Below are positions 1 to 64,000 of a DNA stretch of 64,000 nt, in pieces. The stretch covers positions 1 to 64,000 of the forward strand of contig CAMBFI010000009.1 in the NCBI GenBank assembly GCA_945865935.1. Direction: 5' to 3'. The notes below the pieces were generated by a model. It ran no database searches, had not been told where the DNA came from, and worked only from the letters and a program-made list of their open reading frames with translations. The translations under genes were made by a program, and so were the position numbers. How positions within the stretch are numbered: the stretch's first letter is position 1; each line of letters begins with the position of its first letter. The DNA comes from Bordetella parapertussis (GTDB lineage: Bacteria > Pseudomonadota > Gammaproteobacteria > Burkholderiales > Burkholderiaceae_B).

Positions 1-134
1 TGAACTTAGTCCGTGGCGTTGAGCGCTCTCTGGGATTGAGTTAATTTTGGAATTACCTAGATGGAAGCACGAATCATTGCCTTGGCAACGTTCGAGGTCG
101 ATGCTCGCAACATCCCCTACGCCCACTAAGTTCA

Positions 135-1217
135 CTAAGCAAGCGCAACAGACTTTATCTGGGCCCAGACCGCGGCACCGACATTCAGTTCCAGATTTGC
201 CAATGCCTTGCGTGTGACGCGCGCCAGAAGTCGTTGATCTTGGCAGCGAATCGCCACCAAGCAACTAGCAGGATGCACATCATCCGCAATACTTTCGATC
301 ACACCCAATATTTTGTTTTGTATTGAACTGTCTTTGGGCTCGGTGAGCGCCAAGCTTACGTCGCTCGCATGAATGTGCACACGTACCGCATTCCCAATCG
401 CGAGATCCTTTTGGCGCACCCATAGCCTGGCACCGTTTACATCGATTCCGGTCAAGTGATAGCGGTTGTCATGCTCGGCAATATGGCCTGTTAACACCGC
501 ACCCGCATCTGACCCCAACTCACGCGCGAACGCCGAATCCGATAACACGTGCGCAATAGAGCCTTGCGCGCTTACCAGTCCGTTATTGAGCAAGACCACA
601 TAATCGGCAAGGCGAGTGAGCTCCTCCATCGAATGGGTGACATACAGGACGGGGATGCTGAGCTCAGTATGCAATCGCTCGAGCCAAGGCATAATCTCTT
701 GACGACGCGCAATATCCAGAGAAGCCAGCGGCTCATCCAACAGCAGGAGCTTAGGCTGTGTGGCCAGCGCCCGCGCAATCGCCACCCGTTGCCGCTCACC
801 GCCCGACAAACTCGAGGTATCGCGATCCGCGAGATGCCCAAGGCCTAAAAGTTCCGTGGCCGCGTTAAGCGCTGCTTCACCGCCTGACTTGCCTGTGCGC
901 TTAATGCCATAGCTCAGGTTATCCCGGACACTCAAGTGTTCAAAAAGGCTCGCCTCTTGAAATACATAACCAAGATCCCGCTTCCAAGTGGGCACCCATT
1001 GAGCCATGCTGTCGTCTTGCCAGACATGCTGACCAACCGTCACATAACCTTTGGCGCGTTCAAGCCCGGCCACACAACGCAAGACCGTGGTTTTGCCGGA
1101 GCCCGAGGGGCCAAACAACACGGTGATGCCTTCGCCGGGCAACGCCAGGTCCAGCTCGAGCGAGAAATCCGGTCGATTCAACGACAGCGCCAACCGAAGA
1201 CTATGAGGGCTCGTCAT
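135..1217 (-). CDS. modC: Molybdate ABC transporter ATP-binding protein ModC
   Basis: ATPase of the molybdate importer; it couples ATP hydrolysis to transport through ModB at the inner membrane. The 360-residue protein has Walker [10 protein letters not shown] at 36-44, the ABC signature LSGGERQ at 137-143 and Walker B LLLLDEP at 157-163. A C-terminal TOBE/Mop-like domain (about 295-358) is what separates ModC from generic ABC ATPases. The length is normal for the family. The start overlaps the end of modB by four bases, as expected for coupled translation. It is the last gene of a modA-modB-modC operon. The oxyanion specificity (molybdate versus tungstate) cannot be read from this gene. Confidence 0.93.
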
Positions 1218-1903
1218 GGCAGAACCCTATCCGAGCGCTTTTTTAGCAGAGACAAACAAAGCAGCACCGCAAAGGAAAAGATCACCATTCCCGCTGCGAG
1301 CCAGTGCGCCTGGCTATATTCCATTGCTTCAACGTGACCAAAGATCTGTGTCGAGACGACACGCGTTTCACCTGGGATGTTTCCACCAATCATCAGCACC
1401 ACACCGAACTCGCCTACGGTGTGTGCGAAGGTGAGCACCGTAGCCGTAAACAGCCCTGGCTTCGCCAAGGGCAAGGCAACAGAAAAAAATGCGTCGAGAG
1501 GGCTCGCACGCAATGTCGCTGCGACATCGAGCGGGCGCCGCCCAATCGCCTCGAAAGCATACTGAATAGGCTGTACCGCGAAAGGCAAAGAAAAAACAAT
1601 GGAGCCCAACAGGATTCCAGTAAACGAAAATGACAGAAGACCCAGACCTAGGGCCTCGGTCAGCCTACCCCCCCACCCCTGCGGACCGAGAAGCATCAAC
1701 AGGTAGAACCCCAAAACGGTTGGAGGCAGTACCAGCGGCAAGGTGACTAGCGCAGCAATGGGCGCTCGCCATGTTGAGCGCGTCTGTGACAACCACCAGG
1801 CGAGCGGTGTCGCAACGATCAATAAGATGATGGTTGTGAACGCCGCAAGCTTAAGCGTCAAGACAATTGCTTGCCACGCGTCGGGACTGATCGCGCCTAT
1901 CAT
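1214..1903 (-). CDS. modB: Molybdate ABC transporter permease ModB
   Basis: Membrane-spanning subunit of the molybdate importer. The 229-residue protein is strongly hydrophobic with about five membrane segments and has the permease loop region around [19 protein letters not shown], typical of ModB/CysT-type permeases that contact the ATPase. It sits between modA (39 bases upstream) and modC (four-base overlap), so the three genes are almost certainly one transcript. A run of seven C on the plus strand lies within the gene near 1668. Length and context are normal for the family. Substrate choice is inferred from ModA and from the Mop-like domain of ModC. Confidence 0.92.
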
Positions 1904-1942
1904 CGCGTGAAAATCCTGATGTCAAAATAGAACGAACAGATT

Positions 1943-3905
<1,963 letters not shown>

Positions 3906-3976
3906 TTAACGCAACTGACTTTCGCCTCTTTTTTCGTCATCAACGATAACGAGTGGGGTTCGCGACCCCGTTACAA

Positions 3977-5134
3977 CTATTGTTTTGGGATCGCACCAAT
4001 ACGCACTTTACCTGGCTGATCCAACAACGCAGCTGCAATCGTGCGACGATGCTCTGCAGCCGTGCCTCCACGCAAACTCCAGGAAGCCACACGACGATAC
4101 CAAAGGTTCAAGTCAAAGTCACGAATAAAACCCATGCCACCATGAATCTGTTGCGCCGAGCGCACCACCATCATGCACTGCTCGTTACCGAAAGACTTCG
4201 CTTGCGCAACGTTCACTCGGTACGCAAGCTTTTGGTCCATACGCCAGAGCGCTTCGCGAGAGAGCATCGTGGTGCCGTCAATCGCATTCACCATGTTCGC
4301 ACACAGGTGCTGAATGGCTTGAAACGCGCCGATAGGTTGACCGAAGGCCTCGCGCTGCTTAGCGTGGGCGACCGCCATATCGAGCGTTCGTTGGCCGGCA
4401 CCCGCCATCATCGACGCATACAGTACAGCAGACAAGTCCATCACCTCCAGAGCAATCGCGTTACCCTGACCAGGCTGACCAACACGCGCGCTCAGTGGTA
4501 CGCGTACGTGATCAAATTTAAGATTTGATTCGCCATCCTTGGCCATCGAGACCAAGGCTTCACTGGACAGCCCTTTCGCATCAGTTGGCACGAGCACGGC
4601 ACCCAGCGCATGGGGCGCCTGCGCTTCACGGTAGACCACAAGGCAAAGCTGCGAGGCCCGATAGCTTCCCACAAAACTCTTGACGCCATTGAGCACCAGC
4701 TCATTGCCCTCGACACGACCGTCGAGAACGATCGAGTCCGCTGTCCAACGTCCATTCTTCTCTGCAACGGCGTGACTCAGAATCAATTCACTGGCCAATA
4801 CCGCTTGCAATAGCTGCTGCTGCTCAGGACTGCCGTGACGATCAATGACCATCGCGGGAACCATGGTGGCGTGAAGCGGGATAGGGGCAATGTGGTAGCC
4901 GACCAATTCAAACAATAGTCCTAGGTACGTTAGCGACAAGGCCTCACCACCGTTCTTTTCAGACAAGCAAAGCTGTAGCCAACCGTTCTCTGCAAACTTC
5001 GTCCATAACGCAGGGGAGTATTGCAAGGCATCTGTCTCAATCTTACGCACGAGCGCGGAAGAGCACTCGCCTGCCAGAAATTCAGAAGCTGCCTCTTTGA
5101 TCTGTACTTCTTGATCGTCAAGCAAAATATCCAT
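3977..5134 (-). CDS. Acyl-CoA dehydrogenase family protein (subunit 1 of a pair)
   Basis: FAD-dependent acyl-CoA dehydrogenase family protein of 385 residues. The family signature is clear at the C-terminal half: the helix AHAKQREAFGQPIGAFQAIQ and the motif QIHGGMGFIRDFDLN. The place where many family members carry the catalytic Glu reads Asp here, so activity could depend on a partner. It follows a second acyl-CoA dehydrogenase gene by 18 bases on the same strand. Adjacent dehydrogenase pairs that form mixed tetramers are known for steroid and branched-acyl substrates (the FadE/ChsE type), which makes a hetero-oligomer a reasonable inference. The true acyl substrate is unknown. Confidence 0.85.
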   Translation of the reverse strand: MDILLDDQEVQIKEAASEFLAGECSSALVRKIETDALQYSPALWTKFAENGWLQLCLSEKNGGEALSLTYLGLLFELVGYHIAPIPLHATMVPAMVIDRHGSPEQQQLLQAVLASELILSHAVAEKNGRWTADSIVLDGRVEGNELVLNGVKSFVGSYRASQLCLVVYREAQAPHALGAVLVPTDAKGLSSEALVSMAKDGESNLKFDHVRVPLSARVGQPGQGNAIALEVMDLSAVLYASMMAGAGQRTLDMAVAHAKQREAFGQPIGAFQAIQHLCANMVNAIDGTTMLSREALWRMDQKLAYRVNVAQAKSFGNEQCMMVVRSAQQIHGGMGFIRDFDLNLWYRRVASWSLRGGTAAEHRRTIAAALLDQPGKVRIGAIPKQ

Positions 5135-5152
5135 TATCGATTCACCTGTTCT

Positions 5153-6364
5153 TTATTTCGCTGCGCGGGGCAAGCCCAAGCCAACACGTGCCACTTGATC
5201 TCGCATCACCTGAACACTGCCGTGGTTGATGGTGGACTGGTAGGCGCCCAAAATGTTGTGTGCAAACACGCCCTTCTCAATTGCATCGGGCGAGCCCTGC
5301 ATCAATTGCGCATAGGGACCAAGGATCTGGCTGATGGCTTCCGTCGTGCGCACGCTGTGCTCGGGTGCAAACACTTTTTCTGCGGAGCCTTCATAGGTGA
5401 ACTTGCCGCCGTTCTGCTCGATACTGATACTGCGCATCGTCATCAAACGACATACTTCCGCCTCGGTCCACATCTCTGCGACTTTATCGCGAACCTGTGC
5501 ATCGTCGCGCAAGGAGTCTTGCAATTCGCCATCGCCATGCAGCCAGTTCACGATGTCCTCATCGCGCATCACTGAAATCAAGTAACGCCAAGCGCCCACG
5601 CGGTCTAGGTTGAGTCCGCGACGAGCGACCTCCCAGCCACCGCCCTCTTCTCCTAGCAGGCATGATGCGGGCACCTCGACGTCATCAAAGAACACTTCGT
5701 TGGTGCGCTCCTCGCCATAGGTGGTGCCAAAGGGAGCCGGTGGATCATTCTGGACGGTCCAAAGCGGACGCACCGTCATGCCAGGCATACCCATGGGTAC
5801 AAGCAAAATAGACAAGCCACGATGTCTAACTGAATCCGGATCGGTGCGGCACATTAAAAAGATGTGGGTCGCATTTTGTGCGTTGGTTGTGTAAATCTTT
5901 TGACCGGTGATGATGTACTTATCACCCACGCGCTTAGCGCGGCAGCGAATACCCGCCAAGTCCGTACCACAGCCCGGTTCGCTGTAGCCTTGGCAGAAAA
6001 TAATGTCGCGCTTAATCGCACCAGGCACAAACTCTTGTTTTTGTGCGGCCGTGCCAAACGACAAGATCGCAGGCGCACCCGTGCCACCACCAAGTGTGAT
6101 ACCCGTGTAGCGGTAGAACTCTTCTTCAATGACGAACTGTGCGGTACGGTTTCCGCCGCCACCGCCAAATTCAGTCGGCCAACTCCAGGCAAACCAACGT
6201 TTCTCATTGACCGTTTCGAAAAAATTGCGGATCAGGGGCCCCCAACCTTCGCCTCTTTTACCCGCCATATTTTCGGCGCGCACATCTTCGGTGAAGTGCT
6301 CCAATAAAAATTCGCGCACTGTTGCGCGCAATTGCTCTTCTTCAGCGTTGAACAAGAAATTCAT
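5153..6364 (-). CDS. Acyl-CoA dehydrogenase family protein (subunit 2 of a pair)
   Basis: FAD-dependent acyl-CoA dehydrogenase of about 403 residues when started at 6364 (MNFLFNAEEEQLRATV). This start is preceded by AAGGG six bases upstream; the longer reading from 6394 adds ten residues with no support. The central FAD/substrate segment GYSEPGCGTDLAGIRC and the following KIYTTNAQNATHIF match the family. The C terminus NHGSVQVMRDQVARVGLGLPR is typical of larger dehydrogenases found in pairs. It is the first gene of a two-gene unit with the dehydrogenase at 3977-5134. Substrate unknown. Confidence 0.86.
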   Translation of the reverse strand: MNFLFNAEEEQLRATVREFLLEHFTEDVRAENMAGKRGEGWGPLIRNFFETVNEKRWFAWSWPTEFGGGGGNRTAQFVIEEEFYRYTGITLGGGTGAPAILSFGTAAQKQEFVPGAIKRDIIFCQGYSEPGCGTDLAGIRCRAKRVGDKYIITGQKIYTTNAQNATHIFLMCRTDPDSVRHRGLSILLVPMGMPGMTVRPLWTVQNDPPAPFGTTYGEERTNEVFFDDVEVPASCLLGEEGGGWEVARRGLNLDRVGAWRYLISVMRDEDIVNWLHGDGELQDSLRDDAQVRDKVAEMWTEAEVCRLMTMRSISIEQNGGKFTYEGSAEKVFAPEHSVRTTEAISQILGPYAQLMQGSPDAIEKGVFAHNILGAYQSTINHGSVQVMRDQVARVGLGLPRAAK

Positions 6365-6452
6365 TGACGACCCTTTCGTGGACGAGAAAAACACAAACCA
6401 CTTGCCTTAGTGGGCAACGGCGATTGAACAACTGATCGGAAAATTGAATCAC

Positions 6453-6489
6453 AAAAATGACCTGTACCGTATAAAAAACACGGGACAGG
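6453..6489 (-). terminator. Probable rho-independent terminator of the shp-dhc-cytochrome b operon
   Basis: CCTGTaCCG (6461-6469) pairs with CGGgACAGG (6481-6489), a 9-base stem with one mismatch. Read on the minus strand the second arm is followed by TCATTTTT, so the structure suits termination of the transcript that ends with the cytochrome b561 gene at 6552. It could instead be an operator for the acyl-CoA dehydrogenase pair. Confidence 0.5.
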
Positions 6490-6551
6490 CCCTAGTATTA
6501 CCACCAGATGGAATTATCGCAGGCTTAGGTCGCCCAACCAACGGATACGCG

Positions 6552-7229
6552 CTATCGGAATAACGACCAAACCCACCAAGCGGCGCACCCCAGCACAAGC
6601 AGGGCCGCCCAGACGCGTTGATCGGTCTTAACGAGATCTGGGCCTGGACCAGGAACCCGTCCCGTCAACATGGGGGATGCCATGTTGCGGAGCCGCAAAA
6701 CACTGATTAAGGCGATTAGTGCAATGTGACTGATGACGGTCCAAAGATACAGCTCACCAAAAAATTCATGTGCGTTTTCAATAAATTTCCCACCGAGGTC
6801 GTTATTAACCAAATAGCCCGACCCCACCAAAGGCAGGACTAATACCAAGAGACTCAACACCGCTATGGCCATCAGCAAGTTTTGTCCTTGCTTCCAGGGC
6901 ATTGCTTGGATACTGTCGGCCTTACGGACATCGTTTAGCCAAGTACGGCCACCTGATAGCTTGCCAAAGAGCAACTTGAAGCGGACATGCTTGGGGCCCA
7001 CAACACCCCACACGATTCGAAAGCCAAGCAAACCCAGCATGGTGTAGCCCAAGGCCACATGCACGCCACGCAGACTTTCAGAATCCGCAGTGAGGTATGC
7101 ACCCAAAAATGAGAACGCGAATAGCCAGTGAAAGGTTCTCGTGGCCATATCGCTGACGCGTCGCGTCGCAGCGGAGCTCTTAATGGGTGCCGTTGCGCTA
7201 ATGCTTGACTGATTCAAGGTGGTGCTCAT
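6552..7229 (-). CDS. Cytochrome b561-type membrane protein of the SHP/DHC system
   Basis: Membrane cytochrome b of 225 residues with four or more hydrophobic helices. Histidines suited to heme b binding occur in TRTFHWLFAFSFLG, LRGVHVALGYTML, ENAHEFFGE and the nearby SHIALI helix. It is the last gene after SHP and the diheme cytochrome c, with a four-base overlap to the diheme gene, so the three are one operon. In Rhodobacter sphaeroides and other proteobacteria this trio occurs together, with the membrane cytochrome b thought to feed electrons from quinol through the diheme protein to SHP. The electron route here is inferred from that arrangement. Confidence 0.85.
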   Translation of the reverse strand: MSTTLNQSSISATAPIKSSAATRRVSDMATRTFHWLFAFSFLGAYLTADSESLRGVHVALGYTMLGLLGFRIVWGVVGPKHVRFKLLFGKLSGGRTWLNDVRKADSIQAMPWKQGQNLLMAIAVLSLLVLVLPLVGSGYLVNNDLGGKFIENAHEFFGELYLWTVISHIALIALISVLRLRNMASPMLTGRVPGPGPDLVKTDQRVWAALLVLGCAAWWVWSLFR

Positions 7230-7705
7230 TTCGGTATCCTCACAAACTTATCGTTGTAATTGCCTTCATCGGCTGTGGTGTGACATGCCGCGCAATTGGC
7301 TGCACTCTTTATGCTTGGGCGTAGCCACACCTCAGCCTCGATCTTGCGATGCTCGCGCACAAACCAGGCGGCGTTGGTGATTCGATCGTCTTGCGGCTCT
7401 TCACGGACTTTCTTGTAGGTGCCGGCCAAGGGTTCAAGCCACCTAGAGATCTCTAAGACTTCAGAGGGCTCAAGCGAGGCGTCCACACCGTAATGGTTGT
7501 CCAAGTTACCCAGAAGCCTGCGCCATGATGCTAAGGGCAGTAGTGCGGGCGGATAAGCCAGATGGCATGACGCGCACTCAGTCCGATATTTATCAGAGAT
7601 CGTCGCAGGCAGCAGATCTTTTGACCCACCCGCTATTGCGACTGTTCCACTCACCGCAGTAAGCAGCAGCGTGCCTAGACCCAACATGACGATTGTGTGC
7701 TTCAT
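7226..7705 (-). CDS. dhc: Periplasmic diheme cytochrome c (DHC)
   Basis: Exported c-type cytochrome of 159 residues. An N-terminal signal peptide is followed by two heme c attachment motifs, CASCH at 44-48 and CAACH at 138-142. The segment after the first heme (LAYPPALLPLASWRRLLGNL) is characteristic of the DHC family, the usual partner of SHP. It overlaps the SHP gene upstream by four bases and the cytochrome b gene downstream by four bases. The likely role is to carry electrons between the membrane cytochrome b and SHP in the periplasm. No residues essential for the family appear to be missing. Confidence 0.9.
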   Translation of the reverse strand: MKHTIVMLGLGTLLLTAVSGTVAIAGGSKDLLPATISDKYRTECASCHLAYPPALLPLASWRRLLGNLDNHYGVDASLEPSEVLEISRWLEPLAGTYKKVREEPQDDRITNAAWFVREHRKIEAEVWLRPSIKSAANCAACHTTADEGNYNDKFVRIPK

Positions 7706-8106
7706 GGCTTGAGTGACAACAAAAAGGCGATGACGTCAGATTTTTCTGCAGGTGTGCACTCACGCGACAACACATCCTTACAGTTGCGACGAAACCACTT
7801 ATCCACCCGCGCAGAATCCGTTAGCGCAGCGGGATTTGCACTCGGTGCCAACGGGTCTATGGATTTGCCAGTGCTGGCGTGCTTGGTCACTTTAGTCGGC
7901 GCCTCACCATGGCAGGAGGCACACGTCCACTTTGAACCATGGGTTGCGTTAAAAAACAGACGCCCCGCTTCTGCACTCCCTGTGCGGCCAGCCGCAGCCT
8001 CAAAGCGTTGCAACTGCGCAGCAGGCGTTGTGTCTCCAGCGTACGCGGTTGCGGCGTTGACGGCTACGATAGCGATACAAAGGTGGTAGGCGATGCGTTT
8101 GAACAT
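7702..8106 (-). CDS. shp: SHP-like monoheme cytochrome c (DUF1924 family)
   Basis: Small exported cytochrome of 134 residues. I choose the start at 8106 because AGGAG lies seven bases upstream and because the product then begins with a signal peptide ending AYA before GDTT. A reading from 8364 would run through the divergent PepSY gene. It has one heme motif, CASCH at 62-66. Near the C terminus Asn108 is next to Cys109, with Cys117 eight residues on. In Rhodobacter SHP an Asn is the sixth heme ligand and is displaced by O2 or NO, with a disulfide nearby, so the same ligation is likely here. First gene of the operon. Confidence 0.87.
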   Translation of the reverse strand: MFKRIAYHLCIAIVAVNAATAYAGDTTPAAQLQRFEAAAGRTGSAEAGRLFFNATHGSKWTCASCHGEAPTKVTKHASTGKSIDPLAPSANPAALTDSARVDKWFRRNCKDVLSRECTPAEKSDVIAFLLSLKP

Positions 8107-8241
8107 GCAATGACTCCTAAATAGTTTTTCCATGGAGTCATGATGAAGCATCACTGGTGTACCTTTACTGAACCATTCATTCATATTCCGTTCATCTTGC
8201 TCAAGGCACAATAGCGCCATGCGCAACTTCAAAAATCTAAG
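8107..8241. promoter_or_regulatory. Divergent promoter region between shp and the PepSY gene
   Basis: A 135-base region that must hold promoters for both the shp operon (minus) and the PepSY/two-component operon (plus). It contains TTCAT at 8176-8180, 8180-8184 and 8191-8195. The last two give TTCAT-N6-TTCAT, an 11-base period typical of OmpR/PhoB-family response regulator sites. This suggests the regulator encoded at 8575-9240 controls both directions. Confidence 0.4.
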
Positions 8242-8571
8242 ATGAACAACGCTACAAGAACCAAGATCCGCCGAGGGCTTGCGATGACCGCTCTCTGGAT
8301 AGCGGCGACTGCTCCCCTTTTGCCGGCGGCCGCTAGCTCGGGTGACCATCAGCGCGCCACCCAAGCGGTGGAATCTGGCGAAATCTTGTCTTTGCGAAAG
8401 ATTCTTGAACGCCTTGAGTCGTCACACCCTGGGCAAGTGCTCGAAGTAGAGCTTGAGCAAAAAAAGGGCGTGTGGATTTATGAGCTTAAAATCCTCAAAA
8501 CAGGCGGCCGTTTACAAAAAATAAAAGTCGATGCCAAAACGGGTGCAATCATCTCTGACAAGGAGCGCTAA
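8242..8571 (+). CDS. PepSY-domain periplasmic protein
   Basis: Small exported protein of 109 residues. The N terminus has a signal-like hydrophobic stretch with an Ala-rich end near residue 30, followed by one PepSY domain: a helix around LRKILERLESSHPGQVLEVE and a strand pair ending in DAKTGAIISDKE. PepSY proteins are often encoded with two-component systems and are thought to modulate extracytoplasmic sensing. It is three bases upstream of the response regulator gene and divergent from the SHP operon. A role in tuning the adjacent sensor kinase is inferred from position only. Confidence 0.85.
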   Translation: MNNATRTKIRRGLAMTALWIAATAPLLPAAASSGDHQRATQAVESGEILSLRKILERLESSHPGQVLEVELEQKKGVWIYELKILKTGGRLQKIKVDAKTGAIISDKER

Positions 8572-8574
8572 GCG

Positions 8575-9240
8575 ATGCGCCTATTAGTTGTAGAAGACGA
8601 TTTGGCCTTACAGTGTCAGCTGGTAGAAGCCCTCTCGGCGAACGGCTATGCGGTCGATATTGCCTCGGACGGACGCGAGGCGCTGTACCTCGGCCAGGAA
8701 CAAGGATACGACGCTGTAATTTTGGACGTGGGCCTGCCGCTCATGGATGGCATTTCGGTATTGCGTAAGTGGCGTGCTGAGCAACGTACCATGCCCGTGC
8801 TTATTCTGACGGCGCGTGATGACTGGCACGACAAGGTCTCGGGCATTGACGCTGGGGCTGATGACTATGTCACGAAACCATTTCATCTGCAGGAGTTGCT
8901 CGCTCGCGTGCGTGCACTGATTCGTCGAGCAAGTGGTGTGGCCGACGCCACGCTACGCTGCGGCAAGCTAGAGCTTGATACGCGTACCAGCCGAGTATCT
9001 TGCGAAAATGAAGTGATTTCGCTCACGAGTCATGAATTCAAGATCTTGTCATACCTGATGCACCATCTTGATGAGGTCGTCTCTCGCAGCGACCTGACCG
9101 AACACATATACGCGCAAGATTTTGATCGAGACTCGAACACGATTGAAGTCATGATTGGCCGCTTACGTAAAAAACTACCTGAGGGTTTGATACAGACAGT
9201 TCGCGGAATGGGCTACCGCATGAGTAAGGTCGACTGCTGA
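8575..9240 (+). CDS. OmpR/PhoP-family response regulator
   Basis: Two-component response regulator of 221 residues. The receiver domain (1-115) has the acidic pair at 8-9, the phosphoacceptor Asp51 in LDVGLP, and Lys101 in VTKPF. The C-terminal winged helix (about 125-220) includes LTSHEFKILSYL and the closing TVRGMGYRM of the OmpR/PhoB family. It sits between the PepSY gene and the sensor kinase gene, three and two bases apart. The closest functional style is PhoP/QseB. Direct repeats upstream of the PepSY gene are candidate binding sites, so it probably controls its own operon and the SHP operon. Confidence 0.93.
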   Translation: MRLLVVEDDLALQCQLVEALSANGYAVDIASDGREALYLGQEQGYDAVILDVGLPLMDGISVLRKWRAEQRTMPVLILTARDDWHDKVSGIDAGADDYVTKPFHLQELLARVRALIRRASGVADATLRCGKLELDTRTSRVSCENEVISLTSHEFKILSYLMHHLDEVVSRSDLTEHIYAQDFDRDSNTIEVMIGRLRKKLPEGLIQTVRGMGYRMSKVDC

Positions 9241-9242
9241 GC

Positions 9243-10649
9243 ATGCCCAAGCATCTTTTTCAAGGCTGGGGCGGTTCGCTTATGCTGCGCCTGTTCGGTG
9301 GGACAGCGCTATGGATAGCGATCGCGCTGGGCCTCACGACCTTCGCGCTCGATGGTCTTTTCAAGGATCAAGCGACACGACAGTTCGAGCAACAGTTGCA
9401 GTCTTACCTGTATCAAATTGTCGCGTCTCTCGAACTCGATGCACAAGGCAACCCAATCATCCCAAATACGGGTGGTGACCCCCGGTTCAATCGTCCTGAG
9501 TCTGGCCTCTACTGGCAAATTAACGACATCAGCGGTGCAACGCTACTAAAATCCCGTTCGTTGTGGGATACAAAACTTAATGTCGCCAACGATAGGCTTT
9601 TCAAGGACGAGATCCATTTTCATTCCCTCACAGGGCCGGCTCAACAGCGCCTGTTGATTGCGGAACAAAATCTCGTACTCCCCGACCCGTCAAACAAGCA
9701 GCTTAGGGTGATTGTTGGTTCTGAAACCAAGGACCTAGCGCGAGCGGTTGAGACCTGGCAGCATTCACTCGGACTCTTTGTCGGGATTCTATTTGTGAGT
9801 CTCGTGGTCGCCGCCCTCGCGCAAGTCGCCTTTGGTCTTCGGCCCCTGCGCCAACTACAACAGTCTCTCAAAAAACTACGCGAAGGCGACAATGCTCGCA
9901 TCGTGGGGCAATTCCCAACAGAACTCAAACCGCTTATAGACGACTTTAATTCGGTCATCGATGCAAATGGGAAAATTATTGAACGGGCTCGTCATCAAGC
10001 GGGAGATCTTGCACATTCGATCAAAACCCCGATCTCGGTCATGATCAACGCGCTTCAAACGGAGAGATTGCGTAGCAGCGACAACGCAGCGCTTGTTGCC
10101 GCGTTGAAAGAGCAACTGAAACAACTGCAACAACAAGTGCAATGGAGACTCAAGCGGGCGCGCATTGCCGCCAATGTAGGCGTGCCGCATACCCGCACAT
10201 TAATCAGCACGACACTCAAGCAACTGACACGCGTTATGCAGAAAGTTCACGCTGATAAATCAATACACGTCAATATGGGTGTGATGACCGATGAACTTTA
10301 CTTCGCTGGCGAAGAACAAGACCTGCTGGAGATCGTTGGAAATCTGTTAGATAACGCGTTTAAATGGGCCATCGATACGGTTGCGATCCATGCCAGCTAC
10401 ACAGACGGCAATGTCATCATTGTGATCGAGGATGATGGTCCGGGCTGCACGTCCCTGACGGACCACACGCATGCGCCAATTCGCGGGCAACGCGCGGACG
10501 AGTCTGTTCCGGGAAGCGGGCTCGGGCTGAGTATCGTGCGTGACTTGGTGACGCTCTACGATGGCACGCTTTCTTTTGAAGCCAAATCACCGCAAGGGTT
10601 ACGTATTGTCAGCGTGTTGCCGGGTGGGTTAATTCAATCACCGTCCTAA
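9243..10649 (+). CDS. Membrane sensor histidine kinase, PhoQ-like
   Basis: Inner-membrane histidine kinase of 468 residues. It has two membrane segments (about 18-37 and 176-197) with a periplasmic sensor domain of about 135 residues between them. A HAMP-like linker follows. The phosphoacceptor His258 lies in AGDLAHSIKTPISV, a form of the H box seen in PhoQ-type kinases. The ATP-binding region has the N box GNLLDNAFKWA and the G boxes EDDGPG and GSGLGLSIV. It starts two bases after the response regulator gene stops. The signal is unknown; co-localisation with SHP suggests a redox, oxygen or NO-related cue. Its stop overlaps the convergent ligase gene by four bases. Confidence 0.92.
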   Translation: MPKHLFQGWGGSLMLRLFGGTALWIAIALGLTTFALDGLFKDQATRQFEQQLQSYLYQIVASLELDAQGNPIIPNTGGDPRFNRPESGLYWQINDISGATLLKSRSLWDTKLNVANDRLFKDEIHFHSLTGPAQQRLLIAEQNLVLPDPSNKQLRVIVGSETKDLARAVETWQHSLGLFVGILFVSLVVAALAQVAFGLRPLRQLQQSLKKLREGDNARIVGQFPTELKPLIDDFNSVIDANGKIIERARHQAGDLAHSIKTPISVMINALQTERLRSSDNAALVAALKEQLKQLQQQVQWRLKRARIAANVGVPHTRTLISTTLKQLTRVMQKVHADKSIHVNMGVMTDELYFAGEEQDLLEIVGNLLDNAFKWAIDTVAIHASYTDGNVIIVIEDDGPGCTSLTDHTHAPIRGQRADESVPGSGLGLSIVRDLVTLYDGTLSFEAKSPQGLRIVSVLPGGLIQSPS

Positions 10650-12283
10650 ACTCTCGATTTGATGCGGGCCATCACGTCCGCCGTAAGTACATGCCGGCGT
10701 ATCTTGCCCGTAGGTGTAAATGGTAACTCATCATAAAACTCAAGCATCTCAGGCAATTTATAGTCTGCCACCTGCCCTTTCAGCATCTTTATGACGTCAT
10801 CCAGCGTGAGCGAGTGATCCGGCTTTAGGACCACACACAGGCAATTTTTTTCACCTAAGCGCTGATCGTTCACGCCAACGATAGCCACATGCAAAACAGA
10901 CGGATGGCCATACAAAAACTCTTCAATCTCGCGAGGAAAATATTTTTTTCCTCCGCGATTAATCATTTCTTTTCTTCGGCCAACAATCATTACGTTACCG
11001 GCTTCATCAACGTACTTGCCAAGATCACCCGTCCTAAACCAGTCGTCTGCCGTAAACAGTTCGCTATTTGCAGAGGGATTATTGAAATAGCCGAGGTGCA
11101 CCGAAGGCCCGTAGGCCGCGATTTCACCCTCTGCGCCGTACGGGACGTCTTTGCCATCCTCGTCGATAATCCTCAACTCCATTTGACCAACAACACGCCC
11201 GATGGTGCCATTAACCTTCTGGGGGTCATCTTCAAAACGCGTGAAGGTATGAAATCCCGTCTCAAGCATGCCGTATAGCTCAAGCAAATGCCCTTTCATG
11301 TTTTGTTGATAGGCCTTAATTGTTTCGATAGCCGCCGAAGCGCCGCCCGTCACAACGACACGCAAGGAGCTGCAATCATATTTTTGAAACTGGGGAACAT
11401 TTAAGATCGCAAGTAGCGATGCCGGCGCGGTCGGGATAAAGGTGATTCGCTGCTTTTCAATGAGTTGCAGCGCCCGCTCTGCATCGAAGCGCTCCATCAG
11501 CACAGCACGGCAGCCGGCCATAACCGTCTGTAACAAGCTGATATAACCCCAATTAAGCCCCACGGGCAGCCAGATGAGGATCACTTCATCAGACGTTACA
11601 CCCATCTCGCCGTTGATGACTTCAATCGTATACAGAGTGGTGTTAAAGCTATGCATCACTCCTTTCGGATCGCCAGTCGTGCCAGAGGTAAAGGCCATTC
11701 GCATCACTGCGTCTGGATCCATCACGACGCGATCAGACTGTGCGAGCGGTTCGCAAAACGCCAATCCCGCCTCCAGGGAGTGCACATTCGGCACGACCGT
11801 TTCACCGGATACGACGACAGTCTTAAGCGACGGCAAGTCACCTCTTAATTCATCGATCATCGCTGCGTAGTCGAACCCCTTGAACGATGCTGCGCAAACA
11901 AAGGCCTTGCTATTGGAAAAGCGAAGTATGTATTCAACTTCGCGGCGTCGAAAATCTGGACTAATTTTGTTTGCAATCGCACCGATTAATTCCAGTGAGA
12001 AAAAGACAATTGGGAACTCAACACGGTTGGGGAATTGCATGGTGACCACATCACCTTCGCCAATCCCTAGACTTTTAAAAAATGCAGCGCAGCGATCGAC
12101 CTGCTCTTTAAGCTGCTTATAGGTCAGACTCCGTCTTTCGTCGATAAAGACGATTCGATCTGGATGCTCAACCGCGCGCCGTTCAAGACAACTATAAAAC
12201 GTGATGTCTTTCCACGCACCGCTTTTGATGTAACGATTTCTAAGCTCGTTCGTCAAACGCGTCTCAAATTGAGCGACTGTCAT
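10646..12283 (-). CDS. AMP-dependent acyl-CoA synthetase / ligase
   Basis: Adenylate-forming ligase of 545 residues that would activate a carboxylic acid to its CoA thioester through an acyl-AMP. The P-loop-like motif FTSGTTGDPKGVMHS, the A5 motif LLELYGMLE, the A7 motif WFRTGDLG and the C-terminal A10 Lys in PTGKIRR are all present, so it looks active. It is the last gene of the livKHMGF-amidohydrolase-SDR-ligase run on the minus strand. Neighbours suggest the substrate is the compound imported by the adjacent ABC transporter, perhaps a cyclic or aromatic acid; the specificity cannot be read by eye. Confidence 0.88.
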   Translation of the reverse strand: MTVAQFETRLTNELRNRYIKSGAWKDITFYSCLERRAVEHPDRIVFIDERRSLTYKQLKEQVDRCAAFFKSLGIGEGDVVTMQFPNRVEFPIVFFSLELIGAIANKISPDFRRREVEYILRFSNSKAFVCAASFKGFDYAAMIDELRGDLPSLKTVVVSGETVVPNVHSLEAGLAFCEPLAQSDRVVMDPDAVMRMAFTSGTTGDPKGVMHSFNTTLYTIEVINGEMGVTSDEVILIWLPVGLNWGYISLLQTVMAGCRAVLMERFDAERALQLIEKQRITFIPTAPASLLAILNVPQFQKYDCSSLRVVVTGGASAAIETIKAYQQNMKGHLLELYGMLETGFHTFTRFEDDPQKVNGTIGRVVGQMELRIIDEDGKDVPYGAEGEIAAYGPSVHLGYFNNPSANSELFTADDWFRTGDLGKYVDEAGNVMIVGRRKEMINRGGKKYFPREIEEFLYGHPSVLHVAIVGVNDQRLGEKNCLCVVLKPDHSLTLDDVIKMLKGQVADYKLPEMLEFYDELPFTPTGKIRRHVLTADVMARIKSRV

Positions 12284-12298
12284 GATGCCATCCTATTT

Positions 12299-13078
12299 TT
12301 ATCTCAACGCTCGTAAGAGCCCACCGTCGACGGGGATCGTACAGCCTGTAATGTAAGCACCCGCTGGCGATACGAGTAATGCAACGAGATTCGCAATATC
12401 GGCCGTGCTTCCAATGCGCCCCAACGGGATCTCAGCGGTTAACTTTGCGCGTACGCTTTCGGGACTTTCTGTCCCGGCAGCAAAAACCTTTTGTAGTCGA
12501 TCGGTATCAATGTAGCCAGGACAAATCGTATTGACGTTGATCCCATACTTGGCGATCTCCATTGATAGTGTTTTGGCATAACCAATCATCCCAGCCCACG
12601 TTGCAACAGACAGGCCGAACCCAGCAATCGGCTGAATGGCCGAGATCGCTGAAATATTCAAAACGCTTCCCGATCCCGCTGCTTTCAAATGCGGTAGCGC
12701 AGACCGTACCATTCGGATGACGCTGAATAAATTTTGTTCAACTGCTTTTTGCCATGCCACATCATCAAAGGACTCAATCGAGCCCAAGGGTGGCGCGCCG
12801 TCATTGTTCACAAGTATATCTAGCCGACCGAAATGATCAATCGCAGCCTGGACAATCCGACCGCTTTCATCCTGATCACGGATATCGGCCGACACAGGAA
12901 TGACTTTGACCCCGTGCTTTTCGGACAATGTCTTTGCAGCTGCCTCAAGCTTCGGAACCCGACGGGCGAAAATGACAAGGTTCGCCCCCTCGCCTGCTAA
13001 ACGGTCCGCTATCCCGTAACCAATACCCATACTGCCGCCGCCCACAATCGCGACCTTATCTTTTAATCCGAGCTCCAT
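12299..13078 (-). CDS. SDR-family protein lacking the Tyr-x3-Lys motif
   Basis: Short-chain dehydrogenase/reductase fold protein of 259 residues. It has a glycine-rich nucleotide site (GGGSMGIG, 13-20), a modified NNAG motif (NNDG, 91-94) and a C-terminal GCTIPVDGG segment. The catalytic region is changed: aligned on the following helix, the usual Tyr and Lys positions read Ser157 and Trp161. Atypical SDRs with a replaced YxxxK exist, and some act in CoA-linked degradation, but this one may also be inactive as a reductase. It lies between the ligase and amidohydrolase genes; its start touches the amidohydrolase stop. Confidence 0.82.
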   Translation of the reverse strand: MELGLKDKVAIVGGGSMGIGYGIADRLAGEGANLVIFARRVPKLEAAAKTLSEKHGVKVIPVSADIRDQDESGRIVQAAIDHFGRLDILVNNDGAPPLGSIESFDDVAWQKAVEQNLFSVIRMVRSALPHLKAAGSGSVLNISAISAIQPIAGFGLSVATWAGMIGYAKTLSMEIAKYGINVNTICPGYIDTDRLQKVFAAGTESPESVRAKLTAEIPLGRIGSTADIANLVALLVSPAGAYITGCTIPVDGGLLRALR

Positions 13079-13941
13079 CAGCGCTCTACTCCGCTCAGAA
13101 AGGCTTCGGCATTCTTGTGAAACACTTTCTCTAGAATGGCTTCTGAGTAGCCCTCAGCCTTCCACTCTGTTGTCAGACGTTCGAAGGTATACAGCGGATA
13201 GTCGCCACCAAACATGATGCGATCCTGCAGTCGTCTTGCGATGTCATGCTTTAAATCTGGCGCAAAGTACTTGGGTGACCAACCATGCAACTCGTACCAA
13301 ATGTTCCGTTTGTGCATCAGGACTGCAATCGTTTCTGTCTGCCAAGGCCAACCAGGACGTGCTGCGACGATCCGCAGTTTTGGATTGCGTGCGGCAACCA
13401 TATCTAAGTGACGCGGATGGCAGCTGTCCAATAAGATGCCGTTGCCGCCTGGCAAGCCAGCGCCGAGGCCGGTTGTACCTACAAAAATCAAAACGGGTAT
13501 TGAGGCCTCGATACAAAGCTTGTAATAGTCATCGTAAACCGAGTCGCTTGCCGGGACCGAACCGGAACCATTGACTGCTAGGCCAACAAAACCCGCTTTT
13601 GAGTCGATACATCTGCGCAACTCCGCCAGCCCCTCTTGCTTCCCATGAAACATCGGGTCGATGTGAAACCAGTTACCTAGAATGGCGTCCGGGTACTTTC
13701 TTTGCATCTCGAAGGAATAGTCGTGCAAAGGCTTGATATCTTGAATCGGCGCAAATTTTGTAAATCCTAAATCCAGAATCACTTGAGCTTGGCTTGCGCG
13801 GAAATAATTTGCCATTTCCTCGTCGGTGACATATTTCGTCTCCGAATTCCATGTCTTCTTCTGCTGGGCGAGCTCAGCGGCCGTTCGTAATACGTAGCCA
13901 CGTTCCGTTCCCCAATGGGAGTGCATATCAATTAATTTCAT
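13078..13941 (-). CDS. Amidohydrolase (metal-dependent hydrolase/decarboxylase) family protein
   Basis: TIM-barrel amidohydrolase of the ACMSD-like group, about 287 residues. I start it at 13941 (MKLIDMHSHWG) because AAGGG sits five bases upstream; the longer start at 13962 has no such site. The N-terminal metal motif DMHSHW (HxH) and the late GGDYPL Asp are present. Family members hydrolyse cyclic amides or lactones, hydrate or decarboxylate aromatic acids; all are compatible with a catabolic operon. It follows livF by about 25 bases. The reaction is unassigned. Confidence 0.82.
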   Translation of the reverse strand: MKLIDMHSHWGTERGYVLRTAAELAQQKKTWNSETKYVTDEEMANYFRASQAQVILDLGFTKFAPIQDIKPLHDYSFEMQRKYPDAILGNWFHIDPMFHGKQEGLAELRRCIDSKAGFVGLAVNGSGSVPASDSVYDDYYKLCIEASIPVLIFVGTTGLGAGLPGGNGILLDSCHPRHLDMVAARNPKLRIVAARPGWPWQTETIAVLMHKRNIWYELHGWSPKYFAPDLKHDIARRLQDRIMFGGDYPLYTFERLTTEWKAEGYSEAILEKVFHKNAEAFLSGVER

Positions 13942-13966
13942 ATCAACCCTTAAGCCATTCAATGAT

Positions 13967-14674
13967 CTACAAACCTAAATATGCTCGGCGTATACTCTCG
14001 TCGGAAGACAATGCTTGCGGCGTGCCACTGATGGCGACTTTCCCAGCCTCCAGCACGTAGGCAAAATCGACGATCTTCAAAATCTTTCTGACGTTTTGCT
14101 CTGCAATCACAATCGTGGTCTTTCGCTCGCGGTTGATCTCAACCACCGTCGATAAGATTTGATCAAAAATCTTCGGTGCGAGACCGATGGATGGCTCATC
14201 CAGTAAGATCAAATCCGGCTGGCCCATCAGTGCTCGGCCAATCGCCAGCATCTGCTGCTCGCCACCCGACATCAGAGCGACCATCTGCTCAGATCGCTCT
14301 TTTAAGATCGGAAACATTTGCTGCACTGTCTCCAGCCTACGAGAGAATTCCGTTCGATCTCGCAGCAGGTAGGCACCCATTTCCAGATTTTCATAAACGG
14401 TCATCTCTGGGAACAGCATTCTCCCCTGAGGTACGAGAGTGACGCCTTGTTTAACAATTGACTGTGTCGAAACGTTCGTTAAGTCATGACCGCTCAGCCG
14501 AACCTTTCCTTGTGTCACTCGAACTAATCCGGCTATTGCTTTAAACAGTGTTGTCTTTCCCGAACCATTCGCGCCTAAGACGCCAACAATACTGCCGGGC
14601 TCGACCCGCATCGAAATTCCGTGCAGAACTTCGACGGGCCCATACGCAACATGTAGGTTCTCAATATCAAGCAT
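13967..14674 (-). CDS. livF: Branched-chain-type ABC transporter ATPase LivF
   Basis: Second ATPase of a LivFGHMK-type importer. I choose the start at 14674 (MLDIENLHVAYG) because GAGGAAG lies six bases upstream, inside the end of livG; this gives 235 residues, the usual LivF length. Motifs are GANGSGKTT (Walker A), LMSGGEQQMLAIGRAL (signature) and LILLDEPSIGLAP (Walker B with the LivF-typical tail). The coding region overlaps the end of livG by eight bases. Classic Liv systems import leucine, isoleucine and valine, but many homologues take up aromatic acids, amides or urea; here the operon suggests a carboxylic acid. Confidence 0.9.
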   Translation of the reverse strand: MLDIENLHVAYGPVEVLHGISMRVEPGSIVGVLGANGSGKTTLFKAIAGLVRVTQGKVRLSGHDLTNVSTQSIVKQGVTLVPQGRMLFPEMTVYENLEMGAYLLRDRTEFSRRLETVQQMFPILKERSEQMVALMSGGEQQMLAIGRALMGQPDLILLDEPSIGLAPKIFDQILSTVVEINRERKTTIVIAEQNVRKILKIVDFAYVLEAGKVAISGTPQALSSDESIRRAYLGL

Positions 14675-15449
14675 CGGCGACTTCCTCGCCGAGATAGGCC
14701 TCAATCGCGATAGGATCTTGAGTCACTTGCTCAGGAGTCCCCTGAGTAATGACGCGACCAAGATGGAGCACCGATATAAAGTCAGCCAACTGCATCATCA
14801 CCCGCATATTGTGCTCGATCACCAATAGGGTCATACCTTCTTCACGTACGATTGACTTCAGCATTTTGATCGCCGTCAGCGCTTCTTCCTCAGACATCCC
14901 TGAAGTAGGCTCATCGAGCAACAATAATTTTGGCTTGGCAGCTAATGCGCGCGCAAGATCCAATCGCTTCAACATTCCATAGGGCAGAAGACTAGCTGGA
15001 CGCTCAGCGTCCTCCAGTAGTTCAAAGCGGCGCAGCAGAATATCGGCCTTCTCTTTGGCCTCAAGCTCAAGGCGTCGCGCGTGAGGCAGCCCTAATAACT
15101 GTGCGAGCAGGCCGATCTTCAACTGTCTATGCATCCCAATCAATACATTGTCGCGGACGCTTCGATCACCAAAAATTTGCACATGTTGAAAACTGCGGCT
15201 CATCCCCAGCGCGCTAATTGAATGCGGCGCCATTTTTTCAATGTTCACCCCATCAAAAACTATTTCACCGGAGGTGCATTGGATGGCACCGCTGATGCTG
15301 TTGATCAGCGTAGTTTTTCCTGCGCCGTTGGGGCCGATCAGGCCACGAATTTGTCCCTGCGGCACATCGATCGACACATCATCTACTGCTTTCAATCCGC
15401 CGAACTGGAGCGATAAGTGGCGCGTCTGTAAGAGCATCTTCGTCTGCAT
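14667..15449 (-). CDS. livG: Branched-chain-type ABC transporter ATPase LivG
   Basis: First ATPase of the Liv-type importer, 260 residues. Walker A is GPNGAGKTTLIN, the Q-loop region reads SRSFQHVQIFG, and the modified signature LPYGMLKRLDLARAL is the LivG form (LPYG instead of LSGG). Walker B is LLLLDEPTSGM. The C-terminal ITQGTPEQVTQDPIAIEAYL is the usual LivG tail. It is four bases downstream of livM and overlaps livF. LivG and LivF act as a heterodimer beneath the LivHM permease pair. Confidence 0.92.
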   Translation of the reverse strand: MQTKMLLQTRHLSLQFGGLKAVDDVSIDVPQGQIRGLIGPNGAGKTTLINSISGAIQCTSGEIVFDGVNIEKMAPHSISALGMSRSFQHVQIFGDRSVRDNVLIGMHRQLKIGLLAQLLGLPHARRLELEAKEKADILLRRFELLEDAERPASLLPYGMLKRLDLARALAAKPKLLLLDEPTSGMSEEEALTAIKMLKSIVREEGMTLLVIEHNMRVMMQLADFISVLHLGRVITQGTPEQVTQDPIAIEAYLGEEVADA

Positions 15450-15453
15450 GGGA

Positions 15454-16410
15454 TCAATGTCCTCCCGTCGAAGCGTTCGGTTTACTTTTGCGAGCTCGGA
15501 GCAAACCCACCAAACCGTTCGGCATGAAGATCAAACTCAACAATAGAATCGCTGAATACACTAAATCCCCGTACTCTTTGATTCCTCGCAAAGCTTCTGG
15601 CAGCCCCGTAAACACCACAGCACCGATGACCGATCCGGCGATACTACCCATTCCACCCACCACAATAAAGGTGATGTAGCGCAGCGACGCAGACACCCCA
15701 AACTCCACGGGATCAATAAAACCAACTACCATCGAAAATAAAGCGCCCGCAAGTCCCGCATACGCGGCTGAGATAGTAAAGGCCACCAACTTCACTTGCG
15801 CGACTTGTATTCCTAGTGCCTGAGCCGCGTGGGGGCTCGTCCGTATCGCATCAAACGCTCTGCCGATTCTTGAGCGCATCAGGTTGGCGGTGATGTAAAG
15901 ACAGAAGCCGCAGGCGATGGCGACGATGTAAAACAGCAAGGTTTCATTTCCCATCGACCATCCCAAAAACTCTGATGGTTCAATTTTCAACCCGCGGATT
16001 CCGCCCGTCAGGTCTGGAAACTCTTCAATCAAAATTTGGGTCAAGCTCAGAAAGGCTAGGGTTGCCAACGCAAGATAAATGCCGCTGAGTCGTCGTGCTG
16101 GGTACCCGACCAGAATCCCACCCACACTCGCCAACAGCACGGCGCCAAGCACGCAAAGCAACATGGGCCATTGCGAATGATTATTCAATAGCGTGTAGGT
16201 GTAGGCGCCGATCGCCATGAAGGAGGAATGGCAAAGAGAAATCTGACCTGAGTTACCTGTCAGCACATTCAAGCCGAGCGCAAGAATGATGTTTATCAGA
16301 ATCAGATTCAATAAGTACAAATAGTAGGTTGGTAAAACCCACGGCGCGATACCGGCGGCAATCAAAAGCGCCACGATCACCCAGATGGTTTGTTGATTCT
16401 GCTTCATCAA
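15454..16410 (-). CDS. livM: Branched-chain-type ABC transporter permease LivM
   Basis: Membrane subunit of the Liv-type importer, 318 residues with about nine to ten hydrophobic segments. The family motif near the start, LALGLNVLTGNSGQISLCHS, and the late GGMGSIAGSVIGA loop identify it as LivM rather than LivH. It overlaps livH by four bases and ends four bases before livG. LivM pairs with LivH to make the channel. No truncation or unusual feature is visible. Confidence 0.91.
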   Translation of the reverse strand: MMKQNQQTIWVIVALLIAAGIAPWVLPTYYLYLLNLILINIILALGLNVLTGNSGQISLCHSSFMAIGAYTYTLLNNHSQWPMLLCVLGAVLLASVGGILVGYPARRLSGIYLALATLAFLSLTQILIEEFPDLTGGIRGLKIEPSEFLGWSMGNETLLFYIVAIACGFCLYITANLMRSRIGRAFDAIRTSPHAAQALGIQVAQVKLVAFTISAAYAGLAGALFSMVVGFIDPVEFGVSASLRYITFIVVGGMGSIAGSVIGAVVFTGLPEALRGIKEYGDLVYSAILLLSLIFMPNGLVGLLRARKSKPNASTGGH

Positions 16411-17282
16411 ATTCTCACCAGCGGTGCTCTACCAAATAGCCCATAGGGCCTGACGAGTAAAAAGACAACGAGCACCACGAACGGAAGTATGTTTTTAGCC
16501 GTACTTCCAAAAAAAGCACCTGAATAGGTCTCAATCAAACCCAGCAACAAGCCGCCTACGACGGCGCCTGGCAGCGAAGTGAATCCGCCGATCACTGCAG
16601 CGACAAGTGCCTTAAGGACTAAATGTCCAACTTCAGGATTAATCCCGATAATTGGCGCCAACAAGATGCCTCCTAAGGCACCGATTGCCGAGGAGATACC
16701 CCAGGAAATCATCAACACGCGTTCAACGCTGACTCCCATCAGGCGGGCGGCCTCCTGACTTTGAGACACCGCGCGCATCGCCTTACCCAAAGGGTTGAAC
16801 TTAAAAAACCAAGCCAAGCACACGACCAACATCGTTGTACAGAAAATGACCCATAGATACTGCGGATTCAAGACCACGCCTGCCAAACGAAAGGACCCAA
16901 AGGGCAAGGGATTATCAATGGTGAAGAGATTATCTTGCCAATACAGGCGTATCGCACTTTTGATAATGAGTCCGATGGCAAAGGTCGCAATGACCAACGT
17001 AAACTCAGGCGCCGCCATGATGCGACGAATCATGGCACGCTCAATAAACAGCCCGACGACAAAGCCTATTAATATTGTGACCGGTAGCACAATCCAGTAG
17101 GGCAACGCTAACGCCGTCAACACCAACGCGGCATACGCCCCAACAGTGACGAGCTCACCTTGGGCAAAATTTAAAATGCTAGATGCTTTAAATGGAATGA
17201 CGAGCGCCAAAGCAACGAGCGCGTATATGCTGCCAACGGATAAGCCGGCAATAAGCAACTGTAGTGCAATCGTGATGGTCAT
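16407..17282 (-). CDS. livH: Branched-chain-type ABC transporter permease LivH
   Basis: Membrane subunit of the Liv-type importer, 291 residues with about eight membrane segments. Typical LivH stretches are SVGSIYALVALALVIPFK near the N terminus, FAQGELVTVGAY, and VIGGFTSLPGAVVGGLLLG near the C terminus. It overlaps livM by four bases. A strong hairpin (17294-17329) separates it from livK upstream, which probably lowers its expression relative to the binding protein. Substrate is unknown; see the ligase, amidohydrolase and SDR genes further downstream. Confidence 0.91.
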   Translation of the reverse strand: MTITIALQLLIAGLSVGSIYALVALALVIPFKASSILNFAQGELVTVGAYAALVLTALALPYWIVLPVTILIGFVVGLFIERAMIRRIMAAPEFTLVIATFAIGLIIKSAIRLYWQDNLFTIDNPLPFGSFRLAGVVLNPQYLWVIFCTTMLVVCLAWFFKFNPLGKAMRAVSQSQEAARLMGVSVERVLMISWGISSAIGALGGILLAPIIGINPEVGHLVLKALVAAVIGGFTSLPGAVVGGLLLGLIETYSGAFFGSTAKNILPFVVLVVFLLVRPYGLFGRAPLVRI

Positions 17283-17293
17283 ATCGAAAAGTT

Positions 17294-17329
17294 AGCACTG
17301 CGCCTCGCGCTCGCGCGACACGCAGTGCT
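17294..17329 (-). terminator. Strong intercistronic hairpin between livK and livH
   Basis: AGCACTGCG (17294-17302) pairs perfectly with CGCAGTGCT (17321-17329). Inside it TCGCGC (17305-17310) pairs with GCGCGA (17313-17318). On the minus strand the hairpin is followed by AACTTTTCG. The position just after livK suggests a partial terminator or 3' stabiliser that raises binding protein over permease. Confidence 0.6.
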
Positions 17330-17342
17330 CCTCAAGAAGTCT

Positions 17343-18551
17343 CTACTCGTAACGCTTGAGGATTTCGCTGGGCCGACTAGGCTGCCAACCCACAGGTTGC
17401 CAATTGCCGCCTTTGACCTCCATCACGGTCAATGTCAAATTGCCGATGTGATGTTTATTGGTAAAGGTGATCGGTGCGGCGAGAGGTGACGATGCGAAGT
17501 TTTTAATTTGCTCTAAGCCAGCGATCAGGCTCTTGGTATTGAGCTCTGGCCCTGCCTTCTTAATCGCTTCAGCTAACACGTACATATCGGTGTAAGCCAT
17601 CACGTCAAACACGTTCGGGCGGCCGACTGGCAAGTTTGGATATTCTTTCTTCCACTTAGCCTCCCACGCTTGCAACGTGGGGTTTGGAGTGCCTGGCAAA
17701 AACGGAATGAGCGAAAATCCTGTTGCGCCCTCAGCGTTTTCCTTGGCCGCAAGGGTAAACGACTTATCTACCATGGTTGCGCCTACAAAAAACTTTTGCT
17801 TGAGCCCTAATTCACGAGCCTGACGCATCGCAATCGCTGCCTCAGCTGGGTTACCAAAGAACGCGACAACCTCAGCGCCAGAGTTCTTCACAGCAAGCAA
17901 CTGTGGCGTGAAATCCTTGTCTCCAATGTTGAACTCGGCACGAGCGGCGACATTTACCTTGTAGACATCTTTTAGTGCTGTCGCTAACGCATTACCCTCA
18001 TTTTTAGGGTATTCCTCTCGGCCGTTCATAATTGCAACTTTCTTCGCTTTGAGTCCTTCAGCGATGAACTCTGAATAAAGTTCGCCATAGCGTGGAACCT
18101 CCGTCGTCGCACCTCTAAACAAGTAGCTGCTAAAGGGAAACGTAACGGCAGGTGCCGAGGCAAACGATACATACATCACACGCTGTTGTGCCTTGATGTA
18201 GTCAATCGTACCTACGGTGGCATTTGATCCAGCCGCACAGAAAATCATGAAAACTTTGTCTTGATCGATGAGCTTTTTCACTGCGCCTAGTGCGCGTGTT
18301 GGTGAATGTCCATCGTCTTCAAAGATCAAACGGAATTTTCGTCCATTCACACCACCGGCAGCATTAATTTCCTTGATGGCCATCGTAAGACCGTCACGAC
18401 CACCTAATCCGATGTATGCAGCGGGGCCTGTGATAGGTCCAAAGCCACCAATCAGGATTTCATCCTTTGTTACGCCCTGGGCTGAAGCAGTGCTCGCAAA
18501 GAGCATTGCTGCGATACTAGCAAGCCCAAGCCCGACTAGTTTTTTAATCAT
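17343..18551 (-). CDS. livK: Periplasmic binding protein of the Liv-type ABC transporter
   Basis: Type I periplasmic binding protein of 402 residues. The signal peptide ends at STASA before QGVTKDEILIGGFGPITGP, the standard mature start of Liv/amide-type receptors. It is the first gene of the operon livK-livH-livM-livG-livF-amidohydrolase-SDR-ligase. Binding specificity is not readable by eye; amino acids, amides and aromatic acids are all known ligands in the family, and the catabolic genes downstream argue against a plain leucine system. Upstream lies a 36-base exact tandem duplication (18655-18690). Confidence 0.9.
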   Translation of the reverse strand: MIKKLVGLGLASIAAMLFASTASAQGVTKDEILIGGFGPITGPAAYIGLGGRDGLTMAIKEINAAGGVNGRKFRLIFEDDGHSPTRALGAVKKLIDQDKVFMIFCAAGSNATVGTIDYIKAQQRVMYVSFASAPAVTFPFSSYLFRGATTEVPRYGELYSEFIAEGLKAKKVAIMNGREEYPKNEGNALATALKDVYKVNVAARAEFNIGDKDFTPQLLAVKNSGAEVVAFFGNPAEAAIAMRQARELGLKQKFFVGATMVDKSFTLAAKENAEGATGFSLIPFLPGTPNPTLQAWEAKWKKEYPNLPVGRPNVFDVMAYTDMYVLAEAIKKAGPELNTKSLIAGLEQIKNFASSPLAAPITFTNKHHIGNLTLTVMEVKGGNWQPVGWQPSRPSEILKRYE

Positions 18552-18654
18552 GTTCGTCTCCGATTGTTGTTTACAAATTTTTTGTCACATCTTTTTTGTA
18601 TTCCGATCTTATAGAGGGTTACGCCCTTTGACAAGAGACATTTACCTTAGACTT

Positions 18655-18690
18655 GCTTTAGAACAAAGATTCGCTTTAGAACAAAGATTC
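18655..18690. repeat. Exact 18-bp tandem duplication upstream of livK
   Basis: The 18-base unit GCTTTAGAACAAAGATTC occurs at 18655-18672 and again, unchanged, at 18673-18690. It lies in the 204-base gap between livK (minus) and the SDR gene (plus). It may be a duplicated operator or a recent slippage event. Confidence 0.8.
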
Positions 18691-18755
18691 GTCAGTCACA
18701 GTGTGCATACATTCATCACTGCCATTAACCCATCTCCTCTCACTTCGATCTAGAT

Positions 18756-19454
18756 ATGCTCTATTCACTCGGCTCGAACTATCGCGCGCTAGTCATTGGC
18801 TCAACTGGCGCGCTCGGCACTGCTTTCGCCCAGGCGCTTAGGAACGATCCACAATGCGCTTACGTTGCAGAATTGTCGCGGCGCACCACACCGGGCTTTA
18901 CTCTGGAAGACGAGGCGAGCATCGCTGCCGCAGCGAAGGCCCTCAAGGATCAAGGCCCCTTTGCCCTCATCATCGATGCGACGGGTGCCCTGACGATTGA
19001 CGGTTCAGGTCCTGAAAAGCATCTGGGTGCGCTCGATGCAAACAAACTCCTGCGCAGCTTTCAGGTCAACACGATCGGACCCGCATTGCTTCTTAAGCAT
19101 TTCTTACCGCTATTGCGCAACGAAAGAGCGATCTTTGCCAAGCTGTCTGCAAGGGTCGGCAGTATTAGCGACAATCAAAAGGGCGGTTGGTATGGGTATC
19201 GGGCATCGAAGGCGGCGCTCAACATGATGCTGCAAACGGCGGGGATTGAGTTCGCGCGAAAAAACAAGCAGGCAGTCATCGTGGCGCTTCAACCCGGGAC
19301 GGTCGCCTCACCCTTATCACAACCGTTTGCCTCAGCTTCACACACGATCTCGGCAGCAGCGTCGGTATCAGGTTTACTCAAGAGCATCGACGCCTTGGAG
19401 CCACGAAGTGGCGCACACTTTATCGACTATGCTGGTCAACCGATTGCGTGGTAG
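18756..19454 (+). CDS. SDR-family oxidoreductase, CsgA/C-factor-like
   Basis: Short-chain dehydrogenase/reductase of 232 residues. The nucleotide site is IGSTGALGTAFAQAL near 13-27, and the catalytic motif is YRASK (YxxxK) in the helix YGYRASKAALNMMLQ, preceded by KLSARVGSISDN. The sequence is closer to the C-factor-like single-domain SDR group than to FabG. It stands alone on the plus strand, divergent from the liv operon and convergent with the DUF2237 gene 15 bases away. Substrate unknown. Confidence 0.83.
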   Translation: MLYSLGSNYRALVIGSTGALGTAFAQALRNDPQCAYVAELSRRTTPGFTLEDEASIAAAAKALKDQGPFALIIDATGALTIDGSGPEKHLGALDANKLLRSFQVNTIGPALLLKHFLPLLRNERAIFAKLSARVGSISDNQKGGWYGYRASKAALNMMLQTAGIEFARKNKQAVIVALQPGTVASPLSQPFASASHTISAAASVSGLLKSIDALEPRSGAHFIDYAGQPIAW

Positions 19455-19468
19455 TTCGAGACCAAGCG

Positions 19469-19840
19469 CTAGCCGGTGAAGGCGTATTCCTGCAATTGCT
19501 CGAGCGTCAAAAATTCCAACGCGCGCTCGTGCGTGCACTCAAGTACCACCGCAGGTGCGACGCCCGCCGCAAGCGCCTCTTTCCAGCGCAGCGCACATAA
19601 GCACCAGCGATCACCATCCTCCAAGCCCGCAAAACGGTACTCAGGTCGTGGTGTCGATAAGTCATTACCGCGGCTGCGTGAAAACTCCAAAAACTCATCT
19701 GTCACGATGGCACATACGACATGACTGCCGAGATCATGCATGTCCGTATGACAACAACCATCCCGAAAATACCCCGTAAGAGGGTCGTAAGAACAAGGAA
19801 CTAACTCAGTTCCCAGCACATTGCGCGCAACATCCGTCAT
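19469..19840 (-). CDS. DUF2237 family protein
   Basis: Small cytoplasmic protein of 123 residues without signal peptide or membrane segment. It begins with NVLGTELVPCSYDPLTGYFRDGCC and later has GDRWCLCALRW, conserved Cys-rich stretches of the DUF2237 family, which has no established function. Its start is 74 bases from the divergent Bug gene at 19915, and it converges on the SDR gene. The conserved Cys residues could bind metal, but this is only a suggestion. Confidence 0.8.
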   Translation of the reverse strand: MTDVARNVLGTELVPCSYDPLTGYFRDGCCHTDMHDLGSHVVCAIVTDEFLEFSRSRGNDLSTPRPEYRFAGLEDGDRWCLCALRWKEALAAGVAPAVVLECTHERALEFLTLEQLQEYAFTG

Positions 19841-19914
19841 GAAAGTCCCGCCTGATTTGAAGAGATTCTTCGGATAATATAGGCTGATTCCATTACTAAG
19901 CTCACAGAAACCCT

Positions 19915-20880
19915 ATGAAATCCGCACTCTTCGCTCTAGCTCTACTCCTAGGTTTAGCAGGCCCGACTGTCGCTCAACCCTATCCAAACAAACCCATCAA
20001 GGTGATCGTTCCATATCCTGCCGGTGGCAATGCGGACATCACGGTACGCGTCGTTTCAAAGAAGATGTCAGAGATACTTGGCGTTGCGGTCGTCGTTGAA
20101 AATCGCGGCGGAGCAAACGGCATGATTGGCACAGACATCGTGGCCAAATCCGCACCGGATGGCTACACCTTGATTGCTCCGGCTAGCGGTCCGATCGTGA
20201 TCAATCCGGTGCTCTACAGCAAAGTACCTTATGACTCGATCAAGGATTTGCAACCGATCAGTCAACTGACGTCGTTTCAGTATGTTCTGATCGTGCCCGC
20301 TGCCTCGACCATTAAAAGTATTCAGGAGCTCGTCGCGCAAGGCAAAGCCCAGCCTGGCAAACTGAGTTATGGCTCGACTGGCATTGGCGGTGGTGGCCAC
20401 TTGGCTGGCGAAATGTTCGCGCTGCTGAGCGGCGCGCAGTTCAACCACATTCCCTACAAAGGCAGTGCGCCCGCACTGGTCGATTTATTAGGGGGACAAC
20501 TCTCCTTTACGTTCGACACCGTCTCGACCTCAACACCTCTGATTGCAGAAAAACGGGTGCGCGCCTTCGCCGTGTCGGGCCCCACACGTGCGAGCTCGAT
20601 ACCCGATGTCCCGACGATGGCAGAATTGGGATTCAAAGATTTTGACGTCACGCAATTTATCGGTCTGCTGGCGCCCGCTAAGACGGATCCCGTAATCGTC
20701 AAAAAACTTCAAGGGGCGGTTGCTCTCGCGTTGAAAGATCCTGATGTCATTCAACACCTTCAAGTTAAAGGCGGTAATGACCTCGTGGGCAGCACACCTG
20801 AAGCCTTTGCGGCATTGATTAAAAAAGAGCTCGGGATGTACGGTGCGCTGATCAAGAAAGCAAATATCAAGCAAGAGTGA
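19915..20880 (+). CDS. Bug/TctC-family tricarboxylate-type binding protein
   Basis: Exported solute-binding protein of 321 residues. The signal peptide ends at TVA before QPYPNKPIKVIVPYPAGG, the hallmark N terminus of the Bug family of betaproteobacteria. The family binds carboxylates and related small molecules and may deliver them to TctAB-type transporters or act in sensing. No tctA or tctB gene is nearby, so this is an orphan receptor, which is common in Burkholderiales. A second family member follows 83 bases downstream and the pair may be one transcript. Confidence 0.9.
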   Translation: MKSALFALALLLGLAGPTVAQPYPNKPIKVIVPYPAGGNADITVRVVSKKMSEILGVAVVVENRGGANGMIGTDIVAKSAPDGYTLIAPASGPIVINPVLYSKVPYDSIKDLQPISQLTSFQYVLIVPAASTIKSIQELVAQGKAQPGKLSYGSTGIGGGGHLAGEMFALLSGAQFNHIPYKGSAPALVDLLGGQLSFTFDTVSTSTPLIAEKRVRAFAVSGPTRASSIPDVPTMAELGFKDFDVTQFIGLLAPAKTDPVIVKKLQGAVALALKDPDVIQHLQVKGGNDLVGSTPEAFAALIKKELGMYGALIKKANIKQE

Positions 20881-20963
20881 CGTACCTATCGTGCACCCAA
20901 CCGGCAGAGGCTCAGGCATGATGTTTGCTTGTTACCTCAGTCATTATCTTTGAAGGAACTGAC

Positions 20964-21950
20964 ATGATTCATCCACGTCGTCTTTTTGCATTGCTAGGCC
21001 TTAGCCTCACGCTCGCGTGCTCGGTGTTCAACCCAGTGCAGGCGCAAGACGCCTACCCCAACAAACCAATCAAAGTAGTGGTGCCCTTCCCGGCGGGTGG
21101 CGCAACCGACATCCTGACGCGCGCGATCACCGAAAAGCTCGCGCTGCGCATTGGTCAATCCGTGATCATTGAGAACCGGCCCGGCGCAGGCGCGAATATT
21201 GGTGCAGCAACGGTGGCCAAAGCAGCCCCAGATGGTTACACCATTCTGATGGGGTCTATTGGATCGCACTCAATCTCTGTGACGTATCACAAAGATCCAG
21301 GCTACAACTTCAAGAAAGACCTCATGCCGATTTCAAGCGCGGGGTCCTTGAGCAACATCGTGGTGATCGGCAATGATGTCCCAGCAAAGAATCTGCAAGA
21401 GTTAGTGGCGTACGCAAAAGCAAACCCAGGCAAATTAACCTGTGGCTCCTCGGGTACAGGCGGACTCATCCATTTAACGTGCGAGATGTTTAAGATCGCT
21501 GCGGGCGTTGATGTGCTGCACGTGCCATACAAAGGCACTTCTCTGCTAATGCCCGACCTGATTTCAGGTCGTGTCACGATGGCACTCGACACGTTGCCAC
21601 CCTACATACCGATGTTAAAAGAAGGTAAGGTGCGGGCGCTGGCGATCACCACCGCCACACGCTCTTCGCTCGTGCCAGACTTACCGACTATTGCAGAATC
21701 GGGCTATCCAGGGTTTGAATCAGTCGCTGTGTATGGTTTTTTTGCACCGACTGGCACCCCAACTGCAATCATTAAAAAGCTCAATGCGGATATCAATGCA
21801 GTGCTTCTCGACCCAGACCTGAAAGACAAGCTTCTGAAAGTAGGGATCGAGGTCCAAGGTAGCACCCCTGAAGCGCTCGCAGCATTTGTGGACAAAGAAA
21901 TCGCTAAATGGGCTGCTGTGATTAAAGCTGGCAATATCAAGTCAGAGTAA
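20964..21950 (+). CDS. Bug/TctC-family tricarboxylate-type binding protein (second copy)
   Basis: Exported Bug-family binding protein of 328 residues. I start it at 20964 (MIHPRRLFALLG) because GAAGGA lies five or six bases upstream and the product then begins with a normal signal peptide ending at PVQA before QDAYPNKPIKVVVPFPAGG. Starting at 20925 would add 13 residues before the signal. The two tandem Bug genes are clearly homologous but diverged, so an old duplication or different ligands are possible. The ligand is unknown. Confidence 0.9.
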   Translation: MIHPRRLFALLGLSLTLACSVFNPVQAQDAYPNKPIKVVVPFPAGGATDILTRAITEKLALRIGQSVIIENRPGAGANIGAATVAKAAPDGYTILMGSIGSHSISVTYHKDPGYNFKKDLMPISSAGSLSNIVVIGNDVPAKNLQELVAYAKANPGKLTCGSSGTGGLIHLTCEMFKIAAGVDVLHVPYKGTSLLMPDLISGRVTMALDTLPPYIPMLKEGKVRALAITTATRSSLVPDLPTIAESGYPGFESVAVYGFFAPTGTPTAIIKKLNADINAVLLDPDLKDKLLKVGIEVQGSTPEALAAFVDKEIAKWAAVIKAGNIKSE

Positions 21951-22002
21951 CGCGACGGCAAGTCATCAACTCAGACTACGAATCAGCTCAGACTTCGACG
22001 TT

Positions 22003-23319
22003 CTAGGAGACCTCACGGGTCTCTTTACGTCGCAGCAGAACAAGCGGCGGGATCACAAGCAACCAAGCGATGCGCGTTTGATAACGGTAGTGCGGTTTTG
22101 ATAACGCACCGGTCGCAAACGCATTGGCGAATAGACCTGCACACACCAACAAGAGCAAGGCAAGCGCGCGCATATCACGCAGCAGAATCGCTCGCCATAG
22201 GCAGTACAGTCCCAGCATGACACTTAACCAGAATACGACTGCAACCAGATGATTCAACCACTGCACACGATCCTGTAACGTATTTCGCCACTGCTTAGAG
22301 GCTTTAAAGCGTGCGAGTTCAGCATCCGAGAAATGTGCCTCGATACTTTGAAGAACGGTCACATCCAACGAGTCTGCGTGCAAGGTGTCACCCAGCTTGA
22401 TCATGGAAAGTTGCTGACTTGTATTGTTGATCATTGAAGCGAGCACGCCTAGAGGATTCTCTCGTGCGGCGAGCATCACTAAGGTGGAGGCCTCAGGCGC
22501 TAAACCAATTGGACCGCCGGGATGCGACCATAACGGTCCTTGGCTATCCCACAGGAACGCATCGCTATCAGAGGGCAAGCGATCTTTCCATGTGCACAAA
22601 TGCCAGCCGACACTGGGGCAGCGTGCGTCTAGCGTCGTGTTTACGTGCCCATCTGCAGCGAAGCGCGCCAACATAAACACAGACCCAAATGGCGACACCG
22701 CGAGCTTATTAAAGGCGTAATAGTTCGTAGACACCAAGAGGCCAAGCGCAAGCACCAAGGGCAGCATGACGACGCCTACACGAGAAAAACGCAGTAAGAG
22801 AACAACCACCACGCACGCGGCCGCAATCACCAGATGCGATAAGTGCACAGCAATTGCTAACGCCCCCACCAAACAAATCCAAACGGCTAGCGAGCGCGAT
22901 AGGCGTGGGCTAAAGCCTAGGACAAAGATGCTCAAGACCACAAGCGCTGAGAAAATGTCGGGCATCAGAAGAGAAACGAACCACGACGCCCCGGTACAAA
23001 CAGCAAGAACCACGCACAGTAACAAAAACCTGCTCTTACTGGGCGGGCCAAACACAGCCAAGGTCAACCACAAAAACTGAGACACAAGAATTGCTTGAGC
23101 CACAGCAACGCCCCATAACGACTGCCACCCATGCACCAAAAGCATCCAAGGGCCGTAGATAATAGGCTTGTCCCAATTGAAGAACCCAGGTGTAGGTTGA
23201 TAAATAAAGACATTGGTGTCGCTATAAACGAGCGGATACCCGTTCCAAATAGCCGGCCAGATAAAAGGCAGCGCCCCCAACAAAACCACAAAAATATTCT
23301 TTATTTTTTCAGCGCGCAT
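22003..23319 (-). CDS. Multi-pass membrane protein of unknown function
   Basis: Hydrophobic protein of 438 residues with about nine to eleven membrane segments. An early periplasmic-type loop carries YPLVYSDTNVFIYQP, and a long hydrophilic region of about 120 residues (around 215-345) with Cys pairs and WKDRLPSDSDAF lies between the two membrane halves. The layout resembles GT-C type glycosyltransferases or other lipid-linked enzymes, but no diagnostic motif is certain, so no function is given. It is divergent from the orphan gene at 23410; between them lie three 24-base-spaced repeats. A short hairpin overlaps its 3' end. Confidence 0.75.
   Translation of the reverse strand: MRAEKIKNIFVVLLGALPFIWPAIWNGYPLVYSDTNVFIYQPTPGFFNWDKPIIYGPWMLLVHGWQSLWGVAVAQAILVSQFLWLTLAVFGPPSKSRFLLLCVVLAVCTGASWFVSLLMPDIFSALVVLSIFVLGFSPRLSRSLAVWICLVGALAIAVHLSHLVIAAACVVVVLLLRFSRVGVVMLPLVLALGLLVSTNYYAFNKLAVSPFGSVFMLARFAADGHVNTTLDARCPSVGWHLCTWKDRLPSDSDAFLWDSQGPLWSHPGGPIGLAPEASTLVMLAARENPLGVLASMINNTSQQLSMIKLGDTLHADSLDVTVLQSIEAHFSDAELARFKASKQWRNTLQDRVQWLNHLVAVVFWLSVMLGLYCLWRAILLRDMRALALLLLVCAGLFANAFATGALSKPHYRYQTRIAWLLVIPPLVLLRRKETREVS
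22007..22026 (+). terminator. Possible terminator after the Bug gene pair
   Basis: GAGACC (22007-22012) pairs perfectly with GGTCTC (22018-22023) around a 5-base loop, followed by TTT on the plus strand. The T run is short and the hairpin overlaps the end of the convergent membrane-protein gene, so the call is tentative. Confidence 0.35.
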
Positions 23320-23327
23320 TAAAATCC

Positions 23328-23399
23328 TGATGTACTATTTATTCTAACGATTGAAGTACTATCTTAATCAACTAATGATGTACTAGTTATTTAGCCTTT
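23328..23399. repeat. Three direct repeats with 24-bp spacing
   Basis: TGATGTACTA (23328-23337), TGAAGTACTA (23352-23361) and TGATGTACTA (23376-23385) start exactly 24 bases apart. The bases between are AT-rich and not conserved. They fill the 90-base gap between the divergent membrane protein gene and the orphan gene at 23410, so they look like operator repeats for a regulator of one or both genes. Confidence 0.7.
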
Positions 23400-23409
23400 A
23401 AAAGCATCT

Positions 23410-23943
23410 ATGCCTGCACCTCGCTCAATTCCATTAGGCCAAGTTCAGTTCACTGCCAAACGCTATATCGCGCTACTTACTGAGCGTGGACAGCGCATTC
23501 CTCGGGCCTTGGCTCAGACAGCAAAGTCCGCCAGTGCAGCACCCGATGCACTACTCGATTGCATCAACAAATTGGAACACATCGGCTTAGTCAATCAAAC
23601 CGACTACTTAAAGATTCGAACCGCAGCTCGCATCAGGGTGTTACGAGGGTCAGGCAGCACACAGAGCAATTACGGCGCACAAGAGGCCAATCTACAGCGC
23701 CTGCGTCGCGCTCAACGCAAAGCGCAAAACATTGAAATCCATGCGCAAGCCCTCGAGGACTGGCACCGTGAGGGGCGCTTTAAAACCTACAGCGAGATTA
23801 TGGAAGGTCTACCCGCATCTCAGGTGGTTCGGGCGGACAAGCTACTCATGGATCTACTTAACCGATACCCATGCCTCTCTGTGGCGGAGTACCGGTTGAT
23901 GCTTGAACAAACCGATCAAACTAAGCGAGTCAACCAGCCATGA
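23410..23943 (+). CDS. Orphan protein of unknown function
   Basis: Cytoplasmic protein of 177 residues that I do not recognise. It is mostly helical in character, with a basic, Gln/Arg-rich central stretch (QRLRRAQRKAQNIEIHAQ) and no signal peptide or membrane segment. The start at 23410 is the first Met after the repeat region. A DNA-binding role is possible given the basic centre and the periodic repeats directly upstream, but nothing proves it. Its last 28 bases overlap the end of ilvE on the other strand. Confidence 0.65.
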   Translation: MPAPRSIPLGQVQFTAKRYIALLTERGQRIPRALAQTAKSASAAPDALLDCINKLEHIGLVNQTDYLKIRTAARIRVLRGSGSTQSNYGAQEANLQRLRRAQRKAQNIEIHAQALEDWHREGRFKTYSEIMEGLPASQVVRADKLLMDLLNRYPCLSVAEYRLMLEQTDQTKRVNQP

Positions 23944-25013
23944 CGGTCTGGGGCACGGCCGTACTGAATATCAGTCAGTTCTTGACGTAGCGACATGGTC
24001 AGCTTGCCTGCAGGGGCGTTCTCATCACCTGCCACAAAGCCACGCCCCTTAAGCGCCGAGATCGGCGCCACAACGGCCGCTGTGCCGCACGCAAACGCCT
24101 CGACGATATCTCCCGAGGCGACGCCGTTACGCCACTCGTCGATCGAGATTTTGCGCTCCTCGACCTTAAGACCACGATCCCTGGCTAACTGCAAAATACT
24201 CAGGCGGGTAACGCCTTCAAGAATACTGCCCGAGAGCTCAGGAGTTACCAGCGTGCCGTCTTTCTTGACCAGAAACACATTCATCCCACCGAGTTCCTCA
24301 AGGTATTTCCCCTCTTGCGGATCAAGGAACAGGACCTGCGAACAGCCATTTTTATAGGCTTCTTGTTGCGGCAACAATGAGGCCGCATAGTTGCCGCCAC
24401 ACTTGGCCGCACCCGTACCACCCACAGCGGCGCGGGTGAAGTCTTCGGACAACCAGATCGACACTGGGGCGACACCCTTAGCAAAGTACGGCCCCACGGG
24501 GCTTGCGATCACAAAATACGTCGCTTTATGCGCCGAGCGCACCCCCAAAAAGCTTTCATTCGCAATGGTGAAGGGGCGCAGATACATGCACGTGTCAGCT
24601 GCGGAAGGCACCCACTCGGCGTCCAGGGAAACTAACTGCTTTAACGATTCAATAAACGCATCAGTGGGCAATTCTGGCAGCGCAAGCCTATGCGCCGAAC
24701 GCTGCATACGGGCAGCATTCGCCTGCGGACGGAAAGTCCAGATCGACCCATCGGCATGGCGATAGGCCTTCAAGCCTTCAAAGATTTCCTGCGCATAATG
24801 CAACACAGAGGATGCTGGATCAAGTAACAAGGGACCGTAAGGCTTGACCTGCGCATCGTGCCAGCCCTTCTCAACGGTCCAGTCAATCGAAACCATATGG
24901 TCGCTGAAATACTTACCAAAACCAGGGTCGGCAAGAATCGCGTCTCGCTCAGCTTTGGAACGCCCCTGCGTTGAACGCGTGGACTTAAAAATCAGAGGTG
25001 TATGTGCAGTCAT
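23916..25013 (-). CDS. ilvE: Branched-chain amino acid aminotransferase
   Basis: PLP-dependent class IV aminotransferase of 365 residues that interconverts branched-chain amino acids and their 2-oxo acids, the last step of Val, Leu and Ile synthesis. The PLP Lys is Lys204 in GTGAAKCGGNYA. Other family marks are LHYAQEIFEGLKAYR near 71-85 and the late ILEGVTRLSILQLARD. The length and motifs match the long bacterial/eukaryotic BCAT type rather than the short E. coli IlvE. It is a single gene, convergent with the orphan at 23410 with a 28-base overlap. Confidence 0.93.
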   Translation of the reverse strand: MTAHTPLIFKSTRSTQGRSKAERDAILADPGFGKYFSDHMVSIDWTVEKGWHDAQVKPYGPLLLDPASSVLHYAQEIFEGLKAYRHADGSIWTFRPQANAARMQRSAHRLALPELPTDAFIESLKQLVSLDAEWVPSAADTCMYLRPFTIANESFLGVRSAHKATYFVIASPVGPYFAKGVAPVSIWLSEDFTRAAVGGTGAAKCGGNYAASLLPQQEAYKNGCSQVLFLDPQEGKYLEELGGMNVFLVKKDGTLVTPELSGSILEGVTRLSILQLARDRGLKVEERKISIDEWRNGVASGDIVEAFACGTAAVVAPISALKGRGFVAGDENAPAGKLTMSLRQELTDIQYGRAPDRHGWLTRLV

Positions 25014-25073
25014 GATCGATACCAGAGTATTGGACTTATGTTCGCTCGATTATAGCCACGAGATAGAAAAGGA

Positions 25074-25940
25074 TTAGCCTTCCCGCCCGGGCTCGGAAAT
25101 CCCCTGCATCCGCCGCAAACGCGCCTCCTGCTCACGACGCGTCGCTTCGATTTCCTGCATCAGCCCATCCATATCGACAGGCGTGTGGTCGATCCGCGCC
25201 CGCCCCGTCAACGGCGTCTCGGCCGTGAGCGTCCCGCCAACATAATGCTGCCAAATTTCAGACCCGTACTGCGTGAGAAGTAGCTCCGGCGCGAATTGCC
25301 CAAAGTAGGTCGCCAGATTTTGCACGTCGCGCTGCAAATGTACTTGCGCTTCATTATTGGCCGCCGCATCAATGGCCTGAGGCAAATCGATAATAACGGG
25401 ACCATCCTCAGCCATCAGGATGTTGTACTCGGACAAGTCGCCGTGAATCACGCCCGCAGACAACATGCACACCACCTGACTCAATAGAAATTGATGGCAC
25501 TCGCGCGCGCGCTCTGGCGTGAGCTCAACATCATTGAGTCGAGGTGCCACATTGCCCTCGGCATCCGTGACCAACTCCATCAAGAGCACACCATCCGTGC
25601 AGATGTAGGGCTTGGGGACGCGAACACCCGCACTAGCGAGTTTGAACAAGGCGTCGACCTCGGCGTTTTGCCAAAGCTCTTCTTGCATCTGTTTGCCATA
25701 GCGAGTGCCTTTTTCCATGGCTCGCGCTTGGCGACTATTTTTAACTTTACGGCCTTCGGTATATGAGACGGCGTTTTTGAAACTACGTTGCTTGGCATCT
25801 TTGTACACTTTGGCACAGCGAACGTCATCACCGCAGCGCACCACATAAACGGTCGCTTCTTTGCCGCTCATCAACTGACTCAGGACATCGTCAACCAAGC
25901 CTTCTTCAACCAGCGGCCTGAGCCGTTGCGGGACTTTCAT
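25074..25940 (-). CDS. RIO-type serine protein kinase
   Basis: Atypical protein kinase of 288 residues. I start at 25940 (MKVPQRLRPLVEEGLVDD), with GGAGG four bases upstream. The kinase core shows the RIO form: a modified P loop around MSGKEATVYVV, the catalytic loop HGDLSEYNIL and a metal-binding IDLPQA in place of DFG. The C terminus is a charged coiled-coil-like tail (EIEATRREQEARLRR). Bacterial RIO kinases occur singly in many proteobacteria; their targets are not well known. It lies close to a small lipoprotein gene upstream on the same strand. Confidence 0.86.
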   Translation of the reverse strand: MKVPQRLRPLVEEGLVDDVLSQLMSGKEATVYVVRCGDDVRCAKVYKDAKQRSFKNAVSYTEGRKVKNSRQARAMEKGTRYGKQMQEELWQNAEVDALFKLASAGVRVPKPYICTDGVLLMELVTDAEGNVAPRLNDVELTPERARECHQFLLSQVVCMLSAGVIHGDLSEYNILMAEDGPVIIDLPQAIDAAANNEAQVHLQRDVQNLATYFGQFAPELLLTQYGSEIWQHYVGGTLTAETPLTGRARIDHTPVDMDGLMQEIEATRREQEARLRRMQGISEPGREG

Positions 25941-25996
25941 TGCACCTCCGAGCAAACTCTCTAGCCCGTAATGTACAGGTTTGCCCGCTCCAGCGC

Positions 25997-26290
25997 TCAG
26001 CCGCCCCTGCCATTCCGATGGTGATGGCGGTGGTGGCGATAAGGTCGGTGCTGCGGAACACGAACCACGGGCGGAGCGACGAAAATTGGCACGATCACCC
26101 GGCGCGGTGGGTAGAAATAGACTGGTGGGCGGTGATACACAGGCGGCGGGGAGATGTAAACCGGCGCCGGGCTATACGTTGCAACGCCATAGCTCCGATC
26201 ATATCCATAGCCACCCGCCCCTGGCCCGTAGGCCACGCAGCCGGTGCACATGAGAAGAGCACCCAAACACAAGAACCGTGTGACCTGCAT
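25997..26290 (-). CDS. Small Pro/Tyr/His-rich lipoprotein
   Basis: Predicted lipoprotein of 97 residues. The signal ends in a lipobox LMCTGC (Cys at about 17). The mature part is low-complexity: a Gly/Tyr stretch, then repeated P-P-x-Y and Y-x-P-P segments, and a C-terminal His/Arg-rich tail (HRPYRHHRHHHRNGRGG). The composition suggests an extended envelope protein and possible metal binding by the His tail; no known domain is visible. It is 56 bases upstream of the RIO kinase gene. Confidence 0.6.
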   Translation of the reverse strand: MQVTRFLCLGALLMCTGCVAYGPGAGGYGYDRSYGVATYSPAPVYISPPPVYHRPPVYFYPPRRVIVPIFVAPPVVRVPQHRPYRHHRHHHRNGRGG

Positions 26291-26404
26291 GGCTAAACTC
26301 CGTTAACAGTGGCAATGGGCGTACGTTATGCCCATCAAGCCGTGCTGTTAAGGGGGCGAGCGCTTGGAATTTGTTTCGATTGGTTACAAACTCTTTCAGT
26401 CTGT

Positions 26405-27751
26405 TCAGCTCTGCAAAATAGCCTCAATGGCAAGCGCCACGCCCGACAAATTGGCATCGTCGCCACGCGTCGAAGACAGCATCAGGCCAACAGGTAGCTC
26501 ACCCTCACGGTGACAAGGCAGACTATACGAGCAACCGTCGAGCAAGTTTATGGTGAAGGTGTTGCGCAGCATCTGACCGTTGGCTTTGAAGAACTCCTCG
26601 TCCGACGCAATCAGGCGGGCGATCTCAGGGGCAATGATTGGCACGGTCGGGCACACGATCGCATCAAACCCATCGATGGCGCGCTCTACACTGGCAATCC
26701 ATGCGCGACGCTTATCTAGCAAGGCAATATATTGCTGCGCCGTGATGGTCGCACCCAGCGAAACACGCGCTGCCACACGTGGATCAAACGCGTCTTTAGC
26801 GCGTGCCAAACGTTCGTGGTGGACGGCATAAGCCTCGATGGGTGAGAGGCCTCCTGGGGCGTTCACTTTGGATATTTCAGCCAGTTCAGCGAGGGGGATT
26901 TCTACAATTTCAACCCCTGCGGCCGAGAGCGCAGATAAGCTACGGTCAAACGCCTGGGCGACAGTCGCATCAAGCCCGTCCAGCACGACGGTCTGAGGCA
27001 CAGCCAGCCGCAAGCTGCCCGCCGTGCGTTGGCGCACTGCCAATCGTTGGCCGGAAAGCACGGCATCTACCGTGATGCAATCTTTTACGCTGCGCGTCAT
27101 CGCACAGACGGTGTCCAAGGACCGCGATAGCTCCAGCGCCCCATCCAAAGGCACCCTACTCTGCGTCGATTTAAATCCCACCAAACCACAGAGCGCCGCA
27201 GGAATGCGAATAGAGCCACCCGTATCCGAGCCCAAACCGGCGACAGCCAAGCCTAGCGCAACCGAGACACCGGCGCCTGAGGAGGATCCGCCAGGAATCC
27301 GAGCAAGTTTGGGATCCGTCGGATTGACCGGAGTGCCGTAATGGGGATTGATCCCGATCCCAGAAAACGCGAATTCGGTCATATTGGTCTTACCAATGAT
27401 GGCAGAGCCCGCCGTGCGCAACCGCGCAATCACTGGCGCATCGTGACGTTGTACCGGCTCTCCCTTGCACACCACTGAGCCTGCCATCGTGGTCTCGCCC
27501 GCGACACCATACAAGTCTTTGATCGAGACCGGCAAGCCCGCCAGCGCAGATTGCTCGACGCCAGCGGCCTGCGCGGCGTCGGCATAGCGCGCTGCGGCCA
27601 AGGCTGCCTCTGGATAAAGCTTGGTGAACACACTCTTGGCACTTTCCTGGGCAGCCCCCTCAAGCGCACGCGTAACAAGCGCCTCGCGGGTGATTTCCCG
27701 ACGGGCAAGCTTGCGATTAAGTTCGTCGATGGTTTCAGTGATCTGCGTCAT
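26405..27751 (-). CDS. Amidase (amidase-signature family)
   Basis: Amidase-signature hydrolase of 448 residues with the start at 27751 (MTQITETIDELNRKLA); a longer reading from 27835 adds 28 residues with no homology in style. The catalytic Lys lies in PVSIKDLYGV, and the Ser-cisSer pair in PGGSSSGAGVSVAL followed by GSDTGGSIRIPAALCG, so the Ser-cisSer-Lys triad is intact. The family hydrolyses amides or acts as GatA; with no gatB or gatC nearby this is a free-standing amidase. Its substrate is unknown. It is divergent from the ICL/PEP-mutase gene across a G9 tract. Confidence 0.88.
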   Translation of the reverse strand: MTQITETIDELNRKLARREITREALVTRALEGAAQESAKSVFTKLYPEAALAAARYADAAQAAGVEQSALAGLPVSIKDLYGVAGETTMAGSVVCKGEPVQRHDAPVIARLRTAGSAIIGKTNMTEFAFSGIGINPHYGTPVNPTDPKLARIPGGSSSGAGVSVALGLAVAGLGSDTGGSIRIPAALCGLVGFKSTQSRVPLDGALELSRSLDTVCAMTRSVKDCITVDAVLSGQRLAVRQRTAGSLRLAVPQTVVLDGLDATVAQAFDRSLSALSAAGVEIVEIPLAELAEISKVNAPGGLSPIEAYAVHHERLARAKDAFDPRVAARVSLGATITAQQYIALLDKRRAWIASVERAIDGFDAIVCPTVPIIAPEIARLIASDEEFFKANGQMLRNTFTINLLDGCSYSLPCHREGELPVGLMLSSTRGDDANLSGVALAIEAILQS

Positions 27752-27818
27752 GGGGTGTCTTTGAGATAAGAAGGAGTTAAGCCCCCCAATGTAAGGAACT
27801 GGCGCGAACCGGTCAAGC

Positions 27819-27827
27819 GGGGGGGGG
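27819..27827 (+). repeat. G9 homopolymer tract in a divergent promoter region
   Basis: Nine consecutive G lie in the 161-base gap between the amidase gene (minus) and the ICL/PEP-mutase gene (plus). Six C lie about 32 bases upstream. Tracts this long can slip during replication and change promoter spacing. Confidence 0.8.
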
Positions 27828-27912
27828 CTGCACACCCCATGGGCTTCCTGCTACGATTAGACCAAAGCAGTACCATTTCCTATCAAAAAAACCTCCAAGA
27901 GACTTCCAAATC

Positions 27913-28782
27913 ATGTCAAACAATAAACCTGCTCAACTTCACGCACGACTCAAACAGCCTGGCCTGGTCACCGCGCCCGGTGTCTTCGACATGGTGTCCT
28001 TGCGCCTAGCCGACAGTTTCGGCTTTGACGCTCTGTACATGACGGGCTTCGGTGCGGTGGCATCGCATATGGGCCTCCCAGACGCAGGGTTGGCCACGTA
28101 CAGCGACATGGTGGGCCGCGTAGGCTCCATGGCAAAAATGGCGCGTACGCCCCTCGTCGCAGACGGCGATACCGGCTACGGCGGTCTATTGAATGTGCGA
28201 CATACTGTGCAGGGCTATGAGTTAGCAGGCGCGTCAGCCATTCAGCTTGAAGACCAAGAGTTTCCAAAAAAATGTGGGCACACCCCGGGGCGCCGTGTCA
28301 TTCCCATGGACGATATGGTCAAAAAAATCCGCGTAGCGGCTGAGTCGCGTCAGTCGCAAGATTTTTTGATCATCGCGCGCACAGATGCCCGCACAACACT
28401 CGGGCTTGACGAGGCCCTGAGAAGAGCCGAGGCCTACGCAAAAGCCGGCGCAGACATCCTGTTTGTCGAATCGCCAGAGAGCGAAGAAGAAATGCGAACA
28501 ATCGGACGCACGTTTCATCAACCCTTGCTCGCGAATATGGTCGAAAAAGGACGCACGCCCGTGCTCAGCAAGGCCGACCTCGAAGCGCTGAACTTCAAAC
28601 TCGCTATTTTCCCTGTGACCGCCTTGCTCGCGGGCGTTCAGGCGATGACGCAGGTCTACAAACACTTCAAGAGTACGGGCTCGTCTGTGGGCGGAAACAC
28701 TGATCTGTACGACTTTACAGACCTGACGAAACTCATGGGTTTTGAAGAAGTGTGGGATTTCGACAAAAAACATGCAGACTGA
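27913..28782 (+). CDS. Isocitrate lyase / PEP mutase superfamily enzyme
   Basis: TIM-barrel carbon-carbon lyase family enzyme of 289 residues. Metal and substrate motifs are VADGDTGYGG (82-91) and ASAIQLEDQEFP, followed by KKCGH with the catalytic Cys121, as in methylisocitrate lyase and related 2,3-dimethylmalate or oxaloacetate-decarboxylating enzymes. The exact reaction cannot be picked from sequence alone. No prpC, prpD or phosphonate genes lie nearby. A small hairpin with a T-rich tail follows it. Confidence 0.85.
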   Translation: MSNNKPAQLHARLKQPGLVTAPGVFDMVSLRLADSFGFDALYMTGFGAVASHMGLPDAGLATYSDMVGRVGSMAKMARTPLVADGDTGYGGLLNVRHTVQGYELAGASAIQLEDQEFPKKCGHTPGRRVIPMDDMVKKIRVAAESRQSQDFLIIARTDARTTLGLDEALRRAEAYAKAGADILFVESPESEEEMRTIGRTFHQPLLANMVEKGRTPVLSKADLEALNFKLAIFPVTALLAGVQAMTQVYKHFKSTGSSVGGNTDLYDFTDLTKLMGFEEVWDFDKKHAD

Positions 28783-28796
28783 CTAAAATTGCTCGA

Positions 28797-28818
28797 ACTG
28801 CATTGCTAAGGATGCAGT
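28797..28818 (+). terminator. Probable terminator after the ICL/PEP-mutase gene
   Basis: ACTGCAT (28797-28803) and ATGCAGT (28812-28818) form a perfect 7-base stem with an 8-base loop, followed by GTTTAATCTT. It separates the lyase gene from the HiPIP gene. Confidence 0.45.
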
Positions 28819-28842
28819 GTTTAATCTTCTAGGATAAAGACA

Positions 28843-29148
28843 ATGAAACCTTCACGTCGCCAGTTCATCATTTATTCATCGGCTAGTTTGGCCGGACTCG
28901 GGTTAAGCGCACAAGCGCAAGCACAAGCCATGCTCGGCGAAGCAGAGCCGGCCGCAGCGGGTCTTGGCTACAAAGAAGCTGCAACGGCAGTCGACAAAGC
29001 AAAATTTCCAAAATATGCTGCAGGTCAGGTTTGCACCAACTGCCAACTCTATGTCGCCAAATCAGCCAATGCAGGCACCTGTGCAATCTTCCCAGGCAAG
29101 CTGGTCGCAGGCCCTGGCTGGTGTAACGCCTGGGTTAAAAAAGCCTAA
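28843..29148 (+). CDS. High-potential iron-sulfur protein (HiPIP)
   Basis: Periplasmic 4Fe-4S electron carrier of 101 residues. The N terminus has a twin-arginine signal (SRRQFIIY) ending in an Ala/Gln-rich stretch. Four cluster Cys are at 64 and 67 (CTNC), 80 and 94, with the typical C-terminal PGWCNAWVKK. HiPIPs of this size serve as soluble electron donors to oxidases or photosynthetic centres in proteobacteria; here the partner is unknown, although a bd-type oxidase lies elsewhere in the window. Followed after 16 bases by a Rap1a-like gene. Confidence 0.92.
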   Translation: MKPSRRQFIIYSSASLAGLGLSAQAQAQAMLGEAEPAAAGLGYKEAATAVDKAKFPKYAAGQVCTNCQLYVAKSANAGTCAIFPGKLVAGPGWCNAWVKKA

Positions 29149-29164
29149 CTCACTGGAGAAAACA

Positions 29165-29536
29165 TTGAACAAGCACCTCACAGTACTTGGGCTTTGTTTT
29201 GGTATCGCCGGCATCGCGCCGGCGATGGCACAACAGGCCCCCAAAGCATCGACCACGACAGAACAGTATGTCGCCTACTGCAACAACAAGAGCGATATCG
29301 CTGCTCAAAACTTTTGTCATGGTTTTGGTCAGGGGGTCTACGAAACATACGTCGTGAGTCGTCATCCAAAAAATGCGCCTCACTTCGTCTGCTTACAGCC
29401 TGCGGGCGCATCACGGCAGCAATACATTGATGGTTTTGTGAAGTGGACTGCGGCCAATGCCCGCTTTAACCAGTTATCAGCCGCAGACACCATCTTGCGT
29501 TATCTAGGCGAAACGTATCCCTGCAAGCGTGGCTAA
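29165..29536 (+). CDS. Rap1a/Tai-like secreted protein (TTG start)
   Basis: Exported protein of 123 residues. I place the start at the TTG codon at 29165, six bases after GGAG, which gives a signal peptide (NKHLTVLGLCFGIAGIAPAMA) directly before the mature QQAPKAS; an ATG-only reading from 28964 would run through the HiPIP gene in another frame. The mature part has a pattern of four Cys (AYCNN, NFCHGF, FVCLQPAG, YPC) typical of the Rap1a/Tai family. Known members are immunity proteins to peptidoglycan-cleaving type VI effectors, but many relatives occur without an effector, and none is seen here. Confidence 0.72.
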   Translation: MNKHLTVLGLCFGIAGIAPAMAQQAPKASTTTEQYVAYCNNKSDIAAQNFCHGFGQGVYETYVVSRHPKNAPHFVCLQPAGASRQQYIDGFVKWTAANARFNQLSAADTILRYLGETYPCKRG

Positions 29537-29591
29537 GCCTCTTGGCTCACGCTCTGCTTAGACCGTCAATCCACGCTTTGGAATACTCATC

Positions 29592-29828
29592 ATGAATAAA
29601 ACTCTCCTCGCTTTGCCAGTATGCGCAGCCCTGCTGTTAACTGGCTGCTCCGGCATGAACACCACTCAACAACGTACGCTGTCCGGCGGTGCAATTGGCG
29701 CGGCCGCAGGCGCAGGCATCGCCCTAATCGCTGACGGCAACCCCGTTTGGGGTCTCCTCGGTGGCGCTGCAGTTGGCGCCTTAGGCGGCTATCTCTATGA
29801 CAAGCACGAAGCAAACAAGCAGCAATAG
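29592..29828 (+). CDS. Glycine-zipper lipoprotein
   Basis: Small predicted lipoprotein of 78 residues. The signal ends in the lipobox LLTGC (Cys at about 19). The mature part holds two short glycine-zipper helices, GGAIGAAAGAGIALIA and GLLGGAAVGALGGYLYD, and ends in a charged tail. This resembles Lpp- or SlyB-like envelope proteins that pack in the outer membrane. It is the third small exported-protein gene in a row after HiPIP and the Rap1a-like gene, and a strong terminator follows. Confidence 0.85.
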   Translation: MNKTLLALPVCAALLLTGCSGMNTTQQRTLSGGAIGAAAGAGIALIADGNPVWGLLGGAAVGALGGYLYDKHEANKQQ

Positions 29829-29861
29829 GGCACTAGGCCATCAGCCCTTGCGACGCAACGA

Positions 29862-29892
29862 TAAAAAGCCTCGGATTTTCTGAGGCTTTTTT
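29862..29892. terminator. Strong bidirectional rho-independent terminator
   Basis: AAAAAGCCTC (29863-29872) and GAGGCTTTTT (29882-29891) form a 10-base perfect stem with T runs on both strands. It ends the glycine-zipper gene on the plus strand and the fatty-acid-synthase-like operon on the minus strand, and so marks the border of that operon. Confidence 0.85.
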
Positions 29893-29912
29893 GTATTCGG
29901 TGCTTTGTTTAT

Positions 29913-31136
29913 TCAGCGCTTTTTGCGAGGTGCTTGCGTTTTCCAACGACGGTGGACCCACCACCACTGCTCAGGGTGCCTGACAATCAATAACTCAAGC
30001 GCTTGGTTGTAGGCTCGGGTGTTGCGCTGAATCTCCGCGCCAACATCCTCATCAATGATTGGCGTTAATGCCGGCAAGAACTCCAGTACGTGTGTGCCGT
30101 CAGGCTCACGCCACGAACAAGCGGGTATCACTGGCGCACCGGTAGCCAACGCAATGACCGCCATACTTTTATACGTTCCGGCTGCATGATCAAAGAACTC
30201 AACAGGGATACCCTCTGGGCGGCGCGCATATTGGTCAAAGGGAAACACTACTGCGTCTCCACCCTCAATCGTCTGGACAATTTCTTCCAGAGATCCACGA
30301 CGCCCCACCACACCAAAGCCTGCATCATTAAAGCGTCGGGTCAAAAAATCACTTAACCACCGCGGCTTGATTGGGCGACGCAAGAAATGAAAATGACCTT
30401 TGACTTGCGGGAAATGCTCAACACCTGCAACGGTCGAGACTTCAAAGTTTCCGAAATGCCCGGTCAAAATCAATAGGCCTTTTCCTGCCTCGAAGGCCTC
30501 AATCATGGGTGGTACGCCTAAAACACGCACCATGTTTTTCTTTTGCTCACTAGTGAGGAATCTGAATTTGATCAGTTCGGTCAGTAAAGACCAGAGGTGC
30601 CCGTAGTGCGCTTGAGCAAGCTTCTCGATTTGTGGGGAGTCTACTTTGCCGCCATACACACGCCCGAGATTCTCTAAGATCACACGACGACGATAAGGCA
30701 AGCACCGATAAATAAATTTTCCCGCCCAACTAGGCGCGATCACTTTAGGCACACGCAGCGCGACGGCTGTTGCGGTCGTCTGCGTGTGCGTCAGCGATAT
30801 TTTTATTTCAGCGACTAAATGCCTGCCTAACACGATCTCAGCCGTAGGGGTCACTTCAATATGTGGGGCGCCATACTCGTCACGACGTACGGAAAAATCC
30901 ATCGCCGTGATGGTATTGAGTGCGGTCTCAGAGGCAAAGAGCTTCAGACACGCCTCTTTTGCGGCGAACCTCGCGGCAAGGCTTGCCAAACGACCAGACC
31001 CTGCACCCGCGTCAGCGATCTCTGTTGCAGAGAACAGCTTCTCAAGGTCGTCAGGCATTGCCTCGACGAGGCGCGCAATACGGGAAATTTCGACCGTGTC
31101 GACCGCACAACCGTCGGGAAGTCTATGTTCAATCAC
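29913..31136 (-). CDS. Fused holo-ACP synthase (AcpS-like) and LpxL/HtrB-type acyltransferase
   Basis: Two-domain protein of 407 residues when started at the GTG at 31136, 14 bases after the upstream stop; a longer ATG reading from 31268 would overlap the ketosynthase-like gene by over 100 bases. Residues 1-130 are AcpS-like: AVDTVEISRI with the metal Asp13, and RFAAKEACLKLF with Glu61. Residues about 131-407 are an LpxL/HtrB-like acyltransferase with the H-x4-E motif HFGNFE (His227, Glu232). The reading frame is open through the junction. It would load phosphopantetheine onto a carrier and transfer an acyl chain to a lipid or other acceptor at the membrane. Last gene of the cluster. Confidence 0.83.
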   Translation of the reverse strand: MIEHRLPDGCAVDTVEISRIARLVEAMPDDLEKLFSATEIADAGAGSGRLASLAARFAAKEACLKLFASETALNTITAMDFSVRRDEYGAPHIEVTPTAEIVLGRHLVAEIKISLTHTQTTATAVALRVPKVIAPSWAGKFIYRCLPYRRRVILENLGRVYGGKVDSPQIEKLAQAHYGHLWSLLTELIKFRFLTSEQKKNMVRVLGVPPMIEAFEAGKGLLILTGHFGNFEVSTVAGVEHFPQVKGHFHFLRRPIKPRWLSDFLTRRFNDAGFGVVGRRGSLEEIVQTIEGGDAVVFPFDQYARRPEGIPVEFFDHAAGTYKSMAVIALATGAPVIPACSWREPDGTHVLEFLPALTPIIDEDVGAEIQRNTRAYNQALELLIVRHPEQWWWVHRRWKTQAPRKKR

Positions 31137-31150
31137 TGCGTCAGCCGAAG

Positions 31151-32422
31151 TTAGCGGACTGCACGCAGCAACACTGCGGCGTTGGTGCCAGCAAAACCTC
31201 TGCACAACACGAGGACGACATCGCTGCGCGTTGGACGCGTTTGCTGTGTGACGTTCAGACCGGCGCATGACGGTGCCAACTGCCCAAGGCTTGCAACACC
31301 AGGCACGACACCACGCCGCGCCGCCTCAAGGCCAATCGCAATATCAACCAAGCCAGACGAAGCAAACAAGTGCCCGATCGACCATTTATTGGCGGTCACC
31401 GGAGGCATGTCTTGACCAAAGACTTTTCGCAACGCAGCGGCCTCAGAGGCATCTGATTGTTCGGTTCCGTTGCCGTGCGCCACGATCATTCCCACCTCGG
31501 CGGGCATCAGGCCCGCATCGCTCAAAGCGAGTTCGATCGCACGACTTAACCCGTCGCCGTCAGAGCGGATACAAAATAGGCCTTCACCCTCGGAGGCATC
31601 CCCACCGCCAAGGTACTCGCCCAGAATCGTCGCACCACGCTCTTTTGCACTCGCCTCGGTTTCGAGTACCAATGCGGCGGCACCTTCACCCAATAAACAG
31701 CCATCGTGGCGAGAATCAAAAGGACGCAAGACGTCTTTGGAGACCAAGCCAACACGATCGAGATAAAGCAAGGTTTGTGGCTCAATGGGTGCGTCGTGCG
31801 CGATGGCAACAACCCGCTGAGCATCGCCTTCGCGCAAGGCCCAAGCGCTTTCGACGACGGCAAGAATCCCGCTGGTTGTGTGGTTGGTAATACAACCGTT
31901 CGGACCCTTAAGCCGATTGCGAATGCTCACGTGACACAACACATTATTGGGTAAAGAGCGCAACAACCACATCGGGTTCACGGTATTCGAGAGCTCTTTA
32001 CCAAAGGTCTCAAGACTCTCGCCGCTTTCAGCCATCAAAGGAAAGAAGTCATAACTCACTTCGAACGCACCGCCACCAGACCCGACGTAGCAGCCTGTCT
32101 GATCTGCGTACTGGGCCGCAACGGATTCATCGAGCGCTTGTGTATACGCAGGCAATCCCGCCTGCTCGATCGCCTGCGTGCCGGCGTAAATACCAAATAC
32201 ATCAGAGCGGCGCACAAGCTTTAGTAATTTTCGGTCTCCGAGCAGTTTGCCGCCGTTGTAATCTAAGACCTCAGCCACTAGACCATTTGGCCATTTCTCG
32301 GTGTCCCAGCTTGCGCACGGCGCAAACATCGAACGACCCGCTAACAAGGTGTCGACGATGGCAGATGGATCAAACCCCGCTGCGCAAATGGCGCTATTTC
32401 CGGTGATGACGATTCGACTCAT
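31151..32422 (-). CDS. Ketosynthase-like protein with Cys-to-Thr change (chain-length-factor-like)
   Basis: Ketoacyl-synthase fold protein of 423 residues with start at 32422 (MSRIVITGNSAICAAG), preceded by AGGACGG; a start at 32485 would overlap the upstream gene. The two active-site His are present (VAHGNGT, His316; SIGHLF, His351), but the nucleophile position reads NHTTSG instead of TACASG, giving Thr182 in place of Cys. This is like the chain-length factor of polyketide or aryl-polyene systems, where the partner of a ketosynthase lacks the Cys. It follows the intact ketosynthase by five bases. A heterodimer is inferred. Confidence 0.82.
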   Translation of the reverse strand: MSRIVITGNSAICAAGFDPSAIVDTLLAGRSMFAPCASWDTEKWPNGLVAEVLDYNGGKLLGDRKLLKLVRRSDVFGIYAGTQAIEQAGLPAYTQALDESVAAQYADQTGCYVGSGGGAFEVSYDFFPLMAESGESLETFGKELSNTVNPMWLLRSLPNNVLCHVSIRNRLKGPNGCITNHTTSGILAVVESAWALREGDAQRVVAIAHDAPIEPQTLLYLDRVGLVSKDVLRPFDSRHDGCLLGEGAAALVLETEASAKERGATILGEYLGGGDASEGEGLFCIRSDGDGLSRAIELALSDAGLMPAEVGMIVAHGNGTEQSDASEAAALRKVFGQDMPPVTANKWSIGHLFASSGLVDIAIGLEAARRGVVPGVASLGQLAPSCAGLNVTQQTRPTRSDVVLVLCRGFAGTNAAVLLRAVR

Positions 32423-32427
32423 TTCAG

Positions 32428-33741
32428 TTACCGTCCTGCGGCGATCAGGGCCGCGGTTTCTTCGGGGTTTCGCAAGGCCAAGCAACTGTTGCTGCCGCCA
32501 AATCCTAGGGAATTGGACAAGGCCATGCCAATACGCGCCGCGCGCGGCACATCGCGCACAATATCCACATCACAGTCCGGATCTAATTGCTCGAGGTTGG
32601 CATTCGGAGGCATCAGGCTGTCACGAATCGCTAAAGCGCAGATGCCGGCCTCGACTGCGCCTGCGGCTGCAATCAAATGCCCCATCACACTCTTGGTTGA
32701 ACTGACACCCACTTCTTTAACGCGTCCCTCAAACACCTCGTTCACGGCCGCGCACTCGCTGCGATCATTCATCGGTGTGGAGGTGCCGTGTGCATTTAAA
32801 TAATCAATGTCGGTAGCAAGCGCGCCGGCATCGGCGATTGCACGGCGCATTGCTTGAATCGGACCATCGCCAGACGGGTGCGAATCGGTAATCCGATAAG
32901 AAGACAGAGAGTTGCCATCGCCAGCGAGTTCGGCATAGATTGTTGCGCCACGCTGAACGGCGCTATTCCACTCTTCGAGCACCAGAAAACCCGCCCCCTC
33001 TCCGAGCAAAAAGCCATTACGCGTCAGATCGAAGGGACGACTCGCACGCTCCGGATTGTCGTTATCCGGCGACACGGCTGACAACAGACAAAATCCTGAG
33101 AGCCCAACCGGCGAAATCATTGAATCAAAACCACCGGTGAGCACTCGGTCAGCCACACCTCTGCGAATCAAACGCAGCGCCGTACCAACCGCTTGCCCAC
33201 CCGACGCACACGCGGTATGAACGGTCGATGCATAGCCCCGAATACCAAACCGTCGCAACAATAACGAAATACCAGCCGTTGACAAACTGCGGCTAAACGC
33301 CATCACGTCGTTGGCGACGGGTTCCTCAAGAATACCGTTTGCCTGAAAATCACCCTCGGGGGCGGCCGCTTTTTGTATCGCCGCAATATCAGAATGCGCG
33401 ACCGTCATCATCCCCGCACCCACGACGCAACCCCAGCGTGTTGCATCTTGGTGGTTGGGACGAATGCCGGCGTCCGCAATCGCTTGATCCGCTGCAGCCA
33501 ACGCGAAACGATGCGCCCGGCTGGTGTACTTGAGTAACTTCAGATCGTCGATGGGTGGCAGACTATCAAAGCCTTTCACCTCCGCGGCGATGCGCGTAGA
33601 GAATCCTGAGGCATCAAACAACGTGATGGGCCCACCGCAACCTTTAGCAGCCTTGATGCGCGCCCATGTGGAGGCAACATCTAGCCCCGCGGGAGTCACG
33701 AGGCCAATACCTGTAATCGCTACGCGACGTCTTGCGGTCAT
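32428..33741 (-). CDS. Beta-ketoacyl-ACP synthase (KAS II-type, intact active site)
   Basis: Elongating ketosynthase of 437 residues. The Cys-His-His triad is intact: Cys178 in HTACASGG, His318 in NAHGTSTPMND and His355 in STKSVMGHL. The C-terminal NSLGFGGSNSCL is the usual end of the fold. It would condense malonyl-ACP with the growing chain on the local carrier protein. It overlaps the dehydratase gene upstream by four bases (ATGA) and precedes the Thr-containing ketosynthase-like protein, its likely partner. Confidence 0.9.
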   Translation of the reverse strand: MTARRRVAITGIGLVTPAGLDVASTWARIKAAKGCGGPITLFDASGFSTRIAAEVKGFDSLPPIDDLKLLKYTSRAHRFALAAADQAIADAGIRPNHQDATRWGCVVGAGMMTVAHSDIAAIQKAAAPEGDFQANGILEEPVANDVMAFSRSLSTAGISLLLRRFGIRGYASTVHTACASGGQAVGTALRLIRRGVADRVLTGGFDSMISPVGLSGFCLLSAVSPDNDNPERASRPFDLTRNGFLLGEGAGFLVLEEWNSAVQRGATIYAELAGDGNSLSSYRITDSHPSGDGPIQAMRRAIADAGALATDIDYLNAHGTSTPMNDRSECAAVNEVFEGRVKEVGVSSTKSVMGHLIAAAGAVEAGICALAIRDSLMPPNANLEQLDPDCDVDIVRDVPRAARIGMALSNSLGFGGSNSCLALRNPEETAALIAAGR

Positions 33742-34619
33742 GCGGCTTCTCCGGAGTCTGGCGCAAAAAACATTTTGGCACCAGCAATTGTGCGGCCATT
33801 CGCTGATGCGCCGACTTTAATCAAAATAGGTTCAAGATCCTCTTGGCTGGGACTGGCCTGTTCTGCAGACAAGACAAGCGAAGCGCCAGGCGCGGTGAAC
33901 GCCCTCACTTTGACGTTGGTAATGCGAGAGACTCGCACGGGGCCACCCGCGGCAGCTTCGGCCAAACGCTGAGCGAGCTGTTGCTGTGCATACAGTAACA
34001 AGGTGGCCGGATAAACCGGGCGCGAGGGAAAATGATCTTCAAAGAACGCAGCGACTTGCGGAACCGTCAAAGTGGCTTCCAGGCGGTAAGCGCGATCGGA
34101 GGGTCGGTCTGCGAGATCCGGCAACGGTACACCCGCAAACGCACCGGGAGGACGTCCAACCGTCTTGAGTAACTCGAAGTCGGCCGCCAGCGCGGCGGGC
34201 GCGTCAAACTCGTGGATATCGAGCATTGACCCTAACGTGTCCTGCAGTTCGAGTATCAGCCTTCCGTCAACCAGCGCACGGCCCTTGTAGGTAATCGACT
34301 CCGCGTCGCAGGATTCAATGTCGACTATCAGCTCAAGGGTATCGCCTGGCCTGGGCAGACTGTGCATCCGCGTATCGCCCGCCAGCGCAGCGACCGGTCT
34401 GTGCGTAAACCCCACAGACGACATCGCTACCCACGCCGCAAGCTGACCGATGGCTTCAGCCACCAGACTGACGGGGAAAAGCGAAACTGTAGGTGGGATG
34501 GTGTAGAGGCCGCTCACCCGCGCAACCCCTTCTATCTTGGTAATACGGTCGACGAACGAAAAAGCTGCGAAGCGACCGGTTGGCGAGGCCTTGGCGGCGC
34601 TCGCCCTGTCGAGAACCAT
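33738..34619 (-). CDS. Double-hotdog dehydratase-like protein
   Basis: Protein of 293 residues with two tandem FabZ/FabA-like hotdog domains (about 15-135 and 175-290). The C-terminal domain has the catalytic His196 in FEDHFPSRPVYPATL, but the acidic partner position reads Tyr210. The N-terminal domain has no such His but keeps the acidic residue, Glu55 in SLVAEAIGQLAA. In FabA/FabZ the active site is built across two hotdogs, His from one and Asp/Glu from the other, so the two domains here could form exactly one site. It would dehydrate 3-hydroxyacyl-ACP. Overlaps the neighbouring genes on both sides (TGATG with the ACP gene, ATGA with the ketosynthase). Confidence 0.82.
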   Translation of the reverse strand: MVLDRASAAKASPTGRFAAFSFVDRITKIEGVARVSGLYTIPPTVSLFPVSLVAEAIGQLAAWVAMSSVGFTHRPVAALAGDTRMHSLPRPGDTLELIVDIESCDAESITYKGRALVDGRLILELQDTLGSMLDIHEFDAPAALAADFELLKTVGRPPGAFAGVPLPDLADRPSDRAYRLEATLTVPQVAAFFEDHFPSRPVYPATLLLYAQQQLAQRLAEAAAGGPVRVSRITNVKVRAFTAPGASLVLSAEQASPSQEDLEPILIKVGASANGRTIAGAKMFFAPDSGEAA

Positions 34620-35047
34620 CAGCCAGCGGCTTGTGATGCACGCTGAGCGCGGATCACGAGCTTGCAGAAGGTTTCTGGCGTGTATAAACGTGCGATGTGA
34701 TCCACACGCATCGGAGTTTTAAAGCGCGAAGCGTCGATTTCAGACAAATATTCGCGCAGGCGAGCCAACCCTTTTTCAGTCAGGATGCCGTTTTCTTCGA
34801 AATCGGCCACCGACATGTCGCCGCGGACATCTTCAATGATCTTGCCACGGGGCACTTTGATTTTGAAGGCGCGCTCGAGGCGAAACACCATATCAAGGAA
34901 ATCGATCGATTCGGCATCCAGCCCTTCGATCAGCGAGACGTCGAGCTTGATGTCCTCGATATCGCAGCCTAGTGCATCGGCCATCGTTTTTTGGACGGTT
35001 GGAAAAACCGCCATAATTTCTTCTTTCGAGATGACTGCTTCAGCCAT
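34619..35047 (-). CDS. Acyl carrier protein with C-terminal extension
   Basis: Carrier protein of 142 residues. The phosphopantetheine Ser is Ser47 in GLDAESIDFLDMVFRLE, and the surrounding helices match ACP. A normal ACP is about 80 residues; this one has about 60 more at the C terminus, ending in a basic segment (HIARLYTPETFCKLVIRAQ), which may dock it to a partner. GGAG lies six bases before the start. It is separated from fabG by 98 bases that include a hairpin, and overlaps the dehydratase gene by one base. The fused AcpS domain in the last gene is its likely activator. Confidence 0.88.
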   Translation of the reverse strand: MAEAVISKEEIMAVFPTVQKTMADALGCDIEDIKLDVSLIEGLDAESIDFLDMVFRLERAFKIKVPRGKIIEDVRGDMSVADFEENGILTEKGLARLREYLSEIDASRFKTPMRVDHIARLYTPETFCKLVIRAQRASQAAG

Positions 35048-35114
35048 GATTTACTCCAAATGTGAGTCAACGCGCGTCATTTTAACCCAAGTATCAGGGA
35101 AACCCCGCCCCGAA

Positions 35115-35145
35115 GAGGCTGGGTCTCGAGTCGGAAACGAGCCTC
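35115..35145 (-). terminator. Possible hairpin between the ketoreductase and ACP genes
   Basis: GAGGCT (35115-35120) can pair with AGCCTC (35140-35145) directly after the ketoreductase stop. There is no clear T run on the minus strand. It may stabilise the upstream part of the message or attenuate it rather than end transcription. Confidence 0.3.
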
Positions 35146-35904
35146 CTACCCCATTTTAAAGCCACCATCCACGTACAGGACCTGTCCCGTCACATAACTA
35201 GCCAGATCGGAGACTAAAAAACCGACTGCATTCGCGATATCTTGCGCCTGCCCGTAGCGCTTGAGCAGAATGTTGCGCTTGACTTCATCATCAGCCAGAT
35301 CACGCACTTGCTGAGACATTTCGGTTTCAATCACCCCGGGCGCCACCGCATTCACCAAAATTTTGCGCGGTGCCAGCTCGACTGCCAGGGCACGCGTCAA
35401 GGCATCGACCGCCCCTTTGCTCGCCGCGTAATTAGCTTGCCCTCGGCCTGCCTTATTGCCAGCCACCGACGACAAATTCACAATACGGCCAGCCCGCTGA
35501 GACATCATGTAGGGAATCACCGGGCGCGTCACATTAAAGATGCCACCAACGTTGGTGTTGAGTACGTCAGCAATCTCGTCGTCCTCCATGGCGGCCATCA
35601 GGTTGTCACGCACGATCCCGGCGTTGTTCACCAAGATATCAATCCGCTCACAGCGCTCGGCCACGGCCTCAACCGCCGCCACGCACGCTGCAGAGTCGCT
35701 GACGTCAACCTGCATGGCAGTGGCTTGCCCGCCCGCAGCGCGCACGCCGGCTACGACCTCGTCCGCCGCAGCCTGATTGCCCCGATAAAAGAACGTCACG
35801 TTTGCGCCCTGGCCGGCTAATAGTTCGACAATCGCACGACCAATACCACGCGAGCCACCGGTGACGATTGCCACCTTGCCAGAAAGTCCTGATTCAAATG
35901 CCAT
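35146..35904 (-). CDS. fabG: 3-oxoacyl-ACP reductase (FabG type) of the second FAS cluster
   Basis: NADPH-dependent ketoreductase of 252 residues that would reduce 3-oxoacyl-ACP to 3-hydroxyacyl-ACP. The nucleotide site is VTGGSRGIG, the NNAG motif is at 93-96, and the catalytic Tyr159/Lys163 lie in QANYAASKGAVDALTR, all standard for FabG. It follows the enoyl reductase gene by five bases. Because the window does not show the housekeeping fab genes, I cannot say whether this is the only fabG in the genome, but its place in the cluster points to a dedicated role. Confidence 0.88.
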   Translation of the reverse strand: MAFESGLSGKVAIVTGGSRGIGRAIVELLAGQGANVTFFYRGNQAAADEVVAGVRAAGGQATAMQVDVSDSAACVAAVEAVAERCERIDILVNNAGIVRDNLMAAMEDDEIADVLNTNVGGIFNVTRPVIPYMMSQRAGRIVNLSSVAGNKAGRGQANYAASKGAVDALTRALAVELAPRKILVNAVAPGVIETEMSQQVRDLADDEVKRNILLKRYGQAQDIANAVGFLVSDLASYVTGQVLYVDGGFKMG

Positions 35905-35909
35905 CGTAA

Positions 35910-36665
35910 TCAGCCCGAAATCGCAAAGCCGCCATCCACCACCAGGGTGTGGCCATTAACCCAAGCAGCCTCGGGCAAACACAACAGATACACCGCGTCG
36001 GCAACGTTCGTCGGCAAAAGGCTTGGTCCGGCTGGCGTACGTGCGGCGAACTCAGACAAGACCTGATCGCGGTTTGGAAAGTGACTCAGTGCGTCAGTAT
36101 CCACAACGCCCGCCGACACCGTATTGACCCGAATACCGCGAGGACCGAGCTCTTGCGCAAGCGTGCGCACCAAAGACTCGAGCGCCGCTTTCGATGCGCC
36201 AATAAAACCGTAATGCGGCATCGCACGCTGCGCACCCAAACTGGACATGGCGATGATGCGCCCGCCGTCTTTCATGAGTGGAGCTGCATGCTGGGCGAGC
36301 AGATTGACTGCGAATGCATTGGTTTCGAGGCACCAGCGAAAGTGCTTCAGTGTCATATCCATCGCCGGCTTCAACACCCCTGAGGCCGCATTGCTAATGA
36401 CGATATCCAAGCGACCAAACTCTGTCGTGATGATTTCAAACATCTCGGTCACACTATCCGGGACACCCACGCTAGCTTGAATCGCGATGGCACGGCGGCC
36501 CATGGCGCGAGCCTCCGCACACACCGCTTCGGCCTCATCCGAACTGTTGTAGTAGTTGGCGATAATGTCACAGCCGGCCGAGGCTAGCTTTAAGGCACAC
36601 GCGCGACCAATGCCGCGAGCGGCTCCGGTGACTAAGGCAACTTTGCCGGAAAGGGGCAGACTCAT
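35910..36665 (-). CDS. Enoyl-ACP reductase-like SDR (FabL type, Tyr-x6-Lys)
   Basis: SDR-fold enzyme of 251 residues. The nucleotide site is VTGAARGIG. The catalytic Tyr and Lys are six residues apart (Tyr152 and Lys159 in HYGFIGASKAALESL), the spacing of FabI and FabL enoyl reductases and not of FabG, which has three. The NAASG motif and the SSLGAQRAMPHYG stretch also fit FabL. It would reduce the enoyl-ACP made by the dehydratase, which implies a saturated product. First gene of the minus-strand cluster, divergent from mmsA across about 150 bases. Confidence 0.82.
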   Translation of the reverse strand: MSLPLSGKVALVTGAARGIGRACALKLASAGCDIIANYYNSSDEAEAVCAEARAMGRRAIAIQASVGVPDSVTEMFEIITTEFGRLDIVISNAASGVLKPAMDMTLKHFRWCLETNAFAVNLLAQHAAPLMKDGGRIIAMSSLGAQRAMPHYGFIGASKAALESLVRTLAQELGPRGIRVNTVSAGVVDTDALSHFPNRDQVLSEFAARTPAGPSLLPTNVADAVYLLCLPEAAWVNGHTLVVDGGFAISG

Positions 36666-36817
36666 GATGGGGGATCGCTCCGAGGGAAAGATGAAGTTTA
36701 ACCAAGATCGAGGTCAGCGAACAATTCCTCAGGAAATTCCCGATTCGAAGCCCCTCTGCCGTCTTACAATGGGATTTGTGATTATTTCTACTCATCGTGC
36801 CCTTCAAAGGATTTTGC

Positions 36818-38341
36818 ATGTCCAAGCAACCCCCAATGCCCAACATCCCCACCTTGGCGTCACACTGGATCCACGGCAAGCCTGTCGCAGTGGCGCAGGC
36901 ACGTACCCAAGAGGTCTTTAACCCTGCCACGGGCCAAGCGTCACGCAAGGTAGAGCTCGCCTCTGCCGAGACGGTTGCAACCGCCGTCGCGAGCGCCAAG
37001 AACGCGTTCGCAGCGTGGGCTGACACGCCCCCTTTGCGTCGCTCCCGCATCATGAACAACTTCTTGGCCCTGCTCAACGCACGCAAGGACGAACTTGCGT
37101 CGATCATCACCCAAGAGCATGGCAAGGTCTTTACCGATGCCCAAGGCGAAGTCATGCGCGGCATCGATATCGTTGAATTTGCATGCGGCATCCCTCAGCT
37201 TCTTAAAGGTGATTTCACAGATCAAGTCTCGACCGGCATCGACAACTGGACACTGCGTCAGCCCTTGGGCGTCGTGGCGGGTATCACCCCCTTTAACTTT
37301 CCTTGCATGGTGCCTTGCTGGATGTTCCCCGTTGCGATTGCAGCCGGCAATTGCTTCATCTTGAAGCCAAGCGAGCGCGATCCCTCTGCCTCGATCTTCA
37401 TGGCACAACTTCTAAAAGAAGCTGGCTTGCCTGATGGTGTCTTCAACGTGGTCCAGGGAGACAAGGTCGCAGTCGATGGCCTACTCGAGCACCCCGACGT
37501 CAAAGCAATTAGCTTTGTGGGTTCAACACCGATTGCACAATATATCTATCAGCGCGGCGCCGACCTCGGCAAGCGCGTGCAAGCGCTTGGCGGCGCCAAG
37601 AACCACATGGTTGTGATGCCCGACGCAGATATCGAACAGGCCGTCGATGGTTTGATCGGGGCCGCCTACGGTTCTGCCGGCGAACGCTGCATGGCGATCT
37701 CGGTTGCGGTCTTGGTTGGGGATGTGGCGGACAAGATCGTACCGTTACTCGCTGAGCGGGCCAAAACCTTAAAGATTAAAAATGGTCTTGAACTCGACGC
37801 GGAGATGGGCCCGATCGTGACGCGCCAAGCGCTTGAGCGCATCGAAGGCTATATCGAGATCGGCGTCAAAGAGGGCGCAAAGCTCGTGGTGGATGGTCGC
37901 GGCCTCAAAGTGCCTGGACACGAGCAGGGCTTTTTTACCGGCGGCTCGTTGTTTGATCACGTCACCTCAGAGATGCGCATCTACAAAGAAGAAATTTTCG
38001 GGCCTGTGTTGTCATGCGTGCGCGTGCAAGATTTCGGGCAAGCAGTCGAACTCATCAACGCACACGAGTTTGGTAATGGCGTGTCCTGCTACACACGCGA
38101 TGGCAACGTCGCGCGCGAGTTCGGGCGTCGCATTCAAGTCGGGATGGTCGGGATCAACGTTCCGATTCCTGTTCCCATGGCATGGCATGGCTTTGGCGGC
38201 TGGAAGAAGAGCCTCTTTGGCGATATGCACGCGTATGGCGAGGAAGGTGTGCGTTTCTACACCAAGCAAAAATCAATCATGCAACGCTGGCCAGAAACGA
38301 TTGGCAAAGGCGCCGAGTTTGTCATGCCGACCTCCAAATAA
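36818..38341 (+). CDS. mmsA: CoA-acylating methylmalonate-semialdehyde dehydrogenase
   Basis: Aldehyde dehydrogenase of 507 residues that oxidises (methyl)malonate semialdehyde to propionyl- or acetyl-CoA in valine and inositol breakdown. I start at 36818 ([13 protein letters not shown]), six bases after AAAGGA; a start at 36797 lacks a site. The catalytic Cys291 lies in [11 protein letters not shown], and the MmsA-type segments [11 protein letters not shown] and [12 protein letters not shown] are present. It stands alone between the divergent fatty-acid-synthase-like operon and queC, which follows 14 bases later. Confidence 0.9.
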
Positions 38342-38355
38342 GAGACAGGTCACGC

Positions 38356-39048
38356 ATGCAGAAACGAGCGGTTTGTTTACTGAGCGGCGGGCTGGATTCA
38401 ACGACAGTTCTCGCGATTGCTCAGGACGAAGGCTTTGAGGTCTACGCCTTGAGCTTTCGTTACGGCCAACGTCATTCGATCGAATTGGAAAAAGCCGCCG
38501 CCTTTGCAAAGCTGCGTGGTGTCGCGCGTCACGTGGTCTTGGATATCGATCTTCGCAGCTTTGGTGGATCAGCACTGACTGCCGATATTCCCGTACCCAA
38601 AGGGCATCGCGTTGAAGATATCGCCGAGGGCATACCGATCACGTACGTGCCCGCACGCAATACGATTTTTTTAAGTTTTGCGTTAGGGTGGGCTGAAGTA
38701 CTTGGTGCGCAAGACATCTTCGTGGGCGTGAACGCGATGGATTACAGCGGTTACCCAGACTGCCGCCCAGAGTACATTGCTGCGTTTGAACACCTTGGCA
38801 ACCTCGCGACGCAAGCCGGAGTCGAGGGTCACCAACGCTTAAAAATTCGTGCGCCACTGGTGAAGATGACCAAAGCGGACATTATCCGCAAAGGCCTCGC
38901 GCTCGGCGTAGATTTTTCTGAGACCACAAGCTGCTACGACCCTGGGCCTGATGGCGCACCCTGCAAGCAATGCGACTCGTGTCTATTGCGAGCCAAAGGG
39001 TTCAGTGAGGTTGGCATCGCAGATCCGCTGAATGCCAAGTTCCGCTAG
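38356..39048 (+). CDS. queC: 7-cyano-7-deazaguanine synthase QueC
   Basis: ATP-dependent enzyme of 230 residues that converts 7-carboxy-7-deazaguanine to preQ0 in queuosine synthesis. The PP-loop SGGLDST is at 10-16, and the zinc site is formed by four Cys in the C-terminal [17 protein letters not shown]. The start at 38356 is chosen because it lies just after mmsA and begins with the usual [12 protein letters not shown]; the longer frame from 38182 runs inside mmsA. Other queuosine genes (queD, queE) are not in the window. It converges on dctM 33 bases away. Confidence 0.94.
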
Positions 39049-39081
39049 CGAGTCCGACGCTGATAAAAGAGGCGCAATGAC

Positions 39082-40350
39082 CTACTGAAACGCCAGTGAG
39101 AAACCTGGCACGTAGGTCACCAACATCAGCACCACCAACATGATGCTCAGAAACGGCCATATCTTGCTTGCCACTTCGCTCAGCTTCAGGCCGCTAATCG
39201 CCATGCCCACAAATAAGCAATAGCCAATGGGCGGCGCCGCCATCCCAATCGCAACGTTGGTGACGATAATCGTGCCAAAGTGGATCGGATCAATCTGGAA
39301 GCTGTTGGCAATCGCAATCAACAAGGGGCCGAGTACTACCATGATGGCGATCTCATCCATCACCGCAGCAAGCAAGAAGAAGGCAATGTTCAAGACCAGC
39401 AACATGATCCATTTTTGTTCAATATTCGCCGAGAGCCAAGCTGCAAGCTTAGGCGCAAGCTGCTCTTGCGCAACAAGAATGCCGAACCCTGTCGAGAACA
39501 TAATGATCGCCATGATGATCGACGTAATTTTCAAAGAGCGCCAGACAATGGGGCCAATGTCGGCAATTTTTAGACGCTTCTCGATGAACATACCGACCAG
39601 GATCGCATAGACGCAACTGACCACTGCAGCTTCCGTAGGCGTAAACACACCACCATAAATCCCTCCAAGCACGATCGCAGGGGCCAGGAGCGCCCAGATG
39701 CCATCACGCAAGGCCGAGCGTATCTCGCTCAGCGATGCACGCTTCTGCACGGGAATCTTGTTGCGACGGGCATGCAACCAACACACGACGGATAATCCGA
39801 ATGCCATGATCAACCCGGGAATGATGCCGGCACTAAACAAGCGGGAAATAGATTGCTCGGCGATCACACCCCAAATTACAAACGCAATCGACGGCGGAAT
39901 AAGCGGCGCCAAAATTCCAGCACTTACAGCCAGTGCCGTCGCGAAACCTTTGTCGTAGCCGCGCGCTGCCATGGCGGGAATCATAATGGCTCCGATCGCT
40001 GCCGTGGTCGCAGGCGCAGAGCCAGAGATCGCGGCAAACACCGTGGCAGCGACAACCGTCACATGGCCCAAGCCACCCGTCAGATGGCGAACAAACACAT
40101 CCGCGACCTTCACCAACCTTGCCGACAAACCGCCGGCGGTCATGAGCTCGCCGGCCAACATAAAAAACGGGATGGCCAATAACGAAAACGATTGGGTGCC
40201 CGCCACCATGCTCTGAGGCATCAACATGGGTTCGATACCCGAGACCAACAGCGCCACAGCGACAACGATCCCGATACCAAAGGCGAACGGAACACCTAGC
40301 AACATCAGCACGCCAAATCCTGCAGACAACAACCAGGCGGTGCTACTCAT
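39082..40350 (-). CDS. dctM: TRAP transporter large permease DctM
   Basis: Large membrane subunit of a TRAP transporter, 422 residues with about 12 membrane segments. The start at 40350 (MSSTAWLLSAGFGV) follows GGAG by seven bases and overlaps dctQ by eight; a longer reading from 40410 is not needed. Typical stretches are IPFFMLAGELMTAGGLS and ISGSAPATTAAIGAIMIP. It drives uptake with a sodium or proton gradient together with DctQ and the periplasmic receptor. Last gene of dctP-dctQ-dctM. Confidence 0.92.
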   Translation of the reverse strand: MSSTAWLLSAGFGVLMLLGVPFAFGIGIVVAVALLVSGIEPMLMPQSMVAGTQSFSLLAIPFFMLAGELMTAGGLSARLVKVADVFVRHLTGGLGHVTVVAATVFAAISGSAPATTAAIGAIMIPAMAARGYDKGFATALAVSAGILAPLIPPSIAFVIWGVIAEQSISRLFSAGIIPGLIMAFGLSVVCWLHARRNKIPVQKRASLSEIRSALRDGIWALLAPAIVLGGIYGGVFTPTEAAVVSCVYAILVGMFIEKRLKIADIGPIVWRSLKITSIIMAIIMFSTGFGILVAQEQLAPKLAAWLSANIEQKWIMLLVLNIAFFLLAAVMDEIAIMVVLGPLLIAIANSFQIDPIHFGTIIVTNVAIGMAAPPIGYCLFVGMAISGLKLSEVASKIWPFLSIMLVVLMLVTYVPGFSLAFQ

Positions 40351-40813
40351 TGAGAGACTCCGCATGAGGCAATAAGCGCTCAAAAGAAAATAGAGCCAAC
40401 AGCACACCAAAGACTGGTGCTAGCGCATACAGAAACTCAATCGGAAAACCAATCGCGGCCGATGTGGCGCCTCGTGTCTCGATCATGTAGTTCCACCCAG
40501 AGACCGCAAGAAACAGGCCGAGGGCAAACAGCATCAGTGAAACAACTCGCTCCAATATCCATTGAAGAGATGGCGGCAAGACATTCAGCAATAAATCCAT
40601 CCGCGCATGCGTCATACGACGCACGCCGATGGCCGTCGCAATCACGACAACCCAGCCAAAACCGAGAAGTGCGAGCTCCTCACTCCAGGGCAGGGACACC
40701 CCAAATACATAACGCAGGAAGACCTGCGCCGCCAAAGCCGCAAGCATGAGCAGTACAACCAGCACTGCGACATACTTGAGAACCTTTTCTACGACATCAC
40801 AAAAGCGGCGCAT
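40343..40813 (-). CDS. dctQ: TRAP transporter small permease DctQ
   Basis: Small membrane subunit of the TRAP transporter, 156 residues with four membrane segments. The loop VFLRYVFGVSLPWSEELALL is the family's best-kept part. It lies 14 bases after dctP and overlaps dctM. It bridges receptor and large permease. No unusual residues are seen. Confidence 0.9.
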   Translation of the reverse strand: MRRFCDVVEKVLKYVAVLVVLLMLAALAAQVFLRYVFGVSLPWSEELALLGFGWVVVIATAIGVRRMTHARMDLLLNVLPPSLQWILERVVSLMLFALGLFLAVSGWNYMIETRGATSAAIGFPIEFLYALAPVFGVLLALFSFERLLPHAESLNE

Positions 40814-40827
40814 ACAAACAATCCAGA

Positions 40828-41823
40828 CTATTTAACCGCGTCAAGCGCTTGGTTCATCAACGTGTCGCCAACGGTCTTTCTGGCTTTTTCATAGATTGGC
40901 TGTACCGACTGACGGAACGCAGCCACATCACCCACGCTGTTGACCGTCATCCCTTTCTTTTGCAAACCAGTGAGCAAGTCCTTGACATCATTGCCCGCCG
41001 CTTTACGCTGTGCGGCGGTAGCCACTTTACCGGCCTCGATGACCGCCGCACGCTGCTCAGGCGTGAGCTTATCCATCGTACGCTTAGACACGATGAGCTC
41101 AATCGCTGAATAGGTGTGATTGGTCAAGGACAAGAACTTCGTGACTTCATACATCTTGCTGCTATCAATCACGGCAATCGGGATTTCAAGGCCATCAATC
41201 GTACCTTGTTGCACGGCGGTGAAGGTCTCGCCCCACGCCATTGGAATGGCAGCTCCACCCAGCGACGTAAACATGTCAATAAACAATGGGTTTTGCATCA
41301 CGCGGTACTTCACGCCTTTGACGTCAGCGGGCGCTGTGACCGGTTTTTTATTATTGATCATCTGACGAAAGCCGCCTTCCATGTAACCCAGAACAATAAT
41401 GTTCTTCTTGGCCAACATGGCAGCCAGTTCGTCACCGATCTTGCCATCCAGTGCCTTTTGCGCCTGGGCTTCGTTCGAATACAAGAAAGGCAAGTCATTG
41501 ATCTGGAAAGCGGGCTCAATCTGAGCGATCACGGCGTTCGTGATGATTGCCGCGTCAACCGTACCGAACCGTACGCCTTCCATCACTTGCTTTTCTTCGC
41601 CAAGCTGACGGTTCGGATACATCTGAACTTGCAGGGAGCCCTTGGAAATCCTCTCGACCGCTTCTTTAAACGCACGCGCGCCGACTGAATATGGATCGGT
41701 GGGGCTATCGGGAGTCGTCCAGCCCATCTTCAACACGGTTTGGGCGCTTGCAATCGTTGGCATCGTAAATGCGCAAACAGCCGAAACCAAGGCCGAGAGC
41801 GCGAGCATGTTGCGTCGTTTCAT
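40828..41823 (-). CDS. dctP: TRAP transporter periplasmic receptor DctP
   Basis: Periplasmic solute receptor of 331 residues. A signal peptide ends at IASA before QTVLKMGWTTPDSPTDPY. The family's conserved middle part KGVKYRVMQNPLFIDMFTSLG contains the Arg that usually binds the ligand carboxylate, so an organic acid is the likely substrate (C4-dicarboxylate or other acid). AGGAG lies eight bases before the start. First gene of the dctPQM operon. Confidence 0.91.
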   Translation of the reverse strand: MKRRNMLALSALVSAVCAFTMPTIASAQTVLKMGWTTPDSPTDPYSVGARAFKEAVERISKGSLQVQMYPNRQLGEEKQVMEGVRFGTVDAAIITNAVIAQIEPAFQINDLPFLYSNEAQAQKALDGKIGDELAAMLAKKNIIVLGYMEGGFRQMINNKKPVTAPADVKGVKYRVMQNPLFIDMFTSLGGAAIPMAWGETFTAVQQGTIDGLEIPIAVIDSSKMYEVTKFLSLTNHTYSAIELIVSKRTMDKLTPEQRAAVIEAGKVATAAQRKAAGNDVKDLLTGLQKKGMTVNSVGDVAAFRQSVQPIYEKARKTVGDTLMNQALDAVK

Positions 41824-41987
41824 TGGAAAGTCTCCTTTATGGGTAAAAACTAAAAAGTATTAACGCGATTTCACACTAATTTTAGGAAAGTCGCAAAGCA
41901 CTTCGGGATTATGCACAAGAATCTGCACAGCGTCAGTTATCGGGGTAAACGCCTAGGCGAGGCGCTTGATCAATGGAGCAAGCGTCA

Positions 41988-42995
41988 CTAGGGCAAGCGC
42001 TTGCCGGTCGAGGCGTCAAAGCGGTGCGTACGGTCAGCGCGCGGCTTGATATGCACCGTAGCGCCCACTGCAGGGCACGCCTGGTCTTCATGGATGCGTA
42101 CGATCAACGTGTCCTGATTCAGTTGGCAATACACCAAGCGCTCTGCACCTAACAACTCTACTGCGTAGACTTGTGCCTCCCAACCATCGCTTGAGAAATC
42201 CAGATGTTCGGGACGAACGCCCAAAATCGTTCCTGCATCCACACCGGTAACGTTCTTCAATAGGTTCATCGGAGGCGACCCGATAAAGCTCGCGACAAAG
42301 GTCGTCTCCGGCTTGCTGTACACCTCTTCTGGGGTACCAAACTGCTCCATCACGCCCGCATTCATCACGATCATCCGTTGCGCCAAGGTCATGGCTTCCA
42401 CTTGATCATGGGTCACGAACAGTGATGTGATACCCAGTTCGCGATGCAATTTTTGAATTTCGAGTCGGGTTTGAGCGCGCAACTTGGCATCCAAATTGGA
42501 CAACGGTTCATCGAATAAAAAAACTTGGGGCTGACGAACGATTGCCCGTCCCATCGCCACCCGCTGTCGTTGCCCACCCGACAAGGCACGAGGCTTGCGA
42601 TCGAGGTAAGGCATTAACTCTAGAATCTCCGCCGCTTTCTCGACGCGCACTCGAATTTCCTCTTTAGGTATGCGTGCAATTTTTAAACCATAGGCCATAT
42701 TGTCAAACACCGACATATGTGGATACAGCGCGTAGTTCTGGAACACCATTGCAATATCGCGCTCGGCCGGCTCTAAGTTGTTCACCACCCGGTCACCGAT
42801 GGAAATCGTTCCGTCGGTAATTTCTTCAAGACCCGCCACCATTCTGAGCAATGTCGACTTTCCGCAGCCTGAAGGGCCAACAATCACAACAAACTCACCG
42901 TGCTCAACCGTTGCCGATAGGTTATGAATCACCTGCACAGAGCTTTTGGGCGTGCCGTAACGCTTGACGACTTTGTGAAACGAAATAGCAGCCAT
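41988..42995 (-). CDS. ugpC: Glycerol-3-phosphate ABC transporter ATPase UgpC
   Basis: ATPase of a sugar/polyol-phosphate importer, 335 residues. Walker [18 protein letters not shown], signature [15 protein letters not shown] and Walker [16 protein letters not shown] are intact, and the C-terminal TOBE/OB region (after about 235) matches the MalK/UgpC group. It is the last gene of ugpB-ugpA-ugpE-ugpC, 24 bases after ugpE. The glycerol-3-phosphate assignment rests on the other Ugp genes and on the divergent glpK-glpD pair. Confidence 0.88.
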
Positions 42996-43019
42996 CTCAA
43001 TCTTCGCTTTGTCTACACA

Positions 43020-43880
43020 TCATTTTTCGGAATCTACCAAACCCTTCACAAACCACTTTTGCATCAGGATCACAACCAGCGCGGGGGGAAGCATTGCCAA
43101 CATCGCGGTTGCCATCACCACGTTCCATTCGGTGTATGCGTCACCCGAAATCAAACGTCGGATTCCAAGCACCACCGGATACATATCTTCTTTTGTGGTG
43201 ACCAATAAAGGCCAAAGATATTGATTCCAGCCGTAAATAAACTGGATGACAAACAAGGCGGCGATACTTGTGCGCGATAGCGGCAAGAGAATATCCCAAA
43301 AGAAACGCATCGGACTGGCGCCGTCCATCCGCGCGGCCTCAACTAACTCATCGGGGATCGTCAAAAAGAATTGCCGAAATAAAAATGTTGCGGTCGCGGA
43401 TGCCATCAACGGCACAGTCAGCCCTGCGTAGGAATTGAGCATTCCCAGACTGGACACCACACCATAGGTCGGACCAATGCGCACTTCGACCGGCAGCATC
43501 AACGTAATGAAAATCATCCAGAACATCAGTCCGCGAAACGGGAACCGGAAATAGACGATCGCAAAAGCTGACAAAATCGAGATGGTGATTTTCCCGAAAC
43601 TAATGAGAAGAGCTGACACCAGACTCACCCACATCATGGGCCATGCAGGATTGATGCGTCCACCGGCTTCCGTTGCGCCGCCGAAGAGCGCGAGTCGATA
43701 GGTCTCAAGCGCATGATCGCCCGGCAAGAGCGACATCGGTGTGTTCTGCACAATCTGCGCAGTGGTTTGTGTGGAAGCAATAATGGTGACGTAGACGGGG
43801 AACGCTACGATCAATACGCCGAGTATCAGCACGAGATGGGATAGCAGGGTTAAGCCCGGACGACGTTCGATCATGCTCAT
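43020..43880 (-). CDS. ugpE: Glycerol-3-phosphate ABC transporter permease UgpE
   Basis: Membrane subunit of the Ugp importer, 286 residues with six membrane segments. The permease loop contacting the ATPase reads [20 protein letters not shown] (EAA motif). It overlaps ugpA by four bases. UgpE pairs with UgpA to form the channel. The gene is complete and in the usual ugp order. Confidence 0.9.
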
Positions 43881-44761
43881 GCGTATTGCACCTTACGCTC
43901 GATAAACCGAAATTGCACAACCGTCAGACACACCACGATCGCCATCAAAATAACGGACTGGGCAGCCGAGCTTCCCATATCCATTGCTTTGAAGCCGTCG
44001 TAATACACCTTATATACGAGGATAGCAGTCGACTTGCCGGGGCCGCCGTGCGTCGTCGCATCGATAATCGCGAAAGTATCAAAAAAGGCGTACACCACGT
44101 TTATCACCAACAAGAAGAAGGTTGTGGGTGACAACAAGGGGAACACAATCGTACGAAAGCGATACCAAGGCGTCGCGCCGTCAATGGCCGCGGCCTCGAG
44201 GAGCGAACGCGGGATCGACTGCAGGCCTGCAAGAAAAAACAAAAAGTTATACGAAATTTGCTTCCATACCGCCGCGACCACAATCAAGGTCATCGCGTCG
44301 CGACCATCGAGCATGTGGTTCCAATCAACGCCAAACCAATGCAAGGCGTAGGCCACTACGCCCATCGGGGAAGCGAAAATAAACACCCACAAGACACCGG
44401 CGACCGCCGGGGCGACCGCATACGGCCAAATTAGAAGCGTTTTATAAATATTGGCGGCCCGCAGTACTCGGTCAGCCATCACCGCCAACAACAGGGCCAA
44501 GCTCAGTCCGACTACGGCCACCAGTAGAGAAAAGATTGCTGTCGTTTGAAACGACTCAAGGTACAGCGGGTCATTAAAGAGTCGGGAGAAGTTCTGCCAA
44601 CCCACGAACTGACGCGACATTCCAAACGCATCCTCTTCAAGGACGCTTTGATACAAGGCTTGGCCTGCAGGCCAAAAGAAGAACACCAAGACGATCGTCA
44701 TCTGCGGCGCCACAAGCGCCCACGGTAACCATCGAGATTTAAAACAAACCTTCTTTTCCAT
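43877..44761 (-). CDS. ugpA: Glycerol-3-phosphate ABC transporter permease UgpA
   Basis: Membrane subunit of the Ugp importer, 294 residues with six membrane segments. The EAA loop reads [20 protein letters not shown] and the N-terminal [20 protein letters not shown] is typical for UgpA. It follows ugpB by 59 bases that contain a strong hairpin and overlaps ugpE by four bases. Its expression may be lower than that of ugpB because of that hairpin. Confidence 0.9.
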
Positions 44762-44775
44762 CAGCTTTTATAGAA

Positions 44776-44809
44776 AACGCGATGGGCTTCTTAAGCTTCC
44801 CATCGCGTT
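44776..44809 (-). terminator. Strong intercistronic hairpin between ugpB and ugpA
   Basis: AACGCGATGGG (44776-44786) pairs perfectly with CCCATCGCGTT (44799-44809) around a 12-base loop. On the minus strand it is followed by TTCTATAAAA. It lies just after ugpB, as often seen behind binding-protein genes, and probably limits read-through or protects the ugpB message. Confidence 0.65.
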
Positions 44810-44820
44810 GTCTTATCACC

Positions 44821-46137
44821 TTAGCGGCTGTTCGCCTTTTCAAAACGCTCTAGCAACTCGTTTCCGCGCTTGACGATCGCATCCAAGGCATCTTTCGCAG
44901 ATTTTTTGCCACCCCAGACCTGCTCGAGTTCCTCATCGATGATGGTGCGAATCTGGACATGGTTGCCTAGACGAATGCCGCGGGAATTATCAGTCGTCTT
45001 GCGGATCATCTGTGTCACCGAAACATCGGTACCGGGATTTTGTTTGTAAAAACCCGACTTCTCCGTCAACTCAAACGATGCAATCGTGAGTGGCAAGTAA
45101 CCTGTGCGCTGATGGCTCTTTGCCGCCTCTTCTGGACGTGAGAGAAAGTCAAAGAATTGTGCAACGCCCTTGTACTCGTCTGCCTTGCGTCCGGCCATCA
45201 CCCAAAGACTCGCGCCACCAATCACGGTGTTCTGTGGTGCACCTTTTACATCCGCATAGTAAGGCAAGGTCGATGTGCCAAAGGCAAACTTCGCATTACG
45301 CTTCAAATTACCGTACAAAGCCGAAGAGCCTGTGGTCATCGCGCACTCACCCGAAACAAAGACCGGGTCTGCTGCATTGGCACGGCCTTTGTATACGAAT
45401 AAACCGTCTTTGGCCATGTCCGCCAGGTTCTGAATGTGACGCACCTGCAAGGGTTCATTGACCTTTAGGCGTGCATCCATGCCCTTCATGCCATTACCTT
45501 GCGTGGCAAACTCAGTGTTGTGCCAAGCACTAAAGCTCTCGAGCTGCGTCCAGCTAATCCAACTCGTTGTGTAGGGGCACTTATGACCCGAGGCCTTGAG
45601 CTTCTTGGTTGCCTCGATGACTTCAGGCCAGGTCACGGGAGGCTTTTCAGGATCTAAACCAGCTGCTTTAAAGGCATCTTTGTTGTACCAGAGCACGGTT
45701 GTAGAACTGTTAAACGGAAAGCTCAACATTTGACCGTTAGGCGCCGTGTAGTAGCCCGCTACCGCCGGAACATACGCTGCGGGGTCAAACTTGATGCCCG
45801 CCTTGCTCATCACGTCGGCAACAGGGACGATTGCGCCCTTGCTGGCCATCATGGTTGCCGTGCCGACTTCGAATACCTGGAGGACGTGCGGCGCATTACC
45901 AGCACGAAACGCTGCAACTGCGGCCGTCATCGCTTCATCGTAGGTGCCCTTAAACACTGGCACTACCTTGTAATTCTTCTGGCTATTGTTGAAATCCTTG
46001 GCAAGGTCATTGATCCACTCGCCCAACGCACCACTCATTGCGTGCCACCATTGAATCTCGGTCTGCGCTTGAACAGGCATTGCTGTCAGCGCACCTAATG
46101 TCATTGCGGCTGCCGCCGCGGCAAATTTCAGCTTCAT
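44821..46137 (-). CDS. ugpB: Glycerol-3-phosphate-binding protein UgpB
   Basis: Periplasmic binding protein of 438 residues. I start at 46137 (MKLKFAAAAAAMTLGA), five bases after AAGGAG; the longer reading from 46260 would add 41 residues before the signal. The signal ends at PVQA before QTEIQWWHAMSGALGEWIND, matching UgpB, including the WWHAM segment. It binds glycerol-3-phosphate (or its diesters) for UgpAEC. First gene of ugpBAEC and divergent from glpK. Confidence 0.92.
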   Translation of the reverse strand: MKLKFAAAAAAMTLGALTAMPVQAQTEIQWWHAMSGALGEWINDLAKDFNNSQKNYKVVPVFKGTYDEAMTAAVAAFRAGNAPHVLQVFEVGTATMMASKGAIVPVADVMSKAGIKFDPAAYVPAVAGYYTAPNGQMLSFPFNSSTTVLWYNKDAFKAAGLDPEKPPVTWPEVIEATKKLKASGHKCPYTTSWISWTQLESFSAWHNTEFATQGNGMKGMDARLKVNEPLQVRHIQNLADMAKDGLFVYKGRANAADPVFVSGECAMTTGSSALYGNLKRNAKFAFGTSTLPYYADVKGAPQNTVIGGASLWVMAGRKADEYKGVAQFFDFLSRPEEAAKSHQRTGYLPLTIASFELTEKSGFYKQNPGTDVSVTQMIRKTTDNSRGIRLGNHVQIRTIIDEELEQVWGGKKSAKDALDAIVKRGNELLERFEKANSR

Positions 46138-46341
46138 ATGATCTCCTTGAGTTGCGCACACCATCACGCATTGTCGAACGTTAAATTTGAAGGTACTGTT
46201 TGTACTGTAATGTTTGCTGATGACAGTTTTGTTTATCTTTTTGTCATATGTTTGTAACACTTACTGCCCAAAGTTTGAATTAGGGTCTGCCCTGCTTTAA
46301 GCTTCAATGACCGACTCTTTGCGTTTGAGGCCCCACAGACC
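46138..46341. promoter_or_regulatory. Divergent ugpB/glpK promoter region
   Basis: A 204-base gap between ugpB (minus) and glpK (plus). GTACTGT occurs twice, at 46193-46199 and 46202-46208, nine bases apart. Nearby ACGTTCGA (minus strand, about 46174-46181) resembles a half site of the E. coli GlpR operator. No promoter is clear enough to mark. Confidence 0.25.
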
Positions 46342-47856
46342 ATGCAATACATCCTCGCGCTCGACCAAGGCACCACCAGCTCCAGGGCTATTTTATTTGA
46401 CGCACAGGGTCGCAGCGTCAAGGCCGCGCAACAAGAATTTCGGCAAATATTCCCACAACCTGGCTGGGTCGAACATGACGCTAACGAAATCTGGAATACC
46501 CAGCGCCAGGTGATTGAACAGGTTGTAGGGTTGCGCAACACCGCTGCCTTGGTCAACCAGATCGCCGGAATCGCCATCACCAATCAACGCGAAACCACTG
46601 TCCTGTGGGATCGACGCACGGGCGAACCCCTTGCCAACGCAATCGTCTGGCAGGACCGCCGCACGGCAGATCTCTGCGACACGATGCGAACACAAGGCCA
46701 CGCCGCGTTATTGCAACAAAAAACTGGGCTTGTGCTGGATGCCTATTTTTCTGCCACCAAAATAGCGTGGTTGCTTGACCACACACCCGGCGCGCGTGCG
46801 CGAGCCGAGCGAGGCGAATTGGCCTTTGGGACCATCGACACCTGGCTGCTTTGGAAACTAACCGCAGGCAAGGTCCATGCGACCGACCCGAGCAATGCCT
46901 CACGGACGTTGCTGTTTAACGTGCACACCCTGCAGTGGGATGACGAGCTGTTAGCGCTCTTCAATGTTCCGCGCGCAGTGCTACCGGAGGTTCGGCCCAG
47001 CGGTGGGGTGTTTGGCGAGACCGACCCTTCGCTCTTTGGCCGAGCAGTGCCGATTGCGGCCATGATCGGTGACCAGCAAGCGGCGACCTTTGGTCAAGCC
47101 TGCTTCGCGCCCGGGATGGCCAAGAACACCTATGGTACGGGATGTTTCATGCTTTTAAACACGGGCAGCACACCGGTTGAGAGTGCAAACCGGCTACTCA
47201 CCACAGTGGGCTGGCAACGTGCCGCGGCGCCGAAAGGCACGCTGGACACCACCTACTGCCTAGAGGCGTCCGTCTTCATGGGCGGCGCAACGATACAGTG
47301 GCTGCGTGATGGCCTTAATATCATCCAAACCGCAGCCGAAGTTGAGAGTTTGGCGCAAAGCGTACCGGATGTGGGCGACACCTATCTTGTGCCTGCCTTT
47401 ACAGGTCTTGGTGCCCCCCATTGGGACGGTCACGCACGGGGCACGTTGGTTGGTATGACGCGTGGGACGACCAAAGCGCATATCGCTCGCGCCGCACTCG
47501 AAGCGATTGCACTGCAGGTCGTCGATGTTTTTACTGCCATGCAAAAAGACTCCGGCATCACGTTGGCTGAATTGCGCGTGGATGGCGGCGCCTCCAAAAA
47601 CAACTTGCTCTTGCAAATACAGGCTGATTTCCTGGGGATTCCCGTTGTGCGGCCTGCCGTCACAGAGACGACAGCCCTCGGTGCAGCCTACCTCGCTGGA
47701 CTGACGGTCGGCTTCTGGTCAAACACCGAGCAGATTTCATCACAATGGGTGATCGATCAGCGCTTTGAGCCTCGACTGACTGACACGGCACGCCAAACGA
47801 AACTCGCCCGATGGCATCAGGCTGTCGAACGAGCGAAAGACTGGGCGCAAGACTAA
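46342..47856 (+). CDS. glpK: Glycerol kinase
   Basis: FGGY-family kinase of 504 residues that phosphorylates glycerol to glycerol-3-phosphate. The N-terminal phosphate loop [15 protein letters not shown] and the C-terminal [15 protein letters not shown] and [11 protein letters not shown] segments are standard for GlpK. The length matches the family. It is divergent from ugpB and is followed 45 bases later by glpD, so uptake (Ugp), phosphorylation of free glycerol and oxidation are encoded side by side. No glpF or glpR gene is in the window. Confidence 0.94.
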
Positions 47857-47901
47857 ACTAGTCGATCAATACGATACCCAACGCGGCACCGACACCACAT
47901 C

Positions 47902-49527
47902 ATGCGTCCATCAGAGTCTTTTTCTACGCGCGGTCAGCCCAACACACCACTGGACACAAAACGCGCCAGCCTACTCGCTCGTTTGAAAGACAACACGCAA
48001 TACGATCTGGCGATTATTGGTGGCGGCGCGACAGGTCTTGGGCTCGCCTTGGACGCGGCTGCGCGAGGCTATTCGGTTGTGCTCATCGAGGCGACCGACT
48101 TCGCACAAGGCACCTCTTCGCGCTCGACAAAGCTTGTGCATGGCGGCGTACGATACCTGGCACAGGGAAACGTGTCGCTGGTCTATGAAGCCTTGCACGA
48201 ACGCACCACGCTACTCAACAATGCGCCCCACCTCGCGCAGCCGCTGTCCTTTGTGATGCCATGCTATAGATTTTGGGAACAAGGCTTTTATGGTGCAGGG
48301 CTCATTCTCTATGATGCGCTTGCCGGGCGCCGAAGCCTCGGACGCACGCGCTTCATGGGAAAGTCGCATACCTTACAAAACCTGCCCAACCTAAATACCA
48401 CTGGTCTCAAAGGTTCCGTCAAATATTGGGACGGGCAATTTGACGATGCGAGACTCGCGCTCGCCTTAGGGCGCACTGCCGCGCAACATGAGGCGCTGCT
48501 GCTCAACTACTGCGAAGCGGTCGCACTCACCCACGCGAACGGTCGCGTCTCTGGCTTGGTCGTGCGCGATACCGAGACGGCTGAACGACACAATATTCGG
48601 GCCTCCTGTGTCGTCAATGCCACCGGGATATGGGTCGACGCGCTGCGCGATCTCGATGCCCAGGCAAGTCAAGAATCACACTCCAATATTGTTGCACCGA
48701 GTCAAGGCGTACACATCGTCGTCGATCATGATTTTCTGCCCGGTGATCACGCGTTGATTGTGCCCCACACGACAGATGGCCGTGTATTGTTCGCCGTGCC
48801 CTGGCTTGGAAAAGTAATCATTGGCACAACAGATACCCCTCGCCACGACTTAAGTCGTGAGCCGACGCCCTTTAAGGAAGAGCTGGAATTCATTTTGCGC
48901 GAGTCCGCACGCTACCTTAAGCGTGCACCACAGCGCCAAGATATCAAAAGCATCTGGGTGGGCTTACGACCTCTGGTCAAGCCTCCACAAGATGAAAGCG
49001 GCAACACCAAGAAAATCAGTCGGGAGCATACGGTACTCATTAGCAAGAGCAAGCTTGTGACGGTGACCGGAGGAAAGTGGACAACCTATCGCGCAATGGC
49101 CGAAGATGTTTTGGCTCAATGCACGAGCGCGTCACTGCTACCCCAGCGTGCGCCGTGTCAAACCGAACACCTCCCACTTGTGGGGGCGCAATCGGGCAAC
49201 ACCGTCGCTCATCCAATGAGCGCAGCGCCTGGCATAGCCGCCTACGGAGACGAGGCCACCTATATCGATACATTACCCGGAGCGCAACGCGTGCTGGGCG
49301 GAGGACTCACCGAGGCCATGGTTCGCTTCGCCGTACGACATGAATATGCACGCACGGTCGAAGACGTTCTGGCACGCCGTGCACGCTTACTGTTTTTAGA
49401 CGCGGCACTCGCCTCATCGATCGCCGAAGCAGTGGGTGAGGTGGTGTCACAGGAAACCGGGCGCGACGCCGGTGTGGCTGCATTTAAAACACTCGCGCAG
49501 CACTACCTGACGCTACCTGACACTTAA
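47902..49527 (+). CDS. glpD: Glycerol-3-phosphate dehydrogenase, aerobic FAD type
   Basis: Membrane-associated flavoenzyme of 541 residues that oxidises glycerol-3-phosphate to dihydroxyacetone phosphate and passes electrons to quinone. The FAD fingerprint is IIGGGATGLGLALDAAARG, followed by GTSSRSTKLVHGGVRYL, a clear GlpD motif. The N terminus has about 35 extra residues compared with the FAD site. The last four bases overlap the convergent GMC oxidoreductase gene. It would work with GlpK and Ugp. Confidence 0.93.
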   Translation: MRPSESFSTRGQPNTPLDTKRASLLARLKDNTQYDLAIIGGGATGLGLALDAAARGYSVVLIEATDFAQGTSSRSTKLVHGGVRYLAQGNVSLVYEALHERTTLLNNAPHLAQPLSFVMPCYRFWEQGFYGAGLILYDALAGRRSLGRTRFMGKSHTLQNLPNLNTTGLKGSVKYWDGQFDDARLALALGRTAAQHEALLLNYCEAVALTHANGRVSGLVVRDTETAERHNIRASCVVNATGIWVDALRDLDAQASQESHSNIVAPSQGVHIVVDHDFLPGDHALIVPHTTDGRVLFAVPWLGKVIIGTTDTPRHDLSREPTPFKEELEFILRESARYLKRAPQRQDIKSIWVGLRPLVKPPQDESGNTKKISREHTVLISKSKLVTVTGGKWTTYRAMAEDVLAQCTSASLLPQRAPCQTEHLPLVGAQSGNTVAHPMSAAPGIAAYGDEATYIDTLPGAQRVLGGGLTEAMVRFAVRHEYARTVEDVLARRARLLFLDAALASSIAEAVGEVVSQETGRDAGVAAFKTLAQHYLTLPDT

Positions 49528-51122
49528 TGCGTCAAGGCGTCCTCAAGAATCATCTCTGCACCTTTTTCCGCAATCATCATCACAGGGGCTTGCGTATTGC
49601 CAGAGACCATCGCTGGCATGACAGATGCATCAACGATCCTAAGACCGCTCAGCCCTTTAAAACGTAAGCGTACATCGACCACAGCATTAATATCCGTCCC
49701 CATACGGCATGTTGCGACAGGGTGATAAGTGGTCTGTCCGTTATTGCGCGCGAAATCTAACCACTGTGCGTCCGTCTGTACAGAATCGCCTGGCGCCATT
49801 TCAAAGTCGATATAAGCCTTCAGTGCATCGCGACCCATGATGCGTCGCGCGATGCGCATGCCATCAATGAGCGACTGCTGGTCCGCGTGATCCGCCAGAA
49901 AATTTGGACGTATTGACGGCTCCGCCATGGGGTCTGGGGACTTGATATGAATACTACCTTGCGATGTCGGACGAATACCCGACACCCCCATCGTCATACC
50001 CGGTGCATGATCGAGCTTACGAATCGCAGCATTCGCATAGCTCGCATGCATAAAGAAATACTGCACATCTGGGGTCGCCAACTCTGGACGCGTCTTGACA
50101 AACCCCCGCACTAGACCGGTCCCCAAGGTGAGTATCCCCTTGCGCTGTAAAAAGTATTGCAACGCTGCGACGCCCACGCGCCAGCCTTGCGCCAGCTCAT
50201 TGAGTGTCTGCGTATTTTTGACACGCCAATTCATGCGCGTTGCAAAGTGATCGATATAGTTCTCACCCACGCGCGGTGCGGCATGCAGACACGCGATCCC
50301 AAATTTTTGCAATAGCGTTGGATCACCGATCCCCGAGAGCTCTAAGATTTGCGGGGTTTGCACTGCACCGGCCGCCATAATGACTTCGCGCTTTGCTGCG
50401 ACCTCGTGCACGCCATCTTGCTGCACATACGACACTCCAGTGCAACGCCCCTGCGCGAGCAACACTTTAGTCACATGCGCACCGGTCCGCACCGTCAAGT
50501 TTTTTCGATGGCGCACAGGCTGCAAGTACCCATCGGCCGCACTCCAACGCTGTCCACCTTTTTGTGCCACCTGATAGTAGCCAAACCCTTCCTGATCCGT
50601 GCCGTTATAGTCGTCCGTCAATTTCTGACCATCCTGCCCTGCTGCCTCTATCACAGCGCTCGCAATCGGAAAACGTTCGCTCACGTGATGAATATGCATC
50701 GATCCGGTTTTTCCGCGATGCGCACCTCCGGGCATATAGGTTTCAATTTTCTTAAAGTAAGGCATAACGTCTTTTGCAGACCAGCCCTGCGCGCCCAACG
50801 CCGCCCAGTGATCATAGTCTTCGGGTTGACCGTGCACATAAATCATCCCATTGATCAAGCTTGAACCGCCCAAGCCTTTTCCGCGCGGAATGGCAATCGT
50901 GCGACCCCGTACATTATCTTCAGGCTCAGTCTCGAAGCGCCAGTTATAGGTTGGGTCATTGAGTAGTTTCGTGAAGCCAGCAGGAATATTGATCCACATG
51001 CTCTTCGGCTCTCCACCCGCCTCAAGCATCAACACCGAATACTGACCATTTTCTGTCAGTCGATTTGCAAGCACGCAAGCGGCGGTACCGCCGCCAACAA
51101 TCACGTAATCAAAGGTTTCCAT
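49524..51122 (-). CDS. GMC-family oxidoreductase (choline-dehydrogenase-like)
   Basis: FAD-dependent alcohol dehydrogenase/oxidase of 532 residues. The FAD site is VIVGGGTAACVLANRL near 6-21, the GMC signature GKGLGGSSLINGMIYVHG follows near 80-97, and the C-terminal part has TTYHPVATCRMG with the catalytic-type His and later NTQAPVMMIAEKGAE. It directly follows the atypical shikimate-dehydrogenase-like gene (one base shared), so the two probably act on related cyclic polyols or acids. The substrate cannot be named from sequence; choline is unlikely given the lack of betaine genes. Confidence 0.88.
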   Translation of the reverse strand: METFDYVIVGGGTAACVLANRLTENGQYSVLMLEAGGEPKSMWINIPAGFTKLLNDPTYNWRFETEPEDNVRGRTIAIPRGKGLGGSSLINGMIYVHGQPEDYDHWAALGAQGWSAKDVMPYFKKIETYMPGGAHRGKTGSMHIHHVSERFPIASAVIEAAGQDGQKLTDDYNGTDQEGFGYYQVAQKGGQRWSAADGYLQPVRHRKNLTVRTGAHVTKVLLAQGRCTGVSYVQQDGVHEVAAKREVIMAAGAVQTPQILELSGIGDPTLLQKFGIACLHAAPRVGENYIDHFATRMNWRVKNTQTLNELAQGWRVGVAALQYFLQRKGILTLGTGLVRGFVKTRPELATPDVQYFFMHASYANAAIRKLDHAPGMTMGVSGIRPTSQGSIHIKSPDPMAEPSIRPNFLADHADQQSLIDGMRIARRIMGRDALKAYIDFEMAPGDSVQTDAQWLDFARNNGQTTYHPVATCRMGTDINAVVDVRLRFKGLSGLRIVDASVMPAMVSGNTQAPVMMIAEKGAEMILEDALTH

Positions 51123-51919
51123 TATTTTGCGACTCCCATAAAATCGGCCATCATTTCAATCTGACACTCAAGCATCGGCAGGCCGTACTGTATGCGACAA
51201 CCCTTCGCCTGCGCGCGCTCAAGCAAGGAGGTCAACTTAGGCGTCATGATGATTTCCGCCACGACTTGCGTCGGAACCAGGCGCGATGCGTCCAAGGGCA
51301 ACGGATCCTCAGCTCGCATCCCTAAAGACGTTGCATTCACCAACAAATCAAAGCCAGAGGGATCCTCAGAGCCCAGTTCCGTCTCAACTGCAGGGTATAG
51401 CGTCTTGACGCCATCAAGAATCTGCTGAGCGGCTGCTTGTGTTCGGTTGTGAATCGATAATTTTCGAATTCCGGCCTGGGCCAGCGCAAACGCTATAGCC
51501 CGAGCTGCCCCACCCGCGCCACAGAGGAGTACGGTCAGTCCCTCGAGCTTGAACCCGTTTTGACTTAACCCCTCGACAAAGCCCTTACCATCCAAGATGT
51601 CACCGGCAAGCGTGCCATCTGACTCGCGTCGTACGATATTGACCGCCCCGACCGCGCGCGCCTCTGGTGTCACCACATCACAGAGGCCGACCATACTTGT
51701 CTTGTGCGGCACGGTCACCACCATCCCACCAAAATTTTTCATACTGCGCAACGCTTGAACGAGATCTGACAAGCCAGCTGGTGGCACGTGCATGGGTACC
51801 AGAACCCCGTCGGTGCCGCGCCGCTCAAAAACCTTGCGCATCGTCTGCGGGGTTTTCACTTGCGCCACAGGATCAGCCACAATCCCATAGATTCGCGTGC
51901 TACCGGTAATTTCGATCAT
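51122..51919 (-). CDS. Shikimate-dehydrogenase-like protein with altered substrate site
   Basis: AroE-family oxidoreductase of 265 residues. The catalytic Lys73 (TVPHK), Asn94 (GAVN) and Asp110 (DILDGKGF) are present, and the nucleotide site is LCGAGGAARAIAFAL. The substrate-binding Ser-x-Ser of true AroE (H-S-K-S-P) is replaced by Val21-Lys22-Thr23 in DPVAQVKTPQTM. This suggests a different substrate from shikimate, as in the AroE-like paralogues of catabolic operons. It is the first gene of a two-gene unit with the GMC oxidoreductase. Confidence 0.83.
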   Translation of the reverse strand: MIEITGSTRIYGIVADPVAQVKTPQTMRKVFERRGTDGVLVPMHVPPAGLSDLVQALRSMKNFGGMVVTVPHKTSMVGLCDVVTPEARAVGAVNIVRRESDGTLAGDILDGKGFVEGLSQNGFKLEGLTVLLCGAGGAARAIAFALAQAGIRKLSIHNRTQAAAQQILDGVKTLYPAVETELGSEDPSGFDLLVNATSLGMRAEDPLPLDASRLVPTQVVAEIIMTPKLTSLLERAQAKGCRIQYGLPMLECQIEMMADFMGVAK

Positions 51920-51965
51920 AATGTCTCACTATCCACATCTCGTTCGTGTTTTGAGTAGTGTACCC

Positions 51966-52853
51966 ATGAACCGATTTAAACAACTGTTGGGCATGCTTGG
52001 CTTGCTGCTATGCCCCATTCTTTTGTGGGCGACCCCTGTGCAGCACCATACTTTCAAAACATCTGATGGCGTGCGTCTCCATTACCTCGAAGCAGGCAGC
52101 GGCCCGCAAACCATCGTCTTTATCCCTGGTTGGCTCATGCCAGCAGCGGTCTTTGAACAACAGCTGATTGGCTTATCGAATCAATATCGTGTGTTGGCGC
52201 TCGACCCGCGCTCGCAAGGCCTCTCGGACCTCACGAAACTTTCACATGCTCCAGCACGTCGACTTAAAGACATGGACGAATTCCTGAAATTTGCGAAGGT
52301 CAAAGAACATATTTTAGCGGGCTGGTCACTTGCGGTGCTTGAGTCCTTAGACTACGTTGCAAAATACGCACCGAAGGATCTGCGCGGGCTCATCCTGATC
52401 GACAACTCGGTTGGCGAAGGTCGTCCCCCAAAGGGTGGAAGATCGAATTTTCAACAGACGATGAATGATCCAAAAAAGCGTGAGCAATACATGCGCACAT
52501 TTAGTCAGGATATTTATCGTCAAACGCCACCGCCTCTTCTGGCCCAAGCCGTACTCGATTCGGCGCTGCGCGTACCCGCGAATGTCGCGATCCAGTTACG
52601 GAATCAACCCTACCCGCGCGAGTACTGGCGCGATACGCTTGAGAAACAAAAGATTCCCGTCTTGTTTGCTGTGCGACCCTGGCTCAAAGAGCAGGCTGAC
52701 GCTCTTGAGCAAAAGCGTGCGGCCGAGCTCATCACCATCGCTATGTTTGATCAAGCTGGGCACGCCCTATTCGTGGATGAACCAGAGACCTTTAACGCAG
52801 CGGTGCGCACGTTCAGCCAACAAGCCTTTGCACGGCCGCGCAACACGCGTTAA
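51966..52853 (+). CDS. Secreted alpha/beta hydrolase
   Basis: Exported alpha/beta hydrolase of 295 residues with the start at 51966 (MNRFKQLLGMLGLLL), giving a signal peptide ending near LLWATP; earlier Met codons at 51897 and 51921 lie in or next to the divergent gene. The nucleophile elbow is GWSLAV (G-x-S-x-A; Ala replaces the usual second Gly), the oxyanion-hole region is FIPGWLMPA, and the late His lies in FDQAGHALFVDEP. It stands alone and converges with the gene at 52850 (four-base overlap). Substrate unknown. Confidence 0.82.
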   Translation: MNRFKQLLGMLGLLLCPILLWATPVQHHTFKTSDGVRLHYLEAGSGPQTIVFIPGWLMPAAVFEQQLIGLSNQYRVLALDPRSQGLSDLTKLSHAPARRLKDMDEFLKFAKVKEHILAGWSLAVLESLDYVAKYAPKDLRGLILIDNSVGEGRPPKGGRSNFQQTMNDPKKREQYMRTFSQDIYRQTPPPLLAQAVLDSALRVPANVAIQLRNQPYPREYWRDTLEKQKIPVLFAVRPWLKEQADALEQKRAAELITIAMFDQAGHALFVDEPETFNAAVRTFSQQAFARPRNTR

Positions 52854-53920
52854 CGTCTAACGATCTGAACGCTACGACGCTCTGTCGTCTTGTTGTAGCT
52901 AAACGCGAAGGGTAAGGGCTTCACATCCTTAGATTCCCGATAAGCCTGCGCGAGAGATTCCTGTTTTTTACGATTGAACAGCTCGTGCGGATACAAAAAC
53001 CCCCCATACAGATCAACCGGTCCGATTTGAGCAAGATTGGTGTAATTCAGACCGGTCTCATCTTGTATGACCATCGTGGCGTTTTCGACGAGAATATCTC
53101 TAAGCACCGCGAAATATGTTTCCTGCAACAAGTGCGAGGCGGCCTTTAATAGAACGGGATGACGTGATTCTCGTGCGAGCCATGCTCGCGTTGAAGCGCT
53201 TTGACTAAGCGCGCCATCGGACAAATCCAAGCTCACATAATCCAACACGACGGGCTTGCCTGCCTTACTCAGTTCCAGGCGCACCGACTTCCAGGGGCCG
53301 TTACCTTTAATGTAGTCACCCGAAGCCTCATCAAACACGATTGGATAAACCGCCTTGACGTCATAGCCAGAGTACAAAGCGAACGTGATCAAAATCGTTG
53401 TGACACCGATTTGTGCGTGCTTATCGCGCAAATCCTCGTTTAAGTCATCAGTACGAAAAAATGCTAAGCGACTGAACTTCATCCACTCGCGCATAAACTT
53501 CGCCTGAAAACTTGGCAACCGCCCGCTCGACATATTTGCCACATCCGCGGGCTCACCGGCGGCCTGCATGGCGACCATCACGAAGCGATCGGCCTGCGGG
53601 AACAAGTGGGAGACCGTCACAAAATCTGGGCCAGAAAACGGGTAAAACACCGTGCCGCCTGGCGCACGCCTGACTTCAGTCTTTGCCCATTCAGACATCG
53701 GTTGACCAATAGATTTTTGATAATAATCCCAGGCACCATCGGCCTGAGCTTTTGACCCGGCACCAAAGAAAGGAACGCCCGCATTCGCCTGCGCCCCACC
53801 AACCAAATAGGATCCTTGCACGGTATCGGCGACAGCCTTGGGCGCAACGACCCCACCAAGCATCAAGGTGGCCATCACACCCACCGTTGTTTGCAACACG
53901 CGACGCAACACTCGTTTCAT
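52850..53920 (-). CDS. Secreted protein of unknown function
   Basis: Exported protein of 356 residues with a signal peptide (MKRVLRRVLQTTVGVMATLM) ending near APKAVA. I do not recognise a domain. A distinct stretch early in the mature part is TVFYPFSGPDFVTVSHLFPQ, followed by ADRFVMVAMQAAGEPADVAN; later parts alternate charged helices and strands and the C terminus ends in RSVQIVRR. It lies 46 bases after the DMT transporter gene on the same strand, at the end of the ftsK-serS block. Confidence 0.75.
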   Translation of the reverse strand: MKRVLRRVLQTTVGVMATLMLGGVVAPKAVADTVQGSYLVGGAQANAGVPFFGAGSKAQADGAWDYYQKSIGQPMSEWAKTEVRRAPGGTVFYPFSGPDFVTVSHLFPQADRFVMVAMQAAGEPADVANMSSGRLPSFQAKFMREWMKFSRLAFFRTDDLNEDLRDKHAQIGVTTILITFALYSGYDVKAVYPIVFDEASGDYIKGNGPWKSVRLELSKAGKPVVLDYVSLDLSDGALSQSASTRAWLARESRHPVLLKAASHLLQETYFAVLRDILVENATMVIQDETGLNYTNLAQIGPVDLYGGFLYPHELFNRKKQESLAQAYRESKDVKPLPFAFSYNKTTERRSVQIVRR

Positions 53921-53966
53921 TTCTTACTCACCTTAAAAACAGATACATTCATGCGGATGATCCACG

Positions 53967-54872
53967 CTAACTTTTTATGTTTGTGACCGCTTCGTCACGA
54001 TTCGACAACACGATGCCCAGCACGATTAAAGCAAGACCGATGTAATGGTAAGACTTCGGAAACTCACCCAACAACAGCACGGCAAGAATGGCGGCAAAAA
54101 CGGGCGTCAGGTTTAAAAAGAACATCGGTAACTGTGAGCCCGTTAGCGCAACCGCCCGCTGCCAACAAATATAGGCCAACAACGCGGGCCCAAGGGCTAC
54201 GTACACCACCATTCCCAATGCGTGCGCATCCCACTGCACGGGTGGATACCCCCCCCAGAGCACTTCGGCCAAGACCATCGGAACGGCAAATGCGAGGCCC
54301 CAAATCATCTGTAATGCAAGCACACTATAGCCCGACATCGCTTTGGGTCGCTCACGTAACAGCCAGGTGTAGACACTCCAGAGCCCGATCGCAAACAACA
54401 TAAACAAATCGCCCGAGACAAACGCAACCTGTGTGAGATTTTGGATTTCACCGCGCACGAGAACCCAAGCCACACCAAGAATCGACAGCACGGCACCCAG
54501 TGCCGCTGCCCGGCCAATATGGGCAGCAAAGAAAGCGCGGCCCACCAGCAAAGTGAAAATCGGTCCCGCTGCAGTAATCAAGGCGATATTAATGGGGCTC
54601 GATGTAATAAGCGCCAAGTACTGGAGCGCGTTGTAGCAGGTTGTACTTAAAAACCCGGTCACCGCAAAGAGCTTCCAGTGCTGCCGCCCCAAGGACCAAT
54701 CCACTTTGAGTTGCGTAAAGATAAATGGCAGCAATACTGCCAGTGCAACCACCCACCGCAAAAAATTGAGTGTCAGCGGAGGGATTGTTCCTGCCGCCAT
54801 CCGACCCACGATGGCATTACTGGCCCACATCAAGGGCGGCACAGTCAGCACCAGCAAAGTCGTCGCGCGCAT
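53967..54872 (-). CDS. EamA/DMT-family membrane transporter
   Basis: Drug/metabolite-transporter-type protein of 301 residues with ten membrane segments in two EamA repeats (about 5-140 and 150-295). Typical features are the N-terminal WASNAIVGRMAAGTIPPLTLNF-type segment (shortened here to its key residues W16, N19, P31) and the second-repeat loop PVFAAILAVLLLGE. The substrate is not predictable. A run of eight C (plus strand, 54249-54256) lies inside the gene. It is 11 bases downstream of serS. Confidence 0.85.
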   Translation of the reverse strand: MRATTLLVLTVPPLMWASNAIVGRMAAGTIPPLTLNFLRWVVALAVLLPFIFTQLKVDWSLGRQHWKLFAVTGFLSTTCYNALQYLALITSSPINIALITAAGPIFTLLVGRAFFAAHIGRAAALGAVLSILGVAWVLVRGEIQNLTQVAFVSGDLFMLFAIGLWSVYTWLLRERPKAMSGYSVLALQMIWGLAFAVPMVLAEVLWGGYPPVQWDAHALGMVVYVALGPALLAYICWQRAVALTGSQLPMFFLNLTPVFAAILAVLLLGEFPKSYHYIGLALIVLGIVLSNRDEAVTNIKS

Positions 54873-54883
54873 GGTGTGTCGTG

Positions 54884-56345
<1,462 letters not shown>

Positions 56346-56351
56346 CTGAAT

Positions 56352-57356
56352 CTAATGGTAGTGATGCTTTGCTTGAACCTTACCGCGAAAAACCCAATAG
56401 GCGTATGCGGTATAGAGCAAAATAATGGGAATCAATACCATTGCACCCACCAGCAGGAACCACAAACTGTTATCAGGCGCAGCAGCCTGCCAGAGTGTTA
56501 GCGAGGGCGGTACGATATAAGGAAAGAAGCTAATCAGTAACCCGATATAAGACAAGACAAACAGCCCTTGGGCAGCCAAAAAAGGCATCAAACCAGATTT
56601 GTCCGCCAACCCTTTAAACAGAGCGTACGCACACACCAACACCAACAAGGGCACGGGCGCAACAAAGGCAATCGCCGGCCAAGCGAACCACTTTTGCATG
56701 AAATGTTCATGCATGAAAGGCGTCAGCAAGCTCACTAAACCAATCAGGCCCAAGAGCGTCAAGCCCAAACCAAACGCTGCTTTCCTGGCGATGCGCTCGA
56801 TCTCACCCTCTGTTTTCAACACCAACCACGTTGCACCTAATAATGCGTAACCTACGAGCAATGCGAAGCCAGTCAGCAAACTAAATGGCGTCAACCAGTC
56901 CCACCAACCGCCGGCATAAGCACGGTTCGCAACAGGAATCCCCTGCACGAGCGCCCCGAGCGCCACGCCCTGAGCGAACGTTGCCACGGCAGATCCACCC
57001 GCGAAGGCCCAGTCCCAGAGATATTTCCGGTTGTGGCTCTTCCATCTAAACTCAAATGCAACCCCGCGAAAAACGAGCGCAAGCAACATGGTGATGATGG
57101 GCGCATACAAGGCTGGCATGATGACGGCGTAAGCGAGCGGAAAAACTGCGAATAGCCCGCCTCCACCCAATACTAGCCAGGTTTCATTACCATCCCAGAC
57201 TGGTGCGACGGTATTCATCATCTGATCACGATGCTCCTCGGTGCGTCCCCAGGGAAACAAGATGCCAATGCCGAGGTCAAAACCATCCAAAACAATATAA
57301 GCCAATACCGCAAAAGCGATTAAACCAGCCCAAATCAAGGGCAGATCGATCGTCAT
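56352..57356 (-). CDS. cydB: Cytochrome bd-type ubiquinol oxidase subunit II
   Basis: Membrane subunit of a bd-type quinol oxidase, 334 residues with about eight membrane segments. The N terminus carries DGFDLGIGILFPW near 25-37 and then WDGNETWLVLGGGGLFAVFP, both conserved in CydB/CioB. It overlaps cydA by four bases and is followed by the 33-residue peptide. It forms the oxidase with CydA, reducing oxygen with quinol at high affinity or with cyanide resistance depending on subtype. Confidence 0.93.
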   Translation of the reverse strand: MTIDLPLIWAGLIAFAVLAYIVLDGFDLGIGILFPWGRTEEHRDQMMNTVAPVWDGNETWLVLGGGGLFAVFPLAYAVIMPALYAPIITMLLALVFRGVAFEFRWKSHNRKYLWDWAFAGGSAVATFAQGVALGALVQGIPVANRAYAGGWWDWLTPFSLLTGFALLVGYALLGATWLVLKTEGEIERIARKAAFGLGLTLLGLIGLVSLLTPFMHEHFMQKWFAWPAIAFVAPVPLLVLVCAYALFKGLADKSGLMPFLAAQGLFVLSYIGLLISFFPYIVPPSLTLWQAAAPDNSLWFLLVGAMVLIPIILLYTAYAYWVFRGKVQAKHHYH

Positions 57357-58780
57357 GTTTGACCTCCCGTGCCCGGTTGTCCAACCACACCCGTACGCGC
57401 ACCCGCCAGCCCGGCCGCACGCATCGGCTCCTGAACGGATAACGCTGGGTCTGATACGGAGGGCGGATGCGCCATTTGCCGAAGAATGTAATAGACGCCC
57501 GCGCCAAACACAAAGAAATAGACCACGACAAATGCCAATAAGGAAAATGCTATCGCCGTCGCATCGATAGGAGACGCGGAGTCGGCCGTACGCATTAAGT
57601 TATAGACGGTGTAGGGTTGACGCCCAACTTCGGTAACCGTCCAGCCTGCGAGCACCGCAATAAAGCCTGAAGGCCCCATCCACATGGCTGCACGGTGCAT
57701 CAGTGGCGTGCTGTACAGTCGGCCCTTATAACGTAGCCACAAGCTCCAAAAGCCAAGTAGACACATCAGCGATCCGATACCAACCATCACACGGAACGCG
57801 TAGAACACAATACCCATGGGTGGCTGCTCATCGACGGGCCAGGTGTTCATTCCCTGGATCTCGCCATCCAAGGTGTGGGTCAAAATCAAACTACCCAAGT
57901 AGGGAATCTGCACCACATAATCCATACGTTTCTCTTTTGCATTGGGCACACCAAACAAAATGAGCGGCGCGCCTTTGACGGTCTCGTAGTGCCCCTCCAT
58001 TGCCGCTATTTTACGAGGCTGATGCTCCAGCGTATTGAGCCCATGCGCATCACCTGCTGCGATTTGCATGGGTGCCACGATCGCAGCCATCCAAAGAGCC
58101 ATGGAGAACATCACTGCAGTCGCAGAACCCTTCACGCACTCATCTTTATTGCGCAATAAATGATAGGCCGCAACCCCACCCACGACAAAAGCAGTCGTCA
58201 GATATGCAGCCAACAACATATGCACCAAGCGATACGGGAAGGAAGGATTAAAAATAACCGCCCACCAATCCACCACAACAAACTGACCGACATCATTCAT
58301 CGCATAGCCGGCGGGCGTTTGCATCCAGCTATTGACCGACAGAATCCAAAAGGCAGACATGAAGGTGCCGAGCGCAACCATTGCTGTCGCAAAGCAATGC
58401 AGCTTCGGGCCCACGCGCTCACGCCCAAACAGCATCACACCAAGAAAGCCCGCCTCCAGAAAAAAGGCCGACATCACTTCGTAACCCATCAACGGCCCGA
58501 GCACTGGGCCTGTCTTATCAGCAAACACGCTCCAGTTTGTTCCGAACTCGTAGCTCATCACGATTCCAGAGACCACCCCCATACCGAAGGCGATGGCGAA
58601 AATTTTCTTCCAGTAGTTAAAAAGAGTGAGGTAGACCGCTCGCCCCGTCGCGAGGTGCAAGCCATTGAGGACCGCGAGGTAACTTGCCAACCCAATTGAA
58701 AATGACGGGAAGATGATGTGAAAGCTGACGGTAAATGCAAACTGAATGCGCGCCAGCGTAAGGGCATCAAACGATTCCAT
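57353..58780 (-). CDS. cydA: Cytochrome bd-type ubiquinol oxidase subunit I
   Basis: Heme-bearing subunit of a bd-type quinol oxidase, 475 residues with about nine membrane segments. Heme-ligand regions are VSFHIIFPSFSIG (N-terminal His) and RLVHMLLAAYLTTAF; the motif GWTVTEVGRQPYTVYNLMRT is the classic CydA segment. The Q loop looks short, as in the cyanide-insensitive (CIO) group, which fits the length below that of E. coli CydA. It starts three bases before rarA ends, so it is probably in the same transcript as ftsK, lolA and rarA. Confidence 0.93.
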   Translation of the reverse strand: MESFDALTLARIQFAFTVSFHIIFPSFSIGLASYLAVLNGLHLATGRAVYLTLFNYWKKIFAIAFGMGVVSGIVMSYEFGTNWSVFADKTGPVLGPLMGYEVMSAFFLEAGFLGVMLFGRERVGPKLHCFATAMVALGTFMSAFWILSVNSWMQTPAGYAMNDVGQFVVVDWWAVIFNPSFPYRLVHMLLAAYLTTAFVVGGVAAYHLLRNKDECVKGSATAVMFSMALWMAAIVAPMQIAAGDAHGLNTLEHQPRKIAAMEGHYETVKGAPLILFGVPNAKEKRMDYVVQIPYLGSLILTHTLDGEIQGMNTWPVDEQPPMGIVFYAFRVMVGIGSLMCLLGFWSLWLRYKGRLYSTPLMHRAAMWMGPSGFIAVLAGWTVTEVGRQPYTVYNLMRTADSASPIDATAIAFSLLAFVVVYFFVFGAGVYYILRQMAHPPSVSDPALSVQEPMRAAGLAGARTGVVGQPGTGGQT

Positions 58781-58783
58781 TGC

Positions 58784-60100
58784 CTACTCCTTAACTTTCT
58801 TGCGCGCTTGCGCATCCAGCTCGCGCAGGTGCGCGAGCTTTTCGGAAATTTTCCCCTCAAGTCCACGCGGGGTTGGGGCATACCATCCAGGCTCGCGCAT
58901 GCCCTCCGGCAGATAAGATTCCCCTGCCGCATACGCGTCGGGCTCATCATGCGCATAGCGATAGGCGTGACCATGCCCAAGCTCCTTCATCAGCTTGGTC
59001 GGCGCATTGCGCAAGTGAATCGGTACGGTGCGCGAACCGTCGCCTTTGATAAAGGCAACTGCCTGGTTATAGGCCATATAGCCCGCATTACTTTTAGGTG
59101 CGACAGCCAGATACAGCACCGCCTGCGCCAAGGCGAGTTCACCCTCGGGTGAGCCAAGTCGTTCGAAGGTCGAGGCCGCATCATTGGCAATCTGCATTGC
59201 TCGGGGATCAGCGAGGCCAATGTCTTCCCAAGCCATGCGCACGATTCGTCTCGACAAATACTTTGGGTCTGCTCCGCCATCAAGCATCCGAGTCAGCCAA
59301 TACAAGGCCGCATCGGGACTCGATCCGCGCACAGACTTGTGCAACGCCGAGATCTGATCGTAGAAATTATCGCCCCCCTTATCGAAACGTCGCGCATTCA
59401 TGCTCAAGGCGTTTTCAACCAAAGGGCTATCCACAAGGCTCTGCCCCGCATTCTGCGCGGCAACGCTTGCTTGCTCTAACAAACTCAGAAAACGACGCGC
59501 ATCGCCATCTGCATAACCAATCAAGGTGTTGAGTGCCGCGTCTTCAAACTGAAGGTCCTGCAACACAGTGCGTTGGGCACGTAGTAACAATTCCCGTAAC
59601 TCATCTTCGTTGAGTGACTGCAGCACGTACACCTGCGCGCGGGACAATAACGCTGCGTTGACTTCAAAGGAAGGGTTCTCGGTGGTCGCGCCGATGAAGG
59701 TCACAAGACCAGACTCCACGAAGGGCAATAAGGCATCTTGCTGCGCCTTGTTAAAGCGATGAATTTCATCCACAAACAAAAGTGTGCGCCGCTGGTACTG
59801 CTCAAGCGTCATTTGCGCTTCATCCATCGCTGCACGGATATCTTTGACTCCCGCAAATACAGCCGAAATTGCAATGAACGCGCAATCAAAGGCCTGAGCA
59901 GTTAGGCGAGCGAGCGTCGTCTTGCCCACACCTGGTGGACCCCACAAAATCATAGAGTGCGGACGACCAGACTCGAACGCAACACGCAAGGGCTTTCCGG
60001 GACCTAACAAGTGGCTTTGACCCACCACCTGCTCTAAGCTTGTGGGGCGTAAGGCCTCAGCAAGCGGAGGGATGGGTTTGGACTTGAATAAATCGGTCAT
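58784..60100 (-). CDS. rarA: Replication-associated recombination protein A
   Basis: AAA+ ATPase of 438 residues (RarA/MgsA), which acts at stalled replication forks. Walker A is GPPGVGKTTLARL, Walker B LLFVDEIHRFNKAQQDAL, and sensor 1 FIGATTENPSFEVNAAL. The C-terminal half has the oligomerisation domain with RMAWEDIGLADPRA and YLPEGM. It overlaps lolA by four bases. Position in ftsK-lolA-rarA is typical of betaproteobacteria. Confidence 0.95.
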   Translation of the reverse strand: MTDLFKSKPIPPLAEALRPTSLEQVVGQSHLLGPGKPLRVAFESGRPHSMILWGPPGVGKTTLARLTAQAFDCAFIAISAVFAGVKDIRAAMDEAQMTLEQYQRRTLLFVDEIHRFNKAQQDALLPFVESGLVTFIGATTENPSFEVNAALLSRAQVYVLQSLNEDELRELLLRAQRTVLQDLQFEDAALNTLIGYADGDARRFLSLLEQASVAAQNAGQSLVDSPLVENALSMNARRFDKGGDNFYDQISALHKSVRGSSPDAALYWLTRMLDGGADPKYLSRRIVRMAWEDIGLADPRAMQIANDAASTFERLGSPEGELALAQAVLYLAVAPKSNAGYMAYNQAVAFIKGDGSRTVPIHLRNAPTKLMKELGHGHAYRYAHDEPDAYAAGESYLPEGMREPGWYAPTPRGLEGKISEKLAHLRELDAQARKKVKE

Positions 60101-60753
60101 TGCATGCGTACAACGTCAGCGCCTTGGGGCGGCACAAACTTGAACGCATCGGACGCCAGGCCTGGATTACGTACTAAGCCAGAAAGTTTGACGTGCGTCG
60201 TCTGACCAAACGCATCTAGCAAAATAATATGCGACGGAAGTCCATCCTGAAAACCAATCTCAACGTGTACAAATCCCGCATCGCCCGCGCGAGGCACAGC
60301 GCGCATCCAAGCCAAACCATCTTTGTCTGGCAAGGTCGACACATTAAAAGCCTGGTCTAGCGCACCAGATCCAAACAGTATCGCTGCGGGTGACGCACCA
60401 ATAGCCTGATCCACTTTGCGCACACTCACTTGATTTAAATCAGGATCAAACTGATAAATCTGTTGTCCGTCAGACAGGATTTGCTGCGCGTAGGGTTTGA
60501 GAACCTCCCAATTAAACTGCCCGGGTCGCTTGAAAGAAAACCGCCCTGTTTGTGCTGGCTTTGTTTGGCCTTGCGGACCCACCGTAAATTGCGAGAAATT
60601 ACCGGTTGCCGTCTGAACCGCCTGCACAAAACTACGCAACTGATCCGGAGCGGGCTGCGCATGGAGCGTCGCCGACGACAGACCGAATAAACACGCAAAG
60701 AGCATCGCACGCAACGATTGCACTAACCGCCGCACGCGATAGGACGTCATCAT
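60097..60753 (-). CDS. lolA: Outer-membrane lipoprotein carrier LolA
   Basis: Periplasmic chaperone of 218 residues that carries lipoproteins from LolCDE to LolB. A signal peptide ends near TLHA before [10 protein letters not shown]. The mature part has the LolA pattern [31 protein letters not shown] and the later [14 protein letters not shown]. It overlaps ftsK upstream and rarA downstream by four bases each, forming a tight unit. Confidence 0.94.
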
Positions 60754-63134
60754 TCTTCATGCGCCGTGTTGGGGGCGAGAATTTCGCGGTTGCCATTTGA
60801 CTGCATCGCCGACACCAAGCCCGAGTTCTCCATCTGCTCGAGCAGGCGCGCCGCACGGTTGTAGCCAATACGCAGATGTCTCTGCACGAGTGAAATCGAC
60901 GCGCGACGATTTTTCAAGACGATCTCAACCGCCTGATCGTACATCGGGTCAGCCTCAGCGTTTGCAAAACCCGTAACACTGCTGACCCCATCACCCGTCT
61001 CGCCCTCTACTCCACCCTCTAACAATCCATCGATGTAATCCGGCTCGCCCTGCGCTTTCAATGATTCAACGACGCGGTGCACTTCCTCGTCGGACACAAA
61101 GGCGCCATGCACGCGCACAGGCAGTCCCGTGCCAGGTGGCATATAAAGCATGTCACCCTGACCGAGCAAGGCCTCTGCACCCATTTGATCGAGAATCGTA
61201 CGGGAATCAATTTTGGAAGACACCTGAAAAGCGATGCGTGTCGGAATGTTTGCTTTGATCAGTCCAGTAATCACATCCACACTCGGACGCTGCGTTGCCA
61301 AAATTAAATGGATGCCTGCTGCGCGCGCCTTCTGCGCAAGACGTGCAATCAACTCTTCAATTTTTTTACCCACCACCATCATCAAGTCAGCCAACTCATC
61401 GATCACCACCACAATCGTGGGCAACTCTTTGAGTGGCTCAGGCGCATCAGGGGTAAGCGAGAACGGATTCGGAATGGGCTCTTCACGCTTGATGGCGTCG
61501 CGTATCTTGTTGTTATAGCCCGTTAAGTTACGCACCCCTAATTTACTCATGAGGCGGTAGCGTTTTTCCATCTCGCCCACACACCAGTTCAGTGCGTTTG
61601 CGGCTTGGCGCATATCTGTCACCACCGGAGCAAGCAAATGCGGGATGCCTTCGTAGACACTCATTTCGAGCATCTTTGGATCGATCAGAATCAAACGCGT
61701 CTGGGTGGCGTCAGCTTTGTACAACAGCGAGAGAATCATCGCATTGATACCGACCGACTTGCCGGATCCGGTTGTACCGGCCACCAGCAAGTGCGGCATC
61801 TTCGCCAGATCCGCGACAACGGCGTGACCGGCGATATCCTTACCTAGCGCCATCGTGACCACTGAACTGCTGGAGTGATAGACCTGCGATCCAAGAATCT
61901 CGGAGAGCCTGACCATCTGCCGTCTTGGGTTGGGCAATTCAAAACCCATTAAGTTTTTGCCCGGAATAGTTTCAACCACGCGGATACTGACCAAACTTAG
62001 TGCACGCGCGAGGTCTTTCGCCAAATTCACAATCTGACTGCCCTTTACCCCTATTGCGGGCTCGATTTCATAGCGCGTGATGACAGGCCCGGCTTGCGCC
62101 GCGACAACCTGAACCTCTACCCCAAAGTCTGCGAGTTTCTTTTCAATCAAACGCGAAGTAAATTCAATCGTCTCGGCAGAAACTGTCTCAAAGCTGGGCT
62201 CAGGCTGGTCTAATAAGCTCAACGCAGGTAAGTCCCCAGCAGCCACCGGCTCAATAAACAGGGATTGCTGCTTTTCTTTTTGCAAGCGCTCAGATGTTTG
62301 TACTGTCACGATTGCCGGCTCAATCCGAATCGGCTGCTCGTGCACAATTTTTTCGTGCTTAGCCTCGACTTGCTCGTGCCGCACTGCCTGCGCCACTTGA
62401 CCTGCGCGGCGGTCTTGACGGGCGTTACGGATGTTGCTGACCTTGAGCATGACCCACTCGAGCGCGGCGCCGACTTTCTCAGCCACCGTTGCCCAAGAGA
62501 ACCCGAAAAATAAACTTGAACCGATCACGATCATGGCGATCAGGATGATCGTGCTGCCAGCAAAACCAACGGCTTGGGCCAGAAAGCCCGACCACACATG
62601 ACCAATCACGCCACCTGCGCCACTGTTGTAATCCATGCGCCCTGGCAGCTGCAAACCCAATGAGCTCAGTCGGTAAGCCTCCAGACCGACTGATCCCAGC
62701 AACGCAACAAAGAAACCAATCCCCTGCTCCCAACGGACACGAGCCAGTGTTTCGGGCTCGCCACGGGTACGCAACTGCGCAGCGAGGCGTAAATACCCTG
62801 CCCGCACCCGGTGAACCAACAAAATGACCCACCACCAGGCAGAGAAGCCGAACAGGTAGAGCAAGATGTCAGCAAAATAGGCTCCTATCACGCCCCCGCG
62901 GTTGTGCAACTGCTCAGCATCTCGGCCTACCGAGTGAGACCAGGCCGGGTCTGCGGCGTTCCAGGTGGCCAGCACCAGGGTCAGCCAAGCGGCCAAGGCG
63001 GCAAACACGATCCAGCGCGCTTCTCGAGCGATGGATAGCAGTCGCGTTTGCAGCGCTGAGGGCCCATTTCGGGTGTTTCGGGTCGTGCGCGAGGGGCGCG
63101 TCGTGGCGGGAGAAAGTCTAGGCATAGAGAACAT
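60750..63134 (-). CDS. ftsK: DNA translocase FtsK
   Basis: Septal DNA pump of 794 residues. Four membrane segments lie in about 30-215. A modest linker follows, then the motor: Walker [15 protein letters not shown], Walker [10 protein letters not shown] and [12 protein letters not shown]. The C-terminal gamma winged helix reads [20 protein letters not shown]. The size fits the shorter FtsK/SpoIIIE type. The start at 63134 has no clear binding site; 63125 is an alternative. It is divergent from trxB with only 34 bases between, so their promoters overlap. Confidence 0.95.
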
Positions 63135-63140
63135 TATAAT
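63135..63140. promoter_or_regulatory. Possible shared -10 region between ftsK and trxB
   Basis: TATAAT occurs on the plus strand at 63135-63140 and on the minus strand two bases away (63133-63138). The minus copy touches the proposed ftsK start, which argues for the later start at 63125 or against this promoter. No good -35 box is seen on the plus strand. Confidence 0.3.
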
Positions 63141-63156
63141 TTGCAGGTCAATCTAG

Positions 63157-64000
<844 letters not shown>

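What the first reader, a model, noticed from the sequence alone, without database searches (positions are those of the whole stretch)
29913..36665. A self-contained second type II fatty-acid-synthase cluster ending in a carrier-activating acyltransferase
Seven minus-strand genes encode an enoyl reductase (Y-x6-K), a ketoreductase, an extended ACP, a double-hotdog dehydratase, an intact ketosynthase, a Cys-less ketosynthase-like partner and a fused AcpS/LpxL-type protein. A strong bidirectional terminator bounds the set. Aryl-polyene clusters share the KS plus CLF-like pair, ACP and dehydratase but lack an enoyl reductase and make polyenes; here the reductase points to a saturated or partly saturated chain that the LpxL-like domain could attach to a lipid or sugar. 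No malonyl transferase, exporter or glycosyltransferase is present, so it must borrow malonyl-ACP supply and use a local acceptor. I know of no described product for this gene set.
Basis: partly seen in the sequence, partly recalled or inferred. Interest (0 to 1): 0.8.

Follow-up and report, generated by a model that had tools for sequence, protein, structure and literature searches.

The report
Likely long-chain lipid A synthesis operon
Seven adjacent genes in a freshwater bacterium encode a second, dedicated fatty-acid assembly line that most likely builds an unusually long fatty acid and attaches it to the lipid anchor of the outer membrane, a job known from root-nodule bacteria and reported lipids of Legionella but not yet tested in this bacterium.

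Summary
Seven minus-strand genes (29913-36665) encode a FabL-type enoyl reductase, a ketoreductase, a C-terminally extended ACP, a double-hotdog dehydratase, an intact ketosynthase, a Cys-to-Thr ketosynthase-like partner and an AcpS-LpxL fusion, closed by a real bidirectional terminator. It is a second set: the genome has plsX-fabH-fabD-fabG-acpP-fabF and a FabI-like reductase elsewhere. Close relatives are Zwartia, Sheuella and Jezberella. In the genus the fusion gene is in 30 of 32 genomes; another has the other six genes; one lacks the operon cleanly. The rest of the family mostly lacks it. Best reading: synthase and transferase for a very-long-chain (or otherwise special) lipid A acyl group. 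The product has not been seen; published Zwartia fatty-acid profiles list nothing above C18 but would probably miss it. New variant of a known kind: own ER and KR, and an AcpS-LpxL fusion whose AcpS half has decayed in some relatives.

The parts
35910..36665 (-). enoyl-ACP reductase, FabL type (Y-x6-K)
   Evidence: NF005975 334.7 bits, above cut-off 328; YGFIGASK
35146..35904 (-). 3-oxoacyl-ACP reductase, FabG-like
   Evidence: TIGR01830 268.9 bits, below its cut-off of 297.75; NF009466 247.8 bits, above its cut-off of 222
34619..35047 (-). acyl carrier protein, 142 aa, conserved C-terminal extension (about residues 80-142)
   Evidence: PF00550; extension conserved in A4; profile found in 9 of 369 class genomes, own included
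33738..34619 (-). double-hotdog 3-hydroxyacyl-ACP dehydratase; Glu55 in the N hotdog and His196 in the C hotdog
   Evidence: PF07977; both residues invariant in two alignments of 10 and 9 rows; AF2 model pLDDT 86
32428..33741 (-). 3-oxoacyl-ACP synthase, C-H-H-K intact
   Evidence: TIGR03150 415.3 bits, below its cut-off of 493.75; NF005589 397.6 bits, above 387; active site
31151..32422 (-). ketosynthase-like partner, catalytic Cys replaced by Thr, His/His/Lys kept
   Evidence: own clade 100/100
29913..31136 (-). AcpS (holo-ACP synthase) domain fused to an LpxL-type acyltransferase (HFGNFE); GTG start proposed
   Evidence: PF01648 + PF03279; H-x4-E; GTG codon at 31136, a Val codon at the aligned place in L034 and L047
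29864..29894 (.). bidirectional intrinsic terminator
   Evidence: fold z -5.2 / -4.8; sequence

Best explanation
[quoted passage not shown] The long ACP, charged by the fused AcpS domain or by a housekeeping PPTase, carries a chain that the KS/KS-like pair elongates with malonyl-ACP made by the housekeeping FabD. KR, the double-hotdog DH and the FabL-type ER reduce each unit to a saturated chain. The KS-like subunit acts as a chain-length partner (heterodimer assumed). The LpxL half moves the finished acyl group from the ACP to a lipid A secondary hydroxyl. Shown here: gene content, active-site residues, operon conservation, kinship with the Legionellales locus. Inferred: heterodimer, chain length above C20, lipid A as acceptor.
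For: Operon conserved as a unit: 30 of 32 genus genomes hold the fusion gene (28 in one piece, 2 in pieces on two contigs); G018 holds the other six genes, its contig ending inside KS-like; G001 lacks the whole operon with its flanking genes about 376 bp apart. The long ACP marks homologous clusters in 7 of 8 non-own hits in the class; 6 of those 8 genomes carry the T4BSS family PF11393, taken as a Legionellales marker. In family f126, 52 of 57 genomes have the ACP. L. pneumophila lpg0359 is a putative ACP and lpg0361/0362 putative KSs (PMC13200437); its lipid A carries 27-oxooctacosanoic and heptacosanedioic acids (PMC6927915); a paper says the VLCFA gene cluster is found in all bacteria that make VLCFA lipid A and names Legionella among such bacteria (PMC5613085, citing others). 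KS proteins of the betaproteobacterial and Legionellales clusters form one clade, 100/100; KS-like likewise; LpxL halves 100/99. Alphaproteobacterial acpXL-lpxXL loci have the same kinds of part, and their FabF2XL is also Cys-less in 8 of 8 read. Of the 11 best non-own matches of the DH profile in 398 phylum genomes, 8 are the dehydratase of such loci; the other 3 were not examined.
Against: No product data. Published Zwartia FAME tables list nothing above C18, though lipid A VLCFA is scarce and the standard library is, from recall, short. Among the papers listed, none proves that the Legionella locus makes its VLCFA (lists capped at 10). That f126 is Legionellaceae is inferred. The window ACP fails the AcpXL model (35.2 against 83 bits). 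KS kinship with alpha FabF1XL is only 85/94 with more references, and kinship of KS-like with FabF2XL is neither shown nor rejected. The LpxL tree cannot say whether alpha LpxXL or housekeeping LpxL is nearer. The LpxL half is below every NCBIfam LpxL cut-off shown.
Confidence: 0.6

Rival explanations
1. The operon makes a special acyl chain of ordinary length (C12-C20, perhaps branched or hydroxylated) for lipid A secondary acylation, not a VLCFA.
For: Chain length cannot be read from sequence; Zwartia FAME shows only C13-C18 acids; only one other LpxL-like gene is in the genome, so the fusion could be a regular second lipid A acyltransferase.
Against: A housekeeping FAS already supplies such chains; the nearest homologues outside the betaproteobacteria lie in a group inferred to make C27-C28 acids.
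Confidence: 0.2
2. The chain is transferred to another acceptor (phospholipid, aminolipid or glycolipid) instead of lipid A.
For: The LpxL half is below every NCBIfam LpxL cut-off shown; Zwartia has unidentified lipids and aminolipids.
Against: Best models are lipid A acyltransferases; the related rhizobial operon acts on lipid A.
Confidence: 0.13
3. An aryl-polyene-like or other polyketide pigment cluster.
For: KS plus Cys-less partner, ACP, DH and an acyltransferase are shared themes.
Against: The E. coli CFT073 locus has acyl-CoA synthetase, thioesterase, MMPL exporter, LolA-like protein, methyltransferase and GT2 genes, none in this set; its KSs fall apart from the window KS (ApeR, ApeO on a long branch); this set has a dedicated ER; Z. 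hollandica is described as unpigmented.
Confidence: 0.03

Closest known systems
Legionellales long-ACP cluster (L117-L122; in L. pneumophila probably lpg0359-lpg0363, partly recalled)
   Same: ER, long ACP, double-hotdog DH with the same split Glu/His, KS, Cys-less KS-like and LpxL in the same order; 26-64% identity
   Different: No AcpS domain on LpxL in the 4 complete ones; KR in 1 of 6 loci (L117); 2 of 6 are cut by contig ends before LpxL is complete; L122 has no ER on its contig; in L119 the ER is set apart
Rhizobial acpXL-fabZXL-fabF2XL-fabF1XL-(adh)-lpxXL VLCFA operon
   Same: ACP, dehydratase, KS, Cys-less KS and LpxL-type acyltransferase together; Cys-less partner (E in place of C)
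   Different: Short AcpXL, single-hotdog FabZ, KS pair in reverse order, no ER match in the ten regions read (a KR-like match in L132 and L134), a dehydrogenase instead, no AcpS fusion; protein identity 24-45%
Aryl-polyene clusters (E. coli CFT073)
   Same: KS plus chain-length-factor theme, ACP, DH, KR
   Different: Starter-activation and export genes, no ER annotated; different KS lineages

Membership tests
Legionellales-type long-ACP cluster | ACP with conserved C-terminal extension | tested here: met
   Profile A4 matches those ACPs over about positions 6-140 of 141, E 1e-42 to 3e-56
Legionellales-type long-ACP cluster | Gene order ACP-DH-KS-KSlike-LpxL | tested here: met
   6 of 6 Legionellales loci are consistent; L120 and L121 are cut by contig ends
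Legionellales-type long-ACP cluster | KS and KS-like in the same clades | tested here: met
   100/100 for both
Rhizobial acpXL-lpxXL operon | ACP of the AcpXL family (NF005079) | tested here: not met
   35.2 bits against cut-off 83. That NF005079 is AcpXL is inferred from its loci
Rhizobial acpXL-lpxXL operon | FabF1XL-type KS | tested here: inconclusive
   joined with FabF1XL at 96/90 with 5 references, 85/94 with 12
Rhizobial acpXL-lpxXL operon | Cys-less FabF2XL partner | tested here: inconclusive
   Cys-less in both but by different residues; common clade not rejected, p-AU 0.346
Rhizobial acpXL-lpxXL operon | Product is a C26-C30 acid on lipid A | not testable with these tools
   needs mass spectrometry
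Aryl-polyene cluster | Starter-activation ligase and exporter genes in the cluster | tested here: not met
   none among the seven genes or among the neighbours I labelled by eye; present in CFT073
Type II PKS KSalpha/CLF | KS-like lies inside the actinomycete CLF group | tested here: not met
   two CLFs form their own branch, 100/99, and KS-like its own, 100/100; a sister relation was not tested
FabL enoyl reductase | NCBIfam FabL score above cut-off and Y-x6-K | tested here: met
   334.7 against 328; YGFIGASK
LpxL-type acyltransferase | PF03279 and H-x4-D/E | tested here: met
   102.1 bits against 22.3; HFGNFE; but below all NCBIfam LpxL cut-offs shown
AcpS | PF01648 with catalytic Asp and Lys-Glu | tested here: met
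   30.1 bits against 25; TIGR00556 57.8 against 45.35; CAVDTVEI and FAAKEA in the window; lost in L043 and L044, Glu lost in L116. Which residues are catalytic is recalled; below the AcpS equivalog cut-offs shown

The most novel reading that the evidence does not exclude
A self-contained lipid A acyl machine that primes, charges, elongates and releases on its own carrier. The KS-like protein, which lost Cys but keeps His/His/Lys, decarboxylates malonyl-ACP to start the chain (no FabH needed); the double-hotdog DH keeps one composite site; and the AcpS-LpxL fusion charges the ACP and later takes the finished chain from that same ACP, with AcpS becoming a mere ACP dock in lineages where its catalytic residues are gone. 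It would give freshwater betaproteobacteria a membrane-spanning lipid A acyl chain.
Probability: 0.15. Interest if true: 0.7.

Novelty: new variant of a known kind. Interest (0 to 1): 0.5.

Why it matters
VLCFA-bearing lipid A is discussed in print as a trait of rhizobia, Brucella and Legionella that may aid intracellular life (PMC5613085, passages). An operon of this type in nearly every sampled genome of a freshwater genus would show that the trait is wider and not tied to intracellular life. The operon has its own ER and KR and fuses carrier activation to lipid transfer. Three Zwartia species are described from culture, so the prediction can be tested directly.

Tried and rejected
Aryl-polyene reading: rejected on gene content and KS trees. 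Type II PKS: the KS-like protein does not lie among the two actinomycete CLFs used. Only-fab-set reading (the finder's own refuter): rejected, canonical fab locus at G000:C3 and a FabI-like reductase at G000:C10, named by motif and not scanned. Plasmid collection: KS-like best identity in the 25 rows listed is 32.2%, and all 809 records are under 60%. PDB: the ACP and KS-like matches shown are generic ACPs and KSs, with 'specialized ACP' 2kw2/8f5i among the weak ACP hits. ACP structure model was poor (pLDDT 62.7) and not used. LpxL tree: with three groups and three long references it cannot place alpha LpxXL against housekeeping LpxL, so it is not used for that; the first version had wrong reading frames for L043 and L044 and was redone without the aryl-polyene acyltransferase. 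KS trees: 11 of 51 rows were left out to thin it; one search left out the same 11 and the long-branched ApeO and added 8 references. Literature: one search aimed at VLCFA in betaproteobacterial lipid A (218 papers held three of four terms, 10 listed, none on this by title); on the Legionella genes (43 papers, 10 listed; 1; 5; 14, 10 listed). This library lacks most subscription journals.
Full report
What is there. The window is the first 64 kb of contig 9 of a 3.25-Mb draft genome. At 29913-36665 seven minus-strand genes are packed with gaps of 5, 98, -1, -4, 5 and 14 nt: ER, KR, ACP, DH, KS, KS-like, AcpS-LpxL. Family scans support each assignment. The ER scores above the NCBIfam FabL cut-off and has Y-x6-K. 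The KS keeps Cys-His-His-Lys; the KS-like protein has Thr for Cys but keeps both His and the Lys. The DH is modelled as a double hotdog (pLDDT 86); the top Foldseek hits listed are mainly double-hotdog thioesterases and a FAS dehydratase model. Glu55 of the first hotdog and His196 of the second are invariant in the 10 rows of A3 and in the 9 rows of a second alignment that adds 6 Legionellales DHs, which suggests one composite FabZ-like site. The last gene joins an AcpS domain (Asp and Lys-Glu present) to an LpxL-type acyltransferase (HFGNFE). A bidirectional terminator lies at 29864-29894.

It is a second set. Contig 3 of the genome has plsX-fabH-fabD-fabG-acpP-fabF. A reductase that reads as FabI by motif is on contig 10 (not scanned). 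There are two other PPTase-family matches and one other LpxL-like gene.

Where it occurs. Titles of related records include Zwartia hollandica, Z. vadi, Z. panacis, Sheuella and Jezberella; 37 loci in all hold a KS-like relative. In the genus, 30 of 32 genomes hold the fusion gene (28 in one piece, 2 in pieces on two contigs). In-frame stops that the search counted in some of them lie at the natural C-terminal end in the four of five checked that have one. G018 holds the other six genes, its contig ending inside KS-like. G001 lacks the operon, with its neighbours ALDH and the 29144-29536 homologue about 376 bp apart, so the operon behaves as one unit. In the family, KS-like at over 60% identity is in 12 of 200 genomes: 10 of the genus and 2 of one other genus, G117 and G138. 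Among 20 regions fetched, 17 (one is the window) have all seven genes in order, 2 are cut by contig ends and 1 has no such cluster. Two further betaproteobacterial MAGs (L087, L090) and G629 (L116) also carry all seven.

The wider family. The ACP with its C-terminal extension was used as a profile: 9 of 369 genomes of the class match, own included. Seven of the 8 others have the cluster, two of them cut by contig ends; one (L123) has the ACP without the rest. Six of those 8 genomes carry the T4BSS protein PF11393, taken as a Legionellales marker; G629 and G844 do not. Three of the six belong to one family, f126, in which 52 of 57 sampled genomes have the long ACP. Two of the five misses are single-contig 500-kb genomes, which I recall as the size of the louse symbiont Legionella polyplacis. 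The f126 loci L118 and L119 lie within about 6 kb of genes that read, by eye, as rplQ, rpoA and rpsD. In L. pneumophila lpg0359 is a putative ACP and lpg0361/lpg0362 are putative ketosynthases (PMC13200437, two passages); that lpg0355 is rplQ and lpg0363 an acyltransferase is recalled. I therefore infer that f126 is Legionellaceae. L. pneumophila lipid A carries 27-oxooctacosanoic and heptacosanedioic acids (PMC6927915, passages).

Comparison with rhizobia. The characterised operon acpXL-fabZXL-fabF2XL-fabF1XL-adh-lpxXL makes and attaches a C26-C30 acid (PMC11901934 and PMC5613085, passages). NF005079, which I take as AcpXL, exceeds its cut-off in 21 of 249 phylum genomes, not in this one. Of ten such regions fetched, the ordered set ACP-DH-KSa-KSb is visible in L130-L133, L137 and L139; L134, L135, L136 and L138 show part of it in my ORF table. 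FabF2XL lacks Cys in all 8 sequences read (Glu at that place), and the five Legionellales KS-like proteins read have Ala or Gly. So a KS plus a Cys-less partner recurs. Kinship is weaker than the parallel: KS with FabF1XL is 96/90 with few references and 85/94 with more; KS-like with FabF2XL is neither shown nor rejected (p-AU 0.346). The non-own matches of the DH profile in 398 genomes cover one hotdog only. Of the 11 best, 8 lie in VLCFA loci (G371, G248, G491, G252, G509, G527, G363, G473; for G363 by closeness to its AcpXL hit, for G527 by closeness to the KS), and 3 (G569, G523, G259) were not examined.

How it most likely works. The ACP is charged by the fused AcpS or by a housekeeping PPTase. 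The KS/KS-like pair extends the chain with malonyl-ACP from housekeeping FabD; KR, DH and ER saturate it; the LpxL half transfers it to lipid A. The AcpS half is not essential to the system: in L043 and L044 its motifs are gone and in L116 the Glu is replaced, while the LpxL motif stays, and the four complete Legionellales LpxL proteins have no AcpS. It may then serve as an ACP dock (inference). Chain length and acceptor are inferred from kin.

Results against. Zwartia fatty-acid tables list only C13-C18 acids (PMC10535154, passages and table). The window ACP is not an AcpXL by its model; the LpxL half is below the NCBIfam LpxL cut-offs shown. The LpxL tree does not resolve alpha LpxXL against housekeeping LpxL. 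Among the papers listed, none proves the Legionella gene-product link.

Verdict. Real, ordinary in parts, unusual as a whole: a VLCFA-type lipid A operon variant with dedicated ER and KR and an AcpS-LpxL fusion, in a freshwater genus.

Noticed in passing
L073:10001-12264; L082:9953-12266; L089:2510-4506: A second, stand-alone KS-like gene (Ala at the Cys position in L073 and L082) is followed by a ~312-317 aa ORF, a fatty-acid desaturase (PF00487) in L073, away from the operon in some relatives.
   Followed up: partly
G000:C12:17867-25774 (L092:9868-17775): A 2635-aa ORF with a ketosynthase domain, followed by a 410-aa ORF, among ORFs that look like sulfotransferase and glycosyltransferase genes by eye.
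   Followed up: no
L117:3805-4866: A zinc alcohol dehydrogenase (PF08240, PF00107) lies next to the Legionellales cluster of G643, as a dehydrogenase does in the rhizobial operon.
   Followed up: no
L044:11146-12446: The KS-like gene of G117, a one-contig genome, matches in two pieces in different frames.
   Followed up: no
window:29593-29826: Between the terminator and the 29144-29536 ORF lies a short ORF that reads like a glycine-rich lipoprotein (by eye).
   Followed up: no
L064, L065, L085, L088, L070: Records titled as MAGs of Bordetella parapertussis or Candidatus Methylopumilus hold this operon's KS-like gene at 73-95% identity; the titles look like mislabelled bins.
   Followed up: no
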